Shown: piece after piece, positions 1 to 64,000 of the stretch
How positions within the stretch are numbered: the first letter of the stretch is position 1
How the letters are laid out: each line of letters opens with the position of its first letter
NCBI RefSeq assembly: GCF_014636495.1
Contig: NZ_BMEM01000001.1
Span: forward strand, 1,380,471 to 1,444,470
Source: Ornithinimicrobium tianjinense
GTDB lineage: Bacteria > Actinomycetota > Actinomycetes > Actinomycetales > Dermatophilaceae
Direction of reading: 5' to 3'
DNA length: 64,000 nucleotides
The notes under the pieces: model-generated
What the model was told of the DNA's origin: nothing
Seen by the model: only the letters and a program-made list of their open reading frames with translations
Databases searched by the model: none
Program-made: the position numbers and the translations under genes

Positions 1-1
1 G

Positions 2-1723
2 CTGACCAACACCGGCCACGACACCTACACCCTGGGCGCGGTCCGCCACGTGCTGCCGGTGCCCGAGGTCGCGGGCGAGCTGCTGGACTTCACCGGGCGG
101 CACACCTACGAGCGGGTCCCGCAGCGGCAGCCGTTCAGCGCCGGCGTCCACTCGCGCGAGGTGCGGACGGGACGCACCGGGCTGGACGCCGTGCACCTGC
201 TCTGCGCGGGCGAGCCCGGCTTCGGCTTCCGGCACGGCCAGGTGTGGGCCGTCCACCTCGGCTGGAGCGGCAACCAGCAGGCGTACGCCGAGCGCCTCCA
301 CAACGGCGCGCGGGTGCTCGGCGCCGGGGAGGCGCTGGAGCACGGGGAGCTGCGCCTCGCTCACGGGGAGTCGTGCACGACCCCGTGGCTGTATGCCGCG
401 CACGGCACCGGCCTCGACGAGGTCACTGCGCGCTTCCACGCCTTCTCGCGCAGCCGGCCGCACGCGCCCTCGCGCCCGAGGCCGGTGACGCTCAACACCT
501 GGGAGGCGGTCTACTTCGACCAATCCCTGGAGCGGCTGACGGCGCTGGCCGACGCCGGGGCCGCGGTGGGGACGGAGCGCTTCGTGCTGGACGACGGGTG
601 GTTCGGCGGGCGTTGTGACGACACGACGAGCCTGGGGGACTGGACCGTCTCGCCCGACGTCTGGCCCGACGGCCTGCAGCCGCTCATCGACCACGTGCAC
701 GGTCTCGGCATGGAGTTCGGGCTCTGGGTCGAGCCGGAGATGGTCAGCATCGACTCGGACCTGGCGAGGGCCCACCCGGAGTGGATCTTCGCCGCCGGCG
801 GCCGGCGGGGGCTGGAGTCGCGGCAGCAGCACGTGCTCGACCTCGGTCATCCGGGCGCGTACGCCCACGTGCGCGACCAGCTGGTGAGGCTGCTGCAGAC
901 CTACGACATCGCCTACCTGAAGTGGGACCACAACCGCTACCTCAACGACGCCGGCCACACCCCCGGGGGCGAGGCCGGGGTGCGCGCCCACACCCTCGCG
1001 GCCTACCGCCTGATGGACGAGCTGATCGCCGCCCGGCCAGGCCTGGAGATCGAGTCCTGCGCGGGCGGCGGCGGCCGGGTCGACCTCGGAGTCATGGAGC
1101 GCTGCGTGCGGGTCTGGGCCTCGGACTGCATCGACCCGCTGGAGCGCCAGCAGATCCAGCGGTGGACCTTCGCCCTGCTGCCGCCCGGCTGGGTCGGCAC
1201 CCACGTCGGCTCGCCGCGCGCGCACACCACCGGCCGGCGGCACGACCTGTCCTTCCGCGGCGAGACCGCGATCTGGGGGCACCTGGGGATCGAGTGGGAC
1301 CTCACCCGCGCGACGCCCGAGGAGCTGGCCGAGCTGGGGGAGTGGGTGGCCTTCCACAAGGCGCACCGCGACCTCCTGCACGAGGGCGTCGTCGTCAACG
1401 CCGACCACCCCGACGAGGCCGTCTGGGTGCACGGTGTGGTGGCGGTCGACGGTGCGGAGGCGCTCTACTCGGTGACCTCCCTGGGCCGGCCCGTGACCAC
1501 CGGTCCGGGGCGGGTGAGACTGCCCGGCCTCGATCCGACGCGCCGCTACCGCGCCTCCGTGCCGACACCCGGGACCGAGCTCCGGCGCGAGGGGCGCGGT
1601 GTCGTCCCCTGGACCCGTGAGGGCGTCGTGACGACGGGCCGGGTCCTCGCCGAGGTCGGCCTGCCCATGATCCCGCTCCTGCCGGAGCACTCCCACCTGA
1701 TCCACCTGGAAGAGGTCCGATGA
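2..1723 (+). CDS. alpha-galactosidase, GH36 family (5' end outside window)
   Basis: Hydrolyses terminal alpha-galactosides, for example melibiose and raffinose, releasing galactose. The frame is open from base 2, so the N-terminus lies upstream; 573 residues are present against roughly 700 for the family. Visible motifs: NTWEAVYFD, the nucleophile motif YLKWDHNR (Asp at partial residue 309), the glycine-rich ESCAGGGGR, and the likely acid/base Asp in WASDC (about residue 375). The stop overlaps the galK start (ATGA), so release of galactose is coupled to its phosphorylation. No signal peptide can be judged. Confidence 0.93.
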   Translation: MTNTGHDTYTLGAVRHVLPVPEVAGELLDFTGRHTYERVPQRQPFSAGVHSREVRTGRTGLDAVHLLCAGEPGFGFRHGQVWAVHLGWSGNQQAYAERLHNGARVLGAGEALEHGELRLAHGESCTTPWLYAAHGTGLDEVTARFHAFSRSRPHAPSRPRPVTLNTWEAVYFDQSLERLTALADAGAAVGTERFVLDDGWFGGRCDDTTSLGDWTVSPDVWPDGLQPLIDHVHGLGMEFGLWVEPEMVSIDSDLARAHPEWIFAAGGRRGLESRQQHVLDLGHPGAYAHVRDQLVRLLQTYDIAYLKWDHNRYLNDAGHTPGGEAGVRAHTLAAYRLMDELIAARPGLEIESCAGGGGRVDLGVMERCVRVWASDCIDPLERQQIQRWTFALLPPGWVGTHVGSPRAHTTGRRHDLSFRGETAIWGHLGIEWDLTRATPEELAELGEWVAFHKAHRDLLHEGVVVNADHPDEAVWVHGVVAVDGAEALYSVTSLGRPVTTGPGRVRLPGLDPTRRYRASVPTPGTELRREGRGVVPWTREGVVTTGRVLAEVGLPMIPLLPEHSHLIHLEEVR

Positions 1724-2928
1724 CGCGGCATTCAGAGACCGTCTGGCGCCCGCCCGCCGACGACGACGAGGTCGCGCACGAGCTGGCTCAGGGCTTTGCG
1801 GGGCGCTTCGGCGCGGAGCCGGACGGCGTGTGGGCGGCACCTGGCCGGGTCAACCTGATCGGCGAGCACACCGACTACAACGGCGGCTTCGCGCTGCCGT
1901 TCGCCCTCCCGCACCGGACCTACGCGGCGGTCCACCGACGCGAGGACGGGGTCCTGCGCCTCGCCTCCGTGCAGCAGGAGCGGACCTGGGAGGGTCGGGT
2001 GGCCGACGTGCGTCCCGGGCACCCCGAGGGATGGGCCGCGTATGTCGCCGGTGTCGCCTGGGCGCTCGCCGCCCACGCGCCCGCGGAGACGCTCGGCGCC
2101 GATGTCCTCGTCGACGGGCACGTGCCGCTCGGGGCGGGGCTGTCCTCGTCGGCCGCTCTGTCGTGCTCCGTCGGGGTGGCCCTGCGCGACCTGGTGCCGG
2201 AGCTCAGCGGGCTGGACCTGCCGGGGCTGGCTGCTGCCTGCGTGCGTGCCGAGAACGACATCGCCGGGGCCGCCACCGGGGGCATGGACCAGACGGTGTC
2301 GCTGCGTGCCGTCGACGAGCACCTCCTGCTCCTCGACGCCCGCGACTTCTCGATCGCGCCCGTGGCCTGGACCCTGCCCGAGCACGAGGTCCTGGTCGTC
2401 GACACGCGCGCGCACCACTCCCTCGCGGACGGTCAGTATGCCGCGCGCCGCTCCACCTGCGAGCGCGCAGCCCGCGCGCTCGGGGTGGGCTCGCTCCGCG
2501 AGCTCGACGCGTCGCATCTGGGCGACCTCGAGGTGGTGGCGACGCTGTCGTCGGTGCCCGACGGGCTGCGGCGCGTCCGCCACGTGACGACGGAGAACGA
2601 GCGTGTCCTCGACCTCGTGGCGGCGCTGCGCGAGCAGGACCCGACCCGCGTGGGGGCCCTGATGACGGCGTCGCACGTGTCGCTGCGCGACGACTACGAG
2701 GTGTCCTGCCTGGAGCTCGACGTCGCCGTGGACGCGGCCCTGGAGGCCGGTGCCCTCGGGGCCCGTATGACGGGCGGCGGCTTCGGGGGCTCGGCGGTCG
2801 CGCTGGTCCGGCGGCAGGACTGCGAGACCGTCGCCTCCGCCGTGGCGGCGGCCTTCGAGGACCGGGGCCTCGAACGGCCGCACCTCCTCCACGCGCTGCC
2901 CAGCCGACCGGCCGGACGGATCCGCTAG
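1720..2928 (+). CDS. galK: galactokinase
   Basis: Phosphorylates galactose to galactose-1-phosphate with ATP, the first step of the Leloir pathway. It is a 402-residue GHMP kinase. The galactokinase signature PGRVNLIGEHTDYN is at residues 41-54, the ATP-binding GLSSSAALS loop at about 140-148, the catalytic Asp region GGMDQ at 187-191, and MTGGGFGGS near the C-terminus. The start is fixed by the 4-base overlap with the alpha-galactosidase stop. galT and galE are not in the window and may lie upstream. It ends 6 bases before a convergent lipoprotein gene. Confidence 0.96.
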   Translation: MTRHSETVWRPPADDDEVAHELAQGFAGRFGAEPDGVWAAPGRVNLIGEHTDYNGGFALPFALPHRTYAAVHRREDGVLRLASVQQERTWEGRVADVRPGHPEGWAAYVAGVAWALAAHAPAETLGADVLVDGHVPLGAGLSSSAALSCSVGVALRDLVPELSGLDLPGLAAACVRAENDIAGAATGGMDQTVSLRAVDEHLLLLDARDFSIAPVAWTLPEHEVLVVDTRAHHSLADGQYAARRSTCERAARALGVGSLRELDASHLGDLEVVATLSSVPDGLRRVRHVTTENERVLDLVAALREQDPTRVGALMTASHVSLRDDYEVSCLELDVAVDAALEAGALGARMTGGGFGGSAVALVRRQDCETVASAVAAAFEDRGLERPHLLHALPSRPAGRIR

Positions 2929-2934
2929 CGGTCG

Positions 2935-3348
2935 TCACTGCGCCCGCGGGGCGTAGCGCCCCGGGATCGGGATGTGCGGTTCGGGGCAGCGGCTGTCGGC
3001 CAGCTGCTCGGAGACACGCGTCGTGATGATCTGGCCGTAGGCGGCCCCGTCCACGCAGGACTCCCAGAGCTCTCGTTGCTGCTGCTGGAGACGGTCCGCC
3101 TGCAGGCGGGCGCTGCTCAGGTCCTTGAGCAGGCGGTCGTCGCCCTGGTAGGGCAGGCCGGCCGGCACCGCCGGCACCCGGGAGCTGCTCGTCGTCGGGG
3201 CCGGAGGGGAGGGGAGGCTCTCTGGCGCCTCCTGCTGCCCGCAGGCGGTGAGGCCCGCCGAGGCGAGAAGGAGCGCGGCGACCAGGGTGGTCCGTGCGCC
3301 GTGCTGGTGGTGGCGTGGGCTGGCGATGCGGTGCTGGCTGATGCTCAT
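2935..3348 (-). CDS. small secreted lipoprotein, unknown function
   Basis: 137 residues. A basic N-terminus and hydrophobic stretch (VAALLLASAGL) end in a lipobox LTAC followed by Gly, so it should be lipidated at that Cys (residue 36) and anchored outside the membrane. A Pro/Ser/Thr-rich linker follows, then a region with Gln-rich helix LQADRLQQQQRELW and two further cysteines near the C-terminus. I recognise no family. The start has a GGGAGAG ribosome site. It is convergent with galK and downstream of the pta-ackA operon on the same strand, separated from it by a hairpin. Confidence 0.75.
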   Translation of the reverse strand: MSISQHRIASPRHHQHGARTTLVAALLLASAGLTACGQQEAPESLPSPPAPTTSSSRVPAVPAGLPYQGDDRLLKDLSSARLQADRLQQQQRELWESCVDGAAYGQIITTRVSEQLADSRCPEPHIPIPGRYAPRAQ

Positions 3349-3369
3349 GGTGCTCTCCCGTGATGGTCA

Positions 3370-3394
3370 GGTGCGGGTCCCTGCGACCCGCACC
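3370..3394 (-). terminator. hairpin after pta-ackA
   Basis: A perfect 10-bp inverted repeat (GGTGCGGGTC / GACCCGCACC) with a 5-base loop lies about 80 bases after the ackA stop and 22 bases before the lipoprotein start. There is no T-run, as is common for actinobacterial terminators. It could instead act in the leader of the lipoprotein gene. Confidence 0.5.
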
Positions 3395-3475
3395 TCGACC
3401 ATGAGCGACCCCGGTATCAGGGCAGCCTCAGGGCGGTGTCGTCCTGGTCACGGCATCATCGGAGGGCTGGTGCCC

Positions 3476-4675
3476 TCAGCGCGCGTGGACGACCTCGGCG
3501 GCCTGACGCGCGATCTCCCACTCCTCGTTCGTCGGCACGACCAGCACCGCGACCCGGCTGGCGTCGGTGCTGATGCGCCGCTCGCCCCGTCCGGACCCGT
3601 TGGCCTCCACGTCCAGCTCGACGCCGAAGCCCGCGAGCCGCTCGACGACCGCGGCCCGGAGCTGCGCGTCGTTCTCGCCGATGCCGGCGGTGAAGACGAG
3701 CGCGTCCAGCCGACCCAGCACCGCGGCATACCCGCCGACGTAGTGGAGGAGCCGGTGCACCACGACGTCGAAGGCGAGCTGGGCGTCGGGGTCCCCGGCC
3801 GCGCGCCGCTGCTGGACCTGGCGCATGTCGGCCGACCCGCTCAGCCCGAGCAGACCGCTCTCCTTGGAGAGCGCGCGGTCGTAGTCCTCCACCGTGAGGC
3901 CGGCGACGTGGTGCAGGTGCCGGGCGAGCCCGGGGTCCAGGTCACCCGGGCGCGTGCCCATGACGAGTCCCTCCAGAGGCGTGAGGCCCATGGAGGTGTC
4001 GACGGAGCGCCCGCCGTCGACCGCGGTCGCGCTGGCACCGTTGCCGAGGTGCAGCACGACGGTCGCGAGCTCCTCGAGGGGGCGGCCCAGCAGCTCGGCG
4101 GCGCGACGTGAGACGTAGGCGTGCGAGGTGCCGTGAAACCCGTAGCGGCGCACCCGGTGCTCCTCGCGCCAGGCGCGAGGCACGGCATACGTCGAGGCGG
4201 CGGCGGGCATCGTCTGGTGGAAGGCGGTGTCGAAGACGGCCACCTGCGGCACGTCCGGGAACTGCGACTGCGTGGCGCGGATGCCCTGGAGGTTGCCGGG
4301 GTTGTGCAGCGGCGCGAGCGGGATCAGCCGCTCGACGGTGGCCAGGACCTCGTCGGTGACGAGCGTCGGGTCGGCGAAGTCCTGACCGCCGTGCACGACC
4401 CGGTGACCCACGGCGAGGAGGTCGACGTCACCGAGGTCCGGTCCGTATGCCGTGAACGCCTCCGTCATCTGGGTCACCGCGGCCGCGTGGTCGGCCACGT
4501 CGCGTTCGAGGACGTGGCGCTGCCCGTCGACCTCGTGGTGGACGACGCCCGCGTCGAGACCGATGCGCTCGATGAGCCCCTTGGCGAAGCAGGCGCCCGT
4601 GGTCGGGTCGACGAGCTGGTACTTCAGCGAGGACGACCCGGCGTTGACGACGAGGACCCCGGACAGACGCGGCAT
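3476..4675 (-). CDS. ackA: acetate kinase
   Basis: Interconverts acetyl phosphate and ADP with acetate and ATP; with Pta it forms the acetate overflow/assimilation pathway. 399 residues, the usual length. The N-terminal phosphate-binding VNAGSSSLK is at residues 10-18, followed by HRVVHGG, the GFHGTSH motif and the LGNGAS nucleotide-binding loop. The start ATG gives MPRLSG; the longer open frame upstream is only read-through of the pta region in another frame. It lies 5 bases after pta and is surely co-transcribed. Confidence 0.96.
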   Translation of the reverse strand: MPRLSGVLVVNAGSSSLKYQLVDPTTGACFAKGLIERIGLDAGVVHHEVDGQRHVLERDVADHAAAVTQMTEAFTAYGPDLGDVDLLAVGHRVVHGGQDFADPTLVTDEVLATVERLIPLAPLHNPGNLQGIRATQSQFPDVPQVAVFDTAFHQTMPAAASTYAVPRAWREEHRVRRYGFHGTSHAYVSRRAAELLGRPLEELATVVLHLGNGASATAVDGGRSVDTSMGLTPLEGLVMGTRPGDLDPGLARHLHHVAGLTVEDYDRALSKESGLLGLSGSADMRQVQQRRAAGDPDAQLAFDVVVHRLLHYVGGYAAVLGRLDALVFTAGIGENDAQLRAAVVERLAGFGVELDVEANGSGRGERRISTDASRVAVLVVPTNEEWEIARQAAEVVHAR

Positions 4676-4680
4676 ACCGC

Positions 4681-6765
4681 TCAGCCCCTTGCCTGGATAG
4701 CGGTGATGGCCACCGTGTTGACGATGTCGCGGACGGTCGCGCCGCGGGACAGGTCGTTGACGGGGGCGTTGAGCCCCTGGAGGACCGGGCCGACAGCCAC
4801 CGCGGAGGCGCTGCGCTGCACCGCCTTGTAGGTGTTGTTGCCCGTGTTGAGGTCGGGGAAGACCAGCACGGTGGCGTGGCCCGCGACCGGCGAGCCCTGG
4901 AGCTTGGTCGCGGCGACGGCGGGGTCGACGGCCGCGTCGTACTGGATCGGGCCCTCGACGAGGAGCTCCGGCGCGCGCTCGCGCACGTGGGCGGTGGCCG
5001 TCCGCACCTTGTCGACGTCGGCGCCCGATCCGGACCCGCCCGTGGAGTAGGAGAGCATGGCGACCCGGGGCTCGACGCCGAACTGCGCCGCGGTGCGGGC
5101 CGAGCTGATCGCGATGTCGGCGAGCTGCTCGGCGGTCGGGTCGGGGTTGATGGCGCAGTCGCCGTAGACGAGGACGCGGTCGGCCAGGCACATGAAGAAG
5201 ACGCTGGAGACCACCGAGACCCCCGGCGCCGTGCGGATGACCTCCAGCGCCGGCCGCACCGTGTGGGCCGTCGACGTGATCGAGCCGGAGACCATGCCGT
5301 CGGCGTGGCCACCGTGCACCATGAGCGTGCCGAAGTAGGCGCCGTCGGTCACGAGGTCGTGCGCCTGCTCCGGGGTCATGCCCTTGTGCGCGCGCAGCTC
5401 GGCGTAGGTGGTCGTGAACTCCTCGCGCAGCGGGCTCGTGCGCGGGTCGATCACCGCGGCCTCGTCCAGGTGCAGGCCGAGGGAGGCGGCACGGTCCCGC
5501 ACCTCGGCCTCGTCGCCGAGCAGCGTGAGGCGCGCGACGCGGCGGGCGAGCAGGGTGTCGGCGGCGCGCAGGATGCGCGGCTCGGTGCCCTCCGGCAGCA
5601 CGATGTGCGCGTCGGCCTCGCGGGCTCGGGCGGTGAGGTCGTGCTCGAACATGAGCGGGGTGACGACCCGGGTGCCGTGGCCCGCGCCGCGTCGCTCGCT
5701 GGGGGAGGGCAGGAGCGCGCCGATGTCGACGTGGCCGTGGACGAGGGCCCGGGCCCGCTCGATCTTGCGGGAGGAGCGGGTGCCGATCCGGCCGCGGACC
5801 GCGTGCATCGCGGTGGCCGTGCTCATGGTGCCGGTGGTGCAGGAGATGATCGGCAGCTCCACGCCGAGACCCTCCATGAGCCGGGTCACCTGGGGCGTGG
5901 GCAGGAACCCGCCGTTGAGGACCACCGCGGACAGCGAGGGGAAGGTGGAGGAGCGGTGGGCCAGGATCGTCGCCAGCAGCACCTCCTCGCGGTCGCCGGG
6001 GCAGATCAGCACGCAGCCCTCGCGCAGCCGGTCGAGCACGTGCGGCATCGTCATCCCGGCGACGACGAACCCGGTGACCTCGCGGTCGAGACGCGTCTCG
6101 TCGCCGAGCAGCAGGCGCCCGTCCACCGAGGCCATCAGGTCGTGCACCGTCGGCGCGCTGAGGAGGGCGTCCGCGGGGACGGCGAACACCGAGGGGACCT
6201 CGGGCAGCCGGCGGGTCAGGACGTCCCTGACCTGCTCGAGCTGGTCGGGGTTGACGCGGTTGGCGACGAGGGCGGCGACGTCGGCGTGCCGGCTGCGGGC
6301 CTCGTGGACGATCAGCTCGGCCGCGGTCGCGCACTCCTCGACGGAGCGGTCGGTGCCTGGGACGACCAGCACCATCGGAGCCCCCAGGTGCGCCGCGAGC
6401 GCGGCGTTGGTGGAGAACTCCGTCGGCGTCGGGACGTCGGTGAAGTCCGAGCCGACGACGAGGACCGTGTCGTGGTCGGCGGCGAAGGTGTGGAAGCGGT
6501 CCACGACGGAGCTGGTGGCCGCCTCGGGGTCGGCGCGCATCTCCTCGTAGGTGACGCCCACCCCGGCCGCCGGCTCCAGCGGGCTCGTCGACAGCGGGTG
6601 CAGCAGCTCGATGAGCGGGTCGTGCGCCCGGTCGAGGACGAGCGGGCGGAAGACGCCGACCCGCCCCCCGCGGGCGCAGGCCTCGGCCAGCAGCCCGACG
6701 GCGAGCGCGGACTTGCCCGACTGGGACTCGGCGGAGGACAGGTAGAGAGCTGTGGCGCTCGACAT
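4681..6765 (-). CDS. pta: phosphate acetyltransferase
   Basis: Converts acetyl-CoA and phosphate to acetyl phosphate. This is the long, 694-residue form. It has an N-terminal P-loop dethiobiotin-synthetase-like domain (AESQSGKS at about residues 10-17), a central DRTGG-type regulatory domain, and a C-terminal phosphotransacetylase domain from about residue 370 (IVLPEGTEPRILRA and ARTAAQFGVEPRVAMLSYS). I chose the ATG giving MSSATALYL because a -10 hexamer TAGGCT sits 7 bases before it, suggesting a leaderless message. ackA follows in the same operon. Confidence 0.95.
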   Translation of the reverse strand: MSSATALYLSSAESQSGKSALAVGLLAEACARGGRVGVFRPLVLDRAHDPLIELLHPLSTSPLEPAAGVGVTYEEMRADPEAATSSVVDRFHTFAADHDTVLVVGSDFTDVPTPTEFSTNAALAAHLGAPMVLVVPGTDRSVEECATAAELIVHEARSRHADVAALVANRVNPDQLEQVRDVLTRRLPEVPSVFAVPADALLSAPTVHDLMASVDGRLLLGDETRLDREVTGFVVAGMTMPHVLDRLREGCVLICPGDREEVLLATILAHRSSTFPSLSAVVLNGGFLPTPQVTRLMEGLGVELPIISCTTGTMSTATAMHAVRGRIGTRSSRKIERARALVHGHVDIGALLPSPSERRGAGHGTRVVTPLMFEHDLTARAREADAHIVLPEGTEPRILRAADTLLARRVARLTLLGDEAEVRDRAASLGLHLDEAAVIDPRTSPLREEFTTTYAELRAHKGMTPEQAHDLVTDGAYFGTLMVHGGHADGMVSGSITSTAHTVRPALEVIRTAPGVSVVSSVFFMCLADRVLVYGDCAINPDPTAEQLADIAISSARTAAQFGVEPRVAMLSYSTGGSGSGADVDKVRTATAHVRERAPELLVEGPIQYDAAVDPAVAATKLQGSPVAGHATVLVFPDLNTGNNTYKAVQRSASAVAVGPVLQGLNAPVNDLSRGATVRDIVNTVAITAIQARG

Positions 6766-6772
6766 GCTGACC

Positions 6773-6778
6773 AGCCTA
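6773..6778 (-). promoter_or_regulatory. -10 element of leaderless pta-ackA promoter
   Basis: Read on the minus strand this is TAGGCT, 7 bases before the pta ATG, so transcription should begin at or next to the start codon. Confidence 0.55.
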
Positions 6779-6818
6779 GACGTGTGACCCCGGCCACCTG
6801 GTGGCAGCATGGCTCCTC

Positions 6819-7739
6819 ATGAGCGGTGCGCGGTCAGGTATGCCGGGAGTGCGGGTCTGGGTCGACGGTCGCCTCGTGGAGGAGGGGCCGTCGTTCGACG
6901 CGCTCGACCACGGGATCACGGTCGGTGACGGCGTCTTCGAGACCGCGAAGGTGGTGGACGGGCAGGTCTTCGCCCGGGACCGGCACCACGACCGGATGGA
7001 CGCCTCGCTCGCGGCCCTGCGGCTGCCCCCGCTGGACCGCGCCCGGATGGACGAGGGCATCGCCGCGGTCCTCGGCGTCGGGCCGCTGCCGTTCGGCCGG
7101 CTGCGCTGGACGGTGACGGCCGGCCCCGGACCGCTGGGCAGCGACCGCCTGCCGGGCGCCGCGACATACCTCGTCACCGCGGTCGCGCAGGACCGACCGC
7201 CGTCGTCCACCTCGGTCGCCGTCGTGCCCTGGACCCGCAACGAGCGGGGCGCGCTCGTCGGCGTGAAGTCGACCTCCTACGCCGAGAACGTCGTCGCCCT
7301 GGCCGCCGCCAAGCGGATGGGAGCCACCGAGGCGCTGCTGGCCAACACCGCGGGGGAACTGTGCGAGGGCACCGGCTCCAACGTCTTCGTGGTCCGCGGC
7401 GACCGGATCACCACCCCGGCCCTGGAGAGCGGGCCCCTGGCCGGGGTGACGCGCGCTCTGGCGATCCGGTGGCTGCGGGAGGAGGGGATGGACGTCGCCG
7501 AGGACCGGCTGCCGCTGAGCGTCCTCGACGAGGCCGACGAGGTCTGGATCACCTCCAGCGTGCGCGACATCTGCGCCGTGACCCGCATCGAGGTGGCGCC
7601 CGCCGCGCGCACCGCCGCCGGCACGACGCTGGCCGCGCCGGCCGTCTCGGCGCGCACGCTGGGGGACGGCCCCGGGCCGCTCGCCCGCGCGGCGCAGGAG
7701 ATCTTCGCCCGACGCGCCGCAGCGGAACCGAACCCGTGA
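6819..7739 (+). CDS. class IV PLP aminotransferase (aminodeoxychorismate lyase/branched-chain type)
   Basis: Fold-type IV PLP enzyme, 306 residues. It opens with VRVWVDGRLV and DHGITVGDGVFET, both typical of the family. The PLP lysine is in VGVKSTSYAEN, and the phosphate-binding segment is LCEGTGSNVFVV. These features fit 4-amino-4-deoxychorismate lyase (PabC, folate synthesis) or a branched-chain/D-amino-acid transaminase; sequence alone does not settle the substrate. The start is uncertain: ATG at 6819 or at 6840, neither with a strong ribosome site. It stands alone, divergent from pta. Confidence 0.85.
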   Translation: MSGARSGMPGVRVWVDGRLVEEGPSFDALDHGITVGDGVFETAKVVDGQVFARDRHHDRMDASLAALRLPPLDRARMDEGIAAVLGVGPLPFGRLRWTVTAGPGPLGSDRLPGAATYLVTAVAQDRPPSSTSVAVVPWTRNERGALVGVKSTSYAENVVALAAAKRMGATEALLANTAGELCEGTGSNVFVVRGDRITTPALESGPLAGVTRALAIRWLREEGMDVAEDRLPLSVLDEADEVWITSSVRDICAVTRIEVAPAARTAAGTTLAAPAVSARTLGDGPGPLARAAQEIFARRAAAEPNP

Positions 7740-7791
7740 GCCGACGCCCCGACACGCGGCCACCGGATTTCGCACGGGCGGCCCGGCCCGG

Positions 7792-7797
7792 TAGAGT
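7792..7797 (+). promoter_or_regulatory. -10 element of tRNA-Val promoter
   Basis: TAGAGT, 26 bases before the tRNA 5' end, the only clear -10-like hexamer in the gap after the aminotransferase gene. Confidence 0.5.
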
Positions 7798-7823
7798 AAG
7801 CCCTCGCGCCCGTCGGGTGCTCC

Positions 7824-7897
7824 GGACGTGTAGCTCAGCTGGTTAGAGCGCTCGCTTCACACGCGAGAGGTCAGGGGTTCGAGTCCCTTCACGTCCA
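7824..7897 (+). tRNA. tRNA-Val (anticodon CAC)
   Basis: Complete cloverleaf: acceptor GGACGTG pairs with CACGTCC, D-arm GCTC/GAGC, anticodon stem CTCGC/GCGAG with loop TTCACAC giving anticodon CAC (reads GUG), and T-arm AGGGG-TTCGAGT-CCCTT. The discriminator is A and the CCA end is not encoded. A strong terminator follows 20 bases later. Confidence 0.97.
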
Positions 7898-7917
7898 CCC
7901 GGACTGTTTCTCAGTCA

Positions 7918-7955
7918 GGCCCTCATCGGCGTACGCGCCGATGGGGGCCTTCTTC
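7918..7955 (+). terminator. Rho-independent terminator after tRNA-Val
   Basis: A 14-bp stem (GGCCCTCATCGGCG with CGCCGATGGGGGCC, one G-U pair) is closed by a TACG loop, a member of the very stable UNCG tetraloops, and followed by TTCTTCGT. Confidence 0.88.
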
Positions 7956-8020
7956 GTGGGGTGCCGGTGGACGTTCGCTCGGCGTGGAGCTGATCGACGT
8001 GGACCTGGTCGACCGGGCGT

Positions 8021-8050
8021 CCGCGCCGCTCAGAGCCGCGCCGCTCAGAG
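8021..8050. repeat. 15-bp perfect tandem duplication at flavodoxin stop
   Basis: The unit CCGCGCCGCTCAGAG occurs twice head to tail (8021-8035 and 8036-8050). The second copy contains the stop codon of the minus-strand flavodoxin gene, so the duplication added 15 bases just beyond the stop without changing the protein. Confidence 0.85.
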
Positions 8051-8554
8051 CCGGGTCGCCAGGGCGGCGCCCCAGGCGTGCGCCCGCTCCACCTCGCCGT
8101 CGAGCAGCGGACCCTCGGTGGTCGCGACCCAGAAGACCTCCGGCTCCGCCACCAGGTCGCAGCCCAGCCGACGCAGCCGGCGCGCCGCCACCTTGCTGGC
8201 GGTCCCCGGCAGGTTGGGGTGGCGGATGTGGGTGTCGAAGGTCGCCACCGGGCGCTCGCAGTGACCGGCGGCGTCGAGCCACTCGCGGACGCCCGAGCTC
8301 ACGTCGGCACCTCCCTTGCTGTGCGCGTCGGCGCGGGTCGCGGGCCGGCTCAGGCCGAAGGCATGGGTCGGTGCCCCGACGACCAGCAGGTCGGCACGGA
8401 CGTCCTCCAGCGGGGGAGCGGACCCGATGTCGACGACCTCGGTGTCGACGTGCTCACGGAGCCCGTCCGCCACCGCCTCGGCCACCGTGCGGGTGTTGCC
8501 CCACGCGGACTCGTAGACGACCAGCGCGGTCGTGGCGTGCTGTCTCACGTCCAT
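8045..8554 (-). CDS. flavodoxin-like FMN protein
   Basis: 169 residues. The N-terminal strand and FMN phosphate loop read ALVVYESAWGNTRTVAEAV, the flavodoxin signature. The ADLLVVGAPTHAFGLS segment matches the second FMN-contact loop. It is probably an electron carrier or a flavodoxin-domain enzyme of the MioC/WrbA/protoporphyrinogen-oxidase group. The start ATG has a GGAGGT ribosome site 5 bases upstream; the longer open frame lacks one. It is divergent from an FAD-Rieske oxidoreductase, a plausible redox neighbour, but nothing proves partnership. Confidence 0.85.
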   Translation of the reverse strand: MDVRQHATTALVVYESAWGNTRTVAEAVADGLREHVDTEVVDIGSAPPLEDVRADLLVVGAPTHAFGLSRPATRADAHSKGGADVSSGVREWLDAAGHCERPVATFDTHIRHPNLPGTASKVAARRLRRLGCDLVAEPEVFWVATTEGPLLDGEVERAHAWGAALATRL

Positions 8555-8709
8555 GGGCACCTCCAACGTGCTCCCTCCAGCCAAGCACCGGGGCGCCGAC
8601 GGGACAACGACCCAGGTCATACCGTGGCTGTCTGGTGCGTCACAGGGTTGTCCGGTGCCGCACGCCGGTTCGGGGCGCGACCGGCGCGCGACGGTGCCAC
8701 GGTGGAGGC

Positions 8710-10197
8710 ATGACCTCCCTGTGGATGGACACCGCCCACCTGCCCGCCACGAGCGAGTGGGAGGACGGCGCGTCCTACGACGTCGTCGTCCTGGGCGCCG
8801 GCCTCACCGGGCTGGCGACGGCATACCTCCTGGCGCGCCGCGGCGTCTCGGTCGCCGTGCTGGAGGCGAGGACGGTCGGGGCGGTGACCACCGGCGGGAC
8901 CACGGGCAAGGTCAGTCTGCTGCAGGGCACCAGCCTCTCGGGCATCCGGCGCCTCGCCGGCGAGGACGCCGTGCGCACCTACCTGGAGGCCAACCGCGCC
9001 GGTCAGGACTGGTTGAGGCAGGAGCTGGGCGAGGGCGAGGTGCTCCAGACCCGTGACGCCTGGACGTATGCCGTGACCGGCGCGGGTCGTCGACGCGCCG
9101 CCGAGGAGTGGTCGGCCTGCACGGCCGCCGGGCTGCCGGTCGAGGCCGTGGCGCCGGGTGACAGCGGGCTGCCCTTCACGACGGTGGCGGCGCTGCGGCT
9201 GGCGGACCAGGCGCAGGTGCACGCCGGGCTGCTGCTGGCTCACCTGCTCACCGGGGTGCTGGCGGCAGGCGGCCGGGTGGTCGAGGGGGTCCGGGCGACG
9301 GGGATGGACAAGGAACTGCCGGGCGCGGTGCAGACGACCCGTGGGCCGGTCCGGGCCGGCCGTGTCGTGCTCGCCACGGGGACCCCCTTCCTGGACCGGA
9401 CGCTCTACTTCGCCCGGCTCGCGCCGTCGCGGTCCTACGGGTCGGCCTACCGCGTGCCCGGCGAGATCCCTGCCGGGATGTACCTGTCCGCCGACACCCC
9501 GTCCCGCTCGCTGCGCACCGCGCCCACGTCGGCAGGTGAGCTGCTCGTGGTCGGCGGGAGCTCCCACCCGGTCGGCGTGGACGACTCACGGGGCCGGGGC
9601 GAGAAGGACCTCGTCGAGGAGCTGGACGCCTGGGCGCGGTCCCACTTCGAGGGCGCCCAGCGGACCCACCGGTGGTCCGCCCAGGACTACCGGTCGCCGG
9701 ACGGCATCCCCTACGTCGGGCCTGCGGGAGGGTCTGACCGGCTGCTCGTGGCGACGGGCTTCAACAAGTGGGGGATGACCAACGCCTCTGCCGCCGCCCT
9801 GGCTCTGGTCGGGTATGTCGTGGGGGACGTCCCCTCCTGGGCCTCCCTGCTCTCGGGACGGGGGGCGGGCGCGGGACGAGCCGCCGAGGTGGCGCGGCTC
9901 AACGCTCTCGTGGCGGGCCGTCTGGCCAGCGGCCTGGTGGGGGCGGAGCTGTCGAGCGCGCCTGCGACGGTGCCCGAGGGCTGCGGCGTCGTGGGCAGGG
10001 ACGGCCTGCGTCCGGTGGCGGTGAGCTGCGTGGGGGGCGTGACCCGCAGGGTGTCGGGCCGTTGCTCGCACCTGGGTGGCGTGCTGACCTGGAACGACGC
10101 CGAGCTCACCTGGGACTGCCCGCTGCACGGGTCGCGCTTCGCCCCGGACGGCACGGTGCTCGAGGGACCGGCGACCGGGGACCTGCCTGCCGTCTGA
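8710..10197 (+). CDS. FAD-dependent oxidoreductase with C-terminal Rieske domain
   Basis: 495 residues. The N-terminal DAO-type FAD domain has the dinucleotide-binding motif VVVLGAGLTGLATAYLL (glycines at residues 29, 31 and 34). The C-terminus is a Rieske [2Fe-2S] domain with ligands Cys452, His454, Cys470 and His473 (CSHLGG and CPLHGSRF). The arrangement is that of YhfW-type oxidoreductases. Substrate unknown. The start is tentative: GGAGG lies only 1 base before this ATG, and another in-frame ATG is at 8725. It ends 6 bases from the convergent MFS-HutD gene. Confidence 0.9.
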   Translation: MTSLWMDTAHLPATSEWEDGASYDVVVLGAGLTGLATAYLLARRGVSVAVLEARTVGAVTTGGTTGKVSLLQGTSLSGIRRLAGEDAVRTYLEANRAGQDWLRQELGEGEVLQTRDAWTYAVTGAGRRRAAEEWSACTAAGLPVEAVAPGDSGLPFTTVAALRLADQAQVHAGLLLAHLLTGVLAAGGRVVEGVRATGMDKELPGAVQTTRGPVRAGRVVLATGTPFLDRTLYFARLAPSRSYGSAYRVPGEIPAGMYLSADTPSRSLRTAPTSAGELLVVGGSSHPVGVDDSRGRGEKDLVEELDAWARSHFEGAQRTHRWSAQDYRSPDGIPYVGPAGGSDRLLVATGFNKWGMTNASAAALALVGYVVGDVPSWASLLSGRGAGAGRAAEVARLNALVAGRLASGLVGAELSSAPATVPEGCGVVGRDGLRPVAVSCVGGVTRRVSGRCSHLGGVLTWNDAELTWDCPLHGSRFAPDGTVLEGPATGDLPAV

Positions 10198-10203
10198 GTC
10201 CGC

Positions 10204-12171
10204 TCAGCTGCCCTGGAGCACGCGGACCACGGCGACCGTCCCGGTGCCGCCGAGCTCGCCCTCGGCGCCCGGGCTGCCCGGGCGGACCAGCACGTCGCGT
10301 GCCTGGAGGAGCACGGGGGCACCTCCGGTCGGCACCCAGGTCGGTCCCTGGGTCACGGCGACCACCGCCACCACGTCCGCGTCCAGGAGTGGTGCGGCGG
10401 CCCCGGGTGCGCCCCGGTCCCCGGCCAGCCCGCCACCCAGGTGGACGAGCTCCACGCGGCCCCCGACGGCACCGCGGAGCGTCATCAGGTTCAGGGCCCG
10501 GGCTCGTCCGGTCACGGACTCGCACCGGGTGCTGGCCTCGCCGGGGAAACGGACCTGGTCCAGCGGCGTGATGCGGGTGGGCACGTCGTCGATGACGAGC
10601 TCCACCTCGCCCTCGAGGAGGGTGAAGGTCCGCTCCGTCCCCGGGAAGGCCGAGAAGGGACCCGGCTGGTCGATGTCGGCGATGCTCACCCGCCACCGAC
10701 CCTCGTCGTCGGCGACGACCTCGCGCGTCACCCCGCCGCCGTTGCGCCAGGGCGCCACCGGCAGGTCGCCGAAGCGCACCAGGGTCGGCGTCCGGACCTC
10801 GACCACAGGCTCGTCAGCGCGCGGGGAGACGTCGGCGGCGCGGGAGACCCCGGGGAGCAGCGTCTCGCCACCGCGCAGTGCCTCGAGAGCACCCGGATGG
10901 GCGCTGAGGTGAGCCAGCCCCTTGCGCCGGTAGCGGAGCAGCTGCACGGCGCCGACGGCCCAGAACGGGAACTGGACGGACATCGCGATGCGGAAGTCGT
11001 CGAGGGTGTAGGTCTCCGGGCCGCCGGGTGCCACGGTGTCCAGGACGAGGCCGATGAGCCCGATGGTCAGCAGCGAGGCCGTGAAGCCGCCGACGTTGAC
11101 CACTCCGCTCGCGCGCCCGAGCCGCACCGGGTCGTGGAAGGTCCGGGCCAGGTCGAAGCCGACCATCGAGCCCGGCCCGCCCAGGGCGGTGATGACGACG
11201 AGCAGCACGAGCAGCCACAGCGGTGCGCGGCCCGGCCACAGCAGGACCACCGCCCAGACGGTCGCGATCGCGGCGACCAGCCCCAGCACCATCGCCGAGC
11301 GGTAGTAGGGGAAGCGTCCTGACAGGGCGCCGAGCAGCGGGCCGACGATCATCCCGGTGACCGTCATGAGGACGAGCAGGCCGCCGGCGGTGGCGGGGGA
11401 GAGCCCCTGCCCGGCCACGAGGAAGGGGTAGCCCCACAGCATCGCGAAGACCGTGGGGCCGAACTGGGAGGTGAAGTGGACCCACAGGCCGAGGCGCGTG
11501 CCGGGGTTGCCCCACACCGTGGCCATCGTGGCCGCCAGCGCCCGGATCTTGATCCGCTCGATGACCTCACCGGTGTAGGGAGAGTCCTTCACGAGCAGCA
11601 GGAGCGCGAGCCCCAGGACCACGCCGAGGGCCGACGCGCCGGCGTAGGAGCGGGTCCAGCCGAAGTGCTCCAGCGACGCGGCCAGCGGGGTCGCGGCAGC
11701 GACCGCGCCCAGCTGGCCCACCACGCCGGAGAGCTGTGTCAGCACCGGGGCCTGCTTGACGTGGAACCACAGGGCGACCAGGCGCAGCAGGCAGGTGAAC
11801 ACCATGGCGTCGCCGGCCCCGAGGAGCACCCGTGCGGCGAGCCCGACGCCGAAGCTCCCGGCGAAGGCGAACCACAGCTGTCCCAGGGTCATCATCGACA
11901 GCCCGAGCAGCATGAGCCGCTTCGAGCCGAACCGGTCGAGCAGCACCCCGACCGGCACCTGCATGAGGGCGTACACCAGGAGCTGGACCACGGTGAACGT
12001 CGAGAGCTGGCCTGCGGAGATGTCGAAGCGCTCGGCGGCCACGATCCCGGCGACCGAGAGAGAGGTCCGGTGGAAGATCGCCAGCGTGTAGACAGCCAGG
12101 CCGACCAGCCAGATCACCCAGGCGCGGCGGCCACCGATGGTGTGGACCTGGCGGCGCAGGCCGTGCGTCAT
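10204..12171 (-). CDS. MFS transporter fused to HutD/Ves-family cupin
   Basis: One uninterrupted 655-residue frame. Residues 1 to about 430 form a 12-helix major facilitator with RTSLSVAG in the first loop and the MFS motif LLDRFGSKR after helix 2. After a short Arg/Glu/Pro linker, about residues 475-655 are a HutD/Ves-like domain ([13 protein letters not shown], then the [25 protein letters not shown] segment). HutD is linked to histidine utilisation in other bacteria, so the carrier may import histidine or a related ligand; that is inference. The start overlaps the Nudix stop (ATGA), so the pair is co-translated. Confidence 0.85.
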
Positions 12172-12668
12172 CGCCGCGGCACCTCGGTGAGGGCCAGCTC
12201 TGCCCAGGTCCGGACCTCGGCCGACACCGGGTGGGTGCGCAGGCCTGCGCGGTCGACCCACGTCATACCCTGCCCGTCCTCCCCGCACGGCTCGGGGAGA
12301 AGGCCGGGATGCCCGTCCGCCAGGGTCGCGAAGTAGATGAGGTCGATGTGCTGGTGCGGCGGGTCCTGCGAGATGTCCTCCACCTGCACGCCCTCGGGAC
12401 GCAGCAGCTGACGGGGCGCGCCGGGCTCGTCGTGGTCGATGCCTGGCGCACCGACGAGGCGCACGGGCAGACCGGTCTCCTCGAGGGCCTCGCGCCGGGC
12501 GGCGTCGTCGGGCAGCTCGTGCGGCTCGATGTGCCCGCCGGGCGGGAGCCAGATGCCCAGCTTGGGGTGCGGGTGCAGCAGGACATGCCCCTCGTGCACG
12601 ACGAAGACGGCCACCGTGAAGTGGCGCGTGATGCCGTCCGGTGGCTCCCGGTCCGCGACGTGTCCCAC
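12168..12668 (-). CDS. Nudix hydrolase
   Basis: 166 residues. The Nudix box [12 protein letters not shown]...RREALEETG at about residues 44-66 fits GX5EX7REUXEEXGU, so it should hydrolyse a nucleoside diphosphate derivative with Mg2+. The start is GTG. A TAAGGT hexamer lies 6 bases before it, so the message is probably leaderless. It is the first gene of a two-gene operon with the MFS-HutD fusion and is divergent from thrS. Substrate cannot be read from the sequence. Confidence 0.9.
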
Positions 12669-12674
12669 GCGCCG

Positions 12675-12680
12675 ACCTTA
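12675..12680 (-). promoter_or_regulatory. -10 element of leaderless Nudix/MFS-HutD promoter
   Basis: TAAGGT on the minus strand, exactly 6 bases before the GTG start. Confidence 0.5.
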
Positions 12681-12709
12681 AGGGGTGGGGTATGCCGCGC
12701 GGCTGGCGG

Positions 12710-12715
12710 TAGTGT
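12710..12715 (+). promoter_or_regulatory. -10 element upstream of thrS
   Basis: TAGTGT, 40 bases before the thrS start, which would leave a leader of about 34 bases. No T-box or other leader structure fits in this space. Confidence 0.4.
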
Positions 12716-12755
12716 TGTCGCTCACCGACAGCCGCACCACCCCGAGGAGCCCCCC

Positions 12756-14741
12756 GTGTCCAGCCAGATCACCGTCCACGTCGCAGGCAGCGAGCGAACG
12801 GTGGAGCAGGGCACCACGGCGGCCGACCTCTTCGCCGACGACAGGCAGGTCGTCGTGGCCCGCGTCGGCGGCGAGCTCGTGGACCTCGAGCACGTCCTCG
12901 CGGAGGGCGACGAGGTCGAGCCGGTGCTGGTCACCGAGGACGAGGGCCTGCAGGTGCTGCGGCACTCGTGCGCGCACGTGCTGGCCCAGGCGGTGCAGCA
13001 GACCTTCCCGGACGCCAGGCTGGGCATCGGCCCGCCCATCCGTGACGGCTTCTACTACGACTTCGACGTTGACGAGCCGTTCACCCCGGAGGACCTCAAG
13101 GCCCTCGAGAAGACGATGCAGAAGATCATCAACTCGGGCCAGACCTTCCACCGCCGTCCGGTGTCCGACGACGAGGCGCGCCACGAGCTGGCCGCCGAGC
13201 CCTACAAGCTGGAGCTCATCGGGCTGAAGGGCGGGGCCTCGGAGGACGCGGCCGAGGGCGCCTCGGTGGAGGTGGGCGGCAGCCAGCTGACGATCTACGA
13301 CAACCGAGACCGGCAGGGCGTGACCGTCTGGGGCGACCTGTGCCGCGGCCCGCACGTGCCCACGACCAAGATCATCGCCAACGCCTTCAAGCTCATGCGC
13401 AGCGCGGCGGCCTACTGGCGAGGCAGCGAGAAGAACCCGCAGCTGCAGCGCGTCTACGGCACGGCCTGGCCCTCCAAGGCCGAGCTCACGGCATACCTCG
13501 ACCGCCTCGCGGAGGCGGAGCGGCGCGACCACCGCAAGCTGGGCGCGGAGATGGACCTCTACTCCTTCCCGGAGGAGGTCGGCCCCGGCCTGCCGGTCTT
13601 CCATCCCAAGGGCGCGATCCTGCGCCGGACGATGGAGGACTACGTGTGGAAGCGGCACATCGAGGCCGGCTTCTCCTACGTGACGACCCCGCACCTGTCC
13701 AAGGAGGGGCTGTTCCACACCTCCGGCCACCTGCCGTACTACGCCGACGGCATGATGCCCGAGCTCGACGACGACGGGCAGGCCTACCGCATCAAGGCGA
13801 TGAACTGCCCGATGCACAACCTCATCTACAAGAGCCAGCAGCGCTCCTACCGCGACCTGCCGCTGCGCTTCTTCGAGTTCGGGACCGTCTACCGCAACGA
13901 GAAGTCCGGCGTGCTGCAGGGGCTGACCCGGGTGCGGATGATCACCCAGGACGACAGCCACTCCTACGTCACCCGGGAGCAGGCGGCCGACGAGATCAAG
14001 CACCTGCTCGACTTCGTCACCTCGCTGCTGAGCGACTTCGGGCTGGACGACTACTACCTCGAGCTGTCCACGCGCGACGAGACCGGTGAGAAGAAGGACA
14101 AGTTCATCGGCTCGGACGAGCAGTGGGCCGAGGCCACCGCCGTGCTGGAGAAGGTGGCGGTGGAGTCCGGCCTGCAGCTGGTCCCGGATCCCGGCGGCGC
14201 GGCCTACTACGGACCGAAGATCTCCGTGCAGGCCAAGGACGCGATCGGTCGGACCTGGCAGATGTCGACGATCCAGTACGACTTCAACCAGCCGGAGCGC
14301 TTCGGCCTGGAGTTCTCCGCGGCCGACGGCACCCGCCAGCAGCCGGTGATGATCCACTCGGCGAAGTTCGGGTCGATCGAGCGCTTCATCGGCGTCCTGG
14401 TCGAGCACTACGCGGGCATGTTCCCGCCGTGGCTGGCGCCGGTGCAGGTGGTCGGGGTGCCGGTGGCCGAGGACTTCGACGACTACCTCAAGGACGTCGC
14501 CGCGCAGCTGCGTGCTCAGGGGATCCGGGTCGAGCTGGACCTGTCCGACGACCGGTTCCCGAAGAAGATCCGCAACGCCAGCAAGAGCAAGGCGCCCTTC
14601 ATCGTCATCGTCGGTGGCGAGGACCGGGACGCGGGAGCCGTCTCCTTCCGCTACCGCGACGGCTCGCAGAAGAACGGCGTGCCGGTGGCCGAGGCGATCG
14701 CCGAGATCACGGCGGCGGTCCGGGACCGGGTGCAGGTCTGA
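12756..14741 (+). CDS. thrS: threonine-tRNA ligase
   Basis: Charges tRNA-Thr. 661 residues. It has an N-terminal TGS domain ([21 protein letters not shown]), an editing domain with [11 protein letters not shown], and a class II catalytic core with motif 2 in [19 protein letters not shown]. Zinc-ligand regions are [15 protein letters not shown] and [11 protein letters not shown], and an anticodon-binding domain is C-terminal. The start is GTG with GAGGAG 6-7 bases upstream. In mycobacteria thrS is followed by a HIT gene and pgsA; here the HIT gene is 4.6 kb away, beyond a foreign-looking operon. Confidence 0.97.
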
Positions 14742-14743
14742 CC

Positions 14744-15217
14744 TTGGGCGGCTCCCTGGGCGAGGAGGCGGCGCGCGTCCGCGTGCGCCGTCTGACCCAG
14801 GACGAGTCCTTCCTGCTCGCCGCGCTGCACCTGCAGGCGCTGCGGCGCAGCGGGGTGAGCGCCACCGACCACGTGCAGCGGCTGGGCGCGGCCTGGCACG
14901 AGCGCGCGGACGACTACCCGGCCTGGGTCGCCGAGTGCGACGACGACCACGTCGGTATGGCGATCTGCCGGCTTCCCGTCCTGCCTCACGTCGGCGGCGG
15001 CGTCCCCGAGCTGGTGGCGCTGGAGCCCGTGGGGCAGCGGGTCGGCCCGGAGGCCGTGGCGCTCGCGCTGGTGCGGTCGGTCGTGACGTGGGGCGGACGG
15101 GAAGGCTTCCGCACGGTCGAGGTGGCGCCGCACCTGCAGCTGCCCGGTGCGGTGCTCGACGCGGCGCGGGCCGACGTGCTGGGGGTGCGGCGGGTCAGCC
15201 TGCCGACCCGACCCTGA
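14744..15217 (+). CDS. hypothetical protein, GNAT-like
   Basis: About 145-157 residues, beginning 2 bases after thrS. The pattern VRRLTQDESFLLAALHLQALRR, then ADDYPAWVAECDDDHVGMAICRLPVLP, resembles the N-terminal half of a GNAT acetyltransferase, and I see no clear acetyl-CoA loop. The start is uncertain: TTG at 14744, or GTG at 14783 preceded by GAGGAGG. It is probably co-transcribed with thrS. Function unknown. Confidence 0.6.
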   Translation: MGGSLGEEAARVRVRRLTQDESFLLAALHLQALRRSGVSATDHVQRLGAAWHERADDYPAWVAECDDDHVGMAICRLPVLPHVGGGVPELVALEPVGQRVGPEAVALALVRSVVTWGGREGFRTVEVAPHLQLPGAVLDAARADVLGVRRVSLPTRP

Positions 15218-15241
15218 CGGTCCGGCGTTCCTCGTGATCGG

Positions 15242-15556
15242 TCAGCCGAGCTGTGAGGTGATCCATGCGATGAAGCCCACGCAGACGCCCGCAGACACGA
15301 TGCTCCCGATTGCCAGGCCCATGACGAAGCCGGCGCCCGCTCGGCGCCAGCGAGGGATCGCGAGCAGGACGACCCCGACCACCGCCGGAACGGCGACCGT
15401 GACCGCGAACAGCCACCACGGTCCGACGCTGGACAGGGCGACGTTCAGGACGTAGGTCAGGGCCAGGCCCGCGAGCGTTCCGGCGGTGATCCCCCCGGCG
15501 ACCGCCAGGCCGGTGACGGGGTCGGGACTGTAGCCGTCGGGGTCGAGCCCGCTCAT
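15242..15556 (-). CDS. small membrane protein, paralogue of its upstream neighbour
   Basis: 104 residues with about three membrane segments (VAGGITAGTLAGLALTYVL, WWLFAVTVAVPAVVGVVLLA and VMGLAIGSIVSAGVCVGFIAW). The block IPRWRRAGAGFVMGLAIGSIV is nearly the same in the preceding gene, so the two are tandem paralogues. The start overlaps the preceding stop (ATGA). It is last in the operon lgt-like, radical SAM, three small membrane proteins. Function unknown; context suggests a membrane or lipid role. Confidence 0.75.
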   Translation of the reverse strand: MSGLDPDGYSPDPVTGLAVAGGITAGTLAGLALTYVLNVALSSVGPWWLFAVTVAVPAVVGVVLLAIPRWRRAGAGFVMGLAIGSIVSAGVCVGFIAWITSQLG

Positions 15557-16011
15557 CCCAGTCCCGCTCCGTGTCCCTGTCCCTGTCCCTGGGTCGGGAC
15601 AAGGACCGGTCTTTCGCCCGGTCCCTGTCCCGGGCTCGGGGGATTGGCCAGGTACGCCCCGCAGATGCCAGCGAAGACGATGCTCCCGATGGCGAGCCCG
15701 AGGACCATCCCGGCTCCGGCTCGCCGCCAGCGGGGCACCAGCAGGATGCCCAGGGCGACGGCGGCGACGGCGAAGATCGCCCAGATGGCGAGGTCTTCCC
15801 GTCCGGTGCCCATCAGAGCCACGGTCAGGATGAACCCCAGAGCAAACTGCAGGCCGACCCCAGCGACCACGCCAAGGACCACGCCGGCGCCCGGCAGGGG
15901 CTGCTGGTCCGGCCGCCCGCCCCCCTCGGACCGCCGCGGCCCTCCGCGTCGTCCGGGTCCGGTACCTGCCCGGCGTCGGGGGCGCTCATGAGAGCCAGCC
16001 CCTGACGGCAT
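15553..16011 (-). CDS. small membrane protein with apparent N-terminal frameshift
   Basis: The open frame (up to 152 residues) holds about three membrane segments and the block VPRWRRAGAGMVLGLAIGSIV shared with the next gene. Its first 40 residues in this frame are improbably Arg-rich. The ATG at 15989, in another frame, overlaps the upstream stop as ATGA like every other junction of this operon and gives a natural acidic start, MSAPDAGQVPDPDDAEGRGG. One extra base in the C6 run at 15920-15925 would join the two into about 145 residues. I infer a 1-base deletion or a sequencing error. The Gln/Gly tail is coded by TGTCCC repeats. Confidence 0.65.
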   Translation of the reverse strand: MPSGAGSHERPRRRAGTGPGRRGGPRRSEGGGRPDQQPLPGAGVVLGVVAGVGLQFALGFILTVALMGTGREDLAIWAIFAVAAVALGILLVPRWRRAGAGMVLGLAIGSIVFAGICGAYLANPPSPGQGPGERPVLVPTQGQGQGHGAGLG

Positions 16012-16300
16012 ACCCGATCCCCACCGCGGCGGCGACGCCCAGCAGGGCGAGGTAGCTCAGGACGAGCCTGGTGTCGCGCAGCAGGCAGCGGCTGCGGGTG
16101 AGGCCGGCCCGACGGGCCTTCCAGTAGCCGACGAAGCCCAGCCCGGCGAACCACAGCAGAGCGAACGGGCCGAGCGCCCAGCCGAGCAGCGCGACCGTGG
16201 CGAAGATGCACAGCCGCAGCGGGTCGAAGGGGGCCGTCGGCGGAGCGTCATCCAGGACGGGAGATCCCGGTATGCCGTGGGTCGGGTCCAGCGTGGTCAT
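15986..16300 (-). CDS. small membrane protein in lgt/radical SAM operon
   Basis: 104 residues: a 30-residue Pro/Asp-rich N-terminus, then hydrophobic segments (LCIFATVALLGWALGPFALLWFAG and LVLSYLALLGVAAAVGIGYAV) separated by a basic loop KARRAGLTRSRCLLRDTR. It has a strong AGGAGGT ribosome site 4 bases before the ATG and also overlaps the radical SAM stop (ATGA). I do not recognise the family. Its place directly after a lipid-type radical SAM gene suggests a membrane partner or a substrate-access role. Confidence 0.72.
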   Translation of the reverse strand: MTTLDPTHGIPGSPVLDDAPPTAPFDPLRLCIFATVALLGWALGPFALLWFAGLGFVGYWKARRAGLTRSRCLLRDTRLVLSYLALLGVAAAVGIGYAVRGWLS

Positions 16301-17949
16301 GGCACCTCCTGCGAAGTGGTGGGTGTGAGCTGTAGCTCGGCTCGGCCCTGAGAACCGGAGGTAGTGGAGATGCGGGTCCGCGCCAGCGGGTTCCAGGCCT
16401 GCACGGCGCAGAAGGGCGCGCACTGGTGGGCGCCCTTGGCGCCGAGGGAGCCACCCGCCTCGCCAGGGTTGACGGTGGCGACGTGCACGCAGCACTGCGT
16501 CAGCCGTTCCTCGATCATCGTGTGGATGTCCATGAACGGCTTGACCGTCACCCGGACCACCCGCTCCGCCAGCATCGCACGCAGCCGCGCGTGCCCGCCG
16601 GGGAGGGTCGACGTGGCCAGCGTGGTGAGGGTGCCGATCCCGAGGTCGCAGCCGGTGCAGATGTCCTTCCACAGGCCGGCGATCGAGGGGTGGGACAGCG
16701 ACGACTGCTCCGAGAGCAGGTCGAGGAGGGAGTCCTTGACGGCCGTGCGCAGGGTGCTGGGCAGTGCCTGGTCGGCGATGCGGTTGGCGAGGACGTCGGG
16801 GGAGAGGTCGAGGAACTCCTTGAGCCGCTCGCTGCCGATGAGGGAGACGAGTGAGCGCCATACGCCCGAGTCGTCCCGCAGCAGGTAACCCACGGAGCAG
16901 CAGTGCGGGTGGGAGCACGGCAGGGCGGTGAGGTCGCGCCAGCTGACCTCGCCGTCGGTCTGCGGGCCGAGGCGGGCCAGCACGCCGGTGTGGGTGAGCC
17001 GCTCCATGGGGTCCAGACCCGCCGACCGGCCCGAGGCGAAGACCGGCTGGATGGTCACGCCCCCCACGAAGGGGGTGCGCAGCGCGAGGCGCACGACGTC
17101 ACCGATCTCGTGGTCGTTGACGCCGAGAGCCGTGGTCATGGTCAGGGTGGTGAAGATGCCGGCCTCGCTCAACCGGCGGAGGGCGAGGTGCTTCTGGCGG
17201 CGCAGGTCACCGCCGCGGTGGTGGACCGAGGCCTCCCGGGTCAGCCCGTCGAACTGGAGGTAGACCTCCACCCGCTGCCTGTGCTCGGCGAGGAGGGCGA
17301 GAAGGGCGTCGTCCTGGGCGATCCGCAGACCGTTGGAGTTGACGAGGATGCGGACGACGGGCCGAGTCACGAGGGCCGTGAGCAGCTCCTCGAACTGGGG
17401 GTGCAGGGTCGGCTCCCCGCCGGAGAGCATGAGCACGTCGAGACGACCGCGCTCGCGGGCGAGCTTGGCGTCGACGCTGGCGAGGACCTCCTCCATCGGC
17501 GCGACCGCCCCGAGCGCCGGCGCGGAGGAGGCGAAGCAGGTGGGGCAGCGCAGGTTGCAGTGGTCGGTGATGTCCTCGAGGAGGATGCACGTGTGCTGCG
17601 TCTGCATCTGCGGCAGACCGTCGAGGTAAGCCTGGGGCACCGGGCGGAAGTTGCCGCCGAGGTCGGCGACGTGCTCCTTGGTCGGCGCGGTCCACTGCTC
17701 CAGGTAGCGCAGGATCTCGGCGTCCTCGTCGTAGAGCGTGCGCTGGAAGCCGTGGTCGGGACAGCCTCGCTCGAGGTAGACCTTCCCGGCGCGGACGGCC
17801 AGCCACCCGGAGAGGCGGCGGACGTCGGCCAGGTCGCGGTCCGGCTGCTCGTGGTGACACCGGGGGCAGAAGGCGTTGACGTACCGGTGCACCCGGAAGT
17901 CGCGCAACGGCATACCTGGTCCCACCTCGGGTCGTGCGGAACGGCTCAT
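16297..17949 (-). CDS. radical SAM protein resembling tetraether lipid synthase (Tes/COG1964)
   Basis: 550 residues. An N-terminal rubredoxin-like site (Cys28-x2-Cys31, Cys63-P-D-H-G) is followed by the radical SAM cluster motif Cys131-x3-Cys135-x2-Cys138 (CNLRCPTC) and GGEP at 177-180, which contacts S-adenosylmethionine. Further cysteines at 345, 350-351, 431, 434, 486-487, 510 and 514 suggest auxiliary Fe-S clusters. This layout fits the family of archaeal Tes, which joins lipid tails by C-C bonds; a relative was first described as a radical SAM methylase. Function here is inferred. ATGA overlaps tie it to the lgt-like gene before it and the membrane protein after it. Confidence 0.8.
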   Translation of the reverse strand: MSRSARPEVGPGMPLRDFRVHRYVNAFCPRCHHEQPDRDLADVRRLSGWLAVRAGKVYLERGCPDHGFQRTLYDEDAEILRYLEQWTAPTKEHVADLGGNFRPVPQAYLDGLPQMQTQHTCILLEDITDHCNLRCPTCFASSAPALGAVAPMEEVLASVDAKLARERGRLDVLMLSGGEPTLHPQFEELLTALVTRPVVRILVNSNGLRIAQDDALLALLAEHRQRVEVYLQFDGLTREASVHHRGGDLRRQKHLALRRLSEAGIFTTLTMTTALGVNDHEIGDVVRLALRTPFVGGVTIQPVFASGRSAGLDPMERLTHTGVLARLGPQTDGEVSWRDLTALPCSHPHCCSVGYLLRDDSGVWRSLVSLIGSERLKEFLDLSPDVLANRIADQALPSTLRTAVKDSLLDLLSEQSSLSHPSIAGLWKDICTGCDLGIGTLTTLATSTLPGGHARLRAMLAERVVRVTVKPFMDIHTMIEERLTQCCVHVATVNPGEAGGSLGAKGAHQCAPFCAVQAWNPLARTRISTTSGSQGRAELQLTPTTSQEVP

Positions 17950-18761
17950 GCGGTGATCTCCTGGGAAGGTGCGGTCCGGGGGCCGGGCAGCGCAGGGGAG
18001 AGCCGTCCGTGCCGCCACAGCCACCAGACGCGGGCCAGGACGAGGGGGACGGTGAGGGCGAGGAAGAGCTGAGGCCGCGTCATACCGAGCCAGACGACCT
18101 CGTTGCCGCGGACGAACTCGACGAGGAACCGGAAGACGCCATAGGCGGCGATGTAGAGGACGAAGGCCTCGGCCGGGCGGTGCAGGCGGTCGCGCAGCCA
18201 CCACCACAGGAGGGCGAACGCGACGGCGTGGAAGACGCTCTCGTAGACCAGCGACAGGTGGAGCGGAACCCCGGCCACGCCACCGAGACGCACAGCGGTG
18301 TCCGTGTCAAGGACCGGGCCGACGCCCAGGCTGCTCGGCGTGCCGGGCAGCTCGGTCAGGGCGCAGCCGATCCGGCCGACCGCCATCGCCGCCGCCACGG
18401 CGGGCGCGAACAGGTGCCCGGTGCGGGGGCGGTAGCCGGTGAGGCGCTTGGCGATGTGCACCCCCAGCCACGCACCGACCAGGCCGCCGAGGATGCTCCG
18501 GTTGCCGTAGACCCACTGCTCCGCCAGGGAGGCGTTGTCACGGAGGTCGACGTGCTGCAGCCAGGTGCCGAGGCGCATGAAGAGCGCGCCTCCGACGAGA
18601 GCACCGGTGACGACGTAGAGCAGTCTCTCGTCGCGCAGCTGGTGGTGGCGGACCTGCAGCCAGACCACGACGGCACCGACGATGACGCCGAGTCCGACGA
18701 AGAGCTCGTGCAGCGGGACTGGCAGGCTGACGCCGAGCAGGTCGCCCAGCGTCGGGTACAT
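17946..18761 (-). CDS. Lgt-like (prolipoprotein diacylglyceryl transferase family) membrane protein
   Basis: 271 residues and about seven membrane helices. Lgt landmarks: HELF near the start, RSILGGLVGAWLG (88-100), GRIGCALTE (129-137, where Lgt has GRxGN), LVYES (171-175) and RFLVEFVRGNE (211-221). It should act on phospholipid or diacylglycerol at the membrane, but the Asn-to-Cys change and the operon with a radical SAM gene suggest a specialised paralogue. Whether a housekeeping lgt exists elsewhere cannot be seen. It is first in the operon, with a -10 TACCTT 6 bases before the ATG (leaderless). Confidence 0.82.
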   Translation of the reverse strand: MYPTLGDLLGVSLPVPLHELFVGLGVIVGAVVVWLQVRHHQLRDERLLYVVTGALVGGALFMRLGTWLQHVDLRDNASLAEQWVYGNRSILGGLVGAWLGVHIAKRLTGYRPRTGHLFAPAVAAAMAVGRIGCALTELPGTPSSLGVGPVLDTDTAVRLGGVAGVPLHLSLVYESVFHAVAFALLWWWLRDRLHRPAEAFVLYIAAYGVFRFLVEFVRGNEVVWLGMTRPQLFLALTVPLVLARVWWLWRHGRLSPALPGPRTAPSQEITA

Positions 18762-18767
18762 GGGCCC

Positions 18768-18773
18768 AAGGTA
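18768..18773 (-). promoter_or_regulatory. -10 element of leaderless lgt-like/radical SAM operon promoter
   Basis: TACCTT on the minus strand, 6 bases before the ATG of the Lgt-like gene. It would drive all five genes of the operon. Confidence 0.5.
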
Positions 18774-18851
18774 GACCAGTGGGCAAGGCTGGCGCAGGCC
18801 TTTGGAGAGCGCGTCGAGCGTGTGCCGGTGGGCTCGAGGTGAGCCGGTCGG

Positions 18852-19298
18852 TCAGCCGGTGGGCTCGAGGAGGAAGACGGGGATCTGGCGATCGGTCTTG
18901 GTCTGGTACTCGGCGTAGGGCGGGAAGGCCTCGACGGCGCGCGCCCACCACGCGTCGCGTTCCGGGCCGTCCTCGAGCAGGCGGACCCGGCGCACCACCT
19001 GGTCTGTGCCGTCCTGGACGAGGACGTCACCCGCAGCGACGAGGTTGTGGAACCAGACCGGGTGATCGGGCGCCCCGCCCTTGCTGGCCACCGCCGCGTA
19101 GGTGCCGTCGTGCTCGACGCGCATCACGGGGACGCGGCGGAGCATGCCTGACCGGGCGCCTCGCATCGTCATGACGATGATGCTCATGCCGCCGATGTCG
19201 GCCGCCCGGGTGTCGCCCGCAGCGTCGATGGCGGCGAGCTGGCGGGCGACCCAGCTGCTCTTCTCGGGCATGACGGGTCCGTCGGCGTGGAAGGTCAT
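18852..19298 (-). CDS. nitroreductase/deazaflavin-dependent oxidoreductase (DDN family)
   Basis: 148 residues. The pattern ARSGMLRRVPVMRVEHDGTYAAVASKGGAPDHPVWFHNLVA is characteristic of the actinobacterial Ddn/split-barrel family that binds F420 or a flavin and reduces quinones and nitro compounds. No signal peptide. The start is ATG at 19298, with an alternative at 19271; neither has a clear ribosome site. It lies between the lgt-like operon (90 bases upstream of that operon's start) and the divergent HIT gene. Confidence 0.87.
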   Translation of the reverse strand: MTFHADGPVMPEKSSWVARQLAAIDAAGDTRAADIGGMSIIVMTMRGARSGMLRRVPVMRVEHDGTYAAVASKGGAPDHPVWFHNLVAAGDVLVQDGTDQVVRRVRLLEDGPERDAWWARAVEAFPPYAEYQTKTDRQIPVFLLEPTG

Positions 19299-19323
19299 GA
19301 CGGGGCAACCGGACGGCGGTGCG

Positions 19324-19329
19324 TAGGAT
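19324..19329 (+). promoter_or_regulatory. -10 element of leaderless HIT-gene promoter
   Basis: TAGGAT, 7 bases before the ATG. Confidence 0.55.
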
Positions 19330-19336
19330 TCCCAGC

Positions 19337-19891
19337 ATGAGTCAAGGGCCCCCCGAACTCGTCGCCGCCGAGGACCTCCCGGGCTCCGCCGACGGCTTCG
19401 AGAGGCTCTGGACGCCGCACCGCATGGCGTACGTCAAGGGCGAGCGGCCGAGCAACGATGCGGGGGACGGGTGCCCGTTCTGCGCGGCCCCGGGAAAGAG
19501 CGACGCCGAGGGTCTCATCGTGCACCGTGGGGCGCACTGCTACGTGGTGCTCAACCTCTTTCCCTACAACCCTGGACACCTGATGGTCTGCCCGTACCGC
19601 CACGTCTCGCTCTACGTCGACCTCACCGACGAGGAGACGGCGGAGTTCACGGCGTTGACGAAGGCGGCGATCCGGGCGGTCATGAACTCTGCGCGGCCGG
19701 CCGGCTACAACATCGGGATGAACCAGGGCGAGGTCGCCGGCGCGGGGGTCGCCGCCCACCTGCACCAGCATCTGGTGCCGCGGTGGATGGGCGACGCGAA
19801 CTTCCTGCCCATCGTCGCCCAGACCAAGGCGCTTCCCCAGCTGCTCGAGGATGTGCGCCAACAGCTTGTCGCCGCCTGGCCGGGGGAGTAG
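19337..19891 (+). CDS. HIT-family hydrolase/Ap4A phosphorylase-like
   Basis: 184 residues. The HIT triad HLHQH is at 141-145, a CPFC zinc-type pair follows the N-terminal ERLWTPHRMAYVKG, and NLFPYNPGHLMV precedes the core. This matches the actinobacterial HIT protein that in Mycobacterium tuberculosis (Rv2613c) acts on diadenosine tetraphosphate. In that lineage it sits between thrS and pgsA; here the lgt-like operon and a DDN gene separate it from thrS, and a DUF222 gene follows instead of pgsA. The message is predicted leaderless. Confidence 0.9.
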   Translation: MSQGPPELVAAEDLPGSADGFERLWTPHRMAYVKGERPSNDAGDGCPFCAAPGKSDAEGLIVHRGAHCYVVLNLFPYNPGHLMVCPYRHVSLYVDLTDEETAEFTALTKAAIRAVMNSARPAGYNIGMNQGEVAGAGVAAHLHQHLVPRWMGDANFLPIVAQTKALPQLLEDVRQQLVAAWPGE

Positions 19892-19994
19892 TCGTCGCGG
19901 CGAGTAGTCCCCCGGGCAGTAGTCTCCTGAGTAGACCCGTGGGGAGCAGTCCTCGTCTGACTGCAAGCAGGACCCTCTCCGGCCAGGGCCCAGG

Positions 19995-22199
19995 TCAGAA
20001 GGGCGGTGGATCGCCCGGGTCCCGGGGATCTTTCGTCGGCGCCAAGTCGTCACCGAGAAGCTGTTCCGGAGTCGGCTGGTGAGGCGGCGGACCGTTGCGC
20101 ACCTGGCCTCCTGAGGTGGTGTGCCGCAACCGGATCGGGGCAGTCCTCAGCCAGGCGTGCGGGTCCTCCGGAACCGAGCTGTCCCACGGGCCGTCGTCGT
20201 CCCCGCGCAGCCGGTGTCCGTCTGGCCGGTGAGTCAGCGCCGCGTAGACCAGCTGGCCCGCGCGATGTCCTGCTTCGTCCCGGTCCAGGCCGTCGCACCA
20301 GGAATGATCCTTCGGCACGTGGGCCCGGGAGTACTGCCGATAGTCGTGCGGACCCGTGCTGTAGACCCGGCCGAAGAAGGACGTCCAGCTCGCCCACCCC
20401 GTCTCGGCCAGGACGCAGCGGAGAAGGTCGTAGGTCTTGAGCAGGTGGTCACGTCGGCAGTCGGTGCTGAGGTTGTCAGCTGACGTCGAGCCCTCGGGCC
20501 ACGGCACGACGTGGTCGAGATCGCTGAAGAACGATGGGTTCGTGCATCCGGGCGCCCTGCACATCACGTCTCGCGCCCGGACGAAGGAGCGGAGTGCCTC
20601 GTCAGGCCGGTAGGCCTTGGTGTCCCGCTCCAGCAACGAGCCGCTGAGCGGATGGGTGACGAGCCTGCGCAGCATCGATGACGGACGGCGGAGCAGCGCG
20701 CGGAGATGTTCAGAGGTCACGAAGGCTGACTGCGGCGCGAGCACCTCGCCGAGGGGAGCCGCCCCTGCACTCTCTTCGATGTCCGGAGGTGACTCGTGGT
20801 GGGTCGTGCAGGTCTCGTGGGTGGTCGCGCGGACCCCTTGCGCGGTGCCGGTGTGCGCGGCCGACGTGTGACCAGAGATGCCCGAGGAGCGACCGAGGAG
20901 AAAGTCCAGAGTCTCCGGCCCGACGAGTGCGTCCAGAGGGGTGATGACCTGGAGCTCGACGGAAGGATGGGCGTCGACCACGTCCGCAAGGCGCTCCAGG
21001 TCATCCGGCCGTAGAAGGTCCTCGCCAGCGCTGGGAGGAAGCCCCGGGTCGGCGATGGGATGCAGGCCGCCATGCAGCAGGAGGGCGGCGCTGATGTCGA
21101 AGCGAAGGTGGTCCAGCCGCCGCTCGTCACCCCGTCGCTTGGCCTCACGCGCCGCGAGCTCGAGGCGTTGGGAGATGCCGACGACGGCGACCGTCTCTCC
21201 GCGCAAGGTGACGGAGGAGCTGCCGTCGGCACCGACGTTCACCGTGACCTGGCGCTCGGCGCGTGCTCGTCGGTGAGGGGCGTCCTTGCCGCTCGCCCGC
21301 TGCCGGGCCTGCACTTCGCGTCGCAGCACGCGGCGAAACACGTTGGTCGCCCACGGTGACCGGAGGACCTCGCGTGTCGCCTGGTGATCGGTGGCGCCGG
21401 ATGGATTCTCCTGATCAGCCGCTCCGTCGTCGTCTGACTCGTCTCCCTCGGGCGACCCCTTGTCGTCTGACTCGTCCCCCTCGGGCGACCCCTTGTCGTC
21501 TGACTCGTCTCCCTCGGGCGACCCGTCGCCCCGCGAGGCTTCGCTCGCCGGGTCCTCCCGGCTCAGTCGTTCGGGCACGACCCGCTCCGGGTCGCCGCCG
21601 AACAGCGCCGCCGCAAGGTCTGCGGCGTCCTCGTGCTCAAGATCGCCCGCGTCGTCCCAGTAGCGGCGCACCTCGTCCCACCGTGCGCCGCGCTCGTGCA
21701 TCCCGTCCACGACGGTCGTCCGCACCCGCTCCGGACCGCAGGCCACCGCCACCATGTCGTAGGACTCCTGGACGCCCAGGCCCATGAGCCGCTGCAGCTC
21801 GGAGGCCACGGCCATCTTCACCTTCCGACGCCACGCGCGCCGCTGGCCCTTGCCGAGCTCGTCGGGCGTCGTGACTCCCTGCTCCCCGAGCAGCCGCTCA
21901 CCGGCCCGTCGGGCGAGGGCGCGCGTGACCTCGACGGTGGTCGCCTCGACCTGACCCTGCAGGGCGTAGCCGCAGGCTAGAGTCTCCAGGAGCTCGTCGT
22001 CGGACCGTCGGTCAAGACGGTCGTCCTGCTGCGCCCGCTGCACGCTCACCACGGAGATGACCCTCTCCACCACCTGGCCGGACAGGCCGAGGATGTCCAG
22101 GACCGACTCGATGACACCCAGGCCCGTGGCATCCTCGAGCCACGTGGGTGCGGACGCAGGCCTGTCTCCTTGCCTGGCGATCGTGCGAGTCGTGCTCAT
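19995..22199 (-). CDS. DUF222/HNH endonuclease domain protein (13E12-repeat family)
   Basis: 734 residues. The long N-terminal DUF222 region is mostly helical. The C-terminal HNH motif is Cys-rich: CRAPGCTNPSFFSDLDHVVPW, then DNLSTDCRRDHLLKT. This is a family often found in many copies in actinobacterial genomes, with suspected mobility and unclear function. A Ser/Asp/Glu-rich 11-residue unit is repeated three times mid-protein. The start ATG has AGGAGG 6 bases upstream. It is convergent with the HIT gene and occupies the place where pgsA/pimA genes are expected from mycobacterial gene order. Confidence 0.85.
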   Translation of the reverse strand: MSTTRTIARQGDRPASAPTWLEDATGLGVIESVLDILGLSGQVVERVISVVSVQRAQQDDRLDRRSDDELLETLACGYALQGQVEATTVEVTRALARRAGERLLGEQGVTTPDELGKGQRRAWRRKVKMAVASELQRLMGLGVQESYDMVAVACGPERVRTTVVDGMHERGARWDEVRRYWDDAGDLEHEDAADLAAALFGGDPERVVPERLSREDPASEASRGDGSPEGDESDDKGSPEGDESDDKGSPEGDESDDDGAADQENPSGATDHQATREVLRSPWATNVFRRVLRREVQARQRASGKDAPHRRARAERQVTVNVGADGSSSVTLRGETVAVVGISQRLELAAREAKRRGDERRLDHLRFDISAALLLHGGLHPIADPGLPPSAGEDLLRPDDLERLADVVDAHPSVELQVITPLDALVGPETLDFLLGRSSGISGHTSAAHTGTAQGVRATTHETCTTHHESPPDIEESAGAAPLGEVLAPQSAFVTSEHLRALLRRPSSMLRRLVTHPLSGSLLERDTKAYRPDEALRSFVRARDVMCRAPGCTNPSFFSDLDHVVPWPEGSTSADNLSTDCRRDHLLKTYDLLRCVLAETGWASWTSFFGRVYSTGPHDYRQYSRAHVPKDHSWCDGLDRDEAGHRAGQLVYAALTHRPDGHRLRGDDDGPWDSSVPEDPHAWLRTAPIRLRHTTSGGQVRNGPPPHQPTPEQLLGDDLAPTKDPRDPGDPPPF
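21430..21528. repeat. 33-bp tandem repeat, three copies, inside DUF222/HNH gene
   Basis: Units at 21430-21462, 21463-21495 and 21496-21528 are nearly identical and keep the reading frame. Each encodes GSPEGDESDDK or a close variant, which makes an acidic disordered linker. Copy number is likely to vary by slippage. Confidence 0.9.
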
Positions 22200-22308
22200 C
22201 GTCCCCTCCTGTGTCCTTGACCACCGTGTCCCTCGGTGACCAACGTGTCTCTCGGTCCCGATCACCGCCCGACCCCTCCCGAGCTGACATGACCACCATA
22301 GAACACGC

Positions 22309-22323
22309 GTACGACATACCCAG
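22309..22323. repeat. direct repeat copy 1, GTACGACATACCCAG
   Basis: Identical to bases 22453-22467, 144 bases apart. The copies flank the predicted pdxS -10, so they are candidate regulator sites; each also contains the genome-wide CATAC motif. Confidence 0.6.
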
Positions 22324-22452
22324 GGAACGCCGCGGCGCGTCGACCACATGTTCGGCTCGGGATTCGGCACCCGGTCGGGGGCACCCAGCCGCAGGTCGTA
22401 GGATCAGGTATCCCACCGTCGGGGCGCCATGCCGGCGCCGCGCCGCGCGCGG

Positions 22453-22467
22453 GTACGACATACCCAG
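22453..22467. repeat. direct repeat copy 2, GTACGACATACCCAG
   Basis: Second identical copy, 52 bases before the pdxS ATG and therefore inside the predicted leader. Confidence 0.6.
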
Positions 22468-22518
22468 CCGGCCGACGGCACCACGCCCCCTGGCCACCCC
22501 TGCACGAGGAAGCACCAC

Positions 22519-23418
22519 ATGAGCGAGCCCACCACCCACGCCACCGGCACGACCCGCGTCAAGCGCGGCATGGCCGACATGCTCAAGGGCGGCGTCATCA
22601 TGGACGTCGTCACGCCGGAGCAGGCGAAGATCGCCGAGGATGCCGGCGCCGTCGCCGTCATGGCCCTCGAGCGGGTCCCCGCGGACATCCGCGCCCAGGG
22701 TGGCGTGTCCCGCATGAGCGACCCCGACATGATCGACGGCATCATCAACGCCGTCTCGATCCCCGTCATGGCCAAGGCCCGCATCGGCCACTTCGTCGAG
22801 GCGCAGGTCCTGCAGAGCCTGGGCGTCGACTACATCGACGAGTCCGAGGTCCTCACCCCGGCCGACTACAGCAACCACATCGACAAGTGGGCGTTCACCG
22901 TCCCCTTCGTCTGCGGTGCCACCAACCTGGGCGAGGCGCTGCGCCGCATCACCGAGGGCGCGGCGATGATCCGCTCCAAGGGTGAGGCGGGCACCGGCGA
23001 CGTCTCCAACGCCACCATGCACATGCGCTCCATCCGCGCCGAGATCCAGCGCCTGACCTCGATGGCCGAGGACGAGCTCTACGTCGCGGCCAAGGAGCTC
23101 CAGGCCCCCTACGAGCTCGTCAAGGAGGTTGCCCGCAACGGCAAGCTCCCGGTCGTGCTCTTCACCGCGGGCGGTATCGCCACCCCGGCGGACGCCGCGA
23201 TGATGATGCAGCTCGGCGCCGAGGGCGTCTTCGTCGGCTCGGGCATCTTCAAGTCCGGCAACCCCGCCGAGCGCGCGGCCGCGATCGTCAAGGCGACGAC
23301 GTTCCACGACGACCCCGACACCATCGCGCAGGTCTCGCGCGGGCTCGGCGAGGCGATGGTCGGCATCAACGTCGACGACATCCCCGTCCCGCACCGCCTG
23401 GCCGAGCGCGGGTGGTGA
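22519..23418 (+). CDS. pdxS: pyridoxal 5'-phosphate synthase lyase subunit PdxS
   Basis: Makes PLP from ribose 5-phosphate, glyceraldehyde 3-phosphate and ammonia supplied by PdxT. 299 residues, a (beta/alpha)8 barrel. Seen: [17 protein letters not shown] at the N-terminus, the catalytic-lysine segment [12 protein letters not shown] (Lys about residue 92), and the phosphate loop [13 protein letters not shown] with [14 protein letters not shown]. The ATG has GAGGAAG upstream. It overlaps pdxT by 7 bases, as expected for a 1:1 complex. Confidence 0.97.
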
Positions 23419-24020
23419 CGACCGCCGACCAGCCCCTGATCGGGGTCCTGGCCGTCCAGGGCGACGTGGTCGACCACGCGCGCGCCCTCGAGGCGGCCGG
23501 GGCCCGGGTCCGGGCCGTGCGGCGTCCGGAGGAGCTCGAGGGCCTGGACGGGCTGGTCATCCCCGGCGGGGAGTCGACCACCATCGACCGGCTCTGCCGG
23601 ATCTTCGGGCTCCACGAGCCGATCCGCGCCCAGATCGCCGAGGGTATGCCGGTCTACGGCTCGTGCGCGGGCATGATCCAGCTCGCCGACCAGATCCTCG
23701 ACGGGCACCGCGAGCAGCAGACCTTCGGCGGCATCGACATGACGGTCCGGCGCAACGCGTTCGGACGTCAGGTCGACTCCTTCGAGACCGACCTGGGGAT
23801 CGACGGCCTGGCCGAGCCCGACCGTCCCTACCGGGCCGTCTTCATCCGTGCTCCCTGGGTCGAGCGGCTGGGGGAGGACGTCGAGGTCCTCGCGCGGGCC
23901 GACGACCACCCGGTGGCGGTGCGGCAGGGCAACCTGCTGGCGACGTCGTTCCACCCCGAGGTCACCGAGGACCACCGGGTCCACGAGCTCTTCGTGCGTA
24001 TGGTGCGCGAGCGCGCCTGA
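23412..24020 (+). CDS. pdxT: pyridoxal 5'-phosphate synthase glutaminase subunit PdxT
   Basis: Class I glutaminase that feeds ammonia to PdxS. About 202 residues. [14 protein letters not shown] opens the protein; [10 protein letters not shown] and the nucleophile motif [11 protein letters not shown] follow, and the catalytic His-x-Glu is in [10 protein letters not shown]. The start is GTG at 23412 or at 23415, both inside the end of pdxS. A large palindrome follows the stop. Confidence 0.96.
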
Positions 24021-24067
24021 TCCTGTCCCTGGGGAACGGCGTCACCTCACCCGTCGGCGGGCGTTCA

Positions 24068-24083
24068 CCACTCACGTGAGTGG
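24068..24083. repeat. 16-bp palindrome CCACTCACGTGAGTGG, short copy
   Basis: Perfect palindrome identical to the centre of the 38-bp palindrome that begins 26 bases later. The centre-to-centre distance is 52 bases. Confidence 0.8.
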
Positions 24084-24108
24084 ATCGTGCACGGCATACC
24101 CCGAGGGT

Positions 24109-24146
24109 GCGTGCGTGTCCCACTCACGTGAGTGGGACACGCACGC
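24109..24146. terminator. 38-bp perfect palindrome between convergent pdxT and oxidoreductase genes
   Basis: Left arm GCGTGCGTGTCCCACTCAC is followed directly by its exact reverse complement. As RNA it would form a 17-bp stem with an ACGT loop. No T-run follows on either strand. The place between converging genes suits a bidirectional terminator, but the repeated CCACTCACGTGAGTGG core also suggests a dispersed repeat or a protein site. Confidence 0.6.
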
Positions 24147-24182
24147 TCGGCGAATCTCAGGCCGGTTCCGGGTCGGGAGGGG

Positions 24183-25700
24183 TCAGATGCGGGCGTCCAT
24201 GTCCTGGTAGCCGGAGTCCTCGCGGGTGCCGCCCATGCCGTCGCCGACGTCGCGGTAGTCCTTGATCCAGCTGACGGAGCGGACCCACTTGACCATCTTG
24301 TAGCCGTGCATCGACTCGGTGCGCAGGCGCAGGGGAGCGCCGTACATGTCGGGCAGGTCCTCGCCGTTCATGCCCCAGGCCAGGATCGTCTCGTCCTCGA
24401 AGGCCATCTCCTTGGTGAGGCAGGTGTAGTAGGGCTCGACCGGCCGGCCGTCGCTCATGTGCTGGGCGGTGCCGAAGGACTCGACCATCACGTAGTTGGC
24501 GTCCTCCAGCGGCTCGACCTGCGCCAGGACGTCCCGCAGGCGGATGCCGGACCACTTGGCGATGCCGGTCCAGCCCTGCATGCAGGTGTGCATGGTGATC
24601 TGGTCCTGGCCCTGGATCGCCTTGAGCTCCTCGATCGAGAAGGACTTCTCGTCCTCGACGAGACCGCCGACCTTGAGGCGGTAGCCCTCGAAGTTGTTCG
24701 CCCTGAGCTCCAGCCACTCCATGGATTGCTCCTCGGTCGGCGGGCGGGTGTTGACCCAGTGGAACGGCGAGATGTCCTTCTCGGTGAAGACCTGGCGTGC
24801 GCGCTGCCTGGACGTCATGGGGACCAGGACCCACTTCTTGATCGGCTTCTGCAGGCCGTAGAGGATCCGCTGGCTCTTGCGGACGTCGATGAGCGAGGCG
24901 TAGCTGGCGGCGATCCAGAGGGCCACGACGACCGCCACCCCGATGATCAGCCGGGTCACCGCCTGGCCGACGAGAGCCGGGTCGTACTCGACGCCCATCA
25001 TCATGTGCACGAGGTTGTGCTCGGGGTGCACGATCAGGACGAGGGCGACGTGGATGAGGACGAAGAAGAGGAAGAACGCCATACCCAGGAAGTGGATCGA
25101 GCGCGCGGCCTGGCGTCCGCCGAAGAGCTTGGGGTACCAGGGGTAGCGGCCGACGACGGCGGGGGACATGACCGGCCCGGTGAGGATCATCAGCGGGGCG
25201 ACGACGAAGATCACGAACGAGTACATGAGCATCTGCAGCGCGTCGTAGGGCTGGAAGTGCTCGATCGAGGGGACGCCGAAGCCGGCGTAGATCTTCATCG
25301 ACTCCCAGGCCTCGGGGAAGACGTCCCACGAGGTCGGGACGAGCCGCCGCCACTGGCCGGTGACGAAGAGCAGCCCCACGTAGATCAGGCCGTTGAGGAC
25401 CCACAGCATCGTGATGAGACCGTGCCAGGCGCGGCCGATGCCGATCTTGGCGCGACCGGGCAGCGAGATGAGGGGGTGGAGGGTGCGCTGGTCGTCGCGG
25501 GCGGTGAAGGCCCCGACCTCGAGCGGCACCGTGTCCTTGGTGAACTTGATCCACTCGGTGCCGGGACCGCAGTCGTTCTTCCAGTAGAAGCGCGGGTGCG
25601 AGGCGATGATCTCCCAGCCCGAACGGATGAGCAGGCCGAGGAACAGGAAGTTGATGAAGTGGGTGACCTGCAACCACCAGGGGAAGTTGTCGACCGCCAC
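24183..25700 (-). CDS. fused b-type cytochrome and molybdopterin oxidoreductase (MsrPQ/YedYZ-like)
   Basis: 505 residues. Residues 1 to about 285 hold at least five membrane helices with histidines (THFINFLFLGLLIRSGWEI, AWHGLITMLWVLNGLIYVG, FLGMAFFLFFVLIHVALVLIVH) like cytochrome b561/YedZ. Residues about 300-505 form a sulfite-oxidase-type molybdopterin domain with the cofactor cysteine at 373 (HTCMQGWTGIAKWSG). In most bacteria these are two proteins, and the usual YedY is exported. Here the catalytic domain follows the membrane part; its side of the membrane needs topology data. The start is GTG with GGAGG 5 bases upstream. Confidence 0.85.
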   Translation of the reverse strand: MAVDNFPWWLQVTHFINFLFLGLLIRSGWEIIASHPRFYWKNDCGPGTEWIKFTKDTVPLEVGAFTARDDQRTLHPLISLPGRAKIGIGRAWHGLITMLWVLNGLIYVGLLFVTGQWRRLVPTSWDVFPEAWESMKIYAGFGVPSIEHFQPYDALQMLMYSFVIFVVAPLMILTGPVMSPAVVGRYPWYPKLFGGRQAARSIHFLGMAFFLFFVLIHVALVLIVHPEHNLVHMMMGVEYDPALVGQAVTRLIIGVAVVVALWIAASYASLIDVRKSQRILYGLQKPIKKWVLVPMTSRQRARQVFTEKDISPFHWVNTRPPTEEQSMEWLELRANNFEGYRLKVGGLVEDEKSFSIEELKAIQGQDQITMHTCMQGWTGIAKWSGIRLRDVLAQVEPLEDANYVMVESFGTAQHMSDGRPVEPYYTCLTKEMAFEDETILAWGMNGEDLPDMYGAPLRLRTESMHGYKMVKWVRSVSWIKDYRDVGDGMGGTREDSGYQDMDARI

Positions 25701-25739
25701 GATGTCCTCCAGATTGACGCGGGGTGCTCGCCGGGCGCC

Positions 25740-25754
25740 ACTACCCGACGTAGT
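25740..25754. promoter_or_regulatory. operator-like inverted repeat ACTAC-N5-GTAGT
   Basis: ACTACCCGACGTAGT, 40 bases upstream of the oxidoreductase start. It shares CGACGTAGT with the site at 25806-25824 and lies beside the most AT-rich stretch of the region (ACAATAAAACGGAAAAAATG), a likely promoter. Confidence 0.5.
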
Positions 25755-25805
25755 AATCAGACAATAAAACGGAAAAAATGGAGGGGGCCGGCGGCGCGCA
25801 GAGAT

Positions 25806-25823
25806 CTACGTCACACGACGTAG
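25806..25823. promoter_or_regulatory. operator-like inverted repeat CTACGTC-N4-GACGTAG
   Basis: Perfect 7-base arms between the divergent oxidoreductase and yebC genes, 66 bases from a related site. One regulator could bind both. The yebC -10 (TAGCAT, 25857-25862) is about 35 bases downstream. Confidence 0.55.
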
Positions 25824-25904
25824 TTCGGGGCGTTCGGGTGTCACCGGCACGCCTAGTAGCATCGATCCCCGATCCCGGCCGGACACGACACGAGCAGGAG
25901 CAAC

Positions 25905-26672
25905 ATGAGCGGGCACTCCAAGTGGGCCACCACCAAGCACAAGAAGGCGGCGATCGACGCCAAGCGCGGCAAGCTGTTCGCCAAGCTGATCAAGAACATC
26001 GAGGTGGCCGCGCGGATGGGCGGCGGGGACCCCGCCGGTAACCCGACGCTCTACGACGCCATCCAGAAGGCGAAGAAGAGCTCGGTCCCCAACGACAACA
26101 TCGACCGCGCGGTGAAGCGCGGATCGGGGGCCGAGGCCGGGGGAGCCAGCTGGGAGTCGCTGACCTATGAGGGCTACGCCCCGGGCGGTGTCGCGCTCTA
26201 CATCGAGTGCCTGACCGACAACAAGAACCGGGCCGTGATGGAGGTCCGCACCGCGCTCTCCCGCAACGGAGGGTCGATGGCGGACAGCGGCTCGGTCGCC
26301 TACCTCTTCAACCGCAAGGGTCAGGTCGTCGTCCCCAAGGCGCAGGAGGGTGGCGAGACCACCGAGGACGCGCTGCTCGAGATCGTCCTGGACGCAGGCG
26401 CGGAGGACGTCGAGGACATCGGAGACGCGTTCGAGATCCTGTCCGAGGCGGGTGACGTGGTCGCCGTCCGCACCGCGCTGCAGGAGGCGGGGCTCGACTA
26501 CGACTCCGCCGAGGTCACCTTCGTGCCGAGCATGGAGGTCGCGGTGGACGCCGACGGGGCGCGGAAGGTCATGCGGGTCGTCGACGCGCTCGAGGACTGC
26601 GACGACGTCCAGAACGTCTACTCCAACGCCGACATCTCCGACGAGGTGCTGGCCGAGCTCGAGGCGGACTGA
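25905..26672 (+). CDS. YebC/TACO1-family protein
   Basis: 255 residues, all typical. The N-terminus [37 protein letters not shown] is the family signature, followed by [17 protein letters not shown] and [11 protein letters not shown]. Members bind DNA or assist translation of proline stretches. It precedes ruvCAB, as in many bacteria. The ATG has AGGAG 5 bases upstream, and TAGCAT upstream is a possible -10. Confidence 0.95.
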
Positions 26673-26776
26673 CCGCCGCGCCGCGGCGGCTGCGGGGAGC
26701 GGGCGGCGGGGTTCGGGCGGCAGGGTTCGGGCGGCAGGGCGGGCGTGTCGCGCACGCCCTCCGACGCCCCACGGCG

Positions 26777-26782
26777 TAGGTT
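26777..26782 (+). promoter_or_regulatory. -10 element of ruvCAB promoter
   Basis: TAGGTT, ending 8 bases before the LexA-like box, so the box would cover the first transcribed bases. Confidence 0.45.
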
Positions 26783-26790
26783 GGGTGGTG

Positions 26791-26804
26791 CGAACATCTG
26801 TACG
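26791..26804. promoter_or_regulatory. LexA-like SOS box upstream of ruvCAB
   Basis: CGAACATCTGTACG: GAAC-N4-GTAC, one mismatch from the actinobacterial/Bacillus-type LexA site GAAC-N4-GTTC. The position between -10 and ruvC suits repression of the Holliday-junction operon until DNA damage. Confidence 0.65.
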
Positions 26805-26835
26805 TACCATCGTTGCCGAGCCGGAGGAGGTCGAC

Positions 26836-27483
26836 GTGCGCGTGCTCGGCGTCGACCCCGGGCTCACCCGGTGCGGGCTCGGCATCGTTGAGGGCCTGCC
26901 CGGCCGACAGCTGCGGATGGTGGCCGTCGGCGTGGTCCGCACCCCCGTCGCGGACGATCCGCAGGAGCGGCTGCTGTCGGTGCAGACCGAGATCGACCAG
27001 TGGCTGGCCGACTGGCAGCCGGAGGCTATCGCGGTCGAGCGGGTCTTCGCCAAGGCCAACATCAAGGGGATCATGGGCACCGCCCAGGCGTCGGCCATCC
27101 CGATGCTGGCGGCCGCCCGGCTCGGCCTGCCCCTCGGGATGCACACGCCGTCGGAGGTCAAGGCGGCCGTCACCGGCAACGGACGGGCCGACAAGGCTCA
27201 GGTCACGCACATGGTCACGCGCATCCTGCGGCTGCCCGAAGCCCCGAGGCCGGCGGACGCCGCCGACGCCCTCGCGCTGGCGATCTGCCACCTCTGGCGC
27301 TCGGGCGACCTGACGCGCACCGGGGCCGACACGGCCAACCGCATCCAGGCGGCGGAGCAGGCGGCACGGGCGGCGGCGCCCAACCGGCTCGCCCAGCTCC
27401 ACGCCCAGCACCGCACCGCCACCCGTTCGGCCGCCGCTCTCGGGGCGCGCGGCGCGACCACCACCAGGAGGACAACCCCGTGA
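26836..27483 (+). CDS. ruvC: Holliday junction endonuclease RuvC
   Basis: Cuts Holliday junctions symmetrically. 215 residues. Catalytic acids: Asp in [11 protein letters not shown], Glu in [15 protein letters not shown], and the C-terminal Asp pair in [14 protein letters not shown]. The GTG start has GGAGGAGG 5 bases upstream. An in-frame GTG at 26788, 5 bases after the -10, could give a leaderless form with 16 more residues. It overlaps ruvA by 4 bases (GTGA). Confidence 0.95.
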
Positions 27484-28082
27484 TCGCATCCGTGCGAGGT
27501 CCCGTCCGGCACGTCGGGCTGGACCACCTGGTCGTCGAGGTCGGAGGTGTGGGCCTGCTCGTGCACACCACGCCGGCCACGGCCTCGGAGGGCCGCACCG
27601 GCGCCGAGATCACCCTCGAGACCACGCTCGTGGTGCGCGAGGAGTCGTTGACGCTGTACGGCTTCGCCGGGAGGGACGCCAAGGCGCTCTTCGAGCAGGT
27701 CCAGACCGTCTCCGGCGTGGGCCCGCGGCTCGCGCTGGCGATGCTGTCCGTGCACGCGCCCGAGGCGGTGCGCGCGGCGATCGCCACCGGCGACCTCGCC
27801 GCGCTGACCAAGGTCCCCGGCATCGGCAAGAAGTCCGCCGAGCGTCTCGTGCTGGAGCTCAAGGACAAGATCGTGGCCGCCGGGGTCGACCCGGCCGCCC
27901 TGCCGGTGGCGCCGGCCGGGGGAGACGACGCCGTCGCCACCCAGGTCCGGGCCGCGCTCGAGGGACTCGGCTGGTCGGCGAAGCAGGCGGCTGACGCGGT
28001 GCGGACCGTCACGAGCGCCGAGGGAGCACCTCGCGAGGTCGCCGCCGTGCTGCGCGCTGCCCTCCGGGAGCTGGGCCGATGA
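27480..28082 (+). CDS. ruvA: Holliday junction branch migration protein RuvA
   Basis: Binds Holliday junctions and loads the RuvB motor. 200 residues. An N-terminal OB-type domain ([12 protein letters not shown] and [10 protein letters not shown]) is followed by two helix-hairpin-helix motifs ([13 protein letters not shown] and [16 protein letters not shown]) and a C-terminal RuvB-binding domain. The GTG start has AGGAGG 8 bases upstream and overlaps ruvC; the stop overlaps ruvB (ATGA). Confidence 0.96.
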
Positions 28083-29239
28083 ACGTCTACGACGACGGCT
28101 CCAGCGAGGTCGAGATCGACCAGGGTGACGACGTCGGTGTGGGCCGGGTGGTCGATCCTCGCGGGACCACGGAGGAGGCACAGGTCGAGGCGGCGCTGCG
28201 TCCTCGACGGCTGGCCGACTTCCCCGGCCAGCCGCGGGTGCGCGAGCAGCTGGGGCTGGTGCTCGAGGCCGCGCGTCGCCGGGGCGCGCCGCCGGACCAC
28301 GTCCTGCTGTCCGGGCCGCCGGGCCTGGGCAAGACGACGCTGGCGATGATCATCGCGGGCGAGCTGGAGCAGCCGATCAGGATCACGAGCGGACCGGCGA
28401 TCCAGCACGCGGGCGACCTGGCGGCCGTGCTGTCGTCGCTGGTCGAGGGCGAGGTGCTCTTCCTCGACGAGATCCACCGGATGTCGCGCCCCGCCGAGGA
28501 GATGCTCTACCTCGCGATGGAGGACTTTCGCGTCGACGTGATCGTCGGCAAGGGCCCGGGGGCGACCGCGATCCCCCTGGAGCTGCCCCCCTTCACGGTC
28601 GTGGGCGCCACGACCCGCGCCGGCCTGCTCCCGGCCCCGCTGCGCGACCGCTTCGGCTTCACCGGACATCTCGACTTCTATGCCACCGAGGACCTCGTCG
28701 CGATCCTCACCCGCAACGCCGCCCTGCTCGGGATCGACGCGGACGCCCACGGCATACGACAGATCGCGTCGCGCTCGCGCGGGACGCCGCGCATCGCCAA
28801 CCGGCTGCTGCGGCGGGTGCGGGACTGGGCGCAGGTCCACGGGAGCGGCCACCTCGACGAGGGCGCCGCGCGTGCCGCGCTCGAGCTGTTCGACGTCGAC
28901 GAGCTGGGGCTCGACCGCCTCGACCGCGCGGTGCTCGAGGCGCTGTGCACGAGATTCGGCGGGGGACCGGTGGGGCTGTCCACGCTCGCCGTGGCGGTCG
29001 GTGAGGAGCCGGACACCGTCGAGACGGTGGCGGAGCCCTACCTCGTGCGGGAGGGCTACATGATCCGCACGCCGCGTGGCCGCGCCGCCTCTGCTGCGGC
29101 CTGGGACCACCTGGGACTGACCCCGCCCAAGGACGCCGTCGGGCTGTGGTCCGGTTCGGCCGGCCGCACCGCCGCGGACCAGGACGCGCTGCCGCTGGAG
29201 GACGAGGGGCGCGGGGTCGCCGGACGCTTCTCCTCCTGA
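28079..29239 (+). CDS. ruvB: Holliday junction branch migration ATPase RuvB
   Basis: AAA+ motor of branch migration. 386 residues, somewhat longer than usual because of tails at both ends. Walker [13 protein letters not shown], Walker [10 protein letters not shown], sensor 1 [10 protein letters not shown] and arginine finger PLRDRFGF are all visible, followed by a winged-helix domain. Last gene of the ruvCAB operon. Confidence 0.97.
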
Positions 29240-29275
29240 CTGCTGCGCCTCTTTGGTCGCTCCAGCCCCCTCACC

Positions 29276-29281
29276 TAGACT
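29276..29281 (+). promoter_or_regulatory. -10 element upstream of yajC-secDF
   Basis: TAGACT, 7 bases before a GTG that opens a 25-codon frame ending on the yajC start. Confidence 0.5.
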
Positions 29282-29288
29282 GCCCCGC

Positions 29289-29366
29289 GTGCCCGCGTCC
29301 GTTCCGACGCGGCAGGGGTGCCCGCTCGTGCGCGGCACGACCGACGAGAAAAGGTTTCGACAATGA
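29289..29366 (+). CDS. possible leaderless 25-residue upstream peptide coupled to yajC
   Basis: GTG 7 bases after a TAGACT hexamer opens a frame of 25 codons (starting VPASVPTRQG and ending EKRFRQ) whose TGA overlaps the yajC ATG as ATGA. Spacing and overlap match the leaderless genes and coupled operons of this window. It could tune translation of yajC-secDF. It may still be chance. Confidence 0.35.
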   Translation: MPASVPTRQGCPLVRGTTDEKRFRQ

Positions 29367-29701
29367 CGCCACTGGCCGCAGCCGCCCCCGCCACCGGGGG
29401 AAACTCGCTGAGCCTCCTCATCCTCGCGCTGCCGGTCCTGGTGCTTGTGTGGCTGATGTTCACCCAGCGCCGCCGTCAGAAGGCGGTGACGGAGGCACAG
29501 GCCGCGCTGGCGGTCGGTGACGAGGTGATGGTGGCAGCGGGCCTCTACGGGACCGTCTCGGCGATCGACGGCGACGTCGTCCACCTCGAGATCGCTCCCG
29601 GCGTGGTCGTGCGGGTCAACCGCCGCGCGGTCGTGCCGCCGGACAACCGGGGCACGGCCAGTGCCGCCGATGCCCCCACCACGCCCGAGGACGACGCCTG
29701 A
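29363..29701 (+). CDS. yajC: Sec translocon accessory subunit YajC
   Basis: 112 residues. One N-terminal membrane helix (LSLLILALPVLVLVWLMF) is followed by the family signature QRRRQKAVTEAQAALAVGDEVMVAAGLYGTVSAI. It assists SecDF in protein export. The ATG follows GAAAAGG. Its stop overlaps the secD start by 1 base (TGATG). Confidence 0.93.
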   Translation: MTPLAAAAPATGGNSLSLLILALPVLVLVWLMFTQRRRQKAVTEAQAALAVGDEVMVAAGLYGTVSAIDGDVVHLEIAPGVVVRVNRRAVVPPDNRGTASAADAPTTPEDDA

Positions 29702-31671
29702 TGTCGACCTCCGTCCCCGGACGACTGGAGGAGGACCTGCCCGGCTCCGGCGCGGGCACCTCCCGCCGGGTCCCACGTCCCGCAGCGGGCCGCAAGCGCA
29801 GGGGCGGCGGGCGCCGTAACCCGCGCATGCGTGGGCCGATCCGGACGCTCACCGCCCTTCTGGTGCTCACCATCGCCCTCTTCGCCGGGGTCGGAGCCGC
29901 CCACCTGTGGGGGACGCCGAAGGGCAGCCTGACCCCTCAGCTGGGCCTCGACCTCGCGGGCGGCCGTCAGGTCGTGCTGGCCCCGCGCACCGAGGCCGGC
30001 CAGTCGGTCAGCCCCGAGCAGCTTGACCAGGCCATCGACATCATCCGCCGGCGCGTCGACAGCACCGGCACGTCCGAGGCCGAGGTCAGCCGTCTCGGCA
30101 GCAACGTCTCCGTTGCCATCCCCGGCAACCCCACGCCCGCGCAGCTCGAGGCGCTCAGCCGGTCGTCGCAGATGGTCTTCCGGCCCGTCCTCGTCGCGAC
30201 GCCCGTCCTCCCGGCCGGCTCGGACCCGCTGACGCCCCGCGAGCTCCCGCTGCCCTCCGAGCAGCTCAAGGAGCAGGTCGAGCAGCTCTCGCCCCCCACC
30301 ACCGTGGAGAGCGACGGTTCGGGTGACTCCGGGTCCAGCGGGTCCGGTGACGACGCCCAGCAGACCGACGAGAACCGCGGCGGCGAGCGGCTGCCCACCA
30401 GCAGCCAGGACCAGGCGGCCACCACGGCCACCACGGACGACGCGTCGCAGACCACCGAGGCACCGGCGCCGCCCGCCACCAACCCCTCCGACCTGACGCA
30501 GATCACCTCTGAGATCCAGCAGCAGTTCATGGAGGCCGACTGCGCCGCCAACGCCACCGAGATCGCGGACGCCGCGGCGGCCGCCCCGGCCGACCAGCCG
30601 CTCGTGGTCTGCAGCAGCGAGGGCGACGAGAAGTACATCCTCGGCCCCGTCGAGCTCAGCGGCTCCAACCTCGAGGACGCGACCGCAGGCATCCAGCAGC
30701 TCTCCCAGGGCGTCGTCTCCGGCATCTGGGAGGTCGTCCTCACCTTCGACGACGAGGGGTCCAAGGCGTTCGCCGCCACGACCAGCCGCCTCATGGGCTA
30801 CCAGCCGGGAGCGGCACAGAACCGCTTCGCCATGGTGCTCGACGGCGAGGTCATCTCGGCGCCGACGGTGAACAACGTCATCAGCAACGGCATCGCGACC
30901 ATCTCCGGCAACTTCACACCCGAGACGGCGCAGACGCTGGCCGACCAGCTGAAGTTCGGTGCCCTGCCGCTGAGCTTCGAGGTGCAGACCTCCGAGCAGA
31001 TCAGCCCCACCCTCGGCGGTGAGCAGCTGCGCTGGGGCCTGATCGCCGGCCTCATCGGCATGGTCCTGGTGTTCGCGTTCATGCTGGTCCAGTACCACGC
31101 CCTCGGCCTCGTGGCGATCGGCTCGCTGCTGGTCGCGGCGCTGCTGACCTACGGCGCCGTGACGCTGCTCGGCTGGGCCACCAACTTCCGCCTCACGATG
31201 GCCGGCGTCACCGGGCTCATCGTGGCGATCGGTGTCACCGCGGACAGCTTCATCGTCTACTTCGAGCGCGTGCGTGACGAGGTGCGCGCCGGCCGACCGC
31301 TGCGGTATGCCGTGGACACGGGCTGGGACCGGGCGCGCCGCACGATCATCATCTCCGACGTCGTCAACCTCATCGCGGCCGCCGTCCTCTACGCGCTGTC
31401 CGAGTCCGGGGTGAAGGCCTTCGCCTTCACGCTCGGCCTCACCACGGTCCTCGACCTGGTCATCGTCATCATGTTCACCCACCCGCTGGTCAGCATCCTC
31501 GCGAACACCTCCTTCTTCGGCGAGGGCCGCAAGTGGTCCGGCATGGAGCCGGAGCGGCTGGGCGCCAAGCGCTCGACCTACCTGGGCCGCGGCCAGTTCC
31601 GCGAGCCCGACGTCGTCGCGCCGGGGCGCAGACGGCATACCCGCGAAGAGCTGGAAGGCGGTGTGGTCTGA
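29701..31671 (+). CDS. secD: protein translocase subunit SecD
   Basis: 656 residues. A basic cytoplasmic N-terminus of about 47 residues precedes membrane helix 1 (IRTLTALLVLTIALFAGVGAA). The large outer domain begins with GLDLAGGRQVVL, and the C-terminal five-helix RND-type region contains the GVTADSFIVYFERVRDE signature. A Ser/Thr/Asp/Gln-rich low-complexity insert of about 70 residues (about 198-267) interrupts the outer domain and suits a disordered wall-facing linker. With SecF it uses the proton gradient to pull exported proteins. Confidence 0.96.
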   Translation: MSTSVPGRLEEDLPGSGAGTSRRVPRPAAGRKRRGGGRRNPRMRGPIRTLTALLVLTIALFAGVGAAHLWGTPKGSLTPQLGLDLAGGRQVVLAPRTEAGQSVSPEQLDQAIDIIRRRVDSTGTSEAEVSRLGSNVSVAIPGNPTPAQLEALSRSSQMVFRPVLVATPVLPAGSDPLTPRELPLPSEQLKEQVEQLSPPTTVESDGSGDSGSSGSGDDAQQTDENRGGERLPTSSQDQAATTATTDDASQTTEAPAPPATNPSDLTQITSEIQQQFMEADCAANATEIADAAAAAPADQPLVVCSSEGDEKYILGPVELSGSNLEDATAGIQQLSQGVVSGIWEVVLTFDDEGSKAFAATTSRLMGYQPGAAQNRFAMVLDGEVISAPTVNNVISNGIATISGNFTPETAQTLADQLKFGALPLSFEVQTSEQISPTLGGEQLRWGLIAGLIGMVLVFAFMLVQYHALGLVAIGSLLVAALLTYGAVTLLGWATNFRLTMAGVTGLIVAIGVTADSFIVYFERVRDEVRAGRPLRYAVDTGWDRARRTIIISDVVNLIAAAVLYALSESGVKAFAFTLGLTTVLDLVIVIMFTHPLVSILANTSFFGEGRKWSGMEPERLGAKRSTYLGRGQFREPDVVAPGRRRHTREELEGGVV

Positions 31672-32903
31672 TGTCCCGGTTCAGCCAGTTCGGCAACGAC
31701 CTCTACACGGGCAAGCGCTCCATCGACGTCGTGGGCCGGCGTGGTCTCTGGTATGTCGTGTCCGCGGTCCTGATCGCCGTCTCGCTGCTGGGCCTCTTCG
31801 CCCGCGGTCTCAACTTCGGCATCGAGTTCAGCGGCGGCACCGAGCTGCGCGTCCTGGGCGTCACCCAGATGGACGACTACGAGACGCGCGCCCGGGAGGT
31901 CGTCGACAGCGCGGTGTCCGGGGAGACCACGGAGGTCACCCGGATCGGCGACGACACCGTGCGGGTCCAGACCGGCGAGATGTCCGCGACCGAGGCGGAG
32001 CAGCTGCGCTCGGACCTCTCCGCCGAGTTCGACGTCCCGGTGGAGTCGGTCACCAGCTCCCTGGTGGGCCCCTCCTGGGGTCAGAGCGTGACCCAGCGTG
32101 CGCTCGTGGCACTGGGCGTCTTCCTGCTGCTGGTGACGGTCGTGCTGACCCTCTACTTCCGGACCTGGAAGATGGCGGTCGCCGCGCTCGTCGCCCTCGT
32201 GCACGACGTCCTCTTCACCGTCGGCGTCTACGCCCTGCTCGGGATCGAGGTCAGCCCGGCCTCGGTCATCGGGTTCCTGACGATCCTCGGCTACTCGATC
32301 TACGACACGATCGTCGTCTTCGACAAGGTGCGCGAGAACACCGAGCGGGCCCTCGACACACATGAGCGGACGTACGCGGAGGCGGCCAACCTCGCGGTGA
32401 ACCAGACGTTCGTCCGGTCCATCAACACCTCCGTCGTCGCCCTGCTGCCGGTCCTGGTCATCCTCGTCGTCGGCGTGACGCTGATCGGTCCGGGCACTCT
32501 CGTGGACCTGGCCTGGGCGCTGGCCATCGGCATCGCGGTCGGCACCTTCTCCTCGATCTTCATCGCGACCCCCCTGCTCGTGCACCTGCGCGAGGGGGAG
32601 CCGGGCATCAAGAAGCACGACGCCACGGTGAGCCGGCGTCGGGCCCGTGGCGCCAGCCGCGCCGAGCGCCGGGCGGCCGCGCGTGCGGACCTCGTGACCG
32701 AGCCCGAGCCCGAGGTCGAGACGGGGTCGGAGGCCGAGGCCGGGGCCGCCGCGGCCGCCGCCGCGGAGCAGACCTCCCGCGTGCTCACGAGTTCGCAGCC
32801 CGCGAGCAGCCCGGGTGCCGCCCCTGCCGTCCCCGGACGGCCGCTGCACCCCTACGCCCAGCGCGGCCCGCGCAACCAGCCCCGGCGCAAGCGCCGGAGC
32901 TGA
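31671..32903 (+). CDS. secF: protein translocase subunit SecF
   Basis: 410 residues. Helix 1 VSAVLIAVSLLGLFARGL is followed by FGIEFSGGTELRV, and the conserved YSIYDTIVVFDKVRENT is in the membrane domain. After the last helix there is a charged, Ala/Glu/Arg-rich cytoplasmic tail of about 90 residues ending RRKRRS. The start overlaps the secD stop by 1 base. apt follows 47 bases later. Confidence 0.96.
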   Translation: MSRFSQFGNDLYTGKRSIDVVGRRGLWYVVSAVLIAVSLLGLFARGLNFGIEFSGGTELRVLGVTQMDDYETRAREVVDSAVSGETTEVTRIGDDTVRVQTGEMSATEAEQLRSDLSAEFDVPVESVTSSLVGPSWGQSVTQRALVALGVFLLLVTVVLTLYFRTWKMAVAALVALVHDVLFTVGVYALLGIEVSPASVIGFLTILGYSIYDTIVVFDKVRENTERALDTHERTYAEAANLAVNQTFVRSINTSVVALLPVLVILVVGVTLIGPGTLVDLAWALAIGIAVGTFSSIFIATPLLVHLREGEPGIKKHDATVSRRRARGASRAERRAAARADLVTEPEPEVETGSEAEAGAAAAAAAEQTSRVLTSSQPASSPGAAPAVPGRPLHPYAQRGPRNQPRRKRRS

Positions 32904-32950
32904 GCGGACGCACCACCACGGTCAGGACGAGAGCAGAGCCGGGAGCCCCC

Positions 32951-33493
32951 ATGCCGAGCACCACCACAGACCCCACGCTGGCGCAGGACGTGCTGGCCGC
33001 GATGCGTGACATCCCGGACTTCCCCATCAACGGGGTCGTCTTCAAGGACTTCACGCCGCTCCTGCTCGACCACGCCCTGCGGAGCAGGATCGTCGCGGAC
33101 ACCGTGGCGCGCCAGCGAGGCACGGTGGACGTCGTGGCCGGGATCGAGGCCCGCGGCTTCATCCTCGGCTCGATGATCGCCCACGAGCTGGGCGTCGGCT
33201 TCGTGCCGGTGCGCAAGGAGGGCAAGCTGCCCTCCGCCGTGCACAGCGTCTCCTACGCGCTGGAGTACGGCACCGCCACGCTGGAGATCCACCAGGACGC
33301 GGTCTCGAACGGTGAGCGTGTGCTCGTGGTCGACGACGTGCTGGCCACCGGCGGCACCCTGGAGGCGACCTGCCAGCTGGTCGAGAGCTGCGGCGCCACC
33401 GTCGCCGCGATCGAGCTCGTGCTCGAGATCGAGGCGCTCGGCGGCCGGTCCAGGCTGGCCGGGCACCAGGTCAACACGGTCGTCACCGTCTGA
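32951..33493 (+). CDS. apt: adenine phosphoribosyltransferase
   Basis: Salvages adenine to AMP with PRPP. 180 residues. DIPDFPINGVVFKDFTPLL is the N-terminal signature, GIEARGF is the purine-site loop, RKEGKLP is the flexible loop, and VLVVDDVLATGGT is the PRPP-binding motif. The same gene order, secDF-apt-rel, is kept in mycobacteria. The ribosome site is GGGAG. Confidence 0.96.
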   Translation: MPSTTTDPTLAQDVLAAMRDIPDFPINGVVFKDFTPLLLDHALRSRIVADTVARQRGTVDVVAGIEARGFILGSMIAHELGVGFVPVRKEGKLPSAVHSVSYALEYGTATLEIHQDAVSNGERVLVVDDVLATGGTLEATCQLVESCGATVAAIELVLEIEALGGRSRLAGHQVNTVVTV

Positions 33494-33523
33494 CGGTGTT
33501 CGGCCCTCGGGTCGAGCGGCAAC

Positions 33524-33529
33524 TATCAT
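33524..33529 (+). promoter_or_regulatory. -10 element of leaderless rel promoter
   Basis: TATCAT, 6 bases before the ATG of the (p)ppGpp enzyme gene. There is no ribosome site in the 42-base gap after apt. Confidence 0.6.
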
Positions 33530-33535
33530 CTGTCC

Positions 33536-35857
33536 ATGAGTGACGCGGCGACCCCCTCTGCGCCCACCGGCAAGGTGGGTGGGGGACTGCGCCCGCGCTG
33601 GGCCCGGCTGGGCACCAGCAGGCGGTCGGTCACCACGCCGGCGCTCGAGCCGCTGCTGCGTTCCGTCCGCGCCACCCACCCCAAGGCCGACCTGCAGCTC
33701 ATCGAGCGGGCCTACGCGGTGGCCGAGCTGGCCCACCAGGGCCAACGCCGCAAGAGCGGGGACGCCTACATCACCCACCCGCTCGCGGTGGCCACGATCC
33801 TCGCCGAGCTCGGCATGACACCCTCGACGATCGCTGCAGCGCTCCTGCACGACACCGTCGAGGACACGGCATACTCCCTCGAGCAGCTGCGCAGCGACTT
33901 TGGTGACGAGATCGCGATGCTGGTCGACGGCGTCACCAAGCTCGACAAGATGACCTACGGCGAGGCCGCGCAGGCCGAGACCGTGCGCAAGATGGTCGTC
34001 GCCATGGCCCGTGACATCCGGGTGCTGGTGATCAAGCTGGCCGACCGGCTGCACAACGCCCGCACCTGGCGCTACGTCTCCGCCGAGTCGGCCGCCCGCA
34101 AGGCCGCGGAGACGCTGGAGATCTACGCCCCGCTGGCGCACCGGCTGGGCATGAACACCATCAAGTGGGAGCTGGAGGACCTCGCCTTCGCCCAGCTCTA
34201 CCCCAAGGTCTACGACGAGATCGTCCGGATGGTCGCGCAGCGGGCGCCGGCCCGGGAGGAGCTGCTGGCGCAGATCCGGGGGCAGATCAACGAGGAGCTG
34301 CGGCTCAGCAAGATCAAGGCGACGGTGACCGGTCGCCCCAAGCACTACTACTCCGTCTACCAGAAGATGATCGTGCGCGGGCACGACTTCGACAAGATCT
34401 ACGACCTGGTGGGCGTGCGCGTCCTGGTCGACTCCATCCAGGACTGCTACGCGGTGCTCGGCGCCATCCACAACCGCTGGAACCCGGTGCCGGGGCGGTT
34501 CAAGGACTACATCGCGATGCCCAAGTTCAACATGTACCAGTCGCTGCACACGACGGTCATCGGCCCCGAGGGCAAGCCCGTCGAGATCCAGATCCGCACC
34601 CACCAGATGCACCGCCGCGCCGAGTACGGCGTCGCCGCGCACTGGAAGTACAAGGAGCAGGGGGCCGACGGGGGGCGCGCGGTCGGCACTGACGTGAATG
34701 CTGGCGCTCCGGAGGGTATGCAGTGGCTGCGCCAGCTCATCGACTGGCAGCAGGAGACCGCCGACCCAGGGGAGTTCCTCGACTCCCTGCGCTACGAGAT
34801 GGGCGCCGCCGAGGTCTACGTCTTCACCCCGGGCGGCGACGTCATGGCCTTGCCCGCGGGCGCGACGCCCGTCGACTTCGCGTATGCCGTGCACACCGAG
34901 GTCGGGCACCGCTGCGTCGGCGGGCGGGTCAACGGCAAGCTGGTGCCCCTGGACTCCACGCTCAGCAACGGCGACGTGGTCGAGATCATCACGAGCAAGG
35001 CCGAGGACGCCGGGCCGAGCCGGGACTGGCTCAGCTTCGTCAAGAGCGCGCGGGCGCGCAACAAGATCCGGCAGTGGTTCACCCGCGAGCGGCGCGAGGA
35101 GATGGTCGAGTCCGGCAAGGACGAGATCGCGCGCATGCTGCGCAAGCAGAACGCCCCGCTCCAGCGCCTGATGTCGCACGAGACCCTGACCGCGGTCGCG
35201 GAGTCGCTGGGCTACAAGGGCATCGACGGCCTCTACGCCGCAGTGGGCGAGGGGCACGTGTCGCCCCAGCACGTGGTGTCCCAGCTCCTCGCGACCGTCG
35301 GCGGACCGGACGGCGCCGAGGAGGACCTGTCCGAGGCGGTGCTCCCGCAGCGTGGTCGCGTCAAGCACAGCGATCCCGGTGTCACCGTGGTCGGGACGGA
35401 CGACGTCTGGGTCAAGATCGCCAAGTGCTGCACGCCCGTGCCAGGGGATCCCATCATGGGGTTCGTCACCCACGGACGTGGGGTGTCGGTGCACCGCACG
35501 GACTGCACCAACGCCGAGCAGCTGCGCGAGCACCCGGAGCGGATCATCCCCGTCGCGTGGGCACCGACCGCCTCCTCGCTGTTCCTGGTCAACCTCCAGG
35601 TGGAGGCCCTCGACCGACCGCGGCTGCTCTCGGACATCACGCGCGTCCTCTCGGACCAGCACGTCAACATCCTGTCGGCGGCCGTGCAGACCAGCCGTGA
35701 CCGGGTGGCGCTGAGCAAGTTCACCTTCGAGATGGCTGACCCCTCGCACCTGGAGTCGGTGATCCGGGCCGTGCGCCGTGTGCCGGCGGTCCTGGACGCC
35801 TATCGGATCACCGGCACGACGACGACGGACCCGCACCGACGGGGCCGCAGCGCCTGA
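33536..35857 (+). CDS. rel: bifunctional (p)ppGpp synthetase/hydrolase (Rel/RSH)
   Basis: Makes and degrades the stringent-response alarmone. 773 residues. Order: HD hydrolase domain (HxxxH pattern [10 protein letters not shown] at 105-106 in LLHDTVEDT), synthetase domain ([12 protein letters not shown]-type segment, then [11 protein letters not shown] and FKDYIAMPK), TGS ([24 protein letters not shown]), a zinc-finger-like CC pair ([10 protein letters not shown]) and a C-terminal ACT domain. Both catalytic sites look intact. The transcript is predicted leaderless, separate from apt. Confidence 0.96.
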
Positions 35858-35858
35858 C

Positions 35859-37190
35859 TCAGGCGGGGGCGAGGAAGGCGGCCAGCGCCGCGGCGTAGGC
35901 CGCCTGGTCGAGCGTCCCGCAGATCTCCCGGGTCGAGTGCATCGACAGCACCGGGGCCCCGAAGTCCACCGTCGTGGCTCCCGTGAGCGCTGAGGTCATC
36001 GGCCCCACCGTGGATCCGCACGGCAGGTCGGACCGGGTCACGAACGTCTGCATCGGCACGCCGGCCTGCTCGCAGGCGAGGGCGAAGGCCGCCGCCCCCA
36101 GCGAGTCGGTGGCGTAGCGCAGGTTGGTGTTGACCTTGAGGACCGGTCCGCCGTTCATGAGGATCGGGTGCTCCGGCTCGTGCCGCTCCGCGTAGTTGGG
36201 ATGGGTGGCGTGAGCCATGTCGCCGGAGGCGATCACCGTGCCCGCGAGCGCCCGCAGGTAGTCCTCGCGCGTCCCGCCGGTGGCCAGCACGATCCGCTCC
36301 AGCCACGCAGGCAGGAAGGTGGACTGGGCCCCGCGCTCGGACATGCTCCCGACCTCCTCGTGGTCGAAGAGCACGACCACCGGGACCCAGGGCTGCGCCG
36401 TGGGCTGCTCCACGGCGTGCAGGAGCGCGCGGACGGCGGCGTAGGAGGTGGCCAGGTTGTCCAGACGTGCCGAGGCGATGAGGTCACCGTCGGGCCCGAT
36501 GCGCCGGGCCGGCGTGAGGTCGTGCGTCATCGCGTCGTAGCCGAGGACGTCCCCGGCCGCCACGCCGACCTGCTCGGCCAGCCAGCCCCGGAAGGTGCGC
36601 CGGGCCCCGGTCTCCAGGCCCAGGCCCCAGTGCGGTGCGAGGTGGGCCTGGTCGTTGAGCTGCAGGCCCTCGGCGCGCACGCTGCGGTCGAGGTGGATCG
36701 CCAGCTGCGAGACGCGCAGGACCGGCTCGTCCACGCGCCACAGCCGCTGCGCGACGCCACCAGGAGCGTCCGCGTCGCGCACCGCGACCCGCCCGGACAG
36801 GCCGAGGTCACGGTCCAGCCAGGAGTTGGTCAGCGCTCCGCCGTACACCTCCACACCCAGCATCTGCCACCCCGCGCGCGCCCAGTCCGGGCGCGGTTTG
36901 ATGCGCAGGTTGGGGGAGTCGGTGTGGGCACCGACGACCCGGTATGGCGTGTGCGGCGCCCGGGCGTCGCCCGCGGCGGCGGTCGACCAGGCCAGCAGGG
37001 AGCCGCCCCGTCGGACGACGTAGTGACCGGGCGCCGTCGGTGTGGGGTCGGTCTCGGCGACCTCGGTGAACCCCGCCTCGCGGAGCAGCGCAGCAGCGCT
37101 GTCGACCGCGTGGAAGGGCGAGGGCGAGGCGTCCAGGTAGGAACAGAGCCCGGCGGCGACCTCGGTGACGTGCGTGGCGAGGTCCGTCAT
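35859..37190 (-). CDS. M18 family aminopeptidase
   Basis: 443 residues. The M18 metal-ligand pattern is present: VGAHTDSPNLRIKP, the central SARLDNLATSYA, FDHEEVGS and the C-terminal SMHSTREICG. It removes N-terminal residues, with Asp/Glu or broad preference, in the cytoplasm as a large zinc-dependent oligomer. The ATG at 37190 shares one base with the stop of the DUF349 gene; the upstream extension of the frame is an overlap artefact. Confidence 0.94.
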   Translation of the reverse strand: MTDLATHVTEVAAGLCSYLDASPSPFHAVDSAAALLREAGFTEVAETDPTPTAPGHYVVRRGGSLLAWSTAAAGDARAPHTPYRVVGAHTDSPNLRIKPRPDWARAGWQMLGVEVYGGALTNSWLDRDLGLSGRVAVRDADAPGGVAQRLWRVDEPVLRVSQLAIHLDRSVRAEGLQLNDQAHLAPHWGLGLETGARRTFRGWLAEQVGVAAGDVLGYDAMTHDLTPARRIGPDGDLIASARLDNLATSYAAVRALLHAVEQPTAQPWVPVVVLFDHEEVGSMSERGAQSTFLPAWLERIVLATGGTREDYLRALAGTVIASGDMAHATHPNYAERHEPEHPILMNGGPVLKVNTNLRYATDSLGAAAFALACEQAGVPMQTFVTRSDLPCGSTVGPMTSALTGATTVDFGAPVLSMHSTREICGTLDQAAYAAALAAFLAPA

Positions 37191-38593
37191 CAGGACAGCG
37201 AGCCCCGGGCGGAGTCCAGCCACAGCTTCTTGGTGGCCAGCTCTGCCTCCAGGGCGGTGACGCGCTTGTCCTCACCCGCAGCCCGTGCCGCCGCGAGGTC
37301 GGACTCGAGGCCCTGGACCTGACGCTCGAGCTGCTCGGCCATCGACTGTGCCCGGGCGGTGAGCTCGGGGTCGGAGCGGCGCCACTGCTTGTCCTCGATG
37401 TCGCGGACCTGCTGCTCGACGGCGCGCAGGCGACCCTCGACGCGGCGGATGTCGTTGCGCGGGACCTTGCCGGCCGCGTCCCAGCGGTCCTGGATGCGGC
37501 GCAGCTCGGCCTTGGCGGACTCCAGGTTGGCCTCGTCGATCGTCAGCGCCTCCGCCTGGGCGAGCAGCTCCTCCTTGACCTTGAGGTTCTCGGAGTACTC
37601 GGCCTCCTCGGCGGCGACGACCGCGTCCTTGGCGTCGAAGAAGGAGTCCTGGGCCGCCTTGAACCGCTGCCAGAGAGCGTCGTCGTCCGCGCGGGACGCC
37701 CGCCCGGCGCGCTTCCAGTCCTGCATCAGGCGCTTGAAGGCCCCGGCCGTCGCGCCCCAGTCGGTGCTGCCGGCGAGCGCCTCTGCCTCGTTGACCAGCT
37801 TCTCCTTGACGGACCGGGCCTGGCCGTGCTCCTCGTCGAGGCGGGCGAACCAGGCCTTGCGGGCCTTGTCGAAGGTGGTGCGGGCGTGGCTGAAGCGCTT
37901 CCACAGCTGCGCCTCGACGTCCTTGTCCAGCCGGGGGCCGGAGCGCTGGTGGGACTTCCACTCCTCCAGCAGCTCGCGCACCCGGGCGCTGGCCTGCTTC
38001 CACTGCATGGCGGAGGGGTCGGTCGCGGCGATCGTCTCGGCCTCGGCGACGAGCGCCTCCCGCTGGGTGGCTGCCTCCGCCTTCGCGGCGGCGCGCTGCT
38101 CGGCCTCGACGGCAGACCGGGACGCGATCGCCTCCTCCAGGGACGCGACCGTGGCCTCGAGGGCGGCGATGTCGCCGACCACGTGCGCGTCACCGATCTG
38201 CTCCTTGAGGTGGGCCAGCGACTGGCGTGCGTCGTGCGCCGACACGTCGGTGTGGGCCACCCGCTGCGCCAGCAGGCCGGCCGTGGCGGCGAGCTCGTCG
38301 TACTTGCGCGCGAAGTAGGCCAGTGCCTCCTCTGGCGTGGCGTCGGGGTAGGAACCCACCGCGCGCTCGGAGCCGTCGGCGGCGATCACGTAGACCGTGC
38401 CGTCCTCGCCGACCCGGCCGTGCCTGGCCGAGTCGCTGGGCTGGGGCAGGGCCGGCGGGGCCGTGGTCGGGGCCTGGGCGCCGGCCGCCGTCTCGCCGCC
38501 CTCGGGCTGGGCGGGCCGCGGGGCGGCCGCCTTCCTGGCCGCGAACATCGCGGGCGAGGGCGTGGGGACGGGCTTGGGAGTCTGCTCGGACAC
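37190..38593 (-). CDS. DUF349 domain protein
   Basis: 467 residues. A Pro/Ala-rich N-terminal 60 residues precede repeated DUF349 helical units (WKQASARVRELLEEWKSHQRSG, then DALWQRFKAAQDSFFDAKDA, and others) and a C-terminal coiled coil. The family is widespread in actinobacteria and of uncertain function; I cannot assign one. The GTG start is a best fit with GAGAGG about 10 bases upstream. It is divergent from the metallo-hydrolase gene and coupled to the aminopeptidase. Confidence 0.87.
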   Translation of the reverse strand: MSEQTPKPVPTPSPAMFAARKAAAPRPAQPEGGETAAGAQAPTTAPPALPQPSDSARHGRVGEDGTVYVIAADGSERAVGSYPDATPEEALAYFARKYDELAATAGLLAQRVAHTDVSAHDARQSLAHLKEQIGDAHVVGDIAALEATVASLEEAIASRSAVEAEQRAAAKAEAATQREALVAEAETIAATDPSAMQWKQASARVRELLEEWKSHQRSGPRLDKDVEAQLWKRFSHARTTFDKARKAWFARLDEEHGQARSVKEKLVNEAEALAGSTDWGATAGAFKRLMQDWKRAGRASRADDDALWQRFKAAQDSFFDAKDAVVAAEEAEYSENLKVKEELLAQAEALTIDEANLESAKAELRRIQDRWDAAGKVPRNDIRRVEGRLRAVEQQVRDIEDKQWRRSDPELTARAQSMAEQLERQVQGLESDLAAARAAGEDKRVTALEAELATKKLWLDSARGSLS

Positions 38594-38683
38594 GGCGGGT
38601 TGGCCTCTCTCGACCGCGAGCGCGACCATCGGGGTCGCCTCGACATGGCATGAACTCCTCGAGCCTACCGAACGCCCGGGGCA

Positions 38684-38689
38684 TAGTCT
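38684..38689 (+). promoter_or_regulatory. -10 element of leaderless metallo-hydrolase promoter
   Basis: TAGTCT, 6 bases before the ATG. Confidence 0.55.
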
Positions 38690-38695
38690 CGATGC

Positions 38696-39394
38696 ATGTT
38701 CGTCCGCAGCATCGTCGCCGACGCCTTCGGCACCAACTGCTACGTCGTCGCGCCCGGGGCGGGGGAGGAGTGCCTGGTCGTCGACCCCGGCTTCGGTGTC
38801 GTGGACCGGCTGCAGGAGGTGCTGAGGGAGCACCGCCTCCGTCCCGCTGCCGTGCTGCTCACGCACGGTCACCTCGACCACGTCTACTCGGTCACGCCGG
38901 TCTGCGGAGGCACCACCGCGGCCTACATCCACGGCGACGACGCTTACCGGCTCGAGGACCCCGTCAGCCTCCTCACCGAGCCGGTGCGGCTGGCGCTGGA
39001 GCAGCAGTTCGGGCGGCGTTCGACCTGGCAGGCCCCGGAGCAGGTCGTGGAGGTGCGGGACCGCGAGACGCTCGAGCTGGCGGGGCTCACCCTGGAGGTC
39101 GCGCACGCTCCGGGGCACACCGAGGGGTCGGTGCTGTTCAGCCTGCCGGGGCTGCCGCAGGGCATCCCCGCCGAGGACCTCGACCGGACGGTCCTCTCCG
39201 GCGACGTCCTGTTCGCCGGCTCCATCGGCCGCACGGACCTGCCTGGCGGGGACCACGCCGCGATGGAGCGCTCCCTCCGCGACGTGGTGCTGCCGCTGCA
39301 CGACTCCACCCTGGTCCTGCCCGGGCACGGGCCGGCCACCACCATGGCGCGCGAGCGGGCGACCAACCCCTACCTCCTCGAGCTGGCCGTCTAG
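38696..39394 (+). CDS. metallo-beta-lactamase fold hydrolase (glyoxalase II-like)
   Basis: 232 residues. Zinc-binding HTHGHLDH at about residues 57-64, VAHAPGHTEGSVLF for the third ligand, SGDVLFAGSIGRTD for the bridging Asp, and LPGHGPATTM for the last His. The usual function is hydrolysis of a thioester such as S-lactoylglutathione or an analogue; the actinobacterial substrate is unknown. It sits directly before hisS, the same neighbour as Rv2581c in mycobacteria. Confidence 0.93.
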   Translation: MFVRSIVADAFGTNCYVVAPGAGEECLVVDPGFGVVDRLQEVLREHRLRPAAVLLTHGHLDHVYSVTPVCGGTTAAYIHGDDAYRLEDPVSLLTEPVRLALEQQFGRRSTWQAPEQVVEVRDRETLELAGLTLEVAHAPGHTEGSVLFSLPGLPQGIPAEDLDRTVLSGDVLFAGSIGRTDLPGGDHAAMERSLRDVVLPLHDSTLVLPGHGPATTMARERATNPYLLELAV

Positions 39395-39413
39395 GAGGCG
39401 CACCGGCGCTCGT

Positions 39414-39419
39414 TAGACT
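39414..39419 (+). promoter_or_regulatory. -10 element of leaderless hisS promoter
   Basis: TAGACT, 6 bases before the GTG start. Confidence 0.6.
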
Positions 39420-39425
39420 CTCGGG

Positions 39426-40820
39426 GTGATCACGCCCCGCACGCCGTCCGGAACCCTCGAGCTGCTGCCGCCCGAGCAGGTGGCCTTCCAGCGCATGCTG
39501 GACGCGATCCGTGCGGGCTACGAGCGCTTCGGCTTCCTGCCCGTCGAGACGCCGGTGTTCGAGCGCTCCGACGTGCTGCTGACCAAGACCGGCGGCGAGA
39601 CCGAGCGGCAGGTCTACTTCGTGCAGTCCACCGGCGCCCTCGAGAAGGCGGACGGCCCGGCATACCCCGAGCTCGCCCTGCGCTTCGACCTCACGGTGCC
39701 GCTGGCCCGCTACGTCGCCGAGCACGAGCACCAGCTGACGTTCCCGTTCCGCCGCTACCAGATGCAGCGCGTCTACCGCGGCGAGCGCCCCCAGCGCGGG
39801 CGGTTCCGCGAGTTCTACCAGTGCGACGTCGACATCATCGGCAAGGACGAGCTCTCGGTCCGGCACGACGCGGAGTGCCCGGCGGTCATCCACGCGATCT
39901 TCACCGACCTGGCCATCGGTCCGTTCACCATCCAGGTCAACAACCGCAAGCTGCTGCGGGGCTTCTACGAGGACCTGGGGATCGTCGACGCGGACCAGCA
40001 GGCCGCGGTCCTGCGGGAGGTCGACAAGCTCGACAAGCGCGGCGAGGACTACCTCCGGTCCACCCTCACCGGCGACGGCTTCGGGCTGGCGGAGGAGGTC
40101 GTCGAGCAGATCCTGGCGTTCGTGCAGGTGCGGTCCACCGGCCACGACGACGCGCTGACCCGGCTCGCCCAGGTCGAGGCCGGCTCGCGGGGGAGCGCCT
40201 CGCTCGCGGCGGGGATCGCCGAGCTGCGCGAGGTGCTCTCGCTGGTGCGGGCGCTCGGCGTGCCCGAGTCCGACTACTGCCTCAACTTCTCGATCGCGCG
40301 GGGCCTGGACTACTACACCGGCACCGTCTACGAGACCACCCTCGACGAGCACCCCGAGATCGGCTCGATCTGCTCCGGGGGTCGCTACGACAACCTGGCC
40401 GGGCAGTACACCCGCTCGCGGCTGCCGGGCGTCGGCATCTCGATCGGCCTGTCGCGGCTGTTCTGGCAGCTGCGCGAGGCGGGTCTCCTCGACGCCTCCA
40501 CGGGCGAGTCGACCGTGCAGGTGCTGGTGCCGCAGGTGGACGGCGAGCTCCTCGGCGAGCAGCTCGCGCTGGCCTCGCAGCTGCGCCACGGCGGCATCAA
40601 CACCGAGGCCGTGCTCGACGGGGGCAAGCTGGGCAAGCAGCTGCGGTATGCCGACCGTGCCGGCATCCGTTTCGTCGCGCTGCTGGGCTCCCAGGAGGTC
40701 GCCGACGGCACGGTGACCATCAAGGACCTGCGGCGGCAGGACCAGTTCACGGTCCCGCGCGACGAGGTCGTCTCGGCGCTGCGGGTCGAGCTGGCCCAGC
40801 CCGAGGTGCCGGGCGACTGA
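39426..40820 (+). CDS. hisS: histidine-tRNA ligase, unusual non-actinobacterial type
   Basis: 464 residues, about 40 longer than the actinobacterial HisRS I remember. Motif 2 is [21 protein letters not shown]. The histidine-specific signatures are [13 protein letters not shown] and [11 protein letters not shown]; mycobacterial enzymes read RGLDYYTKTAFEF. The N-terminus ([20 protein letters not shown] and [15 protein letters not shown]) recalls Xanthomonadales HisRS. It sits where native hisS is expected, after the metallo-hydrolase and 1.2 kb before the transferred-looking his operon, so I infer replacement in place. Predicted leaderless. Confidence 0.9.
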
Positions 40821-40845
40821 GCGGCCGCGGGGGCGAGCTGTCCGC

Positions 40846-41523
40846 TCAGTCCTCGACGTCCACGGACAGGATGCTGATCGGCTGAGCCGGAGCCCCGTCG
40901 CTGCCGCCCCGCGCGCCCTGCGCGGCGAGCGCCTCGACGATCTCCAGGCCGTCGGTGACGGCGCCGAAGACCGAGTAGCCGCCGCCGTCCGTGGGCAGCT
41001 GGGTGTCGGCATACACGATGAAGAACTGGCCGCCGTTGCTGTCGGGGTCCATGGTCCTGGCCATCGCGAGGGTGCCGGGCGGATAGCTGCCGTCGGCCGG
41101 CGCGTTCTCGATGCCGTAGCCGTAGCCCGGGTTGCCGCGGCCGGTCCCGGTCGGGTCGCCGCACTGGAGCACGAAGATGCCGGAGGTCGTGAGGCGGTGG
41201 CAGGGGCTGTCGTGCCAGTAGCCCTGCTCGGCGAGGAAGGCGAAGGAGGCGACGGTCTGCGGGGCCAGGGCGGCCTCCAGCTCGAGCTCGATGTCACCGC
41301 AGGTCGTCCTGATCGTGGCGGGCACGGTGGCAGGCTCGGCAGGCATCGGCTCGGGCAGGTCGTCGGCGGTGAAGCTCAGCGGCGTCGACGGCGCCTCGGG
41401 CGGGGCGTCGCACACCAGTGCCGGACCGGCGGCCGACCCGGTGGGCCCGCCGAAGGTGGCCTCGCCGGAGCCGCAGCCGGCCAGGAGCAGGGCGGCGGAG
41501 AGCAGGGGGAGGGCGCGGCGCAC
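40846..41523 (-). CDS. lipoprotein peptidyl-prolyl cis-trans isomerase (cyclophilin)
   Basis: 225 residues. The signal peptide ends in lipobox LLAGC-G, so it is anchored outside the membrane. The cyclophilin core has TIRTTCGDIELELEAALAPQTVASFAFLAEQGY, CHRLTTSGIFVLQCGDPTGTGRGNPGYGY and LAMARTMDPDSNGGQFFIVY. The FQGGD element is altered to LQCGD, with extra cysteines that may form a disulfide. The GTG start has AAGGAG 6 bases upstream. It is convergent with hisS and separates it from the his regulator. Confidence 0.9.
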   Translation of the reverse strand: MRRALPLLSAALLLAGCGSGEATFGGPTGSAAGPALVCDAPPEAPSTPLSFTADDLPEPMPAEPATVPATIRTTCGDIELELEAALAPQTVASFAFLAEQGYWHDSPCHRLTTSGIFVLQCGDPTGTGRGNPGYGYGIENAPADGSYPPGTLAMARTMDPDSNGGQFFIVYADTQLPTDGGGYSVFGAVTDGLEIVEALAAQGARGGSDGAPAQPISILSVDVED

Positions 41524-41626
41524 GCAGGGCTCCTTGTCCAGGGCGGGCAGGTCTGGCGCACACGATAGTTGAGGCGGTGCGTGGCACGGAGATCCGATGC
41601 CGGAGCTCTGTCCGCGCCGTGCTACC

Positions 41627-41644
41627 GTACTAGCGCATTAGTAC
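41627..41644. promoter_or_regulatory. TrpR-like operator in front of regulator and his operon
   Basis: GTACTAGCGCATTAGTAC: perfect 6-base arms GTACTA/TAGTAC. It matches the Escherichia coli TrpR consensus GTACTAGTTAACTAGTAC at 14 of 18 positions. It overlaps a possible -10 (TACCGT, 41623-41628) and lies 23 bases before the TrpR-like gene, so that regulator is its probable ligand. Confidence 0.72.
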
Positions 41645-41667
41645 ACGGATACGCGATCGGAGCACGG

Positions 41668-41991
41668 ATGAAGCAGCGGCAGAGCCGTGGTGAGGCCGCC
41701 GTCGAGGCGCGCACCCGGCTGGTGGGGGTGCTCGCCGCGCTCGACGACCCCGCGCAGGTGGACGCGTTCCTGCAGGACCTGTGCACCCCTGCCGAGATCG
41801 AGGCCCTGGCCGACCGGTGGTCGGTCGTCCCGCTGCTGGTGGCCGGTCTGTCGTACCGCCAGATCCACGAGGTCACCGGGGTGAGCGTGACCACCGTGGG
41901 TCGGATCGCCCGGCACCTCGAGTCCGGGGCGGGTGGCTACCGCGCCGCGCTGGCGCGGCAGCCGGTGGCGGACCATCAACAGGCTCGCTGA
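41668..41991 (+). CDS. TrpR-like regulator (YerC/YecD family) of histidine synthesis
   Basis: 107 residues. TrpR-fold pattern: an N-terminal helix, then DLCTPAEIEALADRW and the helix-turn-helix LSYRQIHEVTGVSVTTVGRIARHL (about residues 60-83). The family binds operators like the one 23 bases upstream, so autoregulation and control of the following his operon are likely, with histidine as possible effector. I recall HisR/YerC proteins in front of his genes in Xanthomonadales and Firmicutes, not in actinobacteria. hisG starts 51 bases after the stop. Confidence 0.88.
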   Translation: MKQRQSRGEAAVEARTRLVGVLAALDDPAQVDAFLQDLCTPAEIEALADRWSVVPLLVAGLSYRQIHEVTGVSVTTVGRIARHLESGAGGYRAALARQPVADHQQAR

Positions 41992-42042
41992 GCCGCCCCC
42001 AGACCTGCACCACGCCATACCCAGATCCTCCGGAAGGTCCTC

Positions 42043-42951
42043 ATGACCCCGCCTGCCCAGCCGCGTGACCGCCTCCGCGTCGCCGTCCAGAAGAGCGGCC
42101 GCCTCGGCGACCCGGCCCGCGAGCTGCTCGCCTCGTGCGGCCTGACCTGGCGCGAGAGCCGGGACAGGCTCTTCCTCTACGGCGAGAGCCTGCCGATCGA
42201 CATCCTGCTCGTGCGCGACGACGACATCCCCGGCCTCATCGCCGACGGGGTCTGCGACCTGGGCGTCGTGGGGCGCAACGTCCTCGTCGAGCACCACCTG
42301 GAGCGTGGGGCCGCGGGACGGCCCGCGTCGCTGCGCGAGTGGCGGCAGCTGGGCTGGGGTGCCTGCCGGCTCGACGTCGCGATCCCCGAGGGCGACGAGT
42401 GGACCGGCCCCGCCCAGCTGGCAGGGCTGCGGATCGCCACGTCCTACCCGCAGACGCTGGGGCGCTGGCTGCGCGAGAACGGTGTGGAGGCCCACCCGGT
42501 GGTGCTCAACGGCTCGGTCGAGATCGCCCCGCGCCTCGGTCAGGCCGACGTGGTCTGCGACCTCGTGTCCACCGGTGGCACGCTCCGCGCCAACGGCCTG
42601 GTCCCCGTGACGACGATCCTGGAGTCCGAGGCGGTCATCGCCGGCCCGGACCACCACCTGGAGGACGGCCGCCAGGAGATCGCCGACCTGCTGCTGCGGC
42701 GCCTCGACGGCGCGGTGCAGCTGCGCGAGTCCCGGCTGCTCATGCTCCGCGCCGGACGCGGCAGTCTCGACGGTGTGCTGCCTCTCCTGCCTGCGGGTCA
42801 CGAGCCCACCGTGCTGCAGGTCGACGGCCTCGAGGAGGTCTCGGTGCAGATCCTCGTCCACGGCCCGGTGTCCTGGTCCCGGCTCGAGGACCTCAAGCGT
42901 GCCGGGGCCCACAACCTGATGGTCCTTCCGGTCGAGGGGATGCTGGCATGA
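42043..42951 (+). CDS. hisG: ATP phosphoribosyltransferase, long form
   Basis: First step of histidine synthesis, condensing ATP and PRPP; feedback-inhibited. 302 residues, the long form with a C-terminal regulatory domain that needs no His[13 protein letters not shown] opens it; [15 protein letters not shown], the [32 protein letters not shown] loop and C-terminal [10 protein letters not shown]-type end recall the enterobacterial enzyme. First structural gene of the operon; its stop overlaps the hisD start (ATGA). Actinobacteria usually keep hisG with hisE elsewhere. Confidence 0.96.
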
Positions 42952-44276
42952 ACGTGCTGACGTGGGACGAGCTGGACGCGGAGGGGCGCGCCGACGCCCT
43001 CCGCCGGGCGACCGCGGCGGCGGGCGCGGAGGTGACCGCCGGCGTGGCGGCCATCCTCGAGGAGGTGCGCACCGGCGGCGACGCCGCGCTGCGCCGGCTG
43101 ACCGAGCGCCTCGACGGCGCCGTCCCGGACGCCCTGGAGGTCCCGGCCGCCGAGCGGGCCCGCGCCGTCGAGGGCCTGGACCCGCTGCTGCGGGAGGCCA
43201 TCACCGAGGCGGCCGGACGGATCCGCGCCTTCCACGCTGCCGGGATGCAGTCGGGGTATGCCGTGGAGACGGCCCCCGGCGTGGTCTGCGAGCGGGTGGT
43301 CCGTCCGATCCGTCGGGTCGGCCTCTACGTGCCCGCCGGGTCCGCGCCCCTGCCCTCGACCGCGCTCATGCTCGGGGTGCCGGCCCAGCTGGCGGGCTGC
43401 CCGGAGGTGGTCATGTGCACGCCGCCGGGCCCCGACGGTTCCGCCGACGCTGCCGTGCTGGCCGCGGCCGCCGAGTGCGGGATCACCCGGGTGTTCGTGG
43501 TGGGCGGCGCCCAGGCCGTGGCCGCCATGGCCTACGGCACCGAGTCCGTGCCGCGGTGCGACAAGATCTTCGGCCCCGGCAACGCCTGGGTCACCGAGGC
43601 CAAGCGTCAGGTGTCGACCGCCGAGGGCGGGCCGGGCATCGACATGCCCGCCGGCCCGTCGGAGGTGCTCGTCATCGCCGACGCGAGCGCCGACCCGGAG
43701 CTGGTGGCGGCCGATCTGCTCAGCCAGGCCGAGCACGGACCCGACAGCCAGGTGATCCTGCTCACCGACGACCGGGCGACGGCCGAGGCGGTCGCCGCGC
43801 AGGTCGAGGAGCAGGTCGAGACGCTGCCGCGCGCCGCGATCGCCCGCAAGGCGCTGGCCGCGAGCCGTCTCGTGGTCACCGCCGACCTGGAGCAGGCCGT
43901 CCGGATCTCCGACGACTACGCGCCCGAGCACCTGATCCTCGCCGTCGCCGACCCGCGCGCGCTCGTGGGCGGCGTCACCCGGGCGGGGTCGGTCTTCCTC
44001 GGCATGATGACCCCGGAGACCCTGGGGGACTACTGCTCCGGGACCAACCACGTCCTGCCGACCGCAGGCGCCGCCCGGTTCACCGGCGGGGTCAACGTCT
44101 CCTCCTTCCAGATCGCGATGACCGTGCAGGAGGCTACGCCGGCCGGGCTCGCGGCCGTCGGGCCGTGCGCGGTCGTGCTCTCCGAGGCCGAGCAGCTGCA
44201 CGCCCACCAGCGCGCCGTGACCCGTCGCCTCGACAGGATCGCGGCGGCGGGCGCCGCAGCGGGAGCCGACGCATGA
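42948..44276 (+). CDS. hisD: histidinol dehydrogenase
   Basis: Last two steps: histidinol to histidine with two NAD+. 442 residues. [36 protein letters not shown], the zinc/active-site [26 protein letters not shown] and YAPEHLIL segments are all present. Starts inside the hisG stop and ends inside the hisC start, so translation is chained. Confidence 0.97.
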
Positions 44277-45367
44277 GCTCCTCGACCTTCCCGTCGCACC
44301 TGGTCCGGGAGGACCTGCGCGACTTCACGGGATACTCCTCGGCGCGCACCAGCGCCCCCAGCACGGCCACCCCGTCCCGGATCTGGCTGAACGCCAACGA
44401 GTCGGGGCACCCCAGCGAGGTCGACCCGGACGGAGCCGCCCGGCGCTACCCCGACCCCCAGCCGCCGGCCCTGGTCGACGCCCTGGCCGACGTCTGGGCG
44501 ACCACGCCGGACCGGGTGGTCGTCGGGCGCGGCAGCGACGAGATGATCGAGCTGCTCGTCCGTGCCCTCTGCCGCCCGGGCGGGGACGCGATCGTCGTCT
44601 GCCCGCCGACCTTCGGGATGTATGCCGTCTCCGCCCGCCTCCACGGTGTGCCGGTGGCGCAGGTGCCCCAGGTCGACGACGGCCTCACCTGGCGGGTCGA
44701 CACCGACGCCGTCGCCGAGGCGGCCGTGAGGGACGGCGCCCGGGTCGTCTTCCTCGCCTCGCCGGGCAACCCCACCGGCGCCGTCGTGCCGCTGCGCCAG
44801 GTCGCCGACCTGGCCGTCCGGCTCGCCGACCAGGCCGTCGTAGTCGTCGACGAGGCCTACGGCGAGTTCTGCGAGCAGCGCTCGGCCGTGACCCTCCTCG
44901 AGGAGCACCCCAACCTCGTCGTGCTCCGCACCCTGTCCAAGGCGCACGCCCTGGCCGGCCTGAGGGTCGGGTTCGCCCTCGCCCACCCGGACCTGGCGAC
45001 GGTCCTGCGGAGGGTGCAGGCGCCATACCCGGTCCCGGTGCCGGTCGCGCGGACTGCCCTGGCCGCCCTCACCCCGGAGGCCCTGGCCGCCACCCGCCGT
45101 CGCGTCGGCGAGACCCTGCGGGTCCGCGACGCGGTGGGACGCCGGCTGCGCGACCTGTCCGGCGTCCGGGCGGTCTACGCCAGCGAGGCCAACTTCCTGC
45201 TGCTGCGCTGCGACGACGCCGACCGGGTGCTGGACACCCTCACCGCCGACGGGATCGTGGTGCGCGACGTGCGCCAGCAGCCCGGTCTGGAGGACGCCCT
45301 CCGGATCACGATCGGCACCACCCTCGAGATGACCGCCCTCGACCAGGCCCTGGGAGATTTCGCATGA
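44273..45367 (+). CDS. hisC: histidinol-phosphate aminotransferase
   Basis: Converts imidazole acetol phosphate and glutamate to histidinol phosphate. 364 residues, fold-type I PLP enzyme. [12 protein letters not shown] at the N-terminus, [23 protein letters not shown] and the PLP lysine in [19 protein letters not shown]. The start and stop both overlap neighbours by 4 bases. Confidence 0.96.
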
Positions 45368-46470
45368 GCGCCACCGCCCGACCGATCTGCTTCGTCGACC
45401 GCGACGGGACGATCGTCCACGAGCCGGAGGACCACCAGGTCGACGACCTGGCCAAGGTGTCCTTCGTCGACGGGGTCATCCCGGCCCTGCTGAGGATCCA
45501 GGACGCCGGCTTCGACCTGGTGATGGTGACCAACCAGGACGGCCTGGGCACCGACGCGTTCCCGCAGGCGGCCTTCGACGCCGCCCACGGGCTGATCATG
45601 CAGGTGCTGACCAGCCAGGGCGTGCGCTTCCGCGAGGTCGTCATCGACCCCCACCACGGCGGCCCGGACGCCCCGTGGACGCGCAAGCCGGGGGTGGGTC
45701 GCGTCGTGCACCTGCTCAAGGACAACGGGGTGGACTGGTCCCGGTCGTTCATGGTCGGCGACCGTCTCTCCGACAAGGAGTTCGGCGACAACCTCGGGAT
45801 CCGCACCTATCTGCTGGCGGCCCGTGACGAGCTGGCCGCGGACCTGCCGACGACGACCTGGCCGCAGATCGCGCACGAGGTGGTCGTCCGCCCCCGGACG
45901 GCGCACGTCGAGCGCAACACCTCCGAGACCCGCATCGTGGTCGACGTCGACCTCGACGGCACGCCGGGAGGTGACGCGGCTACCGGCATCGGCTTCTTCG
46001 ACCACATGCTCGACCAGCTCGGCAAGCACGGAGGCTTCGCGCTGACGGTCCGCTGCGACGGCGACCTGCACATCGACGACCACCACACCGTGGAGGACGT
46101 GGCCCTGGCCGTCGGGGAGGCGGTCCGTGAGGCGCTCGGCGACAAGCGCGGGATCGGCCGCTACGGCTTCACCCTGCCCATGGACGAGGCGCAGGCCACG
46201 GCGGCCGTGGACCTGTCGGGGCGGCCCTACTTCAGCTACGACGGCAGCTTCGACCGGCCCTCCGTGGGGGAGTTCTCCACGGAGATGGTCGAGCACTTCT
46301 GGCGGTCCTTCGCCGACGCCCTGCGCTGCACCCTGCACCTGTCCGTCAGCGGCACCAACACCCACCACCAGGTCGAGGTGGGCTTCAAGGCGGTCGCCCG
46401 GGCCCTGCGCCAGGCGCTCGCCCGCCAGGGTGACTCCTCCGAGCTGCCGTCGACCAAGGGCGTGCTGTGA
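45364..46470 (+). CDS. hisB: bifunctional histidinol-phosphatase/imidazoleglycerol-phosphate dehydratase
   Basis: 368 residues with two activities in one chain, the arrangement of gammaproteobacteria; actinobacteria normally have a single-domain HisB. HAD phosphatase at residues 1-165 (Asp12 and Asp14 in FVDRDGT, VTNQDGLGT and VGDRLSDKEF). IGPD at about 180-368 (FFDHMLDQLGKHGGF, DDHHTVEDVALA, DKRGIGRYGFTLPMDE, ending LPSTKGVL). The phosphatase lacks the zinc-loop cysteines of E. coli: the loop reads DPHHGGPDAPWTRKPG, as I recall for Xanthomonas. Confidence 0.96.
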   Translation: MSATARPICFVDRDGTIVHEPEDHQVDDLAKVSFVDGVIPALLRIQDAGFDLVMVTNQDGLGTDAFPQAAFDAAHGLIMQVLTSQGVRFREVVIDPHHGGPDAPWTRKPGVGRVVHLLKDNGVDWSRSFMVGDRLSDKEFGDNLGIRTYLLAARDELAADLPTTTWPQIAHEVVVRPRTAHVERNTSETRIVVDVDLDGTPGGDAATGIGFFDHMLDQLGKHGGFALTVRCDGDLHIDDHHTVEDVALAVGEAVREALGDKRGIGRYGFTLPMDEAQATAAVDLSGRPYFSYDGSFDRPSVGEFSTEMVEHFWRSFADALRCTLHLSVSGTNTHHQVEVGFKAVARALRQALARQGDSSELPSTKGVL

Positions 46471-47078
46471 CCGCGCCCCGGGTGGCCCTGGTCGACTCGG
46501 GCGGCACCAACATCGGCTCGGTGACGTATGCCCTCGAGCGGCTGGGTGCGACCGCGCGGCTGACCGCTGACCGCGGGGACATCCTGGCCGCCGACCGCGT
46601 CGTGCTGCCGGGTGTCGGGGCCGCAGCCGCGGGCATGCGCCGCCTGCGGGAGGCAGGCCTCGTGGAGACCCTCCACGAGGTGCAGGTCCCGCTCCTGGGG
46701 GTGTGCCTGGGGATGCAGCTGCTGCTCGAGCGCTCCGAGGAGGACGGGGGCGTGGAGACCCTCGGGCTCGTCCCCGGCGAGGTGGTCGCCATACCTGCCA
46801 CGCCGCAGGCGCGCGTGCCGCACATGGGCTGGAACGCGCTGGAGGACCTCGCCGACGACCCGCTGCTGCGGGACGTAGAGGCGGGGGAGCGGGCCTACTT
46901 CGTCCACTCCTACGCCGCGCCCGTCGGCCCGTGGACGCTGGCGACGACGCGTCACGGAGGGGCGTGGTCGGCCGTCGTGCGCCACGGGTTACGGTGGGGC
47001 GCACAGTTCCACCCGGAACGTTCGGCCGCGCTGGGAGCCACCCTGCTGCGCAACTTCCTGGGGGAGGTCGGCCGATGA
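46467..47078 (+). CDS. hisH: imidazole glycerol phosphate synthase glutaminase subunit
   Basis: Supplies ammonia to HisF. 203 residues, class I glutaminase. [22 protein letters not shown] opens it, nucleophile Cys in [16 protein letters not shown] and YFVHSYA follow, and the catalytic His-Pro-Glu is in [15 protein letters not shown] start within the hisB stop, with the stop inside the hisA start. Confidence 0.96.
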
Positions 47079-47866
47079 CGTCCGACCTGACCGGACCGAC
47101 GAGAGACGCACAGGTGAGCACGAGGCCCTTCACCGTCTACCCAGCCATCGATGTCCGCGACGGCGCCGTGGTGCGCCTGCTCCGGGGCGACTACGACAAG
47201 GAGACCCGCTACACCGACGACCCGCTCGCCGTCGCCGAGAGCTACGCCCGCGCGGGTGCCCGGTGGCTGCACCTCGTCGACCTGGACGCGGCGCGGGCCG
47301 GTGGCTACACCCTGACCGAGACGCTGACGCGCATCGTCGACTCGACCGGGCTGATGGTGCAGACCGGCGGTGGCGTGCGCTCGGCCGAGGACGTGCAGCG
47401 ACTCCTCGACGCCGGGGCCACCCGGGTGGTCGTGGGGTCGCTGGCGGTCAAGGAGCCCGGGACGGTCATCGGCTGGGTCGAGCGCTTCGGGCCCGAGCAG
47501 ATCACCGTGGCGCTCGACACGCGCACCGGCGAGGACGGCGTCTGGCTGCTGCCGACCGCCGGCTGGACGTCGGTGGCCGACGCCGACCTGACCACGGTCC
47601 TGCACCGCTACGACGACTCCGGGTTGCGGCACGTGCTGTGCACCGACATCGGCCGGGACGGCACGCTCGCCGGGCCCAACTTCCACCTCTACACCATGCT
47701 CACGAGGTCGGCCCCGCACCTGCAGGTGCAGGCCTCCGGCGGTGCCCGCGACGTCGACGACGTCCGCGCCGCCCGACGGCACGGGTGCTCGGGGATCATC
47801 CTCGGCAAGGCGCTGCTCGAGGGCCGCCTGACCGTCACCGAAGCCATCCAGGAGGAGGGGCTGTGA
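47075..47866 (+). CDS. hisA: phosphoribosyl isomerase HisA, gammaproteobacterial type
   Basis: Isomerises ProFAR to PRFAR. 263 residues, (beta/alpha)8 barrel with about 17 extra N-terminal residues. [54 protein letters not shown] and [18 protein letters not shown] follow the E. coli pattern. Actinobacterial PriA, which also does the TrpF reaction, has VVTDxxKDGTL here. TrpF activity should therefore be absent from this protein and must be supplied elsewhere. Confidence 0.95.
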
Positions 47867-48654
47867 CCCTCGCGCGCCGCATCATCCCGTGCCTGGACGT
47901 GCGCGACGGCCGGGTCGTCAAGGGCACCCGGTTCCGCGACCACCGCGACATGGGCGACATCGTCGAGCTCGCGACCCGCTACGCCCGCGAGGGTGCCGAC
48001 GAGCTGGTGTTCTACGACATCACCGCCAGCCCGCAGGGGCGCGCCGTGGACGTGGACTGGGTGACCCGGGTGGCGCGGGCGATCGACATCCCGTTCTGCG
48101 TCGCCGGCGGCATCCGCTCGGTCGAGGCGGCCCGCGCCGTCCTGCACGCGGGTGCCGACAAGATCTCGGTCAACACCCCGGCGACCCAGCGGCCCGAGCT
48201 CGTGCGGGAGCTGGCGGACGCCTTCGGGGTGCAGTGCGTCGTGGTGGGCGTGGACTCCCTGCGCGACCAGGACGGGCAGTGGCGCATCCGCCAGCTCACC
48301 GGTGACCCGGAGGCCACGCGCGCGCTCCCCGTCGCCACGCTCGACTGGGTGCAGGAGGTGGTCGCCCTGGGCGCCGGGGAGATCGTGCTCAACTGCATGG
48401 GCTCCGACGGGGTCCGGTCCGGGTATGACGTGGAGCAGCTGCGCGCGGTCCGCGCCGTCTGCGGGGTGCCCCTGGTCGCGAGCGGCGGGGCCGGGGCCGT
48501 CGAGCACTTCACCGAGGTCTTCCGGGAGGCGGATGTCGACGGTGCGCTGGCGGCGACCGTCTTCCACTCGGGCGCGATCGCGATCCCGGCCCTGAAGCGC
48601 GAGCTGGCCGCGACCGGGCTGGTCGTCCGAGAGGTCGCGGAGGCGGTGGCGTGA
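47863..48654 (+). CDS. hisF: imidazole glycerol phosphate synthase cyclase subunit
   Basis: Uses ammonia from HisH to close the imidazole ring. 263 residues. [68 protein letters not shown] and [15 protein letters not shown] are family signatures, including catalytic Asp in CLDV and in VGVDS. GTG start overlapping hisA by 4 bases. Confidence 0.97.
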
Positions 48655-49274
48655 TCGAGCTGAGGCCCGACGGGCTGACGGTGGACGACGTCGACTTCGA
48701 CAGGGCCGGCGGGCTGGTGCCCGGCGTCGTCCAGCACGCGACGACCGGGCAGGTGCTCATGGTCGGGTTCCTCGACCGCGCGGCGCTGGAGACGACGCTG
48801 GCGACGGGGCTGGCGACCTTCTGGTCGCGCAGCCGCCAGGAGCAGTGGACCAAGGGCGAGACCAGCGGCAACACCCTGGCGGTGCGCTCGGTGGAGGTGG
48901 ACTGCGACCGGGACACGCTGCTGATGCACGCCATACCCGCAGGACCGACGTGCCACACGGGCGACGCGACGTGCTTCGGCCAGCACGCGCGACCGGGCTC
49001 GTTCGTGCACGAGCTGGACGCGGTGGTCGCCTCCCGGCACCGGGAGCGCCCGGAGAGCTCCTACACGACGCGGCTCTTCGACGGCGGCGTGCGTCGGATC
49101 GCCCAGAAGGTGGGCGAGGAGGGTGTGGAGACGGCGCTGGCGGCCGTGGCCCAGGAGGACGAGGACCTCCTCGGCGAGTCGGCCGACCTCGTCTACCACC
49201 TGCTCGTGCTGCTGCGATCGCGTGGCCTCGGGCTGGAGGACGTCGAGCGCGTCCTCCGCGAGCGCCACGGCTGA
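48651..49274 (+). CDS. hisIE: bifunctional phosphoribosyl-AMP cyclohydrolase/phosphoribosyl-ATP pyrophosphatase
   Basis: 207 residues. HisI cyclohydrolase is at 1 to about 105 ([18 protein letters not shown] and the zinc site [25 protein letters not shown]). HisE pyrophosphatase is about 115-207 ([28 protein letters not shown] and [13 protein letters not shown]). The I-E fusion is usual in gammaproteobacteria, while actinobacteria as I know them carry hisI and hisE apart. Last gene of the operon; GTG start overlaps hisF. Confidence 0.96.
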
Positions 49275-49355
49275 GCAGCAATCCCTCCGGCCGGCGGCGG
49301 CGTATCACCGGTGTGCAGAGGTCCTGCACGTGTGCCCGCCCACCCTGGAGGAACC

Positions 49356-49805
49356 ATGCGTCATCACCGTCTCGTCACTGCTCTCGTCTCCTCCGCCGCG
49401 CTCGCCGGCGTGTCCGTCGTCCCCGCGTCGGCCCATGAGCCCGTCCCGTCGGGCGCCCCCATCACGGTCGAGATGACCGGCGCCCAGGAGGCGCCCGGCC
49501 CCGGTGACCCGGACGGTCACGGCACCGCCATGCTGCGTCTCAACCCGGGTCTGGAGCAGGTGTGCTGGACCCTCGAGGTCACCGGCATCGCCCCCGCGAC
49601 GGCCGCGCACATCCACCTCGCCCCGGCTGGATCACCGGGCCCCGTCGTGGTGACCCTCTCGGCCCCCACCTCAGGTATGTCGTCCGGCTGCGCCGACGTC
49701 CACCGCGACCTCGTCCGGGACATCATCGACAACCCGAGCGCCTACTACGTCAACGTGCACAACGCCGACCACCCGGCGGGTGCCGTGCGGGGGCAGCTGG
49801 GCTGA
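49356..49805 (+). CDS. secreted CHRD-domain protein
   Basis: 149 residues. A signal peptide (LVTALVSSAALAGVSVVPASA, cleavage before HE) leads into one CHRD domain: TVEMTGAQEAPGPGDPDGHGTAMLRL, TAAHIHLAPAGSPGPVVVTL and YYVNVHNADHPAGAVRGQLG. The two Cys (in VCWTL and SGCADV) could form a disulfide outside the cell. CHRD domains are of unknown biochemical function, first noted in chordin. The ATG has GGAGG 4 bases upstream. Confidence 0.9.
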   Translation: MRHHRLVTALVSSAALAGVSVVPASAHEPVPSGAPITVEMTGAQEAPGPGDPDGHGTAMLRLNPGLEQVCWTLEVTGIAPATAAHIHLAPAGSPGPVVVTLSAPTSGMSSGCADVHRDLVRDIIDNPSAYYVNVHNADHPAGAVRGQLG

Positions 49806-50411
49806 TCAGCGGCGGGCGCGCAGGCCGACCTCGGCGAGCTCGAGGTCGGCCAGGCACCGCAGCGACTCCGGGTCGCCGGAGCGGAAGGCTGCGAGCGGGT
49901 CGGGGAAGGTCTTCTGCAGGCGACGGGGGTCCTGGCGGACCAGGGCCCGCAGCGCGAGCAGCTCCACCGTCTCCGGGTCGCCGGTCCCCTGCCCCAGACG
50001 CGCGGCCCGCCGGGCCCAGGAGACGCGGGCCAGGCCCCACACCAGCAGGACCATGAGGACGGGCGTGCCCGCGGACAGCAGCGAGACGACCCAGGCGACC
50101 GTCCGCACGGATGACTCGAGCCGGTCGCCGGCCGTCACCAGGTCGGCCCCGACGCCGGACATCCCGCTGAAGGGCGCGTCGAGCTGGTCGCCGACCAGCG
50201 GGATCTCGGTGACGTGCGCGGCGACCTCGTCCATGCGGTCCCTCAGCGAGGTCCCCGCGTCGCGCAGCGGCTCGGCGGGTGCGGCGAGCGTCATGACGAG
50301 GGCGAAGACCCACCGGCCCACCAGGACCCAGAGCACCACCCACGCCAGGACGAGGAGGTCCGCGACCACCTGACGGGTCCGGCGGGCGGGAGCATCGGCA
50401 TACCAGCGCAT
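49806..50411 (-). CDS. hypothetical two-helix membrane protein
   Basis: 201 residues: membrane segment [26 protein letters not shown] at about 17-42, an extracytoplasmic-sized loop of about 60 residues, a second segment [25 protein letters not shown], then a charged cytoplasmic tail with [30 protein letters not shown]. This matches a conserved actinobacterial hypothetical; function unknown. A CAGACT hexamer 6 bases before the ATG and no ribosome site suggest a leaderless message. It is divergent from xerD. Confidence 0.78.
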
Positions 50412-50417
50412 GGGCGC

Positions 50418-50423
50418 AGTCTG
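50418..50423 (-). promoter_or_regulatory. -10 element of leaderless membrane-protein promoter
   Basis: CAGACT on the minus strand, 6 bases before the ATG at 50411. Confidence 0.45.
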
Positions 50424-50528
50424 GCGCACACCCGCCGAGCGGGGGACGCAGGGGCGAGTGGTCTCTTCGGTGCGCCGGGTCCCGCGCGTCGGTCGGGTCG
50501 CGCGTCGCCGCGTTGCGATGATGCCGGG

Positions 50529-51506
50529 GTGAGCCGGACCGTCTCCACCACCCCCGCAGCGCCGCGCACCCCGCTGCGGCGCGCGCGCGACGGCTGGCTG
50601 GACCACCTCCGGGTGGAGCGGGGCCGCTCGGAGCACACGCTGCAGGCCTACCGGCGGGACACCGACCGCTACCTCTCCTTCCTCCACGGCGCCGGGGTCC
50701 GCGAGCCGGAGGAGGTGCGCGAGAAGCACGTGACCGACTTCCTGGCCCATCTGCGCCGAGGCGACGACGAGCACCGGCCGCTGGCGGCCACCTCGGCCGC
50801 TCGGGCGGTCGTGGCCGTCCGGGGTCTGCACCGCTTCCTCGCCGCGGAGGGCGAGGTGCCGGCCGACCCCTCGCAGGAGGTCCAGCCCCCGGCCCCGCCC
50901 CGCCGGCTGCCCAAGGCGCTCCCGGTCGACGCGGTCGAACGGCTGCTGCAGGCCGCCTCCGTGGGCGACACGCCTGCGGCGCTGCGCGACCGGGCGTTGC
51001 TGGAGGTGCTCTACGGCTGCGGGGCCCGGGTCAGCGAGGCGATCGCGCTCGACCTCGACGACCTCGAGCTCGGGCGCGCCGAGGACGGCACCGGGGGAGT
51101 GGTCCGCCTCTTCGGCAAGGGCTCCAAGGAGCGGATCGTCCCCATGGGCCGCTATGCGCGCGACGCCCTCGACGCCTGGCTCGTGCGCGGTCGTCCGGCG
51201 ATGGCGCGCGCCGGCACCGGCACCCCGGCCGTCTTCGTCAACGCCAGGGGCGGGCGGCTGTCGCGCCAGTCGGCGTGGACGGCGATCAAGACGGCCGCCG
51301 GGCGGGCCGGCCTCAAGGACGACATCTCGCCGCACACCCTGCGCCACTCCTTCGCCACCCACCTGCTGGACGGCGGCGCCGACGTCCGGGTCGTGCAGGA
51401 GCTGCTCGGTCATGCCTCGGTCACGACGACGCAGATCTACACGCACGTGTCGACCCAGCACCTCCGCGAGGTCTACGCCCAGGCGCACCCGCGGGCCAGG
51501 GGCTGA
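50529..51506 (+). CDS. xerD: site-specific tyrosine recombinase XerD
   Basis: Resolves chromosome dimers with XerC at dif. 325 residues. N-terminal core-binding domain ([21 protein letters not shown]) and catalytic domain with Arg in [10 protein letters not shown], Lys in [22 protein letters not shown], and His and nucleophile Tyr in [15 protein letters not shown]. The GTG start has no ribosome site; GATGAT at 50517-50522, 6 bases upstream, fits the leaderless spacing. parA and scpAB lie 1.6 kb downstream, a chromosome-segregation neighbourhood. Confidence 0.94.
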
Positions 51507-51517
51507 GCCCGGCGGGG

Positions 51518-51523
51518 CACACT
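51518..51523 (+). promoter_or_regulatory. -10-like element of leaderless dehydrogenase promoter
   Basis: CACACT, 6 bases before the ATG; the gap from xerD is only 23 bases, so read-through is also possible. Confidence 0.35.
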
Positions 51524-51529
51524 GTGGCC

Positions 51530-52570
51530 ATGACCGCCGCCGCCGACGTGCCGATGCCTGACCTGTTCGCCGCGGAGCAGGTGATCACCTGTCGGGACGA
51601 CCGGGTGGGCCTGCGGGCGGTCATCGCGATCGACGACACCACCCTCGGTCCGGGTTTCGGGGGAGTGCGCTGGCGCCACTACCCCTCCACGGCCGCGGCT
51701 GTCGCCGAGGCGCAGCGCCTGGCGCGCGCGATGACCCTCAAGCACGCGCTGGCCGAGCTGCCCTACGGCGGCGCCAAGTCCGTCCTCCTCGCGGACCGGC
51801 CGCTGCCCGACGAGGGCTCCCCGGCGCGCACGGCGCTGATGTCCCGCTACGGCGACTTCATCGCCCGCACGGGCGGGGCCTACGTCCCCGGCGTGGACAT
51901 GGGCACCACGATGACGGACATGCAGGCGATCCGGGACGCAGGTGCGCGGGCCTTCTGCGACGACGTCGACCCGGGGCCCTACACCGCCACCGGGGTCTAC
52001 GCGGCGATGCGCGCCGGGGTCCGGCACGCTCTCGGTCGCGACATGGACGGCGTCCGGGTCGTCGTGCAGGGCGCCGGGCACGTCGGCGCCAACCTGGCCC
52101 GGTATGCCGCGCGCGACGGCGCGCGCGTCGTCGTCGCCGACGTCGACGCGGACCGCGCCCGGTCGGTCGCCGAGGAGGTCGGGGGCTCGGTGACCGACCC
52201 CCTCAGCGCGCCGACGGCCGAGTGCGACGTCTTCGCCCCCTGCGCGGTGGCCAGGGTCGTGACGGCCGACGTCGTCGCCGGCATGCGGGCGAAGGTGGTG
52301 GCCGGGGCCGCCAACGACACGCTCGACAGCCCCTTCGTCGCCGAGCTGCTGCGCCGAGCCGGGATCACCTACGTGCCGGACTTCATCGCCAACGCCGGCG
52401 GGGTGATCCAGGTGCACGCCGGCCAGGTGGGCTGGAGCGAGGAGGAGCTGGCCGCCCGGCTCGAGCGCATCGGCGACCGCGTCACGGCTGTCCTGGAGGA
52501 CGCCAGCGCGGCGGGCGTCACCCCGGTCGAGGCGGCGCTGCAGGTGGCGGAGCGGACCCTGCGCCGCTGA
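51530..52570 (+). CDS. Glu/Leu/Phe/Val-type amino-acid dehydrogenase
   Basis: NAD-dependent oxidative deamination of a branched-chain or aromatic amino acid. 346 residues, the length of leucine/valine dehydrogenases. Catalytic lysines lie in AMTLKHALAELPYGGAKSVLL; Rossmann motif VVVQGAGHVGANLA; AANDTLD and YVPDFIANAGGVIQV near the C-terminus. Length and pattern favour Leu/Val dehydrogenase over Glu. Probably catabolic; neighbours give no more. Confidence 0.9.
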   Translation: MTAAADVPMPDLFAAEQVITCRDDRVGLRAVIAIDDTTLGPGFGGVRWRHYPSTAAAVAEAQRLARAMTLKHALAELPYGGAKSVLLADRPLPDEGSPARTALMSRYGDFIARTGGAYVPGVDMGTTMTDMQAIRDAGARAFCDDVDPGPYTATGVYAAMRAGVRHALGRDMDGVRVVVQGAGHVGANLARYAARDGARVVVADVDADRARSVAEEVGGSVTDPLSAPTAECDVFAPCAVARVVTADVVAGMRAKVVAGAANDTLDSPFVAELLRRAGITYVPDFIANAGGVIQVHAGQVGWSEEELAARLERIGDRVTAVLEDASAAGVTPVEAALQVAERTLRR

Positions 52571-52575
52571 CGGGC

Positions 52576-52929
52576 TCAGACCGCGGGTTGAGCGAAGTAG
52601 GTGCGCCGCTCGACGGCGCGGGCGTGCTCGTCATACCGGATGAAGTCGGCGAAGCCCACCTCGACGCTCGAGCCGTCCTTGAGGGTGCCGGTGAAGACGC
52701 CGCGCACGGCCACGTGGTCACCGTCGCCCACGACCTCCTCGACGTCGTGGGCGCCGGAGACGATCACCCGCTCGCCGCCGTAGAAGTCCGCGAGCGCCGC
52801 GCGACCGGCCATCGGCGCGTAGCCCGGCCGGTGGTAGACGGCGTCGTCGGCGAACCAGGCGAGCACACCCTCCAGATCGCCGGCGTCGACGCGCTCGTAG
52901 TAGTGGCGGGTGCGGGCCTCGAGGTCCAT
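52576..52929 (-). CDS. NTF2/SnoaL-like fold protein
   Basis: 117 residues. YYERVDAGDLEGVLAWFADDAVYHRPGYAPMAGRAAL, then FYGGERVIVSGAHDVEEVVGDGDHVAVRGVFTGTLKDG, is the ketosteroid-isomerase-like pattern. Such proteins are isomerases, hydrolases or ligand binders; the substrate is unknown. The ATG giving MDLEART has a GGAAAGGA ribosome site; the longer frame lacks one. A palindrome lies about 70 bases upstream. Confidence 0.85.
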   Translation of the reverse strand: MDLEARTRHYYERVDAGDLEGVLAWFADDAVYHRPGYAPMAGRAALADFYGGERVIVSGAHDVEEVVGDGDHVAVRGVFTGTLKDGSSVEVGFADFIRYDEHARAVERRTYFAQPAV

Positions 52930-52999
52930 GGTCGTCCTTTCCTGGGCAGGCTGGGAGATGACGAGCATCCCAGACCACGCCGGACGGACCTCGGACGGG

Positions 53000-53022
53000 A
53001 ACCTCGACCTGAGGTCGAGGTT
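53000..53022. promoter_or_regulatory. 23-bp palindrome, MerR-type operator candidate
   Basis: AACCTCGACCT-G-AGGTCGAGGTT, perfect 11-base arms with a 1-base centre, between the divergent NTF2-like and parA genes. CCTC...GAGG arms recall MerR/SoxR operators. No MerR gene is in the window, and the -35/-10 frame of such promoters is not clear. Confidence 0.5.
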
Positions 53023-53113
53023 GACGCGGTGGCCGTCCGTGCCGGGTTGCAGTTAGTGTCGGTGCCCTGATCGGCGGGAGGCCGACCCGACGCGAGCGAG
53101 GCTGGAGAACTAC

Positions 53114-54016
53114 GTGAACCGCGAGGCACACGCCACCTACGACCGCCTGCCCGGCACCGAGACGACGGGCATCGGCCAGGAGGGCCCGACGGGTCGTCCC
53201 ATGCCTGATTTCCCCGTCCCGCCGCCGCTCGCCAGCCACGGTCCGGCCCGCATCATCGCCATGTGCAACCAGAAGGGCGGGGTCGGCAAGACCACGAGCA
53301 CGATCAACCTCGGGGCCGCCCTCGCGGAGTACGGCCGCAAGGTCCTGATGGTGGACTTCGACCCCCAGGGCGCCCTGTCCGTCGGCTTCGGCGTGCGCAC
53401 CCACGACCTCGACGTGACGGTCTACAACCTGCTCGTCGAGCGCGGCCACGACATCAGGAGCGTCATCCAGCAGACCCGGGTGCCCGGGGTGGACGTCCTG
53501 CCGGCCAACATCGACCTGTCAGCCGCCGAGGTGCAGCTCGTCGGCGAGGTCGCCCGCGAGCAGATCCTCGCCCGGGCGCTGCGACCCGTCGTCGACGACT
53601 ACGACGTCATCCTCATCGACTGCCAGCCCTCGCTGGGCCTGCTCACCGTGAACGCCCTCACCGCGGCGCACGGCGTCATCATCCCGCTGGAGTGCGAGTT
53701 CTTCGCGATGCGCGGCGTCGCGCTGCTCATCGAGACGATCGAGAAGATCACCGACCGGCTCAACCCGCGCCTGCAGATCGACGGCATCCTCGCGACCATG
53801 TACGACGGGCGGACGCTGCACTCGCGGGAGGTCGTGCGCAGCGTCGTCGACCACTTCCAGGACACGGTCTTCCACACCGTCATCAGCCGCACCGTGAAGT
53901 TCCCGGACGCCACCCTCGCGGCCGAGCCGATCACGACCTACGCGGCGACACACGCGGGCGCCGAGGCCTACCGTCAGCTCGCGCGCGAGCTGATCCAGCG
54001 CGGCGGCGCGCCCTGA
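53114..54016 (+). CDS. ParA-family chromosome partitioning ATPase
   Basis: 300 residues. An N-terminal tail of about 48 residues precedes the deviant Walker A CNQKGGVGKTTSTINLG, then MVDFDPQGALS, LIDCQPSLGLLTVNAL and the YDGRTLHSREV segment. Its place before scpA-scpB matches mycobacterial Rv1708, a ParA homologue separate from the oriC parAB pair, so a role with the SMC-ScpAB complex is plausible. GTG start with GGAG 6 bases upstream. Confidence 0.93.
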   Translation: MNREAHATYDRLPGTETTGIGQEGPTGRPMPDFPVPPPLASHGPARIIAMCNQKGGVGKTTSTINLGAALAEYGRKVLMVDFDPQGALSVGFGVRTHDLDVTVYNLLVERGHDIRSVIQQTRVPGVDVLPANIDLSAAEVQLVGEVAREQILARALRPVVDDYDVILIDCQPSLGLLTVNALTAAHGVIIPLECEFFAMRGVALLIETIEKITDRLNPRLQIDGILATMYDGRTLHSREVVRSVVDHFQDTVFHTVISRTVKFPDATLAAEPITTYAATHAGAEAYRQLARELIQRGGAP

Positions 54017-54027
54017 CCGCGACCGGT

Positions 54028-54999
54028 ATGCCGTCCGCCCCACCCCCGGGGGTCGACCTGCCGCCCGACCCCGCTGCTGTTCCCGGTGCAGCCGCGCCCG
54101 AGCCGCCCCGGGCCACGCCCGGCGGTGTCCTCTCGGGCAGCCGGGGGTCCTTCGAGGTCCACCTCGACGTCTTCTCCGGCCCCTTCGAGCTGCTCCTCGG
54201 CCTCATCGCCAAGCACAAGCTCGACGTCACGGAGATCTCCCTGGCCGCGGTCACCGACGAGTTCGTCGCCCACCTGCGCGCGGCCCAGGAGGCGCGGGCC
54301 GACTGGGACCTGTCGCAGGCCAGCGAGTTCGTCCTCATCGCCGCCACCCTGCTCGACCTCAAGGCGGCCCGGCTGCTGCCGAACGCCCGCGAGGACGACG
54401 AGGAGGACCTCGCCCTTATCGAGGCTCGTGACCTCCTCTTCGCGCGGCTGCTGCAGTACCGCGCCTTCAAGCAGGTCGCCGACGAGCTGCGGCTGCGGAT
54501 GGAGGGCGCGGGCCGCATCTTCGCCCGGGACGTGGGGGTGGAGGACCGCTTCGCCTCGCTGCTGCCCGAGCTGGTCCTCACCGTCACCCCCGAGCAGCTG
54601 GCGATGATCGCGGGGCGGGCGATGATCCCCAAGCCACCGCCGACCGTCGGTCTGACCCACCTGCACGCCCCGCAGGTCTCCGTGCGCGAGCAGGCCTCGC
54701 TGCTCGTGGGACGCCTGCGCGACCTGGGCAGCGCCAGCTTCCGCGACCTGGTCGCCGATGCCGACAGCACGCTGATGATCGTCGCCCGCTTCCTGGCCCT
54801 CCTCGAGCTCTTCCGCGACACCGTGGTCCAGCTCGACCAGGCGGAGGCGCTCGGTGAGCTCACCGTCCGGTGGACCGGCCCGGCGAGCGGTGCCGTGGGC
54901 GTGAGCGCGGAGTTCGACGAGGAGGATGCGCAGTCCGCCGTCCCGCCCGGGGCGGGGCACGCCATACCCGAGAAGGAGGAGAATGGTGCCGATGAGTGA
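54028..54999 (+). CDS. scpA: segregation and condensation protein A
   Basis: Kleisin subunit bridging SMC heads. 323 residues, with a Pro-rich N-terminal 45 residues, then FEVHLDVFSGPFELLLGLIAKHKLDVTEISLAAVTDEFVAHL, the family signature, and ASEFVLIAATLLDLKAARLLP. The winged-helix C-terminus follows (TLMIVARFLALLELFRDTVVQLDQ), then an acidic tail. The start is 11 bases after the parA stop. It overlaps scpB. Confidence 0.95.
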   Translation: MPSAPPPGVDLPPDPAAVPGAAAPEPPRATPGGVLSGSRGSFEVHLDVFSGPFELLLGLIAKHKLDVTEISLAAVTDEFVAHLRAAQEARADWDLSQASEFVLIAATLLDLKAARLLPNAREDDEEDLALIEARDLLFARLLQYRAFKQVADELRLRMEGAGRIFARDVGVEDRFASLLPELVLTVTPEQLAMIAGRAMIPKPPPTVGLTHLHAPQVSVREQASLLVGRLRDLGSASFRDLVADADSTLMIVARFLALLELFRDTVVQLDQAEALGELTVRWTGPASGAVGVSAEFDEEDAQSAVPPGAGHAIPEKEENGADE

Positions 55000-55615
55000 G
55001 CACCCCGACGCGCCGGGCGACAGCGGCGCGGAGCACCAGGTCGCCTTCGACATCAACAGCTTCCCCGGTGGTGCCCGCGGCGCCGTCGAGGCGGTCCTTA
55101 TGGTGGTGGACGAGCCGGTCACCGAGGAGGCGCTCGCGACCGCGCTGGAGCTGCCCGTGGAGGACGTGGGGGCGGTGCTCGACGAGCTCGCCCAGGACTA
55201 CGCCGCGGCCGAGCGTGGCTTCATGCTGCGCCGGCTCGGCGGCGGCTGGCGGATCTACACCCGTCCCGAGTACGCCCCGGTCGTCGAGCGGTTCCTGCTC
55301 GGCGGTCAGCAGGCGCGGCTGACCCAGGCCGCGCTCGAGACGCTGGCGGTGATCGCCTACCGTCAGCCGGTCAGCCGCGCCCGGATCGGCGCGATCCGCG
55401 GCGTCAACGTGGACGGTGTCGTGCGCACCCTGCTCGCACGCGGCATGGTGACGGAGGTCGGGCAGGACCCGTCCGCCGGCGCCGTGCTCTACGGCACCAC
55501 CGACCTCTTCCTCCAGCGCATGGGGCTGGACTCTCTCGACGACCTGCCCGCCCTCGCGCCCTACCTGCCGTCGGCAGAGGTGCTCGAGGAGCTGGCCGCG
55601 GAAGGACTGGCATGA
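54983..55615 (+). CDS. scpB: segregation and condensation protein B
   Basis: Partner of ScpA in chromosome condensation. About 207-210 residues with two winged-helix domains: RGAVEAVLMVVDEPVTEEALATAL, RRLGGGWRIYTRPEYAPVVERFL, and LTQAALETLAVIAYRQPVSRARIGAIRGVNVDGVVRTLLARGMV. The start is ambiguous: ATG 54983, GTG 54986 (best spacing to AGGAGG) or ATG 54992, all inside the end of scpA. Confidence 0.94.
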   Translation: MVPMSEHPDAPGDSGAEHQVAFDINSFPGGARGAVEAVLMVVDEPVTEEALATALELPVEDVGAVLDELAQDYAAAERGFMLRRLGGGWRIYTRPEYAPVVERFLLGGQQARLTQAALETLAVIAYRQPVSRARIGAIRGVNVDGVVRTLLARGMVTEVGQDPSAGAVLYGTTDLFLQRMGLDSLDDLPALAPYLPSAEVLEELAAEGLA

Positions 55616-56544
55616 GCAACGGCAAGGGTTCGCAGGGCAACGGCAGGGCCAGGGGCCAGGGCGGCCAGGGCAGGGGAGCGGGTGGCGGCCCGCAGCGGCG
55701 CACCCGCGTGCCCGGGCAGGGCGGCTCCGCCGGGCCCCGCCGTGCCGGGTCCGGCGCCGCGCGTCCCAGCCGCGCCCGGCGGGCCGCGGCCCCGGCGCCG
55801 CACGTGGACGTGCACGACCCCTCGGGCGTGCGTCTGCAGAAGCTGCTGGCCGGCGCCGGCTTCGGCTCGCGCCGCGCGTGCGAGAAGCTCATCGAGGACG
55901 GGCGGGTCCAGGTCGACGACCAGGTCGTCACCGAGCTCGGCGTGCGCGTGGACCCGTCACGGCAGGTGGTCCGCGTCGACGGTGACCGCGTCGTGGTGGA
56001 CACCGACAAGGTCTACCTGGCCTTCAACAAGCCGGCCGGGGTGGTCTCCACGATGCAGGACGACGAGGGTCGTCCGTGCCTCGCCGACTACGTCGGGCAC
56101 CTCTCGCACCGGCTGTTCCACGTGGGTCGCCTCGACCAGGACACCGAGGGCCTCCTGCTGCTGACGAACGACGGCGAGCTCGCCCACCGCCTTCAGCACC
56201 CCGCCTACGGCGTCCCCAAGACCTACGTCGCCCAGGTCCACGGGGTCGTGGGCAGCGGCGTCGGCAAGCGCCTGCGCGAGGGCGTGGAGCTCGAGGACGG
56301 ACTGGCCCGCGCGGACTCCTTCAAGCTCGTGGACAACATCCCCGGACACTCGATCGTCGAGGTGGTGCTCCACGAGGGTCGCAAGCACATCGTCCGCCGG
56401 ATGCTGGACGAGGTCGGTTTCCCGGTGGAGACCCTGACGCGGGTGCAGGTCGGGCCGGTGCTGCTCGGTGAGCTGCGTCCCGGCCGCTACCGCGCTCTCG
56501 CCGCCGAGGAGGTCAGCCAGCTCTACCGGGCGGCGGGACTGTAG
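55612..56544 (+). CDS. 23S rRNA/RsuA-family pseudouridine synthase
   Basis: 310 residues. The first 65 residues are a Gly/Arg/Gln-rich disordered basic tail suited to RNA binding. An S4 domain (GVRLQKLLAGAGFGSRRACEKLIEDGRVQVDDQ) follows, then the catalytic motif GRLDQDTEGLLLLTNDGELAHRL with the nucleophile Asp, and EGRKHIVRRMLDEVGFPV. RluB-type by context (scpAB-rluB-cmk-der). Start overlaps the scpB stop. Confidence 0.93.
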   Translation: MSNGKGSQGNGRARGQGGQGRGAGGGPQRRTRVPGQGGSAGPRRAGSGAARPSRARRAAAPAPHVDVHDPSGVRLQKLLAGAGFGSRRACEKLIEDGRVQVDDQVVTELGVRVDPSRQVVRVDGDRVVVDTDKVYLAFNKPAGVVSTMQDDEGRPCLADYVGHLSHRLFHVGRLDQDTEGLLLLTNDGELAHRLQHPAYGVPKTYVAQVHGVVGSGVGKRLREGVELEDGLARADSFKLVDNIPGHSIVEVVLHEGRKHIVRRMLDEVGFPVETLTRVQVGPVLLGELRPGRYRALAAEEVSQLYRAAGL

Positions 56545-56587
56545 CGCAGCCGGGCCTGGACGCACTCCCACCCCCGGTGTACTACGG

Positions 56588-56608
56588 ACGGTAGGGGAGG
56601 TCTACCGT
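56588..56608. promoter_or_regulatory. inverted repeat ACGGTAG-N7-CTACCGT upstream of permease
   Basis: Perfect 7-base arms, 57 bases before the permease start. The right arm contains TACCGT, a possible -10, so the repeat is placed like an operator. Confidence 0.5.
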
Positions 56609-56664
56609 GCACGGGAGCGCGGCCGTGATGGTGCGGCCGCACGCACTCCCGGAAGAAGCAGCGC

Positions 56665-58119
56665 ATGGCAGATCCTCACGTCGTCCCGCAGGCCACCGGC
56701 TCCCACGAGGCGACGGGCGAACATCTGCACCGCGGCCTCCAGAACCGCCATATCCAGCTGATCGCCATCGGTGGCGCGATCGGCACGGGGTTGTTCATGG
56801 GTTCGGGCAAGACGATCGCGGCGGCCGGTCCGTCCATCGTCCTCGTCTACCTGGTCATCGGCATCATGGTGTTCTTCGTGATGCGCGCCATGGGTGAGCT
56901 GCTGCTGCACAACCTCGACTACAAGTCGTTCCAGGACTTCTGCGCCGACATGCTGGGGCCGTGGGCCGGCTTCTTCACCGGCTGGACCTACTGGCTCTGC
57001 TGGATCGTCACCGGGATGGCCGACCTCATCGCGGTGGTGAGCTACTACAACTTCTGGATCCACCCCGCCGACCCCACCGACGTCCAGGCACTCTCGCTCG
57101 TCCTCGGCGCGGCGACCCTGCTCGCCCTCCTCGGGCTCAACCTGCTCACCGTGGCGCTCTTCGGTGAGCTGGAGTTCTGGTTCGCCCTCATCAAGATCGT
57201 CGCGATCGTCGCCCTCATCATCCTCGGTGGCTGGCTGATCATCACCGGCTTCACCGCCCCGGACGGCACCCAGGCGTCCCTGGCCAACCTGTGGAACCGC
57301 CCGGGCGGCGTCTTCCCGCACGGGACGGAGGGCTTCCTCGCCGGCTTCCAGATCGCCACCTTCGCCTTCGTCGGCATCGAGCTCGTCGGCGCCACCGCCG
57401 CCGAGACGGCCAACCCCACCACGACGCTGCCCCGGGCGATCAACCAGATCCCCGTCCGCATCCTCGTGTTCTACGTGCTGTCCCTCGTCGTCATCATGTC
57501 GGTGACCCCGTGGGACCAGGTCAACCCCGAGCTGTCGCCCTTCGTCAACCTCTTCTCCCTCATCGGCATCGCGGCCGCGGCCTCGATCATGAACTTCGTC
57601 GTCCTGACCTCGGCGGCGTCGGCCGCCAACTCCGGTCTCTACTCCACCTCGCGGATGCTCTACGGCCTGGCCCACAAGGGCATGGCGCCCGCCCCGGTCG
57701 GACGGCTCTCGCGGCGGATGGTGCCCGCGGTCGGACTGATCGTGTCGGTGATCTTCGTCGGCAGCTCGCTGCTGCTCCTGCTCAGCGACTCGGTGATGGA
57801 GGCCTTCACCGTGGTCACCACGATCTCCGCCGTGCTGTTCATGTTCGTCTGGGGGATGATCCTGGTCAGCTACGTCGTCTACCGCCGGCGCCACCCGGAG
57901 GCGCACGCCCGGTCCATCTACAAGATGCCCGGCGGCGTGCCGATGTGCTGGGTGGTCCTGGCCTTCTTCGTCTTCATCCTCGTGGTCCTCACCCGGCAGG
58001 AGGACACGCTGCGGGCCCTGCTGGTCACCCCGGTCTGGTTCGTCCTCCTCGCCGTGGGCTGGTTCGCCGTCCGGGGTCGGGTCCACAGGGACGACAGCCA
58101 CACCGAGCTGCCCGTCTGA
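56665..58119 (+). CDS. cycA: amino-acid permease, D-serine/D-alanine/glycine transporter type
   Basis: 484 residues, 12 membrane helices, AAT family of the APC superfamily. The N-terminus LHRGLQNRHIQLIAIGGAIGTGLFMGSGKTI is nearly the CycA signature, with FVGIELVGATAAETANP in helix 6. Likely a proton symporter for small neutral amino acids. It interrupts the rluB-cmk order of mycobacteria. An inverted repeat upstream suggests specific regulation. Confidence 0.9.
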   Translation: MADPHVVPQATGSHEATGEHLHRGLQNRHIQLIAIGGAIGTGLFMGSGKTIAAAGPSIVLVYLVIGIMVFFVMRAMGELLLHNLDYKSFQDFCADMLGPWAGFFTGWTYWLCWIVTGMADLIAVVSYYNFWIHPADPTDVQALSLVLGAATLLALLGLNLLTVALFGELEFWFALIKIVAIVALIILGGWLIITGFTAPDGTQASLANLWNRPGGVFPHGTEGFLAGFQIATFAFVGIELVGATAAETANPTTTLPRAINQIPVRILVFYVLSLVVIMSVTPWDQVNPELSPFVNLFSLIGIAAAASIMNFVVLTSAASAANSGLYSTSRMLYGLAHKGMAPAPVGRLSRRMVPAVGLIVSVIFVGSSLLLLLSDSVMEAFTVVTTISAVLFMFVWGMILVSYVVYRRRHPEAHARSIYKMPGGVPMCWVVLAFFVFILVVLTRQEDTLRALLVTPVWFVLLAVGWFAVRGRVHRDDSHTELPV

Positions 58120-58153
58120 GCCGGCTCGCTTAGGGGCTGTGCACGGATACGGC

Positions 58154-58159
58154 TAGGCT
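58154..58159 (+). promoter_or_regulatory. -10 element of leaderless cmk promoter
   Basis: TAGGCT, 6 bases before the GTG start, in the 46-base gap after the permease. Confidence 0.6.
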
Positions 58160-58165
58160 TGATCG

Positions 58166-58906
58166 GTGCCTGTCTCACCGATCACCATCGCCATCGACGG
58201 GCCCAGCGGCTCCGGGAAGTCCTCCGTGTCCAAGGCCGTCGCGCGTGAGCTCGGGCTGGCCTACCTCGACACCGGGGCGATGTACCGAGCCCTGGCGTGG
58301 TGGGCTCTCCACCGCGAGATCGACCTGGCCGACCAGAACGCCGTGGCCGAGGCGGCGCGCGCCCTGCCGCTCGCCCTGTCCACCGATCCCGCCCGTGCCA
58401 GCGTGAGCGTCGACGGCACCGACGTCACCGAGGCCATCCGGGAGACGCGCATCAGCTCGAGCGTGTCCGCCGTCGCGACCAACCTCGACGTCAGGGCCGA
58501 GCTCCGCCGGCGTCAGCGGGAGCTCATCGACCGGGCCCGCGAGGAGCAGGGTGGCGTCGTGGCCGAGGGGCGGGACATCACCACCGTCGTCGCCCCCGAC
58601 GCCGAGCACCGCATCCTCGTGACGGCCAGCGAGGAGGCACGTCTGGCCCGCAGGTCCTTGGACGTGCACGGCGCCGCAGGGGCCGAGCACCTGGCCGCCA
58701 CACGCGACCAGGTCCTGCGCCGCGACCGTGACGACGCCACCGTCAGCGCGTTCTTCGAGCCCGCCGACGGGGTCGTCGGCATCGACACCTCCGACCTGAC
58801 CTTCGAGGAGTCCGTGCAGGCCGTCCTCGACGTCGTCCGCGGCGCCCGCGGCCAGCACCCGTCACCTGATACCCGCCCGACCCTGCAGCCCGAGGAGACC
58901 TCATGA
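58166..58906 (+). CDS. cmk: cytidylate kinase
   Basis: Phosphorylates CMP and dCMP. 246 residues. P-loop [33 protein letters not shown], the [17 protein letters not shown] segment and the [15 protein letters not shown] lid. GTG start with a leaderless promoter and no ribosome site. It overlaps the next gene by 4 bases, starting an operon of cmk, sulfurtransferase, sufE-like and der. Confidence 0.95.
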
Positions 58907-59763
58907 CCGAGCACGACACCAAGATCGTCGCCTACGCCCACCCCGAGCGGCTCGTGACCACCGACTGGCTGGCCGCGCACCTCGACGACCCGGACGTGGT
59001 CGTGCTGGAGTCCGACGAGGACGTGCTCCTCTACGACACCGGCCACATCCCCGGCGCGCTCAAGCTCGACTGGCACCTCGACCTCAACGACCCGCTCAGC
59101 CGCGACTACGTCGGGGGCGAGCGGTTCGCCGAGGTCATGGGCGAGCGTGGCATCGGCCGCGACACCACGGTCGTGATCTACGGGGACAAGTCCAACTGGT
59201 GGGCCGCCTACGCGCTGTGGGTGATGTCGCTGTTCGGGCACGAGGACGTCCGGCTCCTGGACGGTGGCCGCGCGAAGTGGGTGGCCGAGGGGCGGGAGAT
59301 GACCACCGACGTCCCCGAGGTGACGCCCACGGCATACCCGGTGGTCGAGCGGGACGACTCGCGCCTCAGGGCGTTCAAGGACCAGGTGCGCGAGCACATC
59401 GGCCGGCCGATGGTCGACGTGCGCAGCCCGGGGGAGTTCTCCGGCGAGCTGCTGCACATGCCCGATTATCCGCAGGAGGGCGCGATGCGCGGGGGCCACA
59501 TCCCCGGCGCGCGGTCGGTGCCCTGGGCCCGTGCTGCCAACGAGGACGGCACCTTCCGTCCGCGTGAGGAGCTCGAGGCGATCTACCTCGAGGAGCAGGG
59601 TCTGGCGCCGTCCGACGACGTCGTGGCGTACTGCCGGATCGGCGAGCGTTCGAGCCACACCTGGTTCGTGCTGACCCACCTGCTCGGCTTCGAGAAGGTC
59701 CGCAACTACGACGGCAGCTGGACCGAGTGGGGCAACTCCGTCGGCGTGCCGGTGGAGCGCTGA
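58903..59763 (+). CDS. thiosulfate/3-mercaptopyruvate sulfurtransferase
   Basis: 286 residues, two rhodanese domains. The first (about 15-135) is inactive with [15 protein letters not shown] in place of the loop. The second carries the catalytic Cys in [14 protein letters not shown], a CRIGERS loop typical of actinobacterial thiosulfate sulfurtransferases. It is coupled to a SufE-like gene, so it may hand sulfane sulfur to cofactor assembly. Inserted between cmk and der. Confidence 0.93.
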
Positions 59764-59765
59764 GC

Positions 59766-60242
59766 GTGGCCGTGGACGAGCGTGCAGACCTGCCGAAGGG
59801 GATGGCGGAGCTGGCGGAGGACTTCCACGCGGTGTCCGAGAAGGAGCGCCTGCAGCTCCTCCTCGAGCTGAGCCAGGAGCTGCCGGCTCTCCCCGAGCGG
59901 TATGCCGGGCACCAGGAGGTCATGGAGCGCGTCGACGAGTGCCAGTCGCCGCTGTTCCTGGCCGTCGAGGTGGTCGACGACGCTCCCCGGACCGTCCAGC
60001 TCTTCTTCGACGCGCCGGCCGAGTCGCCGACGACGCGTGGCTTCGCGGGCATCCTGCGGGAGAGCCTGGACGGCCTCCCGGCCGAGGAGGTCCTCGCCGT
60101 GCCGGACGACGCGCCCTACCGGTTCGGGCTGGCCGACGCCGTGTCTCCGCTGCGGATGCGCGGCATGGTGGGCATGCTGAGCCGCATCAAGCGGCAGGTG
60201 CGGCTGCGCCGCGAGGCGATCGACGCGGAAGGACGCGCATGA
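59766..60242 (+). CDS. SufE family sulfur-acceptor protein
   Basis: 158 residues. [30 protein letters not shown], then [14 protein letters not shown] with the persulfide-accepting Cys, and [25 protein letters not shown] are SufE patterns. It probably accepts sulfur from a desulfurase or from the sulfurtransferase two bases upstream. The GTG at 59766 is the likely start, with alternatives at 59772 and 59802. The stop overlaps der (ATGA). Confidence 0.9.
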
Positions 60243-61783
60243 ACGACAAGGACAGCGGTCTCGACGAGGTCGAGGTCGAGTGGACCGGCGGGGTCGACCC
60301 CGACAGCCCGGTCGAGCCCGACCTTGAGGCCACGGAGGATGACGTGCGCCTCGAGACCGCGCTGCGTGCCGGTCTGGACGACTTCGACCTCTCCGACGAG
60401 GACCTCGAGCTGGTCGACCACGGCGAGCTGTCCGACGACGAGGACGACGAGGCCGAGCTGCGACCCGTGGTCGCGGTGGTGGGGCGCCCCAACGTGGGCA
60501 AGTCCAGCCTGGTCAACCGCATCCTGGGCCGGCGCGAGGCCGTCGTCGAGGACGTCCCGGGGGTCACCCGGGACCGGGTCGCCTACGACGCCGACTGGTC
60601 CGGACGACGGTTCACCCTCGTGGACACCGGTGGCTGGGAGGTCGACGCGACGGGCATCCACCTGCGCGTGGCCGAGCAGGCCGAGGTCGCGGTGGAGCTG
60701 GCGGACGTCGTGATCTTCGTGGTCGACGCGACCGTGGGCGCCACCGACACCGACGAGCAGGTCGTGCGGCTGCTGCGCCGCTCCAGGAAGCCGGTGGTGC
60801 TGGTCGCCAACAAGGTGGACGACCAGCGCATGGAGGCCGACGCCGCCATGCTGTGGTCGCTCGGCCTGGGCCAGCCGTGGCCGGTCTCCGCACTGCACGG
60901 ACGTGGCTCGGGCGACGCGCTGGACGCCGTGCTGGAGGTGCTCCCTGAGCGGACGACCGTCGCCGGCGCCTACCCGCGCGGCGGCCCGCGTCGCGTGGCG
61001 CTGCTCGGCCGCCCCAACGTGGGCAAGTCCTCCCTGCTCAACAAGCTCGCGGGGGAGGAGCGGGTCGTCGTCGACGATGTCGCAGGCACCACCCGTGACC
61101 CCGTGGACGAGCTCATCGAGCTGGGCGAGAGCGGCAAGCTGTGGCGCTTCGTCGACACGGCGGGGATCCGCCGACGGGTGCACCAGACCCGGGGAGCCGA
61201 CTTCTACGCCTCCCTCCGGACGCAGTCTGCGCTGGAGAAGGCCGAGGTCGCGGTCGTCCTCATCGACGTCTCCACCTCGATCACCGAGCAGGACATCCGT
61301 GTCGTGCAGCAGGTGGTGGACGCGGGCCGGGCCCTCGTCATCGCCTACAACAAGTGGGACCTGATGGACGAGGAGCGGCAGTACTACCTCGAGCGCGAGA
61401 TCGAGCGCGAGCTGGTGCAGATGCAGTGGGCGCCGCGGGTCAACATCTCCGCGATGACCGGTCGCCACGTCGCCAAGCTGGAGCCGGCCCTGGAGCTGGC
61501 GCTGGCCTCGTGGGACCGCCGCATCCCCACGTCCCGGCTCAACGCCTTCCTGGGGGAGGTCGTCGCGGCGCACCCGCACCCCGTGCGCGGGGGCAAGCAG
61601 CCCCGCATCCTCTTCGCCACGCAGGCCGACACGCGCCCGCCGAAGTTCGTCATCTTCGCCTCCGGCTTCATCGAGGCGGGCTACCGCCGCTTCCTCGAGC
61701 GTCGGCTGCGCGAGGAGTTCGGCTTCGAGGGCACGCCGATCGAGATCTCGGTGCGCGTGCGGGAGAAGCGCGCGCGACGCTGA
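60239..61783 (+). CDS. der: ribosome biogenesis GTPase Der
   Basis: 514 residues. An acidic N-terminal extension of about 75 residues precedes two tandem GTPase domains: G1 motifs [12 protein letters not shown] (about 82) and [12 protein letters not shown] (about 258), G3 DTGGW and DTAGIR, G4 NKVD and NKWD. A C-terminal KH-like domain ([22 protein letters not shown]) follows. It aids 50S subunit assembly. Last gene of the cmk operon. Confidence 0.96.
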
Positions 61784-61870
61784 CTCTCGCGACCTGGCCA
61801 GAAGCCGACCGATGAGTCGGGGGAGCGGGCCGGGTCAGTCCCAGCACACGACATACCCGAGGAGGACGTC

Positions 61871-62347
61871 ATGGCAACACTGGGCACGTGCCTGTGGTTC
61901 GACGGGCAGGCGAGGGAGGCCGCCGAGTTCTACACCTCGATCTTTCCCCGGTCGCGCATCGTCGGCGGTGCGGACTACCTGACGGAGACGCCGAGCGAGA
62001 AGGCCGTCGGCTCGGAGATGACGGTGGACTTCGAGCTGGACGGGCGTCCTTTCCTGGCGCTCAACGGAGGACCGCAGTTCACCTTCAACGAGGCCGTCTC
62101 GATCGTGGTCCGCACCCAGGGCCAGGAGGAGACCGACCGCTACTGGGAGTCGCTGCTGGAGGGCGGTGGAGAGCCGTCCGCGTGCGGCTGGCTCAAGGAC
62201 CGCTTCGGCCTGTCCTGGCAGGTGGTGCCCGAGGAGCTGGACGCGCTGCTGTCGGACCCCGACCCTGACCGAGCGCGCCGAGCCATGCAGGCGATGCTCG
62301 GGCAGGTGAAGATCGACATCGCCGAGATCCAGGCCGCCGCCGGCTGA
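61871..62347 (+). CDS. VOC/PhnB-like family protein
   Basis: 158 residues. TCLWFDGQAREAAEFYTSIFPRSRI, FELDGRPFLALNGGPQFTFNEAVSIVV and YWESLLEGGGEPSACGWLKDRFGLSWQVVP are the PhnB/3-demethylubiquinone-methyltransferase-like VOC pattern. The actual reaction of this group is unknown. ATG with GAGGAGG 5 bases upstream. Just before it lies a CATAC motif copy in non-coding sequence. Confidence 0.9.
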   Translation: MATLGTCLWFDGQAREAAEFYTSIFPRSRIVGGADYLTETPSEKAVGSEMTVDFELDGRPFLALNGGPQFTFNEAVSIVVRTQGQEETDRYWESLLEGGGEPSACGWLKDRFGLSWQVVPEELDALLSDPDPDRARRAMQAMLGQVKIDIAEIQAAAG

Positions 62348-62397
62348 GCCGGGCGCCACGACCGGGGCCGGATTCGGTGACCGGGACCGGCATGGGT

Positions 62398-62403
62398 TAT
62401 CTT
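62398..62403 (+). promoter_or_regulatory. -10 element of tRNA-Pro promoter
   Basis: TATCTT, 21 bases before the tRNA 5' end, in an otherwise GC-rich gap. Confidence 0.55.
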
Positions 62404-62424
62404 TGTCCCTGCCCATCCGGGCCT

Positions 62425-62498
<74 letters not shown>

Positions 62499-62518
62499 CC
62501 GAGAGAAGTAGCAGGTCA

Positions 62519-62552
62519 GAGGCGGTTTCGGAGAGATCCGAAGCCGCCTCTT
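62519..62552 (+). terminator. terminator hairpin after tRNA-Pro
   Basis: GAGGCGGTTTCGGA pairs with TCCGAAGCCGCCTC (one G-U pair) across a GAGA tetraloop, followed by only TT. Confidence 0.8.
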
Positions 62553-62612
62553 GACGTCTGCGGCGATGTGGACGAGGTGACTCATGTGGTCAGGCGTGAT
62601 CCTCGCGACCCC

Positions 62613-62618
62613 TAGACT
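62613..62618 (+). promoter_or_regulatory. -10 element of leaderless phosphatidyltransferase promoter
   Basis: TAGACT, 6 bases before the ATG. Confidence 0.6.
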
Positions 62619-62624
62619 GGCCGC

Positions 62625-63257
62625 ATGACGATGGGCACGGGGGTCGACGGCGGTCGCCGACCGTCACCGCGGCCCGCCGGACAGGTCGACCGGGTGGTCA
62701 CGCTTCCCAACGCGCTGAGCGTCGTGCGACTTCTGCTCCTCCCGGTCTTCGTCTGGCTCCTGCTCGAGGGCCGGCTGGTGGCGGCCGGAGGGGTGCTCGC
62801 GCTCTCCGGGCTGACCGACTACCTGGACGGGCGCATCGCGCGTGCCTACGGGTTGGTGAGCCGTGTGGGCCAGATCCTGGACCCGGTCGCGGACCGCCTG
62901 TACATCGCGACCACCCTGCTGGGACTGGCCTGGGCCAGCGTCATCCCGTGGTGGCTCGTGGTGGTGCTCATGGCGCGCGACGCCTTCGTGCTGGCCCTGT
63001 ACCCCGTCGTGCGCAGGCACCGCCTGCCTATACCTGAGGTGGACTTCACCGGCAAGACGGCGACGTTCAGCCTGCTCGCGGCCTTCCCCCTGCTGGTGCT
63101 GGGGGCCGTCACCGGCTGGTGGACCGTCGCGGCGCGGGTGGTGGGTTGGGCGCTCGTCTGGTGGGGCATCGCGTTCTACTGGGTGGCTGGCGGGGTCTAC
63201 GCCTGGCAGGTCCGACACATGGTGGGGCAACGCCGCGCGCAGGAGGTGCCACGATGA
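62625..63257 (+). CDS. CDP-alcohol phosphatidyltransferase family protein
   Basis: 210 residues, five to six membrane helices. The CDP-alcohol motif reads TDYLDGRIARAYGLVSRVGQILDPVADRL (residues about 65-93), with all catalytic Asp residues. It likely makes phosphatidylglycerol phosphate or cardiolipin. By position before a DUF881 gene it corresponds to mycobacterial pgsA2 (Rv1822) rather than the PI synthase PgsA1. Its stop overlaps the next gene (ATGA). Confidence 0.9.
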   Translation: MTMGTGVDGGRRPSPRPAGQVDRVVTLPNALSVVRLLLLPVFVWLLLEGRLVAAGGVLALSGLTDYLDGRIARAYGLVSRVGQILDPVADRLYIATTLLGLAWASVIPWWLVVVLMARDAFVLALYPVVRRHRLPIPEVDFTGKTATFSLLAAFPLLVLGAVTGWWTVAARVVGWALVWWGIAFYWVAGGVYAWQVRHMVGQRRAQEVPR

Positions 63258-64000
63258 GGTGGCCGTCCGTCAAGCGCGGGGAGCGGGACCCGAACCCGGC
63301 CGCGTCCATGGCTCTCCTCGACGAGGTCCTCGACCCACCTGTCGGGCCCGGGTACCACTCCGCTGCGCAGGCCCGGGCGGCGGCCGGTCTGGCCCCGTCC
63401 TCGGGCCTCAACACCCTCCTGATGTTCGTCGTCGCGCTCGCCCTAGGGTTCCTGGTCACGATCGCCGCGGTGACGCTGCGCGCACCTGATCCCGCAGCCT
63501 CCGCGACGCGAGCAGAGCTGATCACGCGGATCGAGGACGCGCAGGCGGCCGGCGACGACCAGGTCCGGCGTGTCGAGGCGCTGCGGGCCGAGATCCTGGC
63601 CCTGGAGCAGCAGCAGGCCCGCACCGCGGAGGGCGCTGAGGGGGAACGGGTCATCGCCGCGACCGCGCTCAACGCCGGCGCCCAGGCCGTGCAGGGCCCG
63701 GGTGTCGTGGTCACCCTGGAGGACGCGAGACGCGCGACCGACGAGGCGCCGGGCGAGGAGCGCCAGCCGGAGAGGGTCAACGCGCGCGATCTCCAGCTCG
63801 TCGTCAACGGGCTGTGGTCGGCCGGCGCCGAGGCGATCTCGGTGAACGAGCACCGTATGACGAGCACCTCTGCCATCCGTTTCGCCGGCGAGGCCGTCAT
63901 CGTAGACTTCCGTGGCCTGACCCCGCCGTACGTGGTGAAGGCGATCGGTGACCCTGAGAGACTGGCCGCCGAGACCTCGTCCGGACTTACCGGTGCCTAC
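63254..64000 (+). CDS. DUF881 family membrane protein (3' end outside window)
   Basis: 249 codons open to the window end. A cytoplasmic N-terminus of about 50 residues, one membrane helix (TLLMFVVALALGFLVTIAAVTL), a coiled-coil stretch with IEDAQAAGDDQVRRVEALRAEILALEQQQ, then the DUF881 core GPGVVVTLEDA, VNARDLQLVVNGLWSAGAEAISVNEHRMTSTSAIRFAGEAVIVD and PYVVKAIGDP. Function unknown; in mycobacteria two such genes flank a DUF1290 gene after pgsA2. Preceded by AGGAGGTG. Confidence 0.9.
   Translation, partial: MRWPSVKRGERDPNPAASMALLDEVLDPPVGPGYHSAAQARAAAGLAPSSGLNTLLMFVVALALGFLVTIAAVTLRAPDPAASATRAELITRIEDAQAAGDDQVRRVEALRAEILALEQQQARTAEGAEGERVIAATALNAGAQAVQGPGVVVTLEDARRATDEAPGEERQPERVNARDLQLVVNGLWSAGAEAISVNEHRMTSTSAIRFAGEAVIVDFRGLTPPYVVKAIGDPERLAAETSSGLTGAY

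Follow-up and report, generated by a model that had tools for sequence, protein, structure and literature searches.

The closest described systems for the locus reported here are tetraether lipid synthase (Tes, or GDGT-MAS; MJ0619, structures 7TOL/7TOM), the phospholipid-to-lipoprotein transferase Lgt (E. coli structure 5AZB), the radical SAM protein TrsS (NF045646) with distant relatives beside a methyltransferase, and C-terminal sorting signals such as MYXO-CTERM and JDVT-CTERM, which are short signals with a conserved cysteine beside a transmembrane helix and occur on varied scaffolds. The Tes reaction proceeds via a bond between carbon and a cluster sulfide, and residues Met439 and Tyr459 of the enzyme are invariant in 1000 archaeal homologues and are dispensable in Tes, as stated in excerpts of PMC9433317. 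In Lgt, donor and catalytic roles have been assigned to individual residues, and H103 is the proposed peptide-binding site (excerpts of PMC4728403). The present analysis covered a window, i.e., the whole stretch of 64,000 nt from Ornithinimicrobium tianjinense (GCF_014636495.1, NZ_BMEM01000001.1, positions 1,380,471-1,444,470 of the forward strand), in which genes related to both enzymes lie in one cassette on the minus strand (15242-18773 in window coordinates, as all positions below). Among the literature matches listed, no description of this cassette appeared in titles or abstract openings, and it is apparently undescribed.

The cassette is a real operon that is conserved as a unit. It opens with P0001 (17946..18761, 271 aa), an Lgt-like integral membrane protein assigned by its PF01790 match, followed by P0002 (16297..17949, 550 aa), a Tes/TrsS-related radical SAM enzyme with matches to PF04055, the HMPTM zinc ribbon and 7TOL, and by P0003 (15986..16300, 104 aa), a conserved two-helix membrane protein recognized from orthologues and hydropathy. 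The initial annotation had described five genes chained by ATGA overlaps, and its observations as a whole were partly confirmed. In-frame 4-base overlaps were found at 17949/17946, 16300/16297 and 15556/15553, but the fourth ATGA, with its ATG at 15989 over the P0003 stop, opens the 54-aa P0005 frame (15825..15989) and not the membrane-protein frame P0004 (15553..16011, a 152-aa ORF). At the N-terminus of gene 4, codon-position G+C favors the P0005 frame (GC3 of 0.91, compared with 0.63 in the P0004 frame over the same part), so that the first part of P0005 (MSAPDAGQVPDPDDAEG...) is likely the N-terminus of gene 4, whereas downstream of a six-C run at 15920-15925 it favors the P0004 frame. Due to this switch, gene 4 holds a frameshift or sequencing error, and the P0004 frame is out of register with the ATG at 15989. 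For the single leaderless promoter that had been proposed, comparison is the supporting evidence: a -10-like hexamer (TACCTT, 18768..18773) is followed by 6 bases and the ATG of P0001 in the window, five orthologues from the window's genus (L033-L037) carry TAGGTT or TAAGTT 6 or 7 bases 5' of the ATG, and L038, an orthologue of a different genus, shows TAGCGT 6 bases 5' of a GTG, which makes a leaderless promoter probable.

Co-occurrence in other genomes, whose absence would have refuted the initial annotation by its own terms, was found. Among 186 genomes from the window's family, 34 carried the Lgt-like gene, and exactly those 34 also carried the radical SAM orthologue (in 33 of them at E < 1e-200, and in G182 as a contig-edge fragment at 4e-22); P0003 was detected in 28 of the 186, every one among those 34. 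In a phylum sample of 396 genomes, both genes occurred in the same 10, with eight Lgts of family f25 (E 1e-31 to 1e-33) left out of the count of cassette members and seven genomes with distant radical SAM relatives alone (E 1e-53 to 1e-68) scored as cassette-free. Moreover, a scan of named genomes returned 80 loci; the cassette included the Lgt-like gene in 78 of them and a homologue of P0003 in 74, in two gene orders and on one strand. Chance clustering is ruled out by this match in presence and absence together with the conserved linkage. Across the wider neighborhood, the large ORF clusters found in at least 8 of the 80 loci were cassette genes or alternative frames over them; clusters judged by eye to be pyrH-, frr-, cdsA- and rlmN-like were seen in 10-11 of the 80 loci each, and the representatives inspected were Nocardioidaceae. 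Three of five cassette-free genomes of the same genus carried thrS, P0007 and HIT together at an empty site, and the 3.4-kb loci of the other two showed thrS and P0007 only (G111) or HIT and P0007 only (G106). Given these empty sites and the copies carried on mycobacterial plasmids, the cassette is accessory and occurs in scattered actinobacteria, many of them named strains, with Knoellia and Microbacterium among the host genera. A search with PADLOC gave only weak viperin matches, via the radical SAM domain, and a role in anti-phage defense was rejected.

For the radical SAM enzyme, similarity to Tes extends over most of the length of P0002 (7TOL, E 1e-32 as a single sequence and 3e-38 as a profile). 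The features first noted in it, a rubredoxin-like site, a canonical cluster motif and at least seven more cysteines, were borne out: the rubredoxin-type C-x2-C...C-x2-H site (C28/C31/C63/H66, corresponding to C9/C12/C33/H36 of Tes) and the CX3CX2C motif (C131/C135/C138) were each kept in 41/41 aligned family members, as were all 16 cysteines. C351 is not universal, being replaced by Ala in 4/15 rows of another alignment that includes Janibacter; alignments A4 and A5 each comprised 36 relatives (of 72 and 71 usable translations, respectively) plus the window protein, A4 without Janibacter rows. Equivalents of the SAM-binding R210, Q268 and R275 of Tes were likewise kept in 41/41, and those of C455, C456 and C470 are also present. 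In contrast, the ligands of the N-terminal [4Fe-4S] cluster of Tes (C73/C77/C80 plus a His) were kept in 0/41, S271 is replaced by Phe, Met439 by Lys in 41/41, and Tyr459 by Val in 40/41 and Ala in 1/41. Thus, the layout of tetraether lipid synthase relatives that had been read into the protein holds as a relationship and is incomplete as a layout. P0002 also carries C121, C345, C431, C434 and C510 (and in most members C351), which Tes lacks; C121, C345, C431 and C434, along with C350, are common to P0002 and nine aligned distant, non-Tes sequences, which differ from it in keeping the N-terminal cluster (8/9) and in lacking C351 and C510. Furthermore, P0002 fell below the cut-offs of both NF045702 (Tes; 150.9 against 450 bits) and NF045646 (TrsS; 186.3 against 490 bits), the latter being its best NCBIfam score. 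P0002 is related to Tes but is not Tes; plain membership is ruled out by the cut-off and the residue table, and Tes is retained as an analogy.

These results bear on a bulk-lipid pathway, in which the radical SAM enzyme would couple or branch phospholipid acyl chains like Tes, the Lgt-like enzyme would use or produce phosphatidylglycerol, and the small proteins would be membrane scaffolds. Tes is the best solved relative of P0002 and shares with it the rubredoxin and radical SAM sites and the C455/C456/C470 equivalents. According to excerpts of PMC8941075 (2022) and PMC11868695 (2025), the activity of bacterial Tes homologues is unconfirmed; the former text proposes such homologues for brGDGTs, and the latter names Actinobacteria among the possible makers of brGDGTs on genomic grounds. 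The loss of the N-terminal cluster and the replacement of S271, Met439 and Tyr459 argue against Tes-like coupling, although Tes itself can do without Met439 and Tyr459, and the strongly conserved cysteine of the small proteins described below is left unexplained. As a weak further point, the host genera are mostly aerobic and are not known to make membrane-spanning lipids, and none from them appeared among the literature matches listed. Overall, a bulk-lipid pathway appears rather unlikely, and neither tail-to-tail coupling nor methylation by P0002, as initially suggested, is specifically favored. Sulfur chemistry would be another use of such an enzyme, with an auxiliary cluster supplying the sulfur for an alkyl chain or some other substrate, like the auxiliary cluster of lipoyl synthase, and with the Lgt-like and small proteins handling the sulfur-bearing lipid. 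The carbon-sulfur bond in the Tes reaction (excerpts of PMC9433317) and the extra conserved C345, C431, C434 and C510 are compatible with it; nevertheless, it has no direct support, and the cluster ligands of P0002 are not assignable from sequence alone, so that it is regarded as quite improbable.

The relationship of the first gene to a phospholipid-to-lipoprotein transferase was upheld by its PF01790 (LGT superfamily) score of 84 bits (cut-off 24.9), but P0001 failed the lgt equivalog cut-off of TIGR00544 (53.8 against 118.9 bits). Residues R130, E137, G140, E174, Y207, R211, E215 and R218 of P0001, equivalent to the donor-site residues R143, E151, G154, E202, Y235, R239, E243 and R246 of E. 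coli Lgt, were kept in 48/48 family members, whereas H103 of the HGGL motif was replaced (Leu in 47/48, Ile in 1/48), W25 and Y26 fell in a gap of the alignment, and N146 and N149 were replaced by Cys and Thr, respectively, in 48/48. P0001 also differs from Lgt in its linkage to the small membrane proteins and in its coexistence with an ordinary Lgt, as the window genome has a single further LGT-family protein, the canonical Lgt. Plain membership in the lipoprotein Lgts is thus ruled out by the TIGR00544 score and the acceptor-side residues, and Lgt is retained as an analogy. By itself, the absence of H103 does not establish a new acceptor. Six Lgts of family f25, read by eye, have Tyr (five) or Gln (the sixth) at the H103 place and Cys at the N146 place in all six, and they presumably work without H103 and N146 because, of five f25 genomes searched, four lack any further member of the LGT family; the argument for an altered acceptor from the loss of H103 is therefore weaker. 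This exception is also what speaks for ordinary parts, i.e., a second lipoprotein Lgt beside an unrelated radical SAM enzyme, together with the RefSeq annotation of the copies on plasmids ('prolipoprotein diacylglyceryl transferase family protein' and 'radical SAM protein', with the small proteins labeled hypothetical). Such an arrangement is very improbable in view of the perfect presence/absence match and linkage, the score below the lgt cut-off, and the canonical Lgt present besides.

The three small membrane proteins of the initial annotation are better described as one two-helix protein and two copies of one family with three predicted helices. P0003 has C31 and C72 invariant in 12/12 sequences, and these 12 members matched no known family in NCBIfam. 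P0004 (cysteine C117 of the ORF) and P0006 (15242..15556, 104 aa, cysteine C92) were united by an HMM, and 34 members searched against Pfam gave three single weak matches only. This family evolves fast, its median identity between loci being 26.5% where the radical SAM protein reaches 79.7%, and it keeps a common ending that runs from a basic stretch through about 20 hydrophobic residues to Gly-x-Cys (GxC) and a short tail. Of the 96 copies aligned, 88 have the cysteine, with Gly at -2 in 86 of the 88; it lies 17-25 residues (median 21) past the last basic residue, and the tail after it measures 5-35 residues, 7-11 in the middle half. The family occurs in 75 groups with 1 to 4 copies each, and every group includes one or more copies with the cysteine. 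By a motif that was defined after the family had been seen, 82 ORFs near the cassette in 71 of the 80 loci had the ending, and none did among the 2768 other ORFs on the plus strand or the 4834 on the minus strand. In two loci that lack the family (L055 and L118), a Pro-rich protein encoded next after P0003 bears the same ending and has no match to the family HMM even at E 10; in the uncut locus L058, no GxC protein was found, and in L056, L065, L088 and L117 the contig ends in or close behind the cassette. Five further genomes gave weak P0004-type matches (E 8e-6 to 7e-5) that were not near a cassette and were not counted. The residue at -1 is often Pro or Val, and the ending is not a classical lipobox. 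On the positive-inside rule, given a basic loop, about 20 hydrophobic residues and then the cysteine, the GxC cysteine appears to lie near the outer membrane face, where Lgt works. MYXO-CTERM and JDVT-CTERM likewise place a conserved Cys by a transmembrane helix in a short C-terminal signal on different scaffolds, but the GxC order is reversed (basic, helix, GxC, tail) and the ending is paired with an Lgt paralogue.

A peptide-modification system, in which the radical SAM enzyme would act on the GxC protein (or P0003) in the manner of RiPP maturation and the product would be lipidated or exported by the Lgt-like enzyme, would also fit small proteins that change fast but keep their ending and occur in 1 to 4 copies per group; the radical SAM domain of P0002 does match the peptide maturase SkfB (E 7e-9). 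Peptide modification is nonetheless unlikely: no SPASM or RRE domain was among the Pfam hits of P0002, the full-length relatives are Tes and TrsS, and the GxC cysteine is apparently outside, away from the cytosolic enzyme.

The Lgt-like and radical SAM genes are thus nearly always accompanied by at least one GxC membrane protein, and usually by P0003 as well. The linkage is observed; as to chemistry, we infer, with a probability of about 36%, that the cassette is an accessory membrane-modification system around an acceptor cysteine, in which the radical SAM enzyme remodels a lipid that the Lgt-like enzyme attaches to the GxC cysteine. The radical SAM enzyme, perhaps recruited from the cytosol by P0003, would abstract hydrogen from a lipid alkyl chain and remodel the chain before transfer; the Lgt-like enzyme would take a diacylglyceryl group from phosphatidylglycerol, like Lgt, and pass it to the GxC cysteine near the outer membrane face, in an arrangement mimicking a lipoprotein signal peptide at the protein's end instead. 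The product would be a small membrane protein with an unusual lipid. The linkage, the kept Lgt donor site, the changed acceptor side, the conserved GxC cysteine and the kept radical SAM sites speak for this acceptor-cysteine reading, and a membrane lipid or lipoprotein acyl chain as the target, as first suggested, remains plausible from the Tes and Lgt relationships and the co-occurrence, so that the initial interpretation is partly supported. An argument against it is that a radical SAM enzyme may have substrates other than lipid: loci of eight distant relatives, some on short contigs, had no Lgt-like or P0003 match nearby, and two annotated distant relatives (L191 and L193) adjoin a methyltransferase. 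The GxC cysteine could also serve packing, metal or disulfide chemistry.

New here are the recognition of P0004 and P0006 as one family with a conserved C-terminal GxC, which is perhaps the key to the system, and the same ending on another protein in two loci. It is possible, if doubtful, that the cassette represents a second kind of bacterial protein lipidation, in which an Lgt paralogue puts a diacylglyceryl group remodeled by a radical SAM enzyme on a C-terminal 'basic, helix, Gly-x-Cys' signal of varied small membrane proteins, encoded by a mobile actinobacterial cassette. One branch of the Tes enzyme class is now associated, genome by genome, with a membrane lipid transferase and a defined candidate acceptor cysteine, and the role of bacterial Tes relatives is therefore directly testable. 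If the acceptor hypothesis is true, a lipidation signal additional to the lipobox would exist, and small proteins now annotated as hypothetical would become recognizable as lipid-modified.

The minus-strand cassette (15242..18773) lies in a 3.3-Mb actinobacterial genome, in a window with a G+C content of ~70-75% over most of its length and a few 2-kb stretches lower (minimum 65.5%). It comprises, in order, the genes for an Lgt-like protein (P0001, 17946..18761), a radical SAM enzyme (P0002, 16297..17949) and a two-helix membrane protein (P0003, 15986..16300), followed by gene 4 and P0006 (15242..15556), and is flanked by genes identified from reading of their translations as thrS-like and HIT-family. 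The initial annotation described five genes chained by ATGA overlaps behind one leaderless promoter. Three of the four overlaps are in frame. The exception is ahead of gene 4, which is broken (15825-16011): the ATG overlapping the P0003 stop does not share the reading frame of the membrane-protein ORF. Codon-position composition and codon bias switch near a six-C run (15920-15925), the former indicating a frame break in gene 4, for which a sequencing error, a mutation or a slip site are candidate causes. As for the promoter, TACCTT stands 6 bases ahead of the first cassette ATG and TAGGTT or TAAGTT 6 or 7 bases ahead of it in five same-genus orthologues, a comparison supporting a predicted leaderless promoter. 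Elsewhere on the minus strand, a 791-aa ORF (19995-22370), with the short tandem repeat SPEGDESDDKG in its translation, is a candidate DUF222-type HNH endonuclease.

Genome surveys revealed that the cassette is one conserved unit, and the co-occurrence that the initial annotation had left to such a survey was found at both taxonomic scales. In the family sample (186 genomes), the Lgt-like profile (E <= 1e-40) matched 34 genomes, 33 of which carried a radical SAM orthologue at E < 1e-200 (in two pieces in G159) and the last of which, G182, held it only as a contig-edge fragment (E 4e-22). The orthologue was absent from the remaining family genomes, where the best match was no better than E 3e-11, the level of other radical SAM proteins. 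P0003 (28 genomes, E <= 1e-8) and the profile of the three-helix P0004/P0006 family (27 genomes, E 2e-7 or better) were detected exclusively within these 34; P0003 was not found in G182 or in five cassette-positive genomes of a single genus (g27, including G054 and G060). In the phylum sample (396 genomes), the Lgt-like gene (E < 1e-60) and the radical SAM orthologue (E < 1e-120) occurred in the identical 10 genomes. A named-genome scan yielded 368 confirmed relatives. Of the best 80 of these loci, 74 had P0003 and 78 had the Lgt-like gene in the cassette; the two exceptions for the latter (L117 and L127) are truncated at contig ends. By hand count, 32 of these 80 loci had the order Lgt-like, radical SAM, (P0003) and 46 the order radical SAM, P0003, Lgt-like, in hosts including Ornithinimicrobium, Knoellia, Janibacter, Microbacterium, Agromyces, Leucobacter, Nocardioides, Tersicoccus, Psychromicrobium and Dactylosporangium. 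The G182 contigs C145 and C255 contained Lgt-like and radical SAM fragments only; these sit at contig edges, include in-frame TGA codons and may represent a cassette copy in decay.

The cassette is also accessory. Three of five cassette-free same-genus genomes (G108, G109 and G117) have an empty site with thrS, P0007 and HIT close together and a thrS-P0007 spacing of ~0.6 kb, and the other two show part of this arrangement within short loci. In G115 the cassette occupies the same site as in the window; in G107 it is on a different contig, with thrS still adjoining P0007. P0007 (18852-19298, minus strand; PF04075, 113 bits), a member of the F420H2-dependent quinone reductase/DDN family directly upstream of the cassette, was detected in all five cassette-free same-genus genomes searched and is therefore not part of it. 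On plasmids of Mycobacterium avium and M. branderi, the Lgt-like and radical SAM genes occur with two small proteins that have Gly-x-Cys (GxC) close to the C-terminus, and no match to P0003 was found among the 5 and 6 CDS tested there. An 11.85-Mb Nonomuraea record, catalogued as a plasmid, matched all four cassette families.

A profile HMM seeded with P0004 (15553..16011) and P0006 and iterated on the best 80 of 368 loci recovered 93 copies in 73 loci, all on the cassette strand and within 1.5 kb, 85 of them within 600 bases. In an alignment of 99 domains, including the window and mycobacterial copies, 96 rows had no gap at the cysteine position; 88 of these had the cysteine, and 86 of the 88 had Gly two residues before it. 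The cysteine lies 17-25 residues (median 21) after the last Arg/Lys and is followed by a tail of 5-35 residues (middle half 7-11). At least one Cys-bearing copy was present in all 75 groups (73 loci, the window and the pooled mycobacterial plasmids). Across 67 complete loci, median pairwise identity was 26.5% for this family; P0003 and the Lgt-like protein each reached 66.7% and the radical SAM enzyme 79.7%, and the Lgt-like and radical SAM identities were correlated (Spearman 0.83). A search for ORFs ending in a basic residue, a hydrophobic stretch, GxC and a short tail yielded 82 of the 1920 ORFs located between 1.2 kb before and 1.6 kb behind the cassette, in 71 of the 80 loci, and none of the 2768 remaining ORFs on the plus strand or the 4834 on the minus strand; the near-cassette matches are partly by construction, because the motif was written after the family had been seen, which leaves the zero background unaffected. 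Two loci without the family (L055 and L118) have, directly behind P0003, a Pro-rich protein with one helix by eye and no match to the family HMM, ending in LAGVC-FGGLSLLGS (from a loose pattern with many chance matches) and LAGIC-VAVISSSSG (read by eye), respectively. Neither a family member nor an ORF with the same ending was found in L058.

Alignment of 48 distinct Lgt-like proteins with E. coli Lgt revealed that R143, E151, G154, E202, Y235, R239, E243 and R246 were kept in all 48, whereas 47 had Leu in place of H103 and the other had Ile, N146 was replaced by Cys and N149 by Thr in all, and W25 and Y26 stood opposite a gap. In E. coli Lgt, according to PMC4728403, R143 and R239 are indispensable, activity is lost in the mutants Y26A/F/Q and H103A/N/Q/R/Y, and the lipobox peptide is proposed to bind at the HGGL motif that includes H103. 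The sequences are read as a kept donor site with a changed acceptor side. The H103 and N146 changes are not to be over-read, because five Lgts of family f25 (L203-L207, with a GCCYG-type motif) have, by eye, Tyr at H103 and a sixth has Gln, all six have Cys at N146, and a search of five f25 genomes found no second LGT-family protein in four of them; the His on which E. coli Lgt depends is thus apparently not universal. The assembly of G278 has an in-frame TGA that interrupts its f25 Lgt (L202, 4929-5777). The genome of the window encodes exactly one additional LGT-family protein, a canonical Lgt (281 bits).

P0002 is related to the archaeal tetraether lipid synthase Tes (7TOL) along most of its length, and scored below the NCBIfam cut-offs for both TrsS (186 vs 490 bits) and Tes (151 vs 450 bits). 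In an alignment of Tes with 41 family members and nine distant relatives, of which eight are actinobacterial and one is haloarchaeal, the rubredoxin-like site and canonical cluster motif noted initially were both kept in all 41, as were R210, Q268, R275 and C455/C456/C470 of Tes. The proposed Tes-like layout holds to this extent; in contrast, C73/C77/C80 of the N-terminal cluster were missing, Met439 was Lys and Ser271 Phe in all 41, and 40 members had Val at Tyr459, the remaining one having Ala. Met439 and Tyr459 are described as invariant across 1000 archaeal Tes homologues, and M439A, Y459F and Y459L as active in vitro, in PMC9433317; their loss therefore separates the family from Tes and leaves the chemistry unsettled. 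Sixteen cysteines were invariant in the 41, but a separate 15-row alignment with other members shows Ala at C351 in four rows. C121, C345, C431 and C434 were common to all nine distant relatives, with no cysteine opposite them in Tes, and C510 was confined to the family. In a FastTree phylogeny the family formed a single long-stemmed clade with a support of 0.90; the rooting on a single Tes makes the deeper branching order unreliable. Distant relatives (29-31% identical) in L191 and L193 lay directly ahead of a methyltransferase gene, in L191 near CcdA and a protein disulfide oxidoreductase and in L193 near peroxiredoxins, and may belong to a related system that uses a different partner.

The observations cover the cassette's parts, their linkage and the conserved residues; the donor, the acceptor, a lipid as radical substrate and the role of P0003 are inferred. 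For the GxC cysteine, predicted from hydropathy and the positive-inside rule to lie where the last helix reaches the outer face, the best explanation is that it serves as the acceptor, because it is kept amid drift, on two kinds of scaffold and beside a paralogue of an enzyme lipidating helix-end cysteines. The donor would be phosphatidylglycerol. The radical SAM enzyme most likely alters a lipid, given that the relative with a solved structure acts on alkyl chains and binds two phospholipids (PMC9433317), and P0003 may have a role alongside. RefSeq annotates the plasmid cassette genes singly, and no description of the cassette was found among the matches listed in open-licence PMC papers. The boldest reading, an Lgt paralogue placing a radical-SAM-remodelled lipid on a GxC cysteine, would be categorically new if true.
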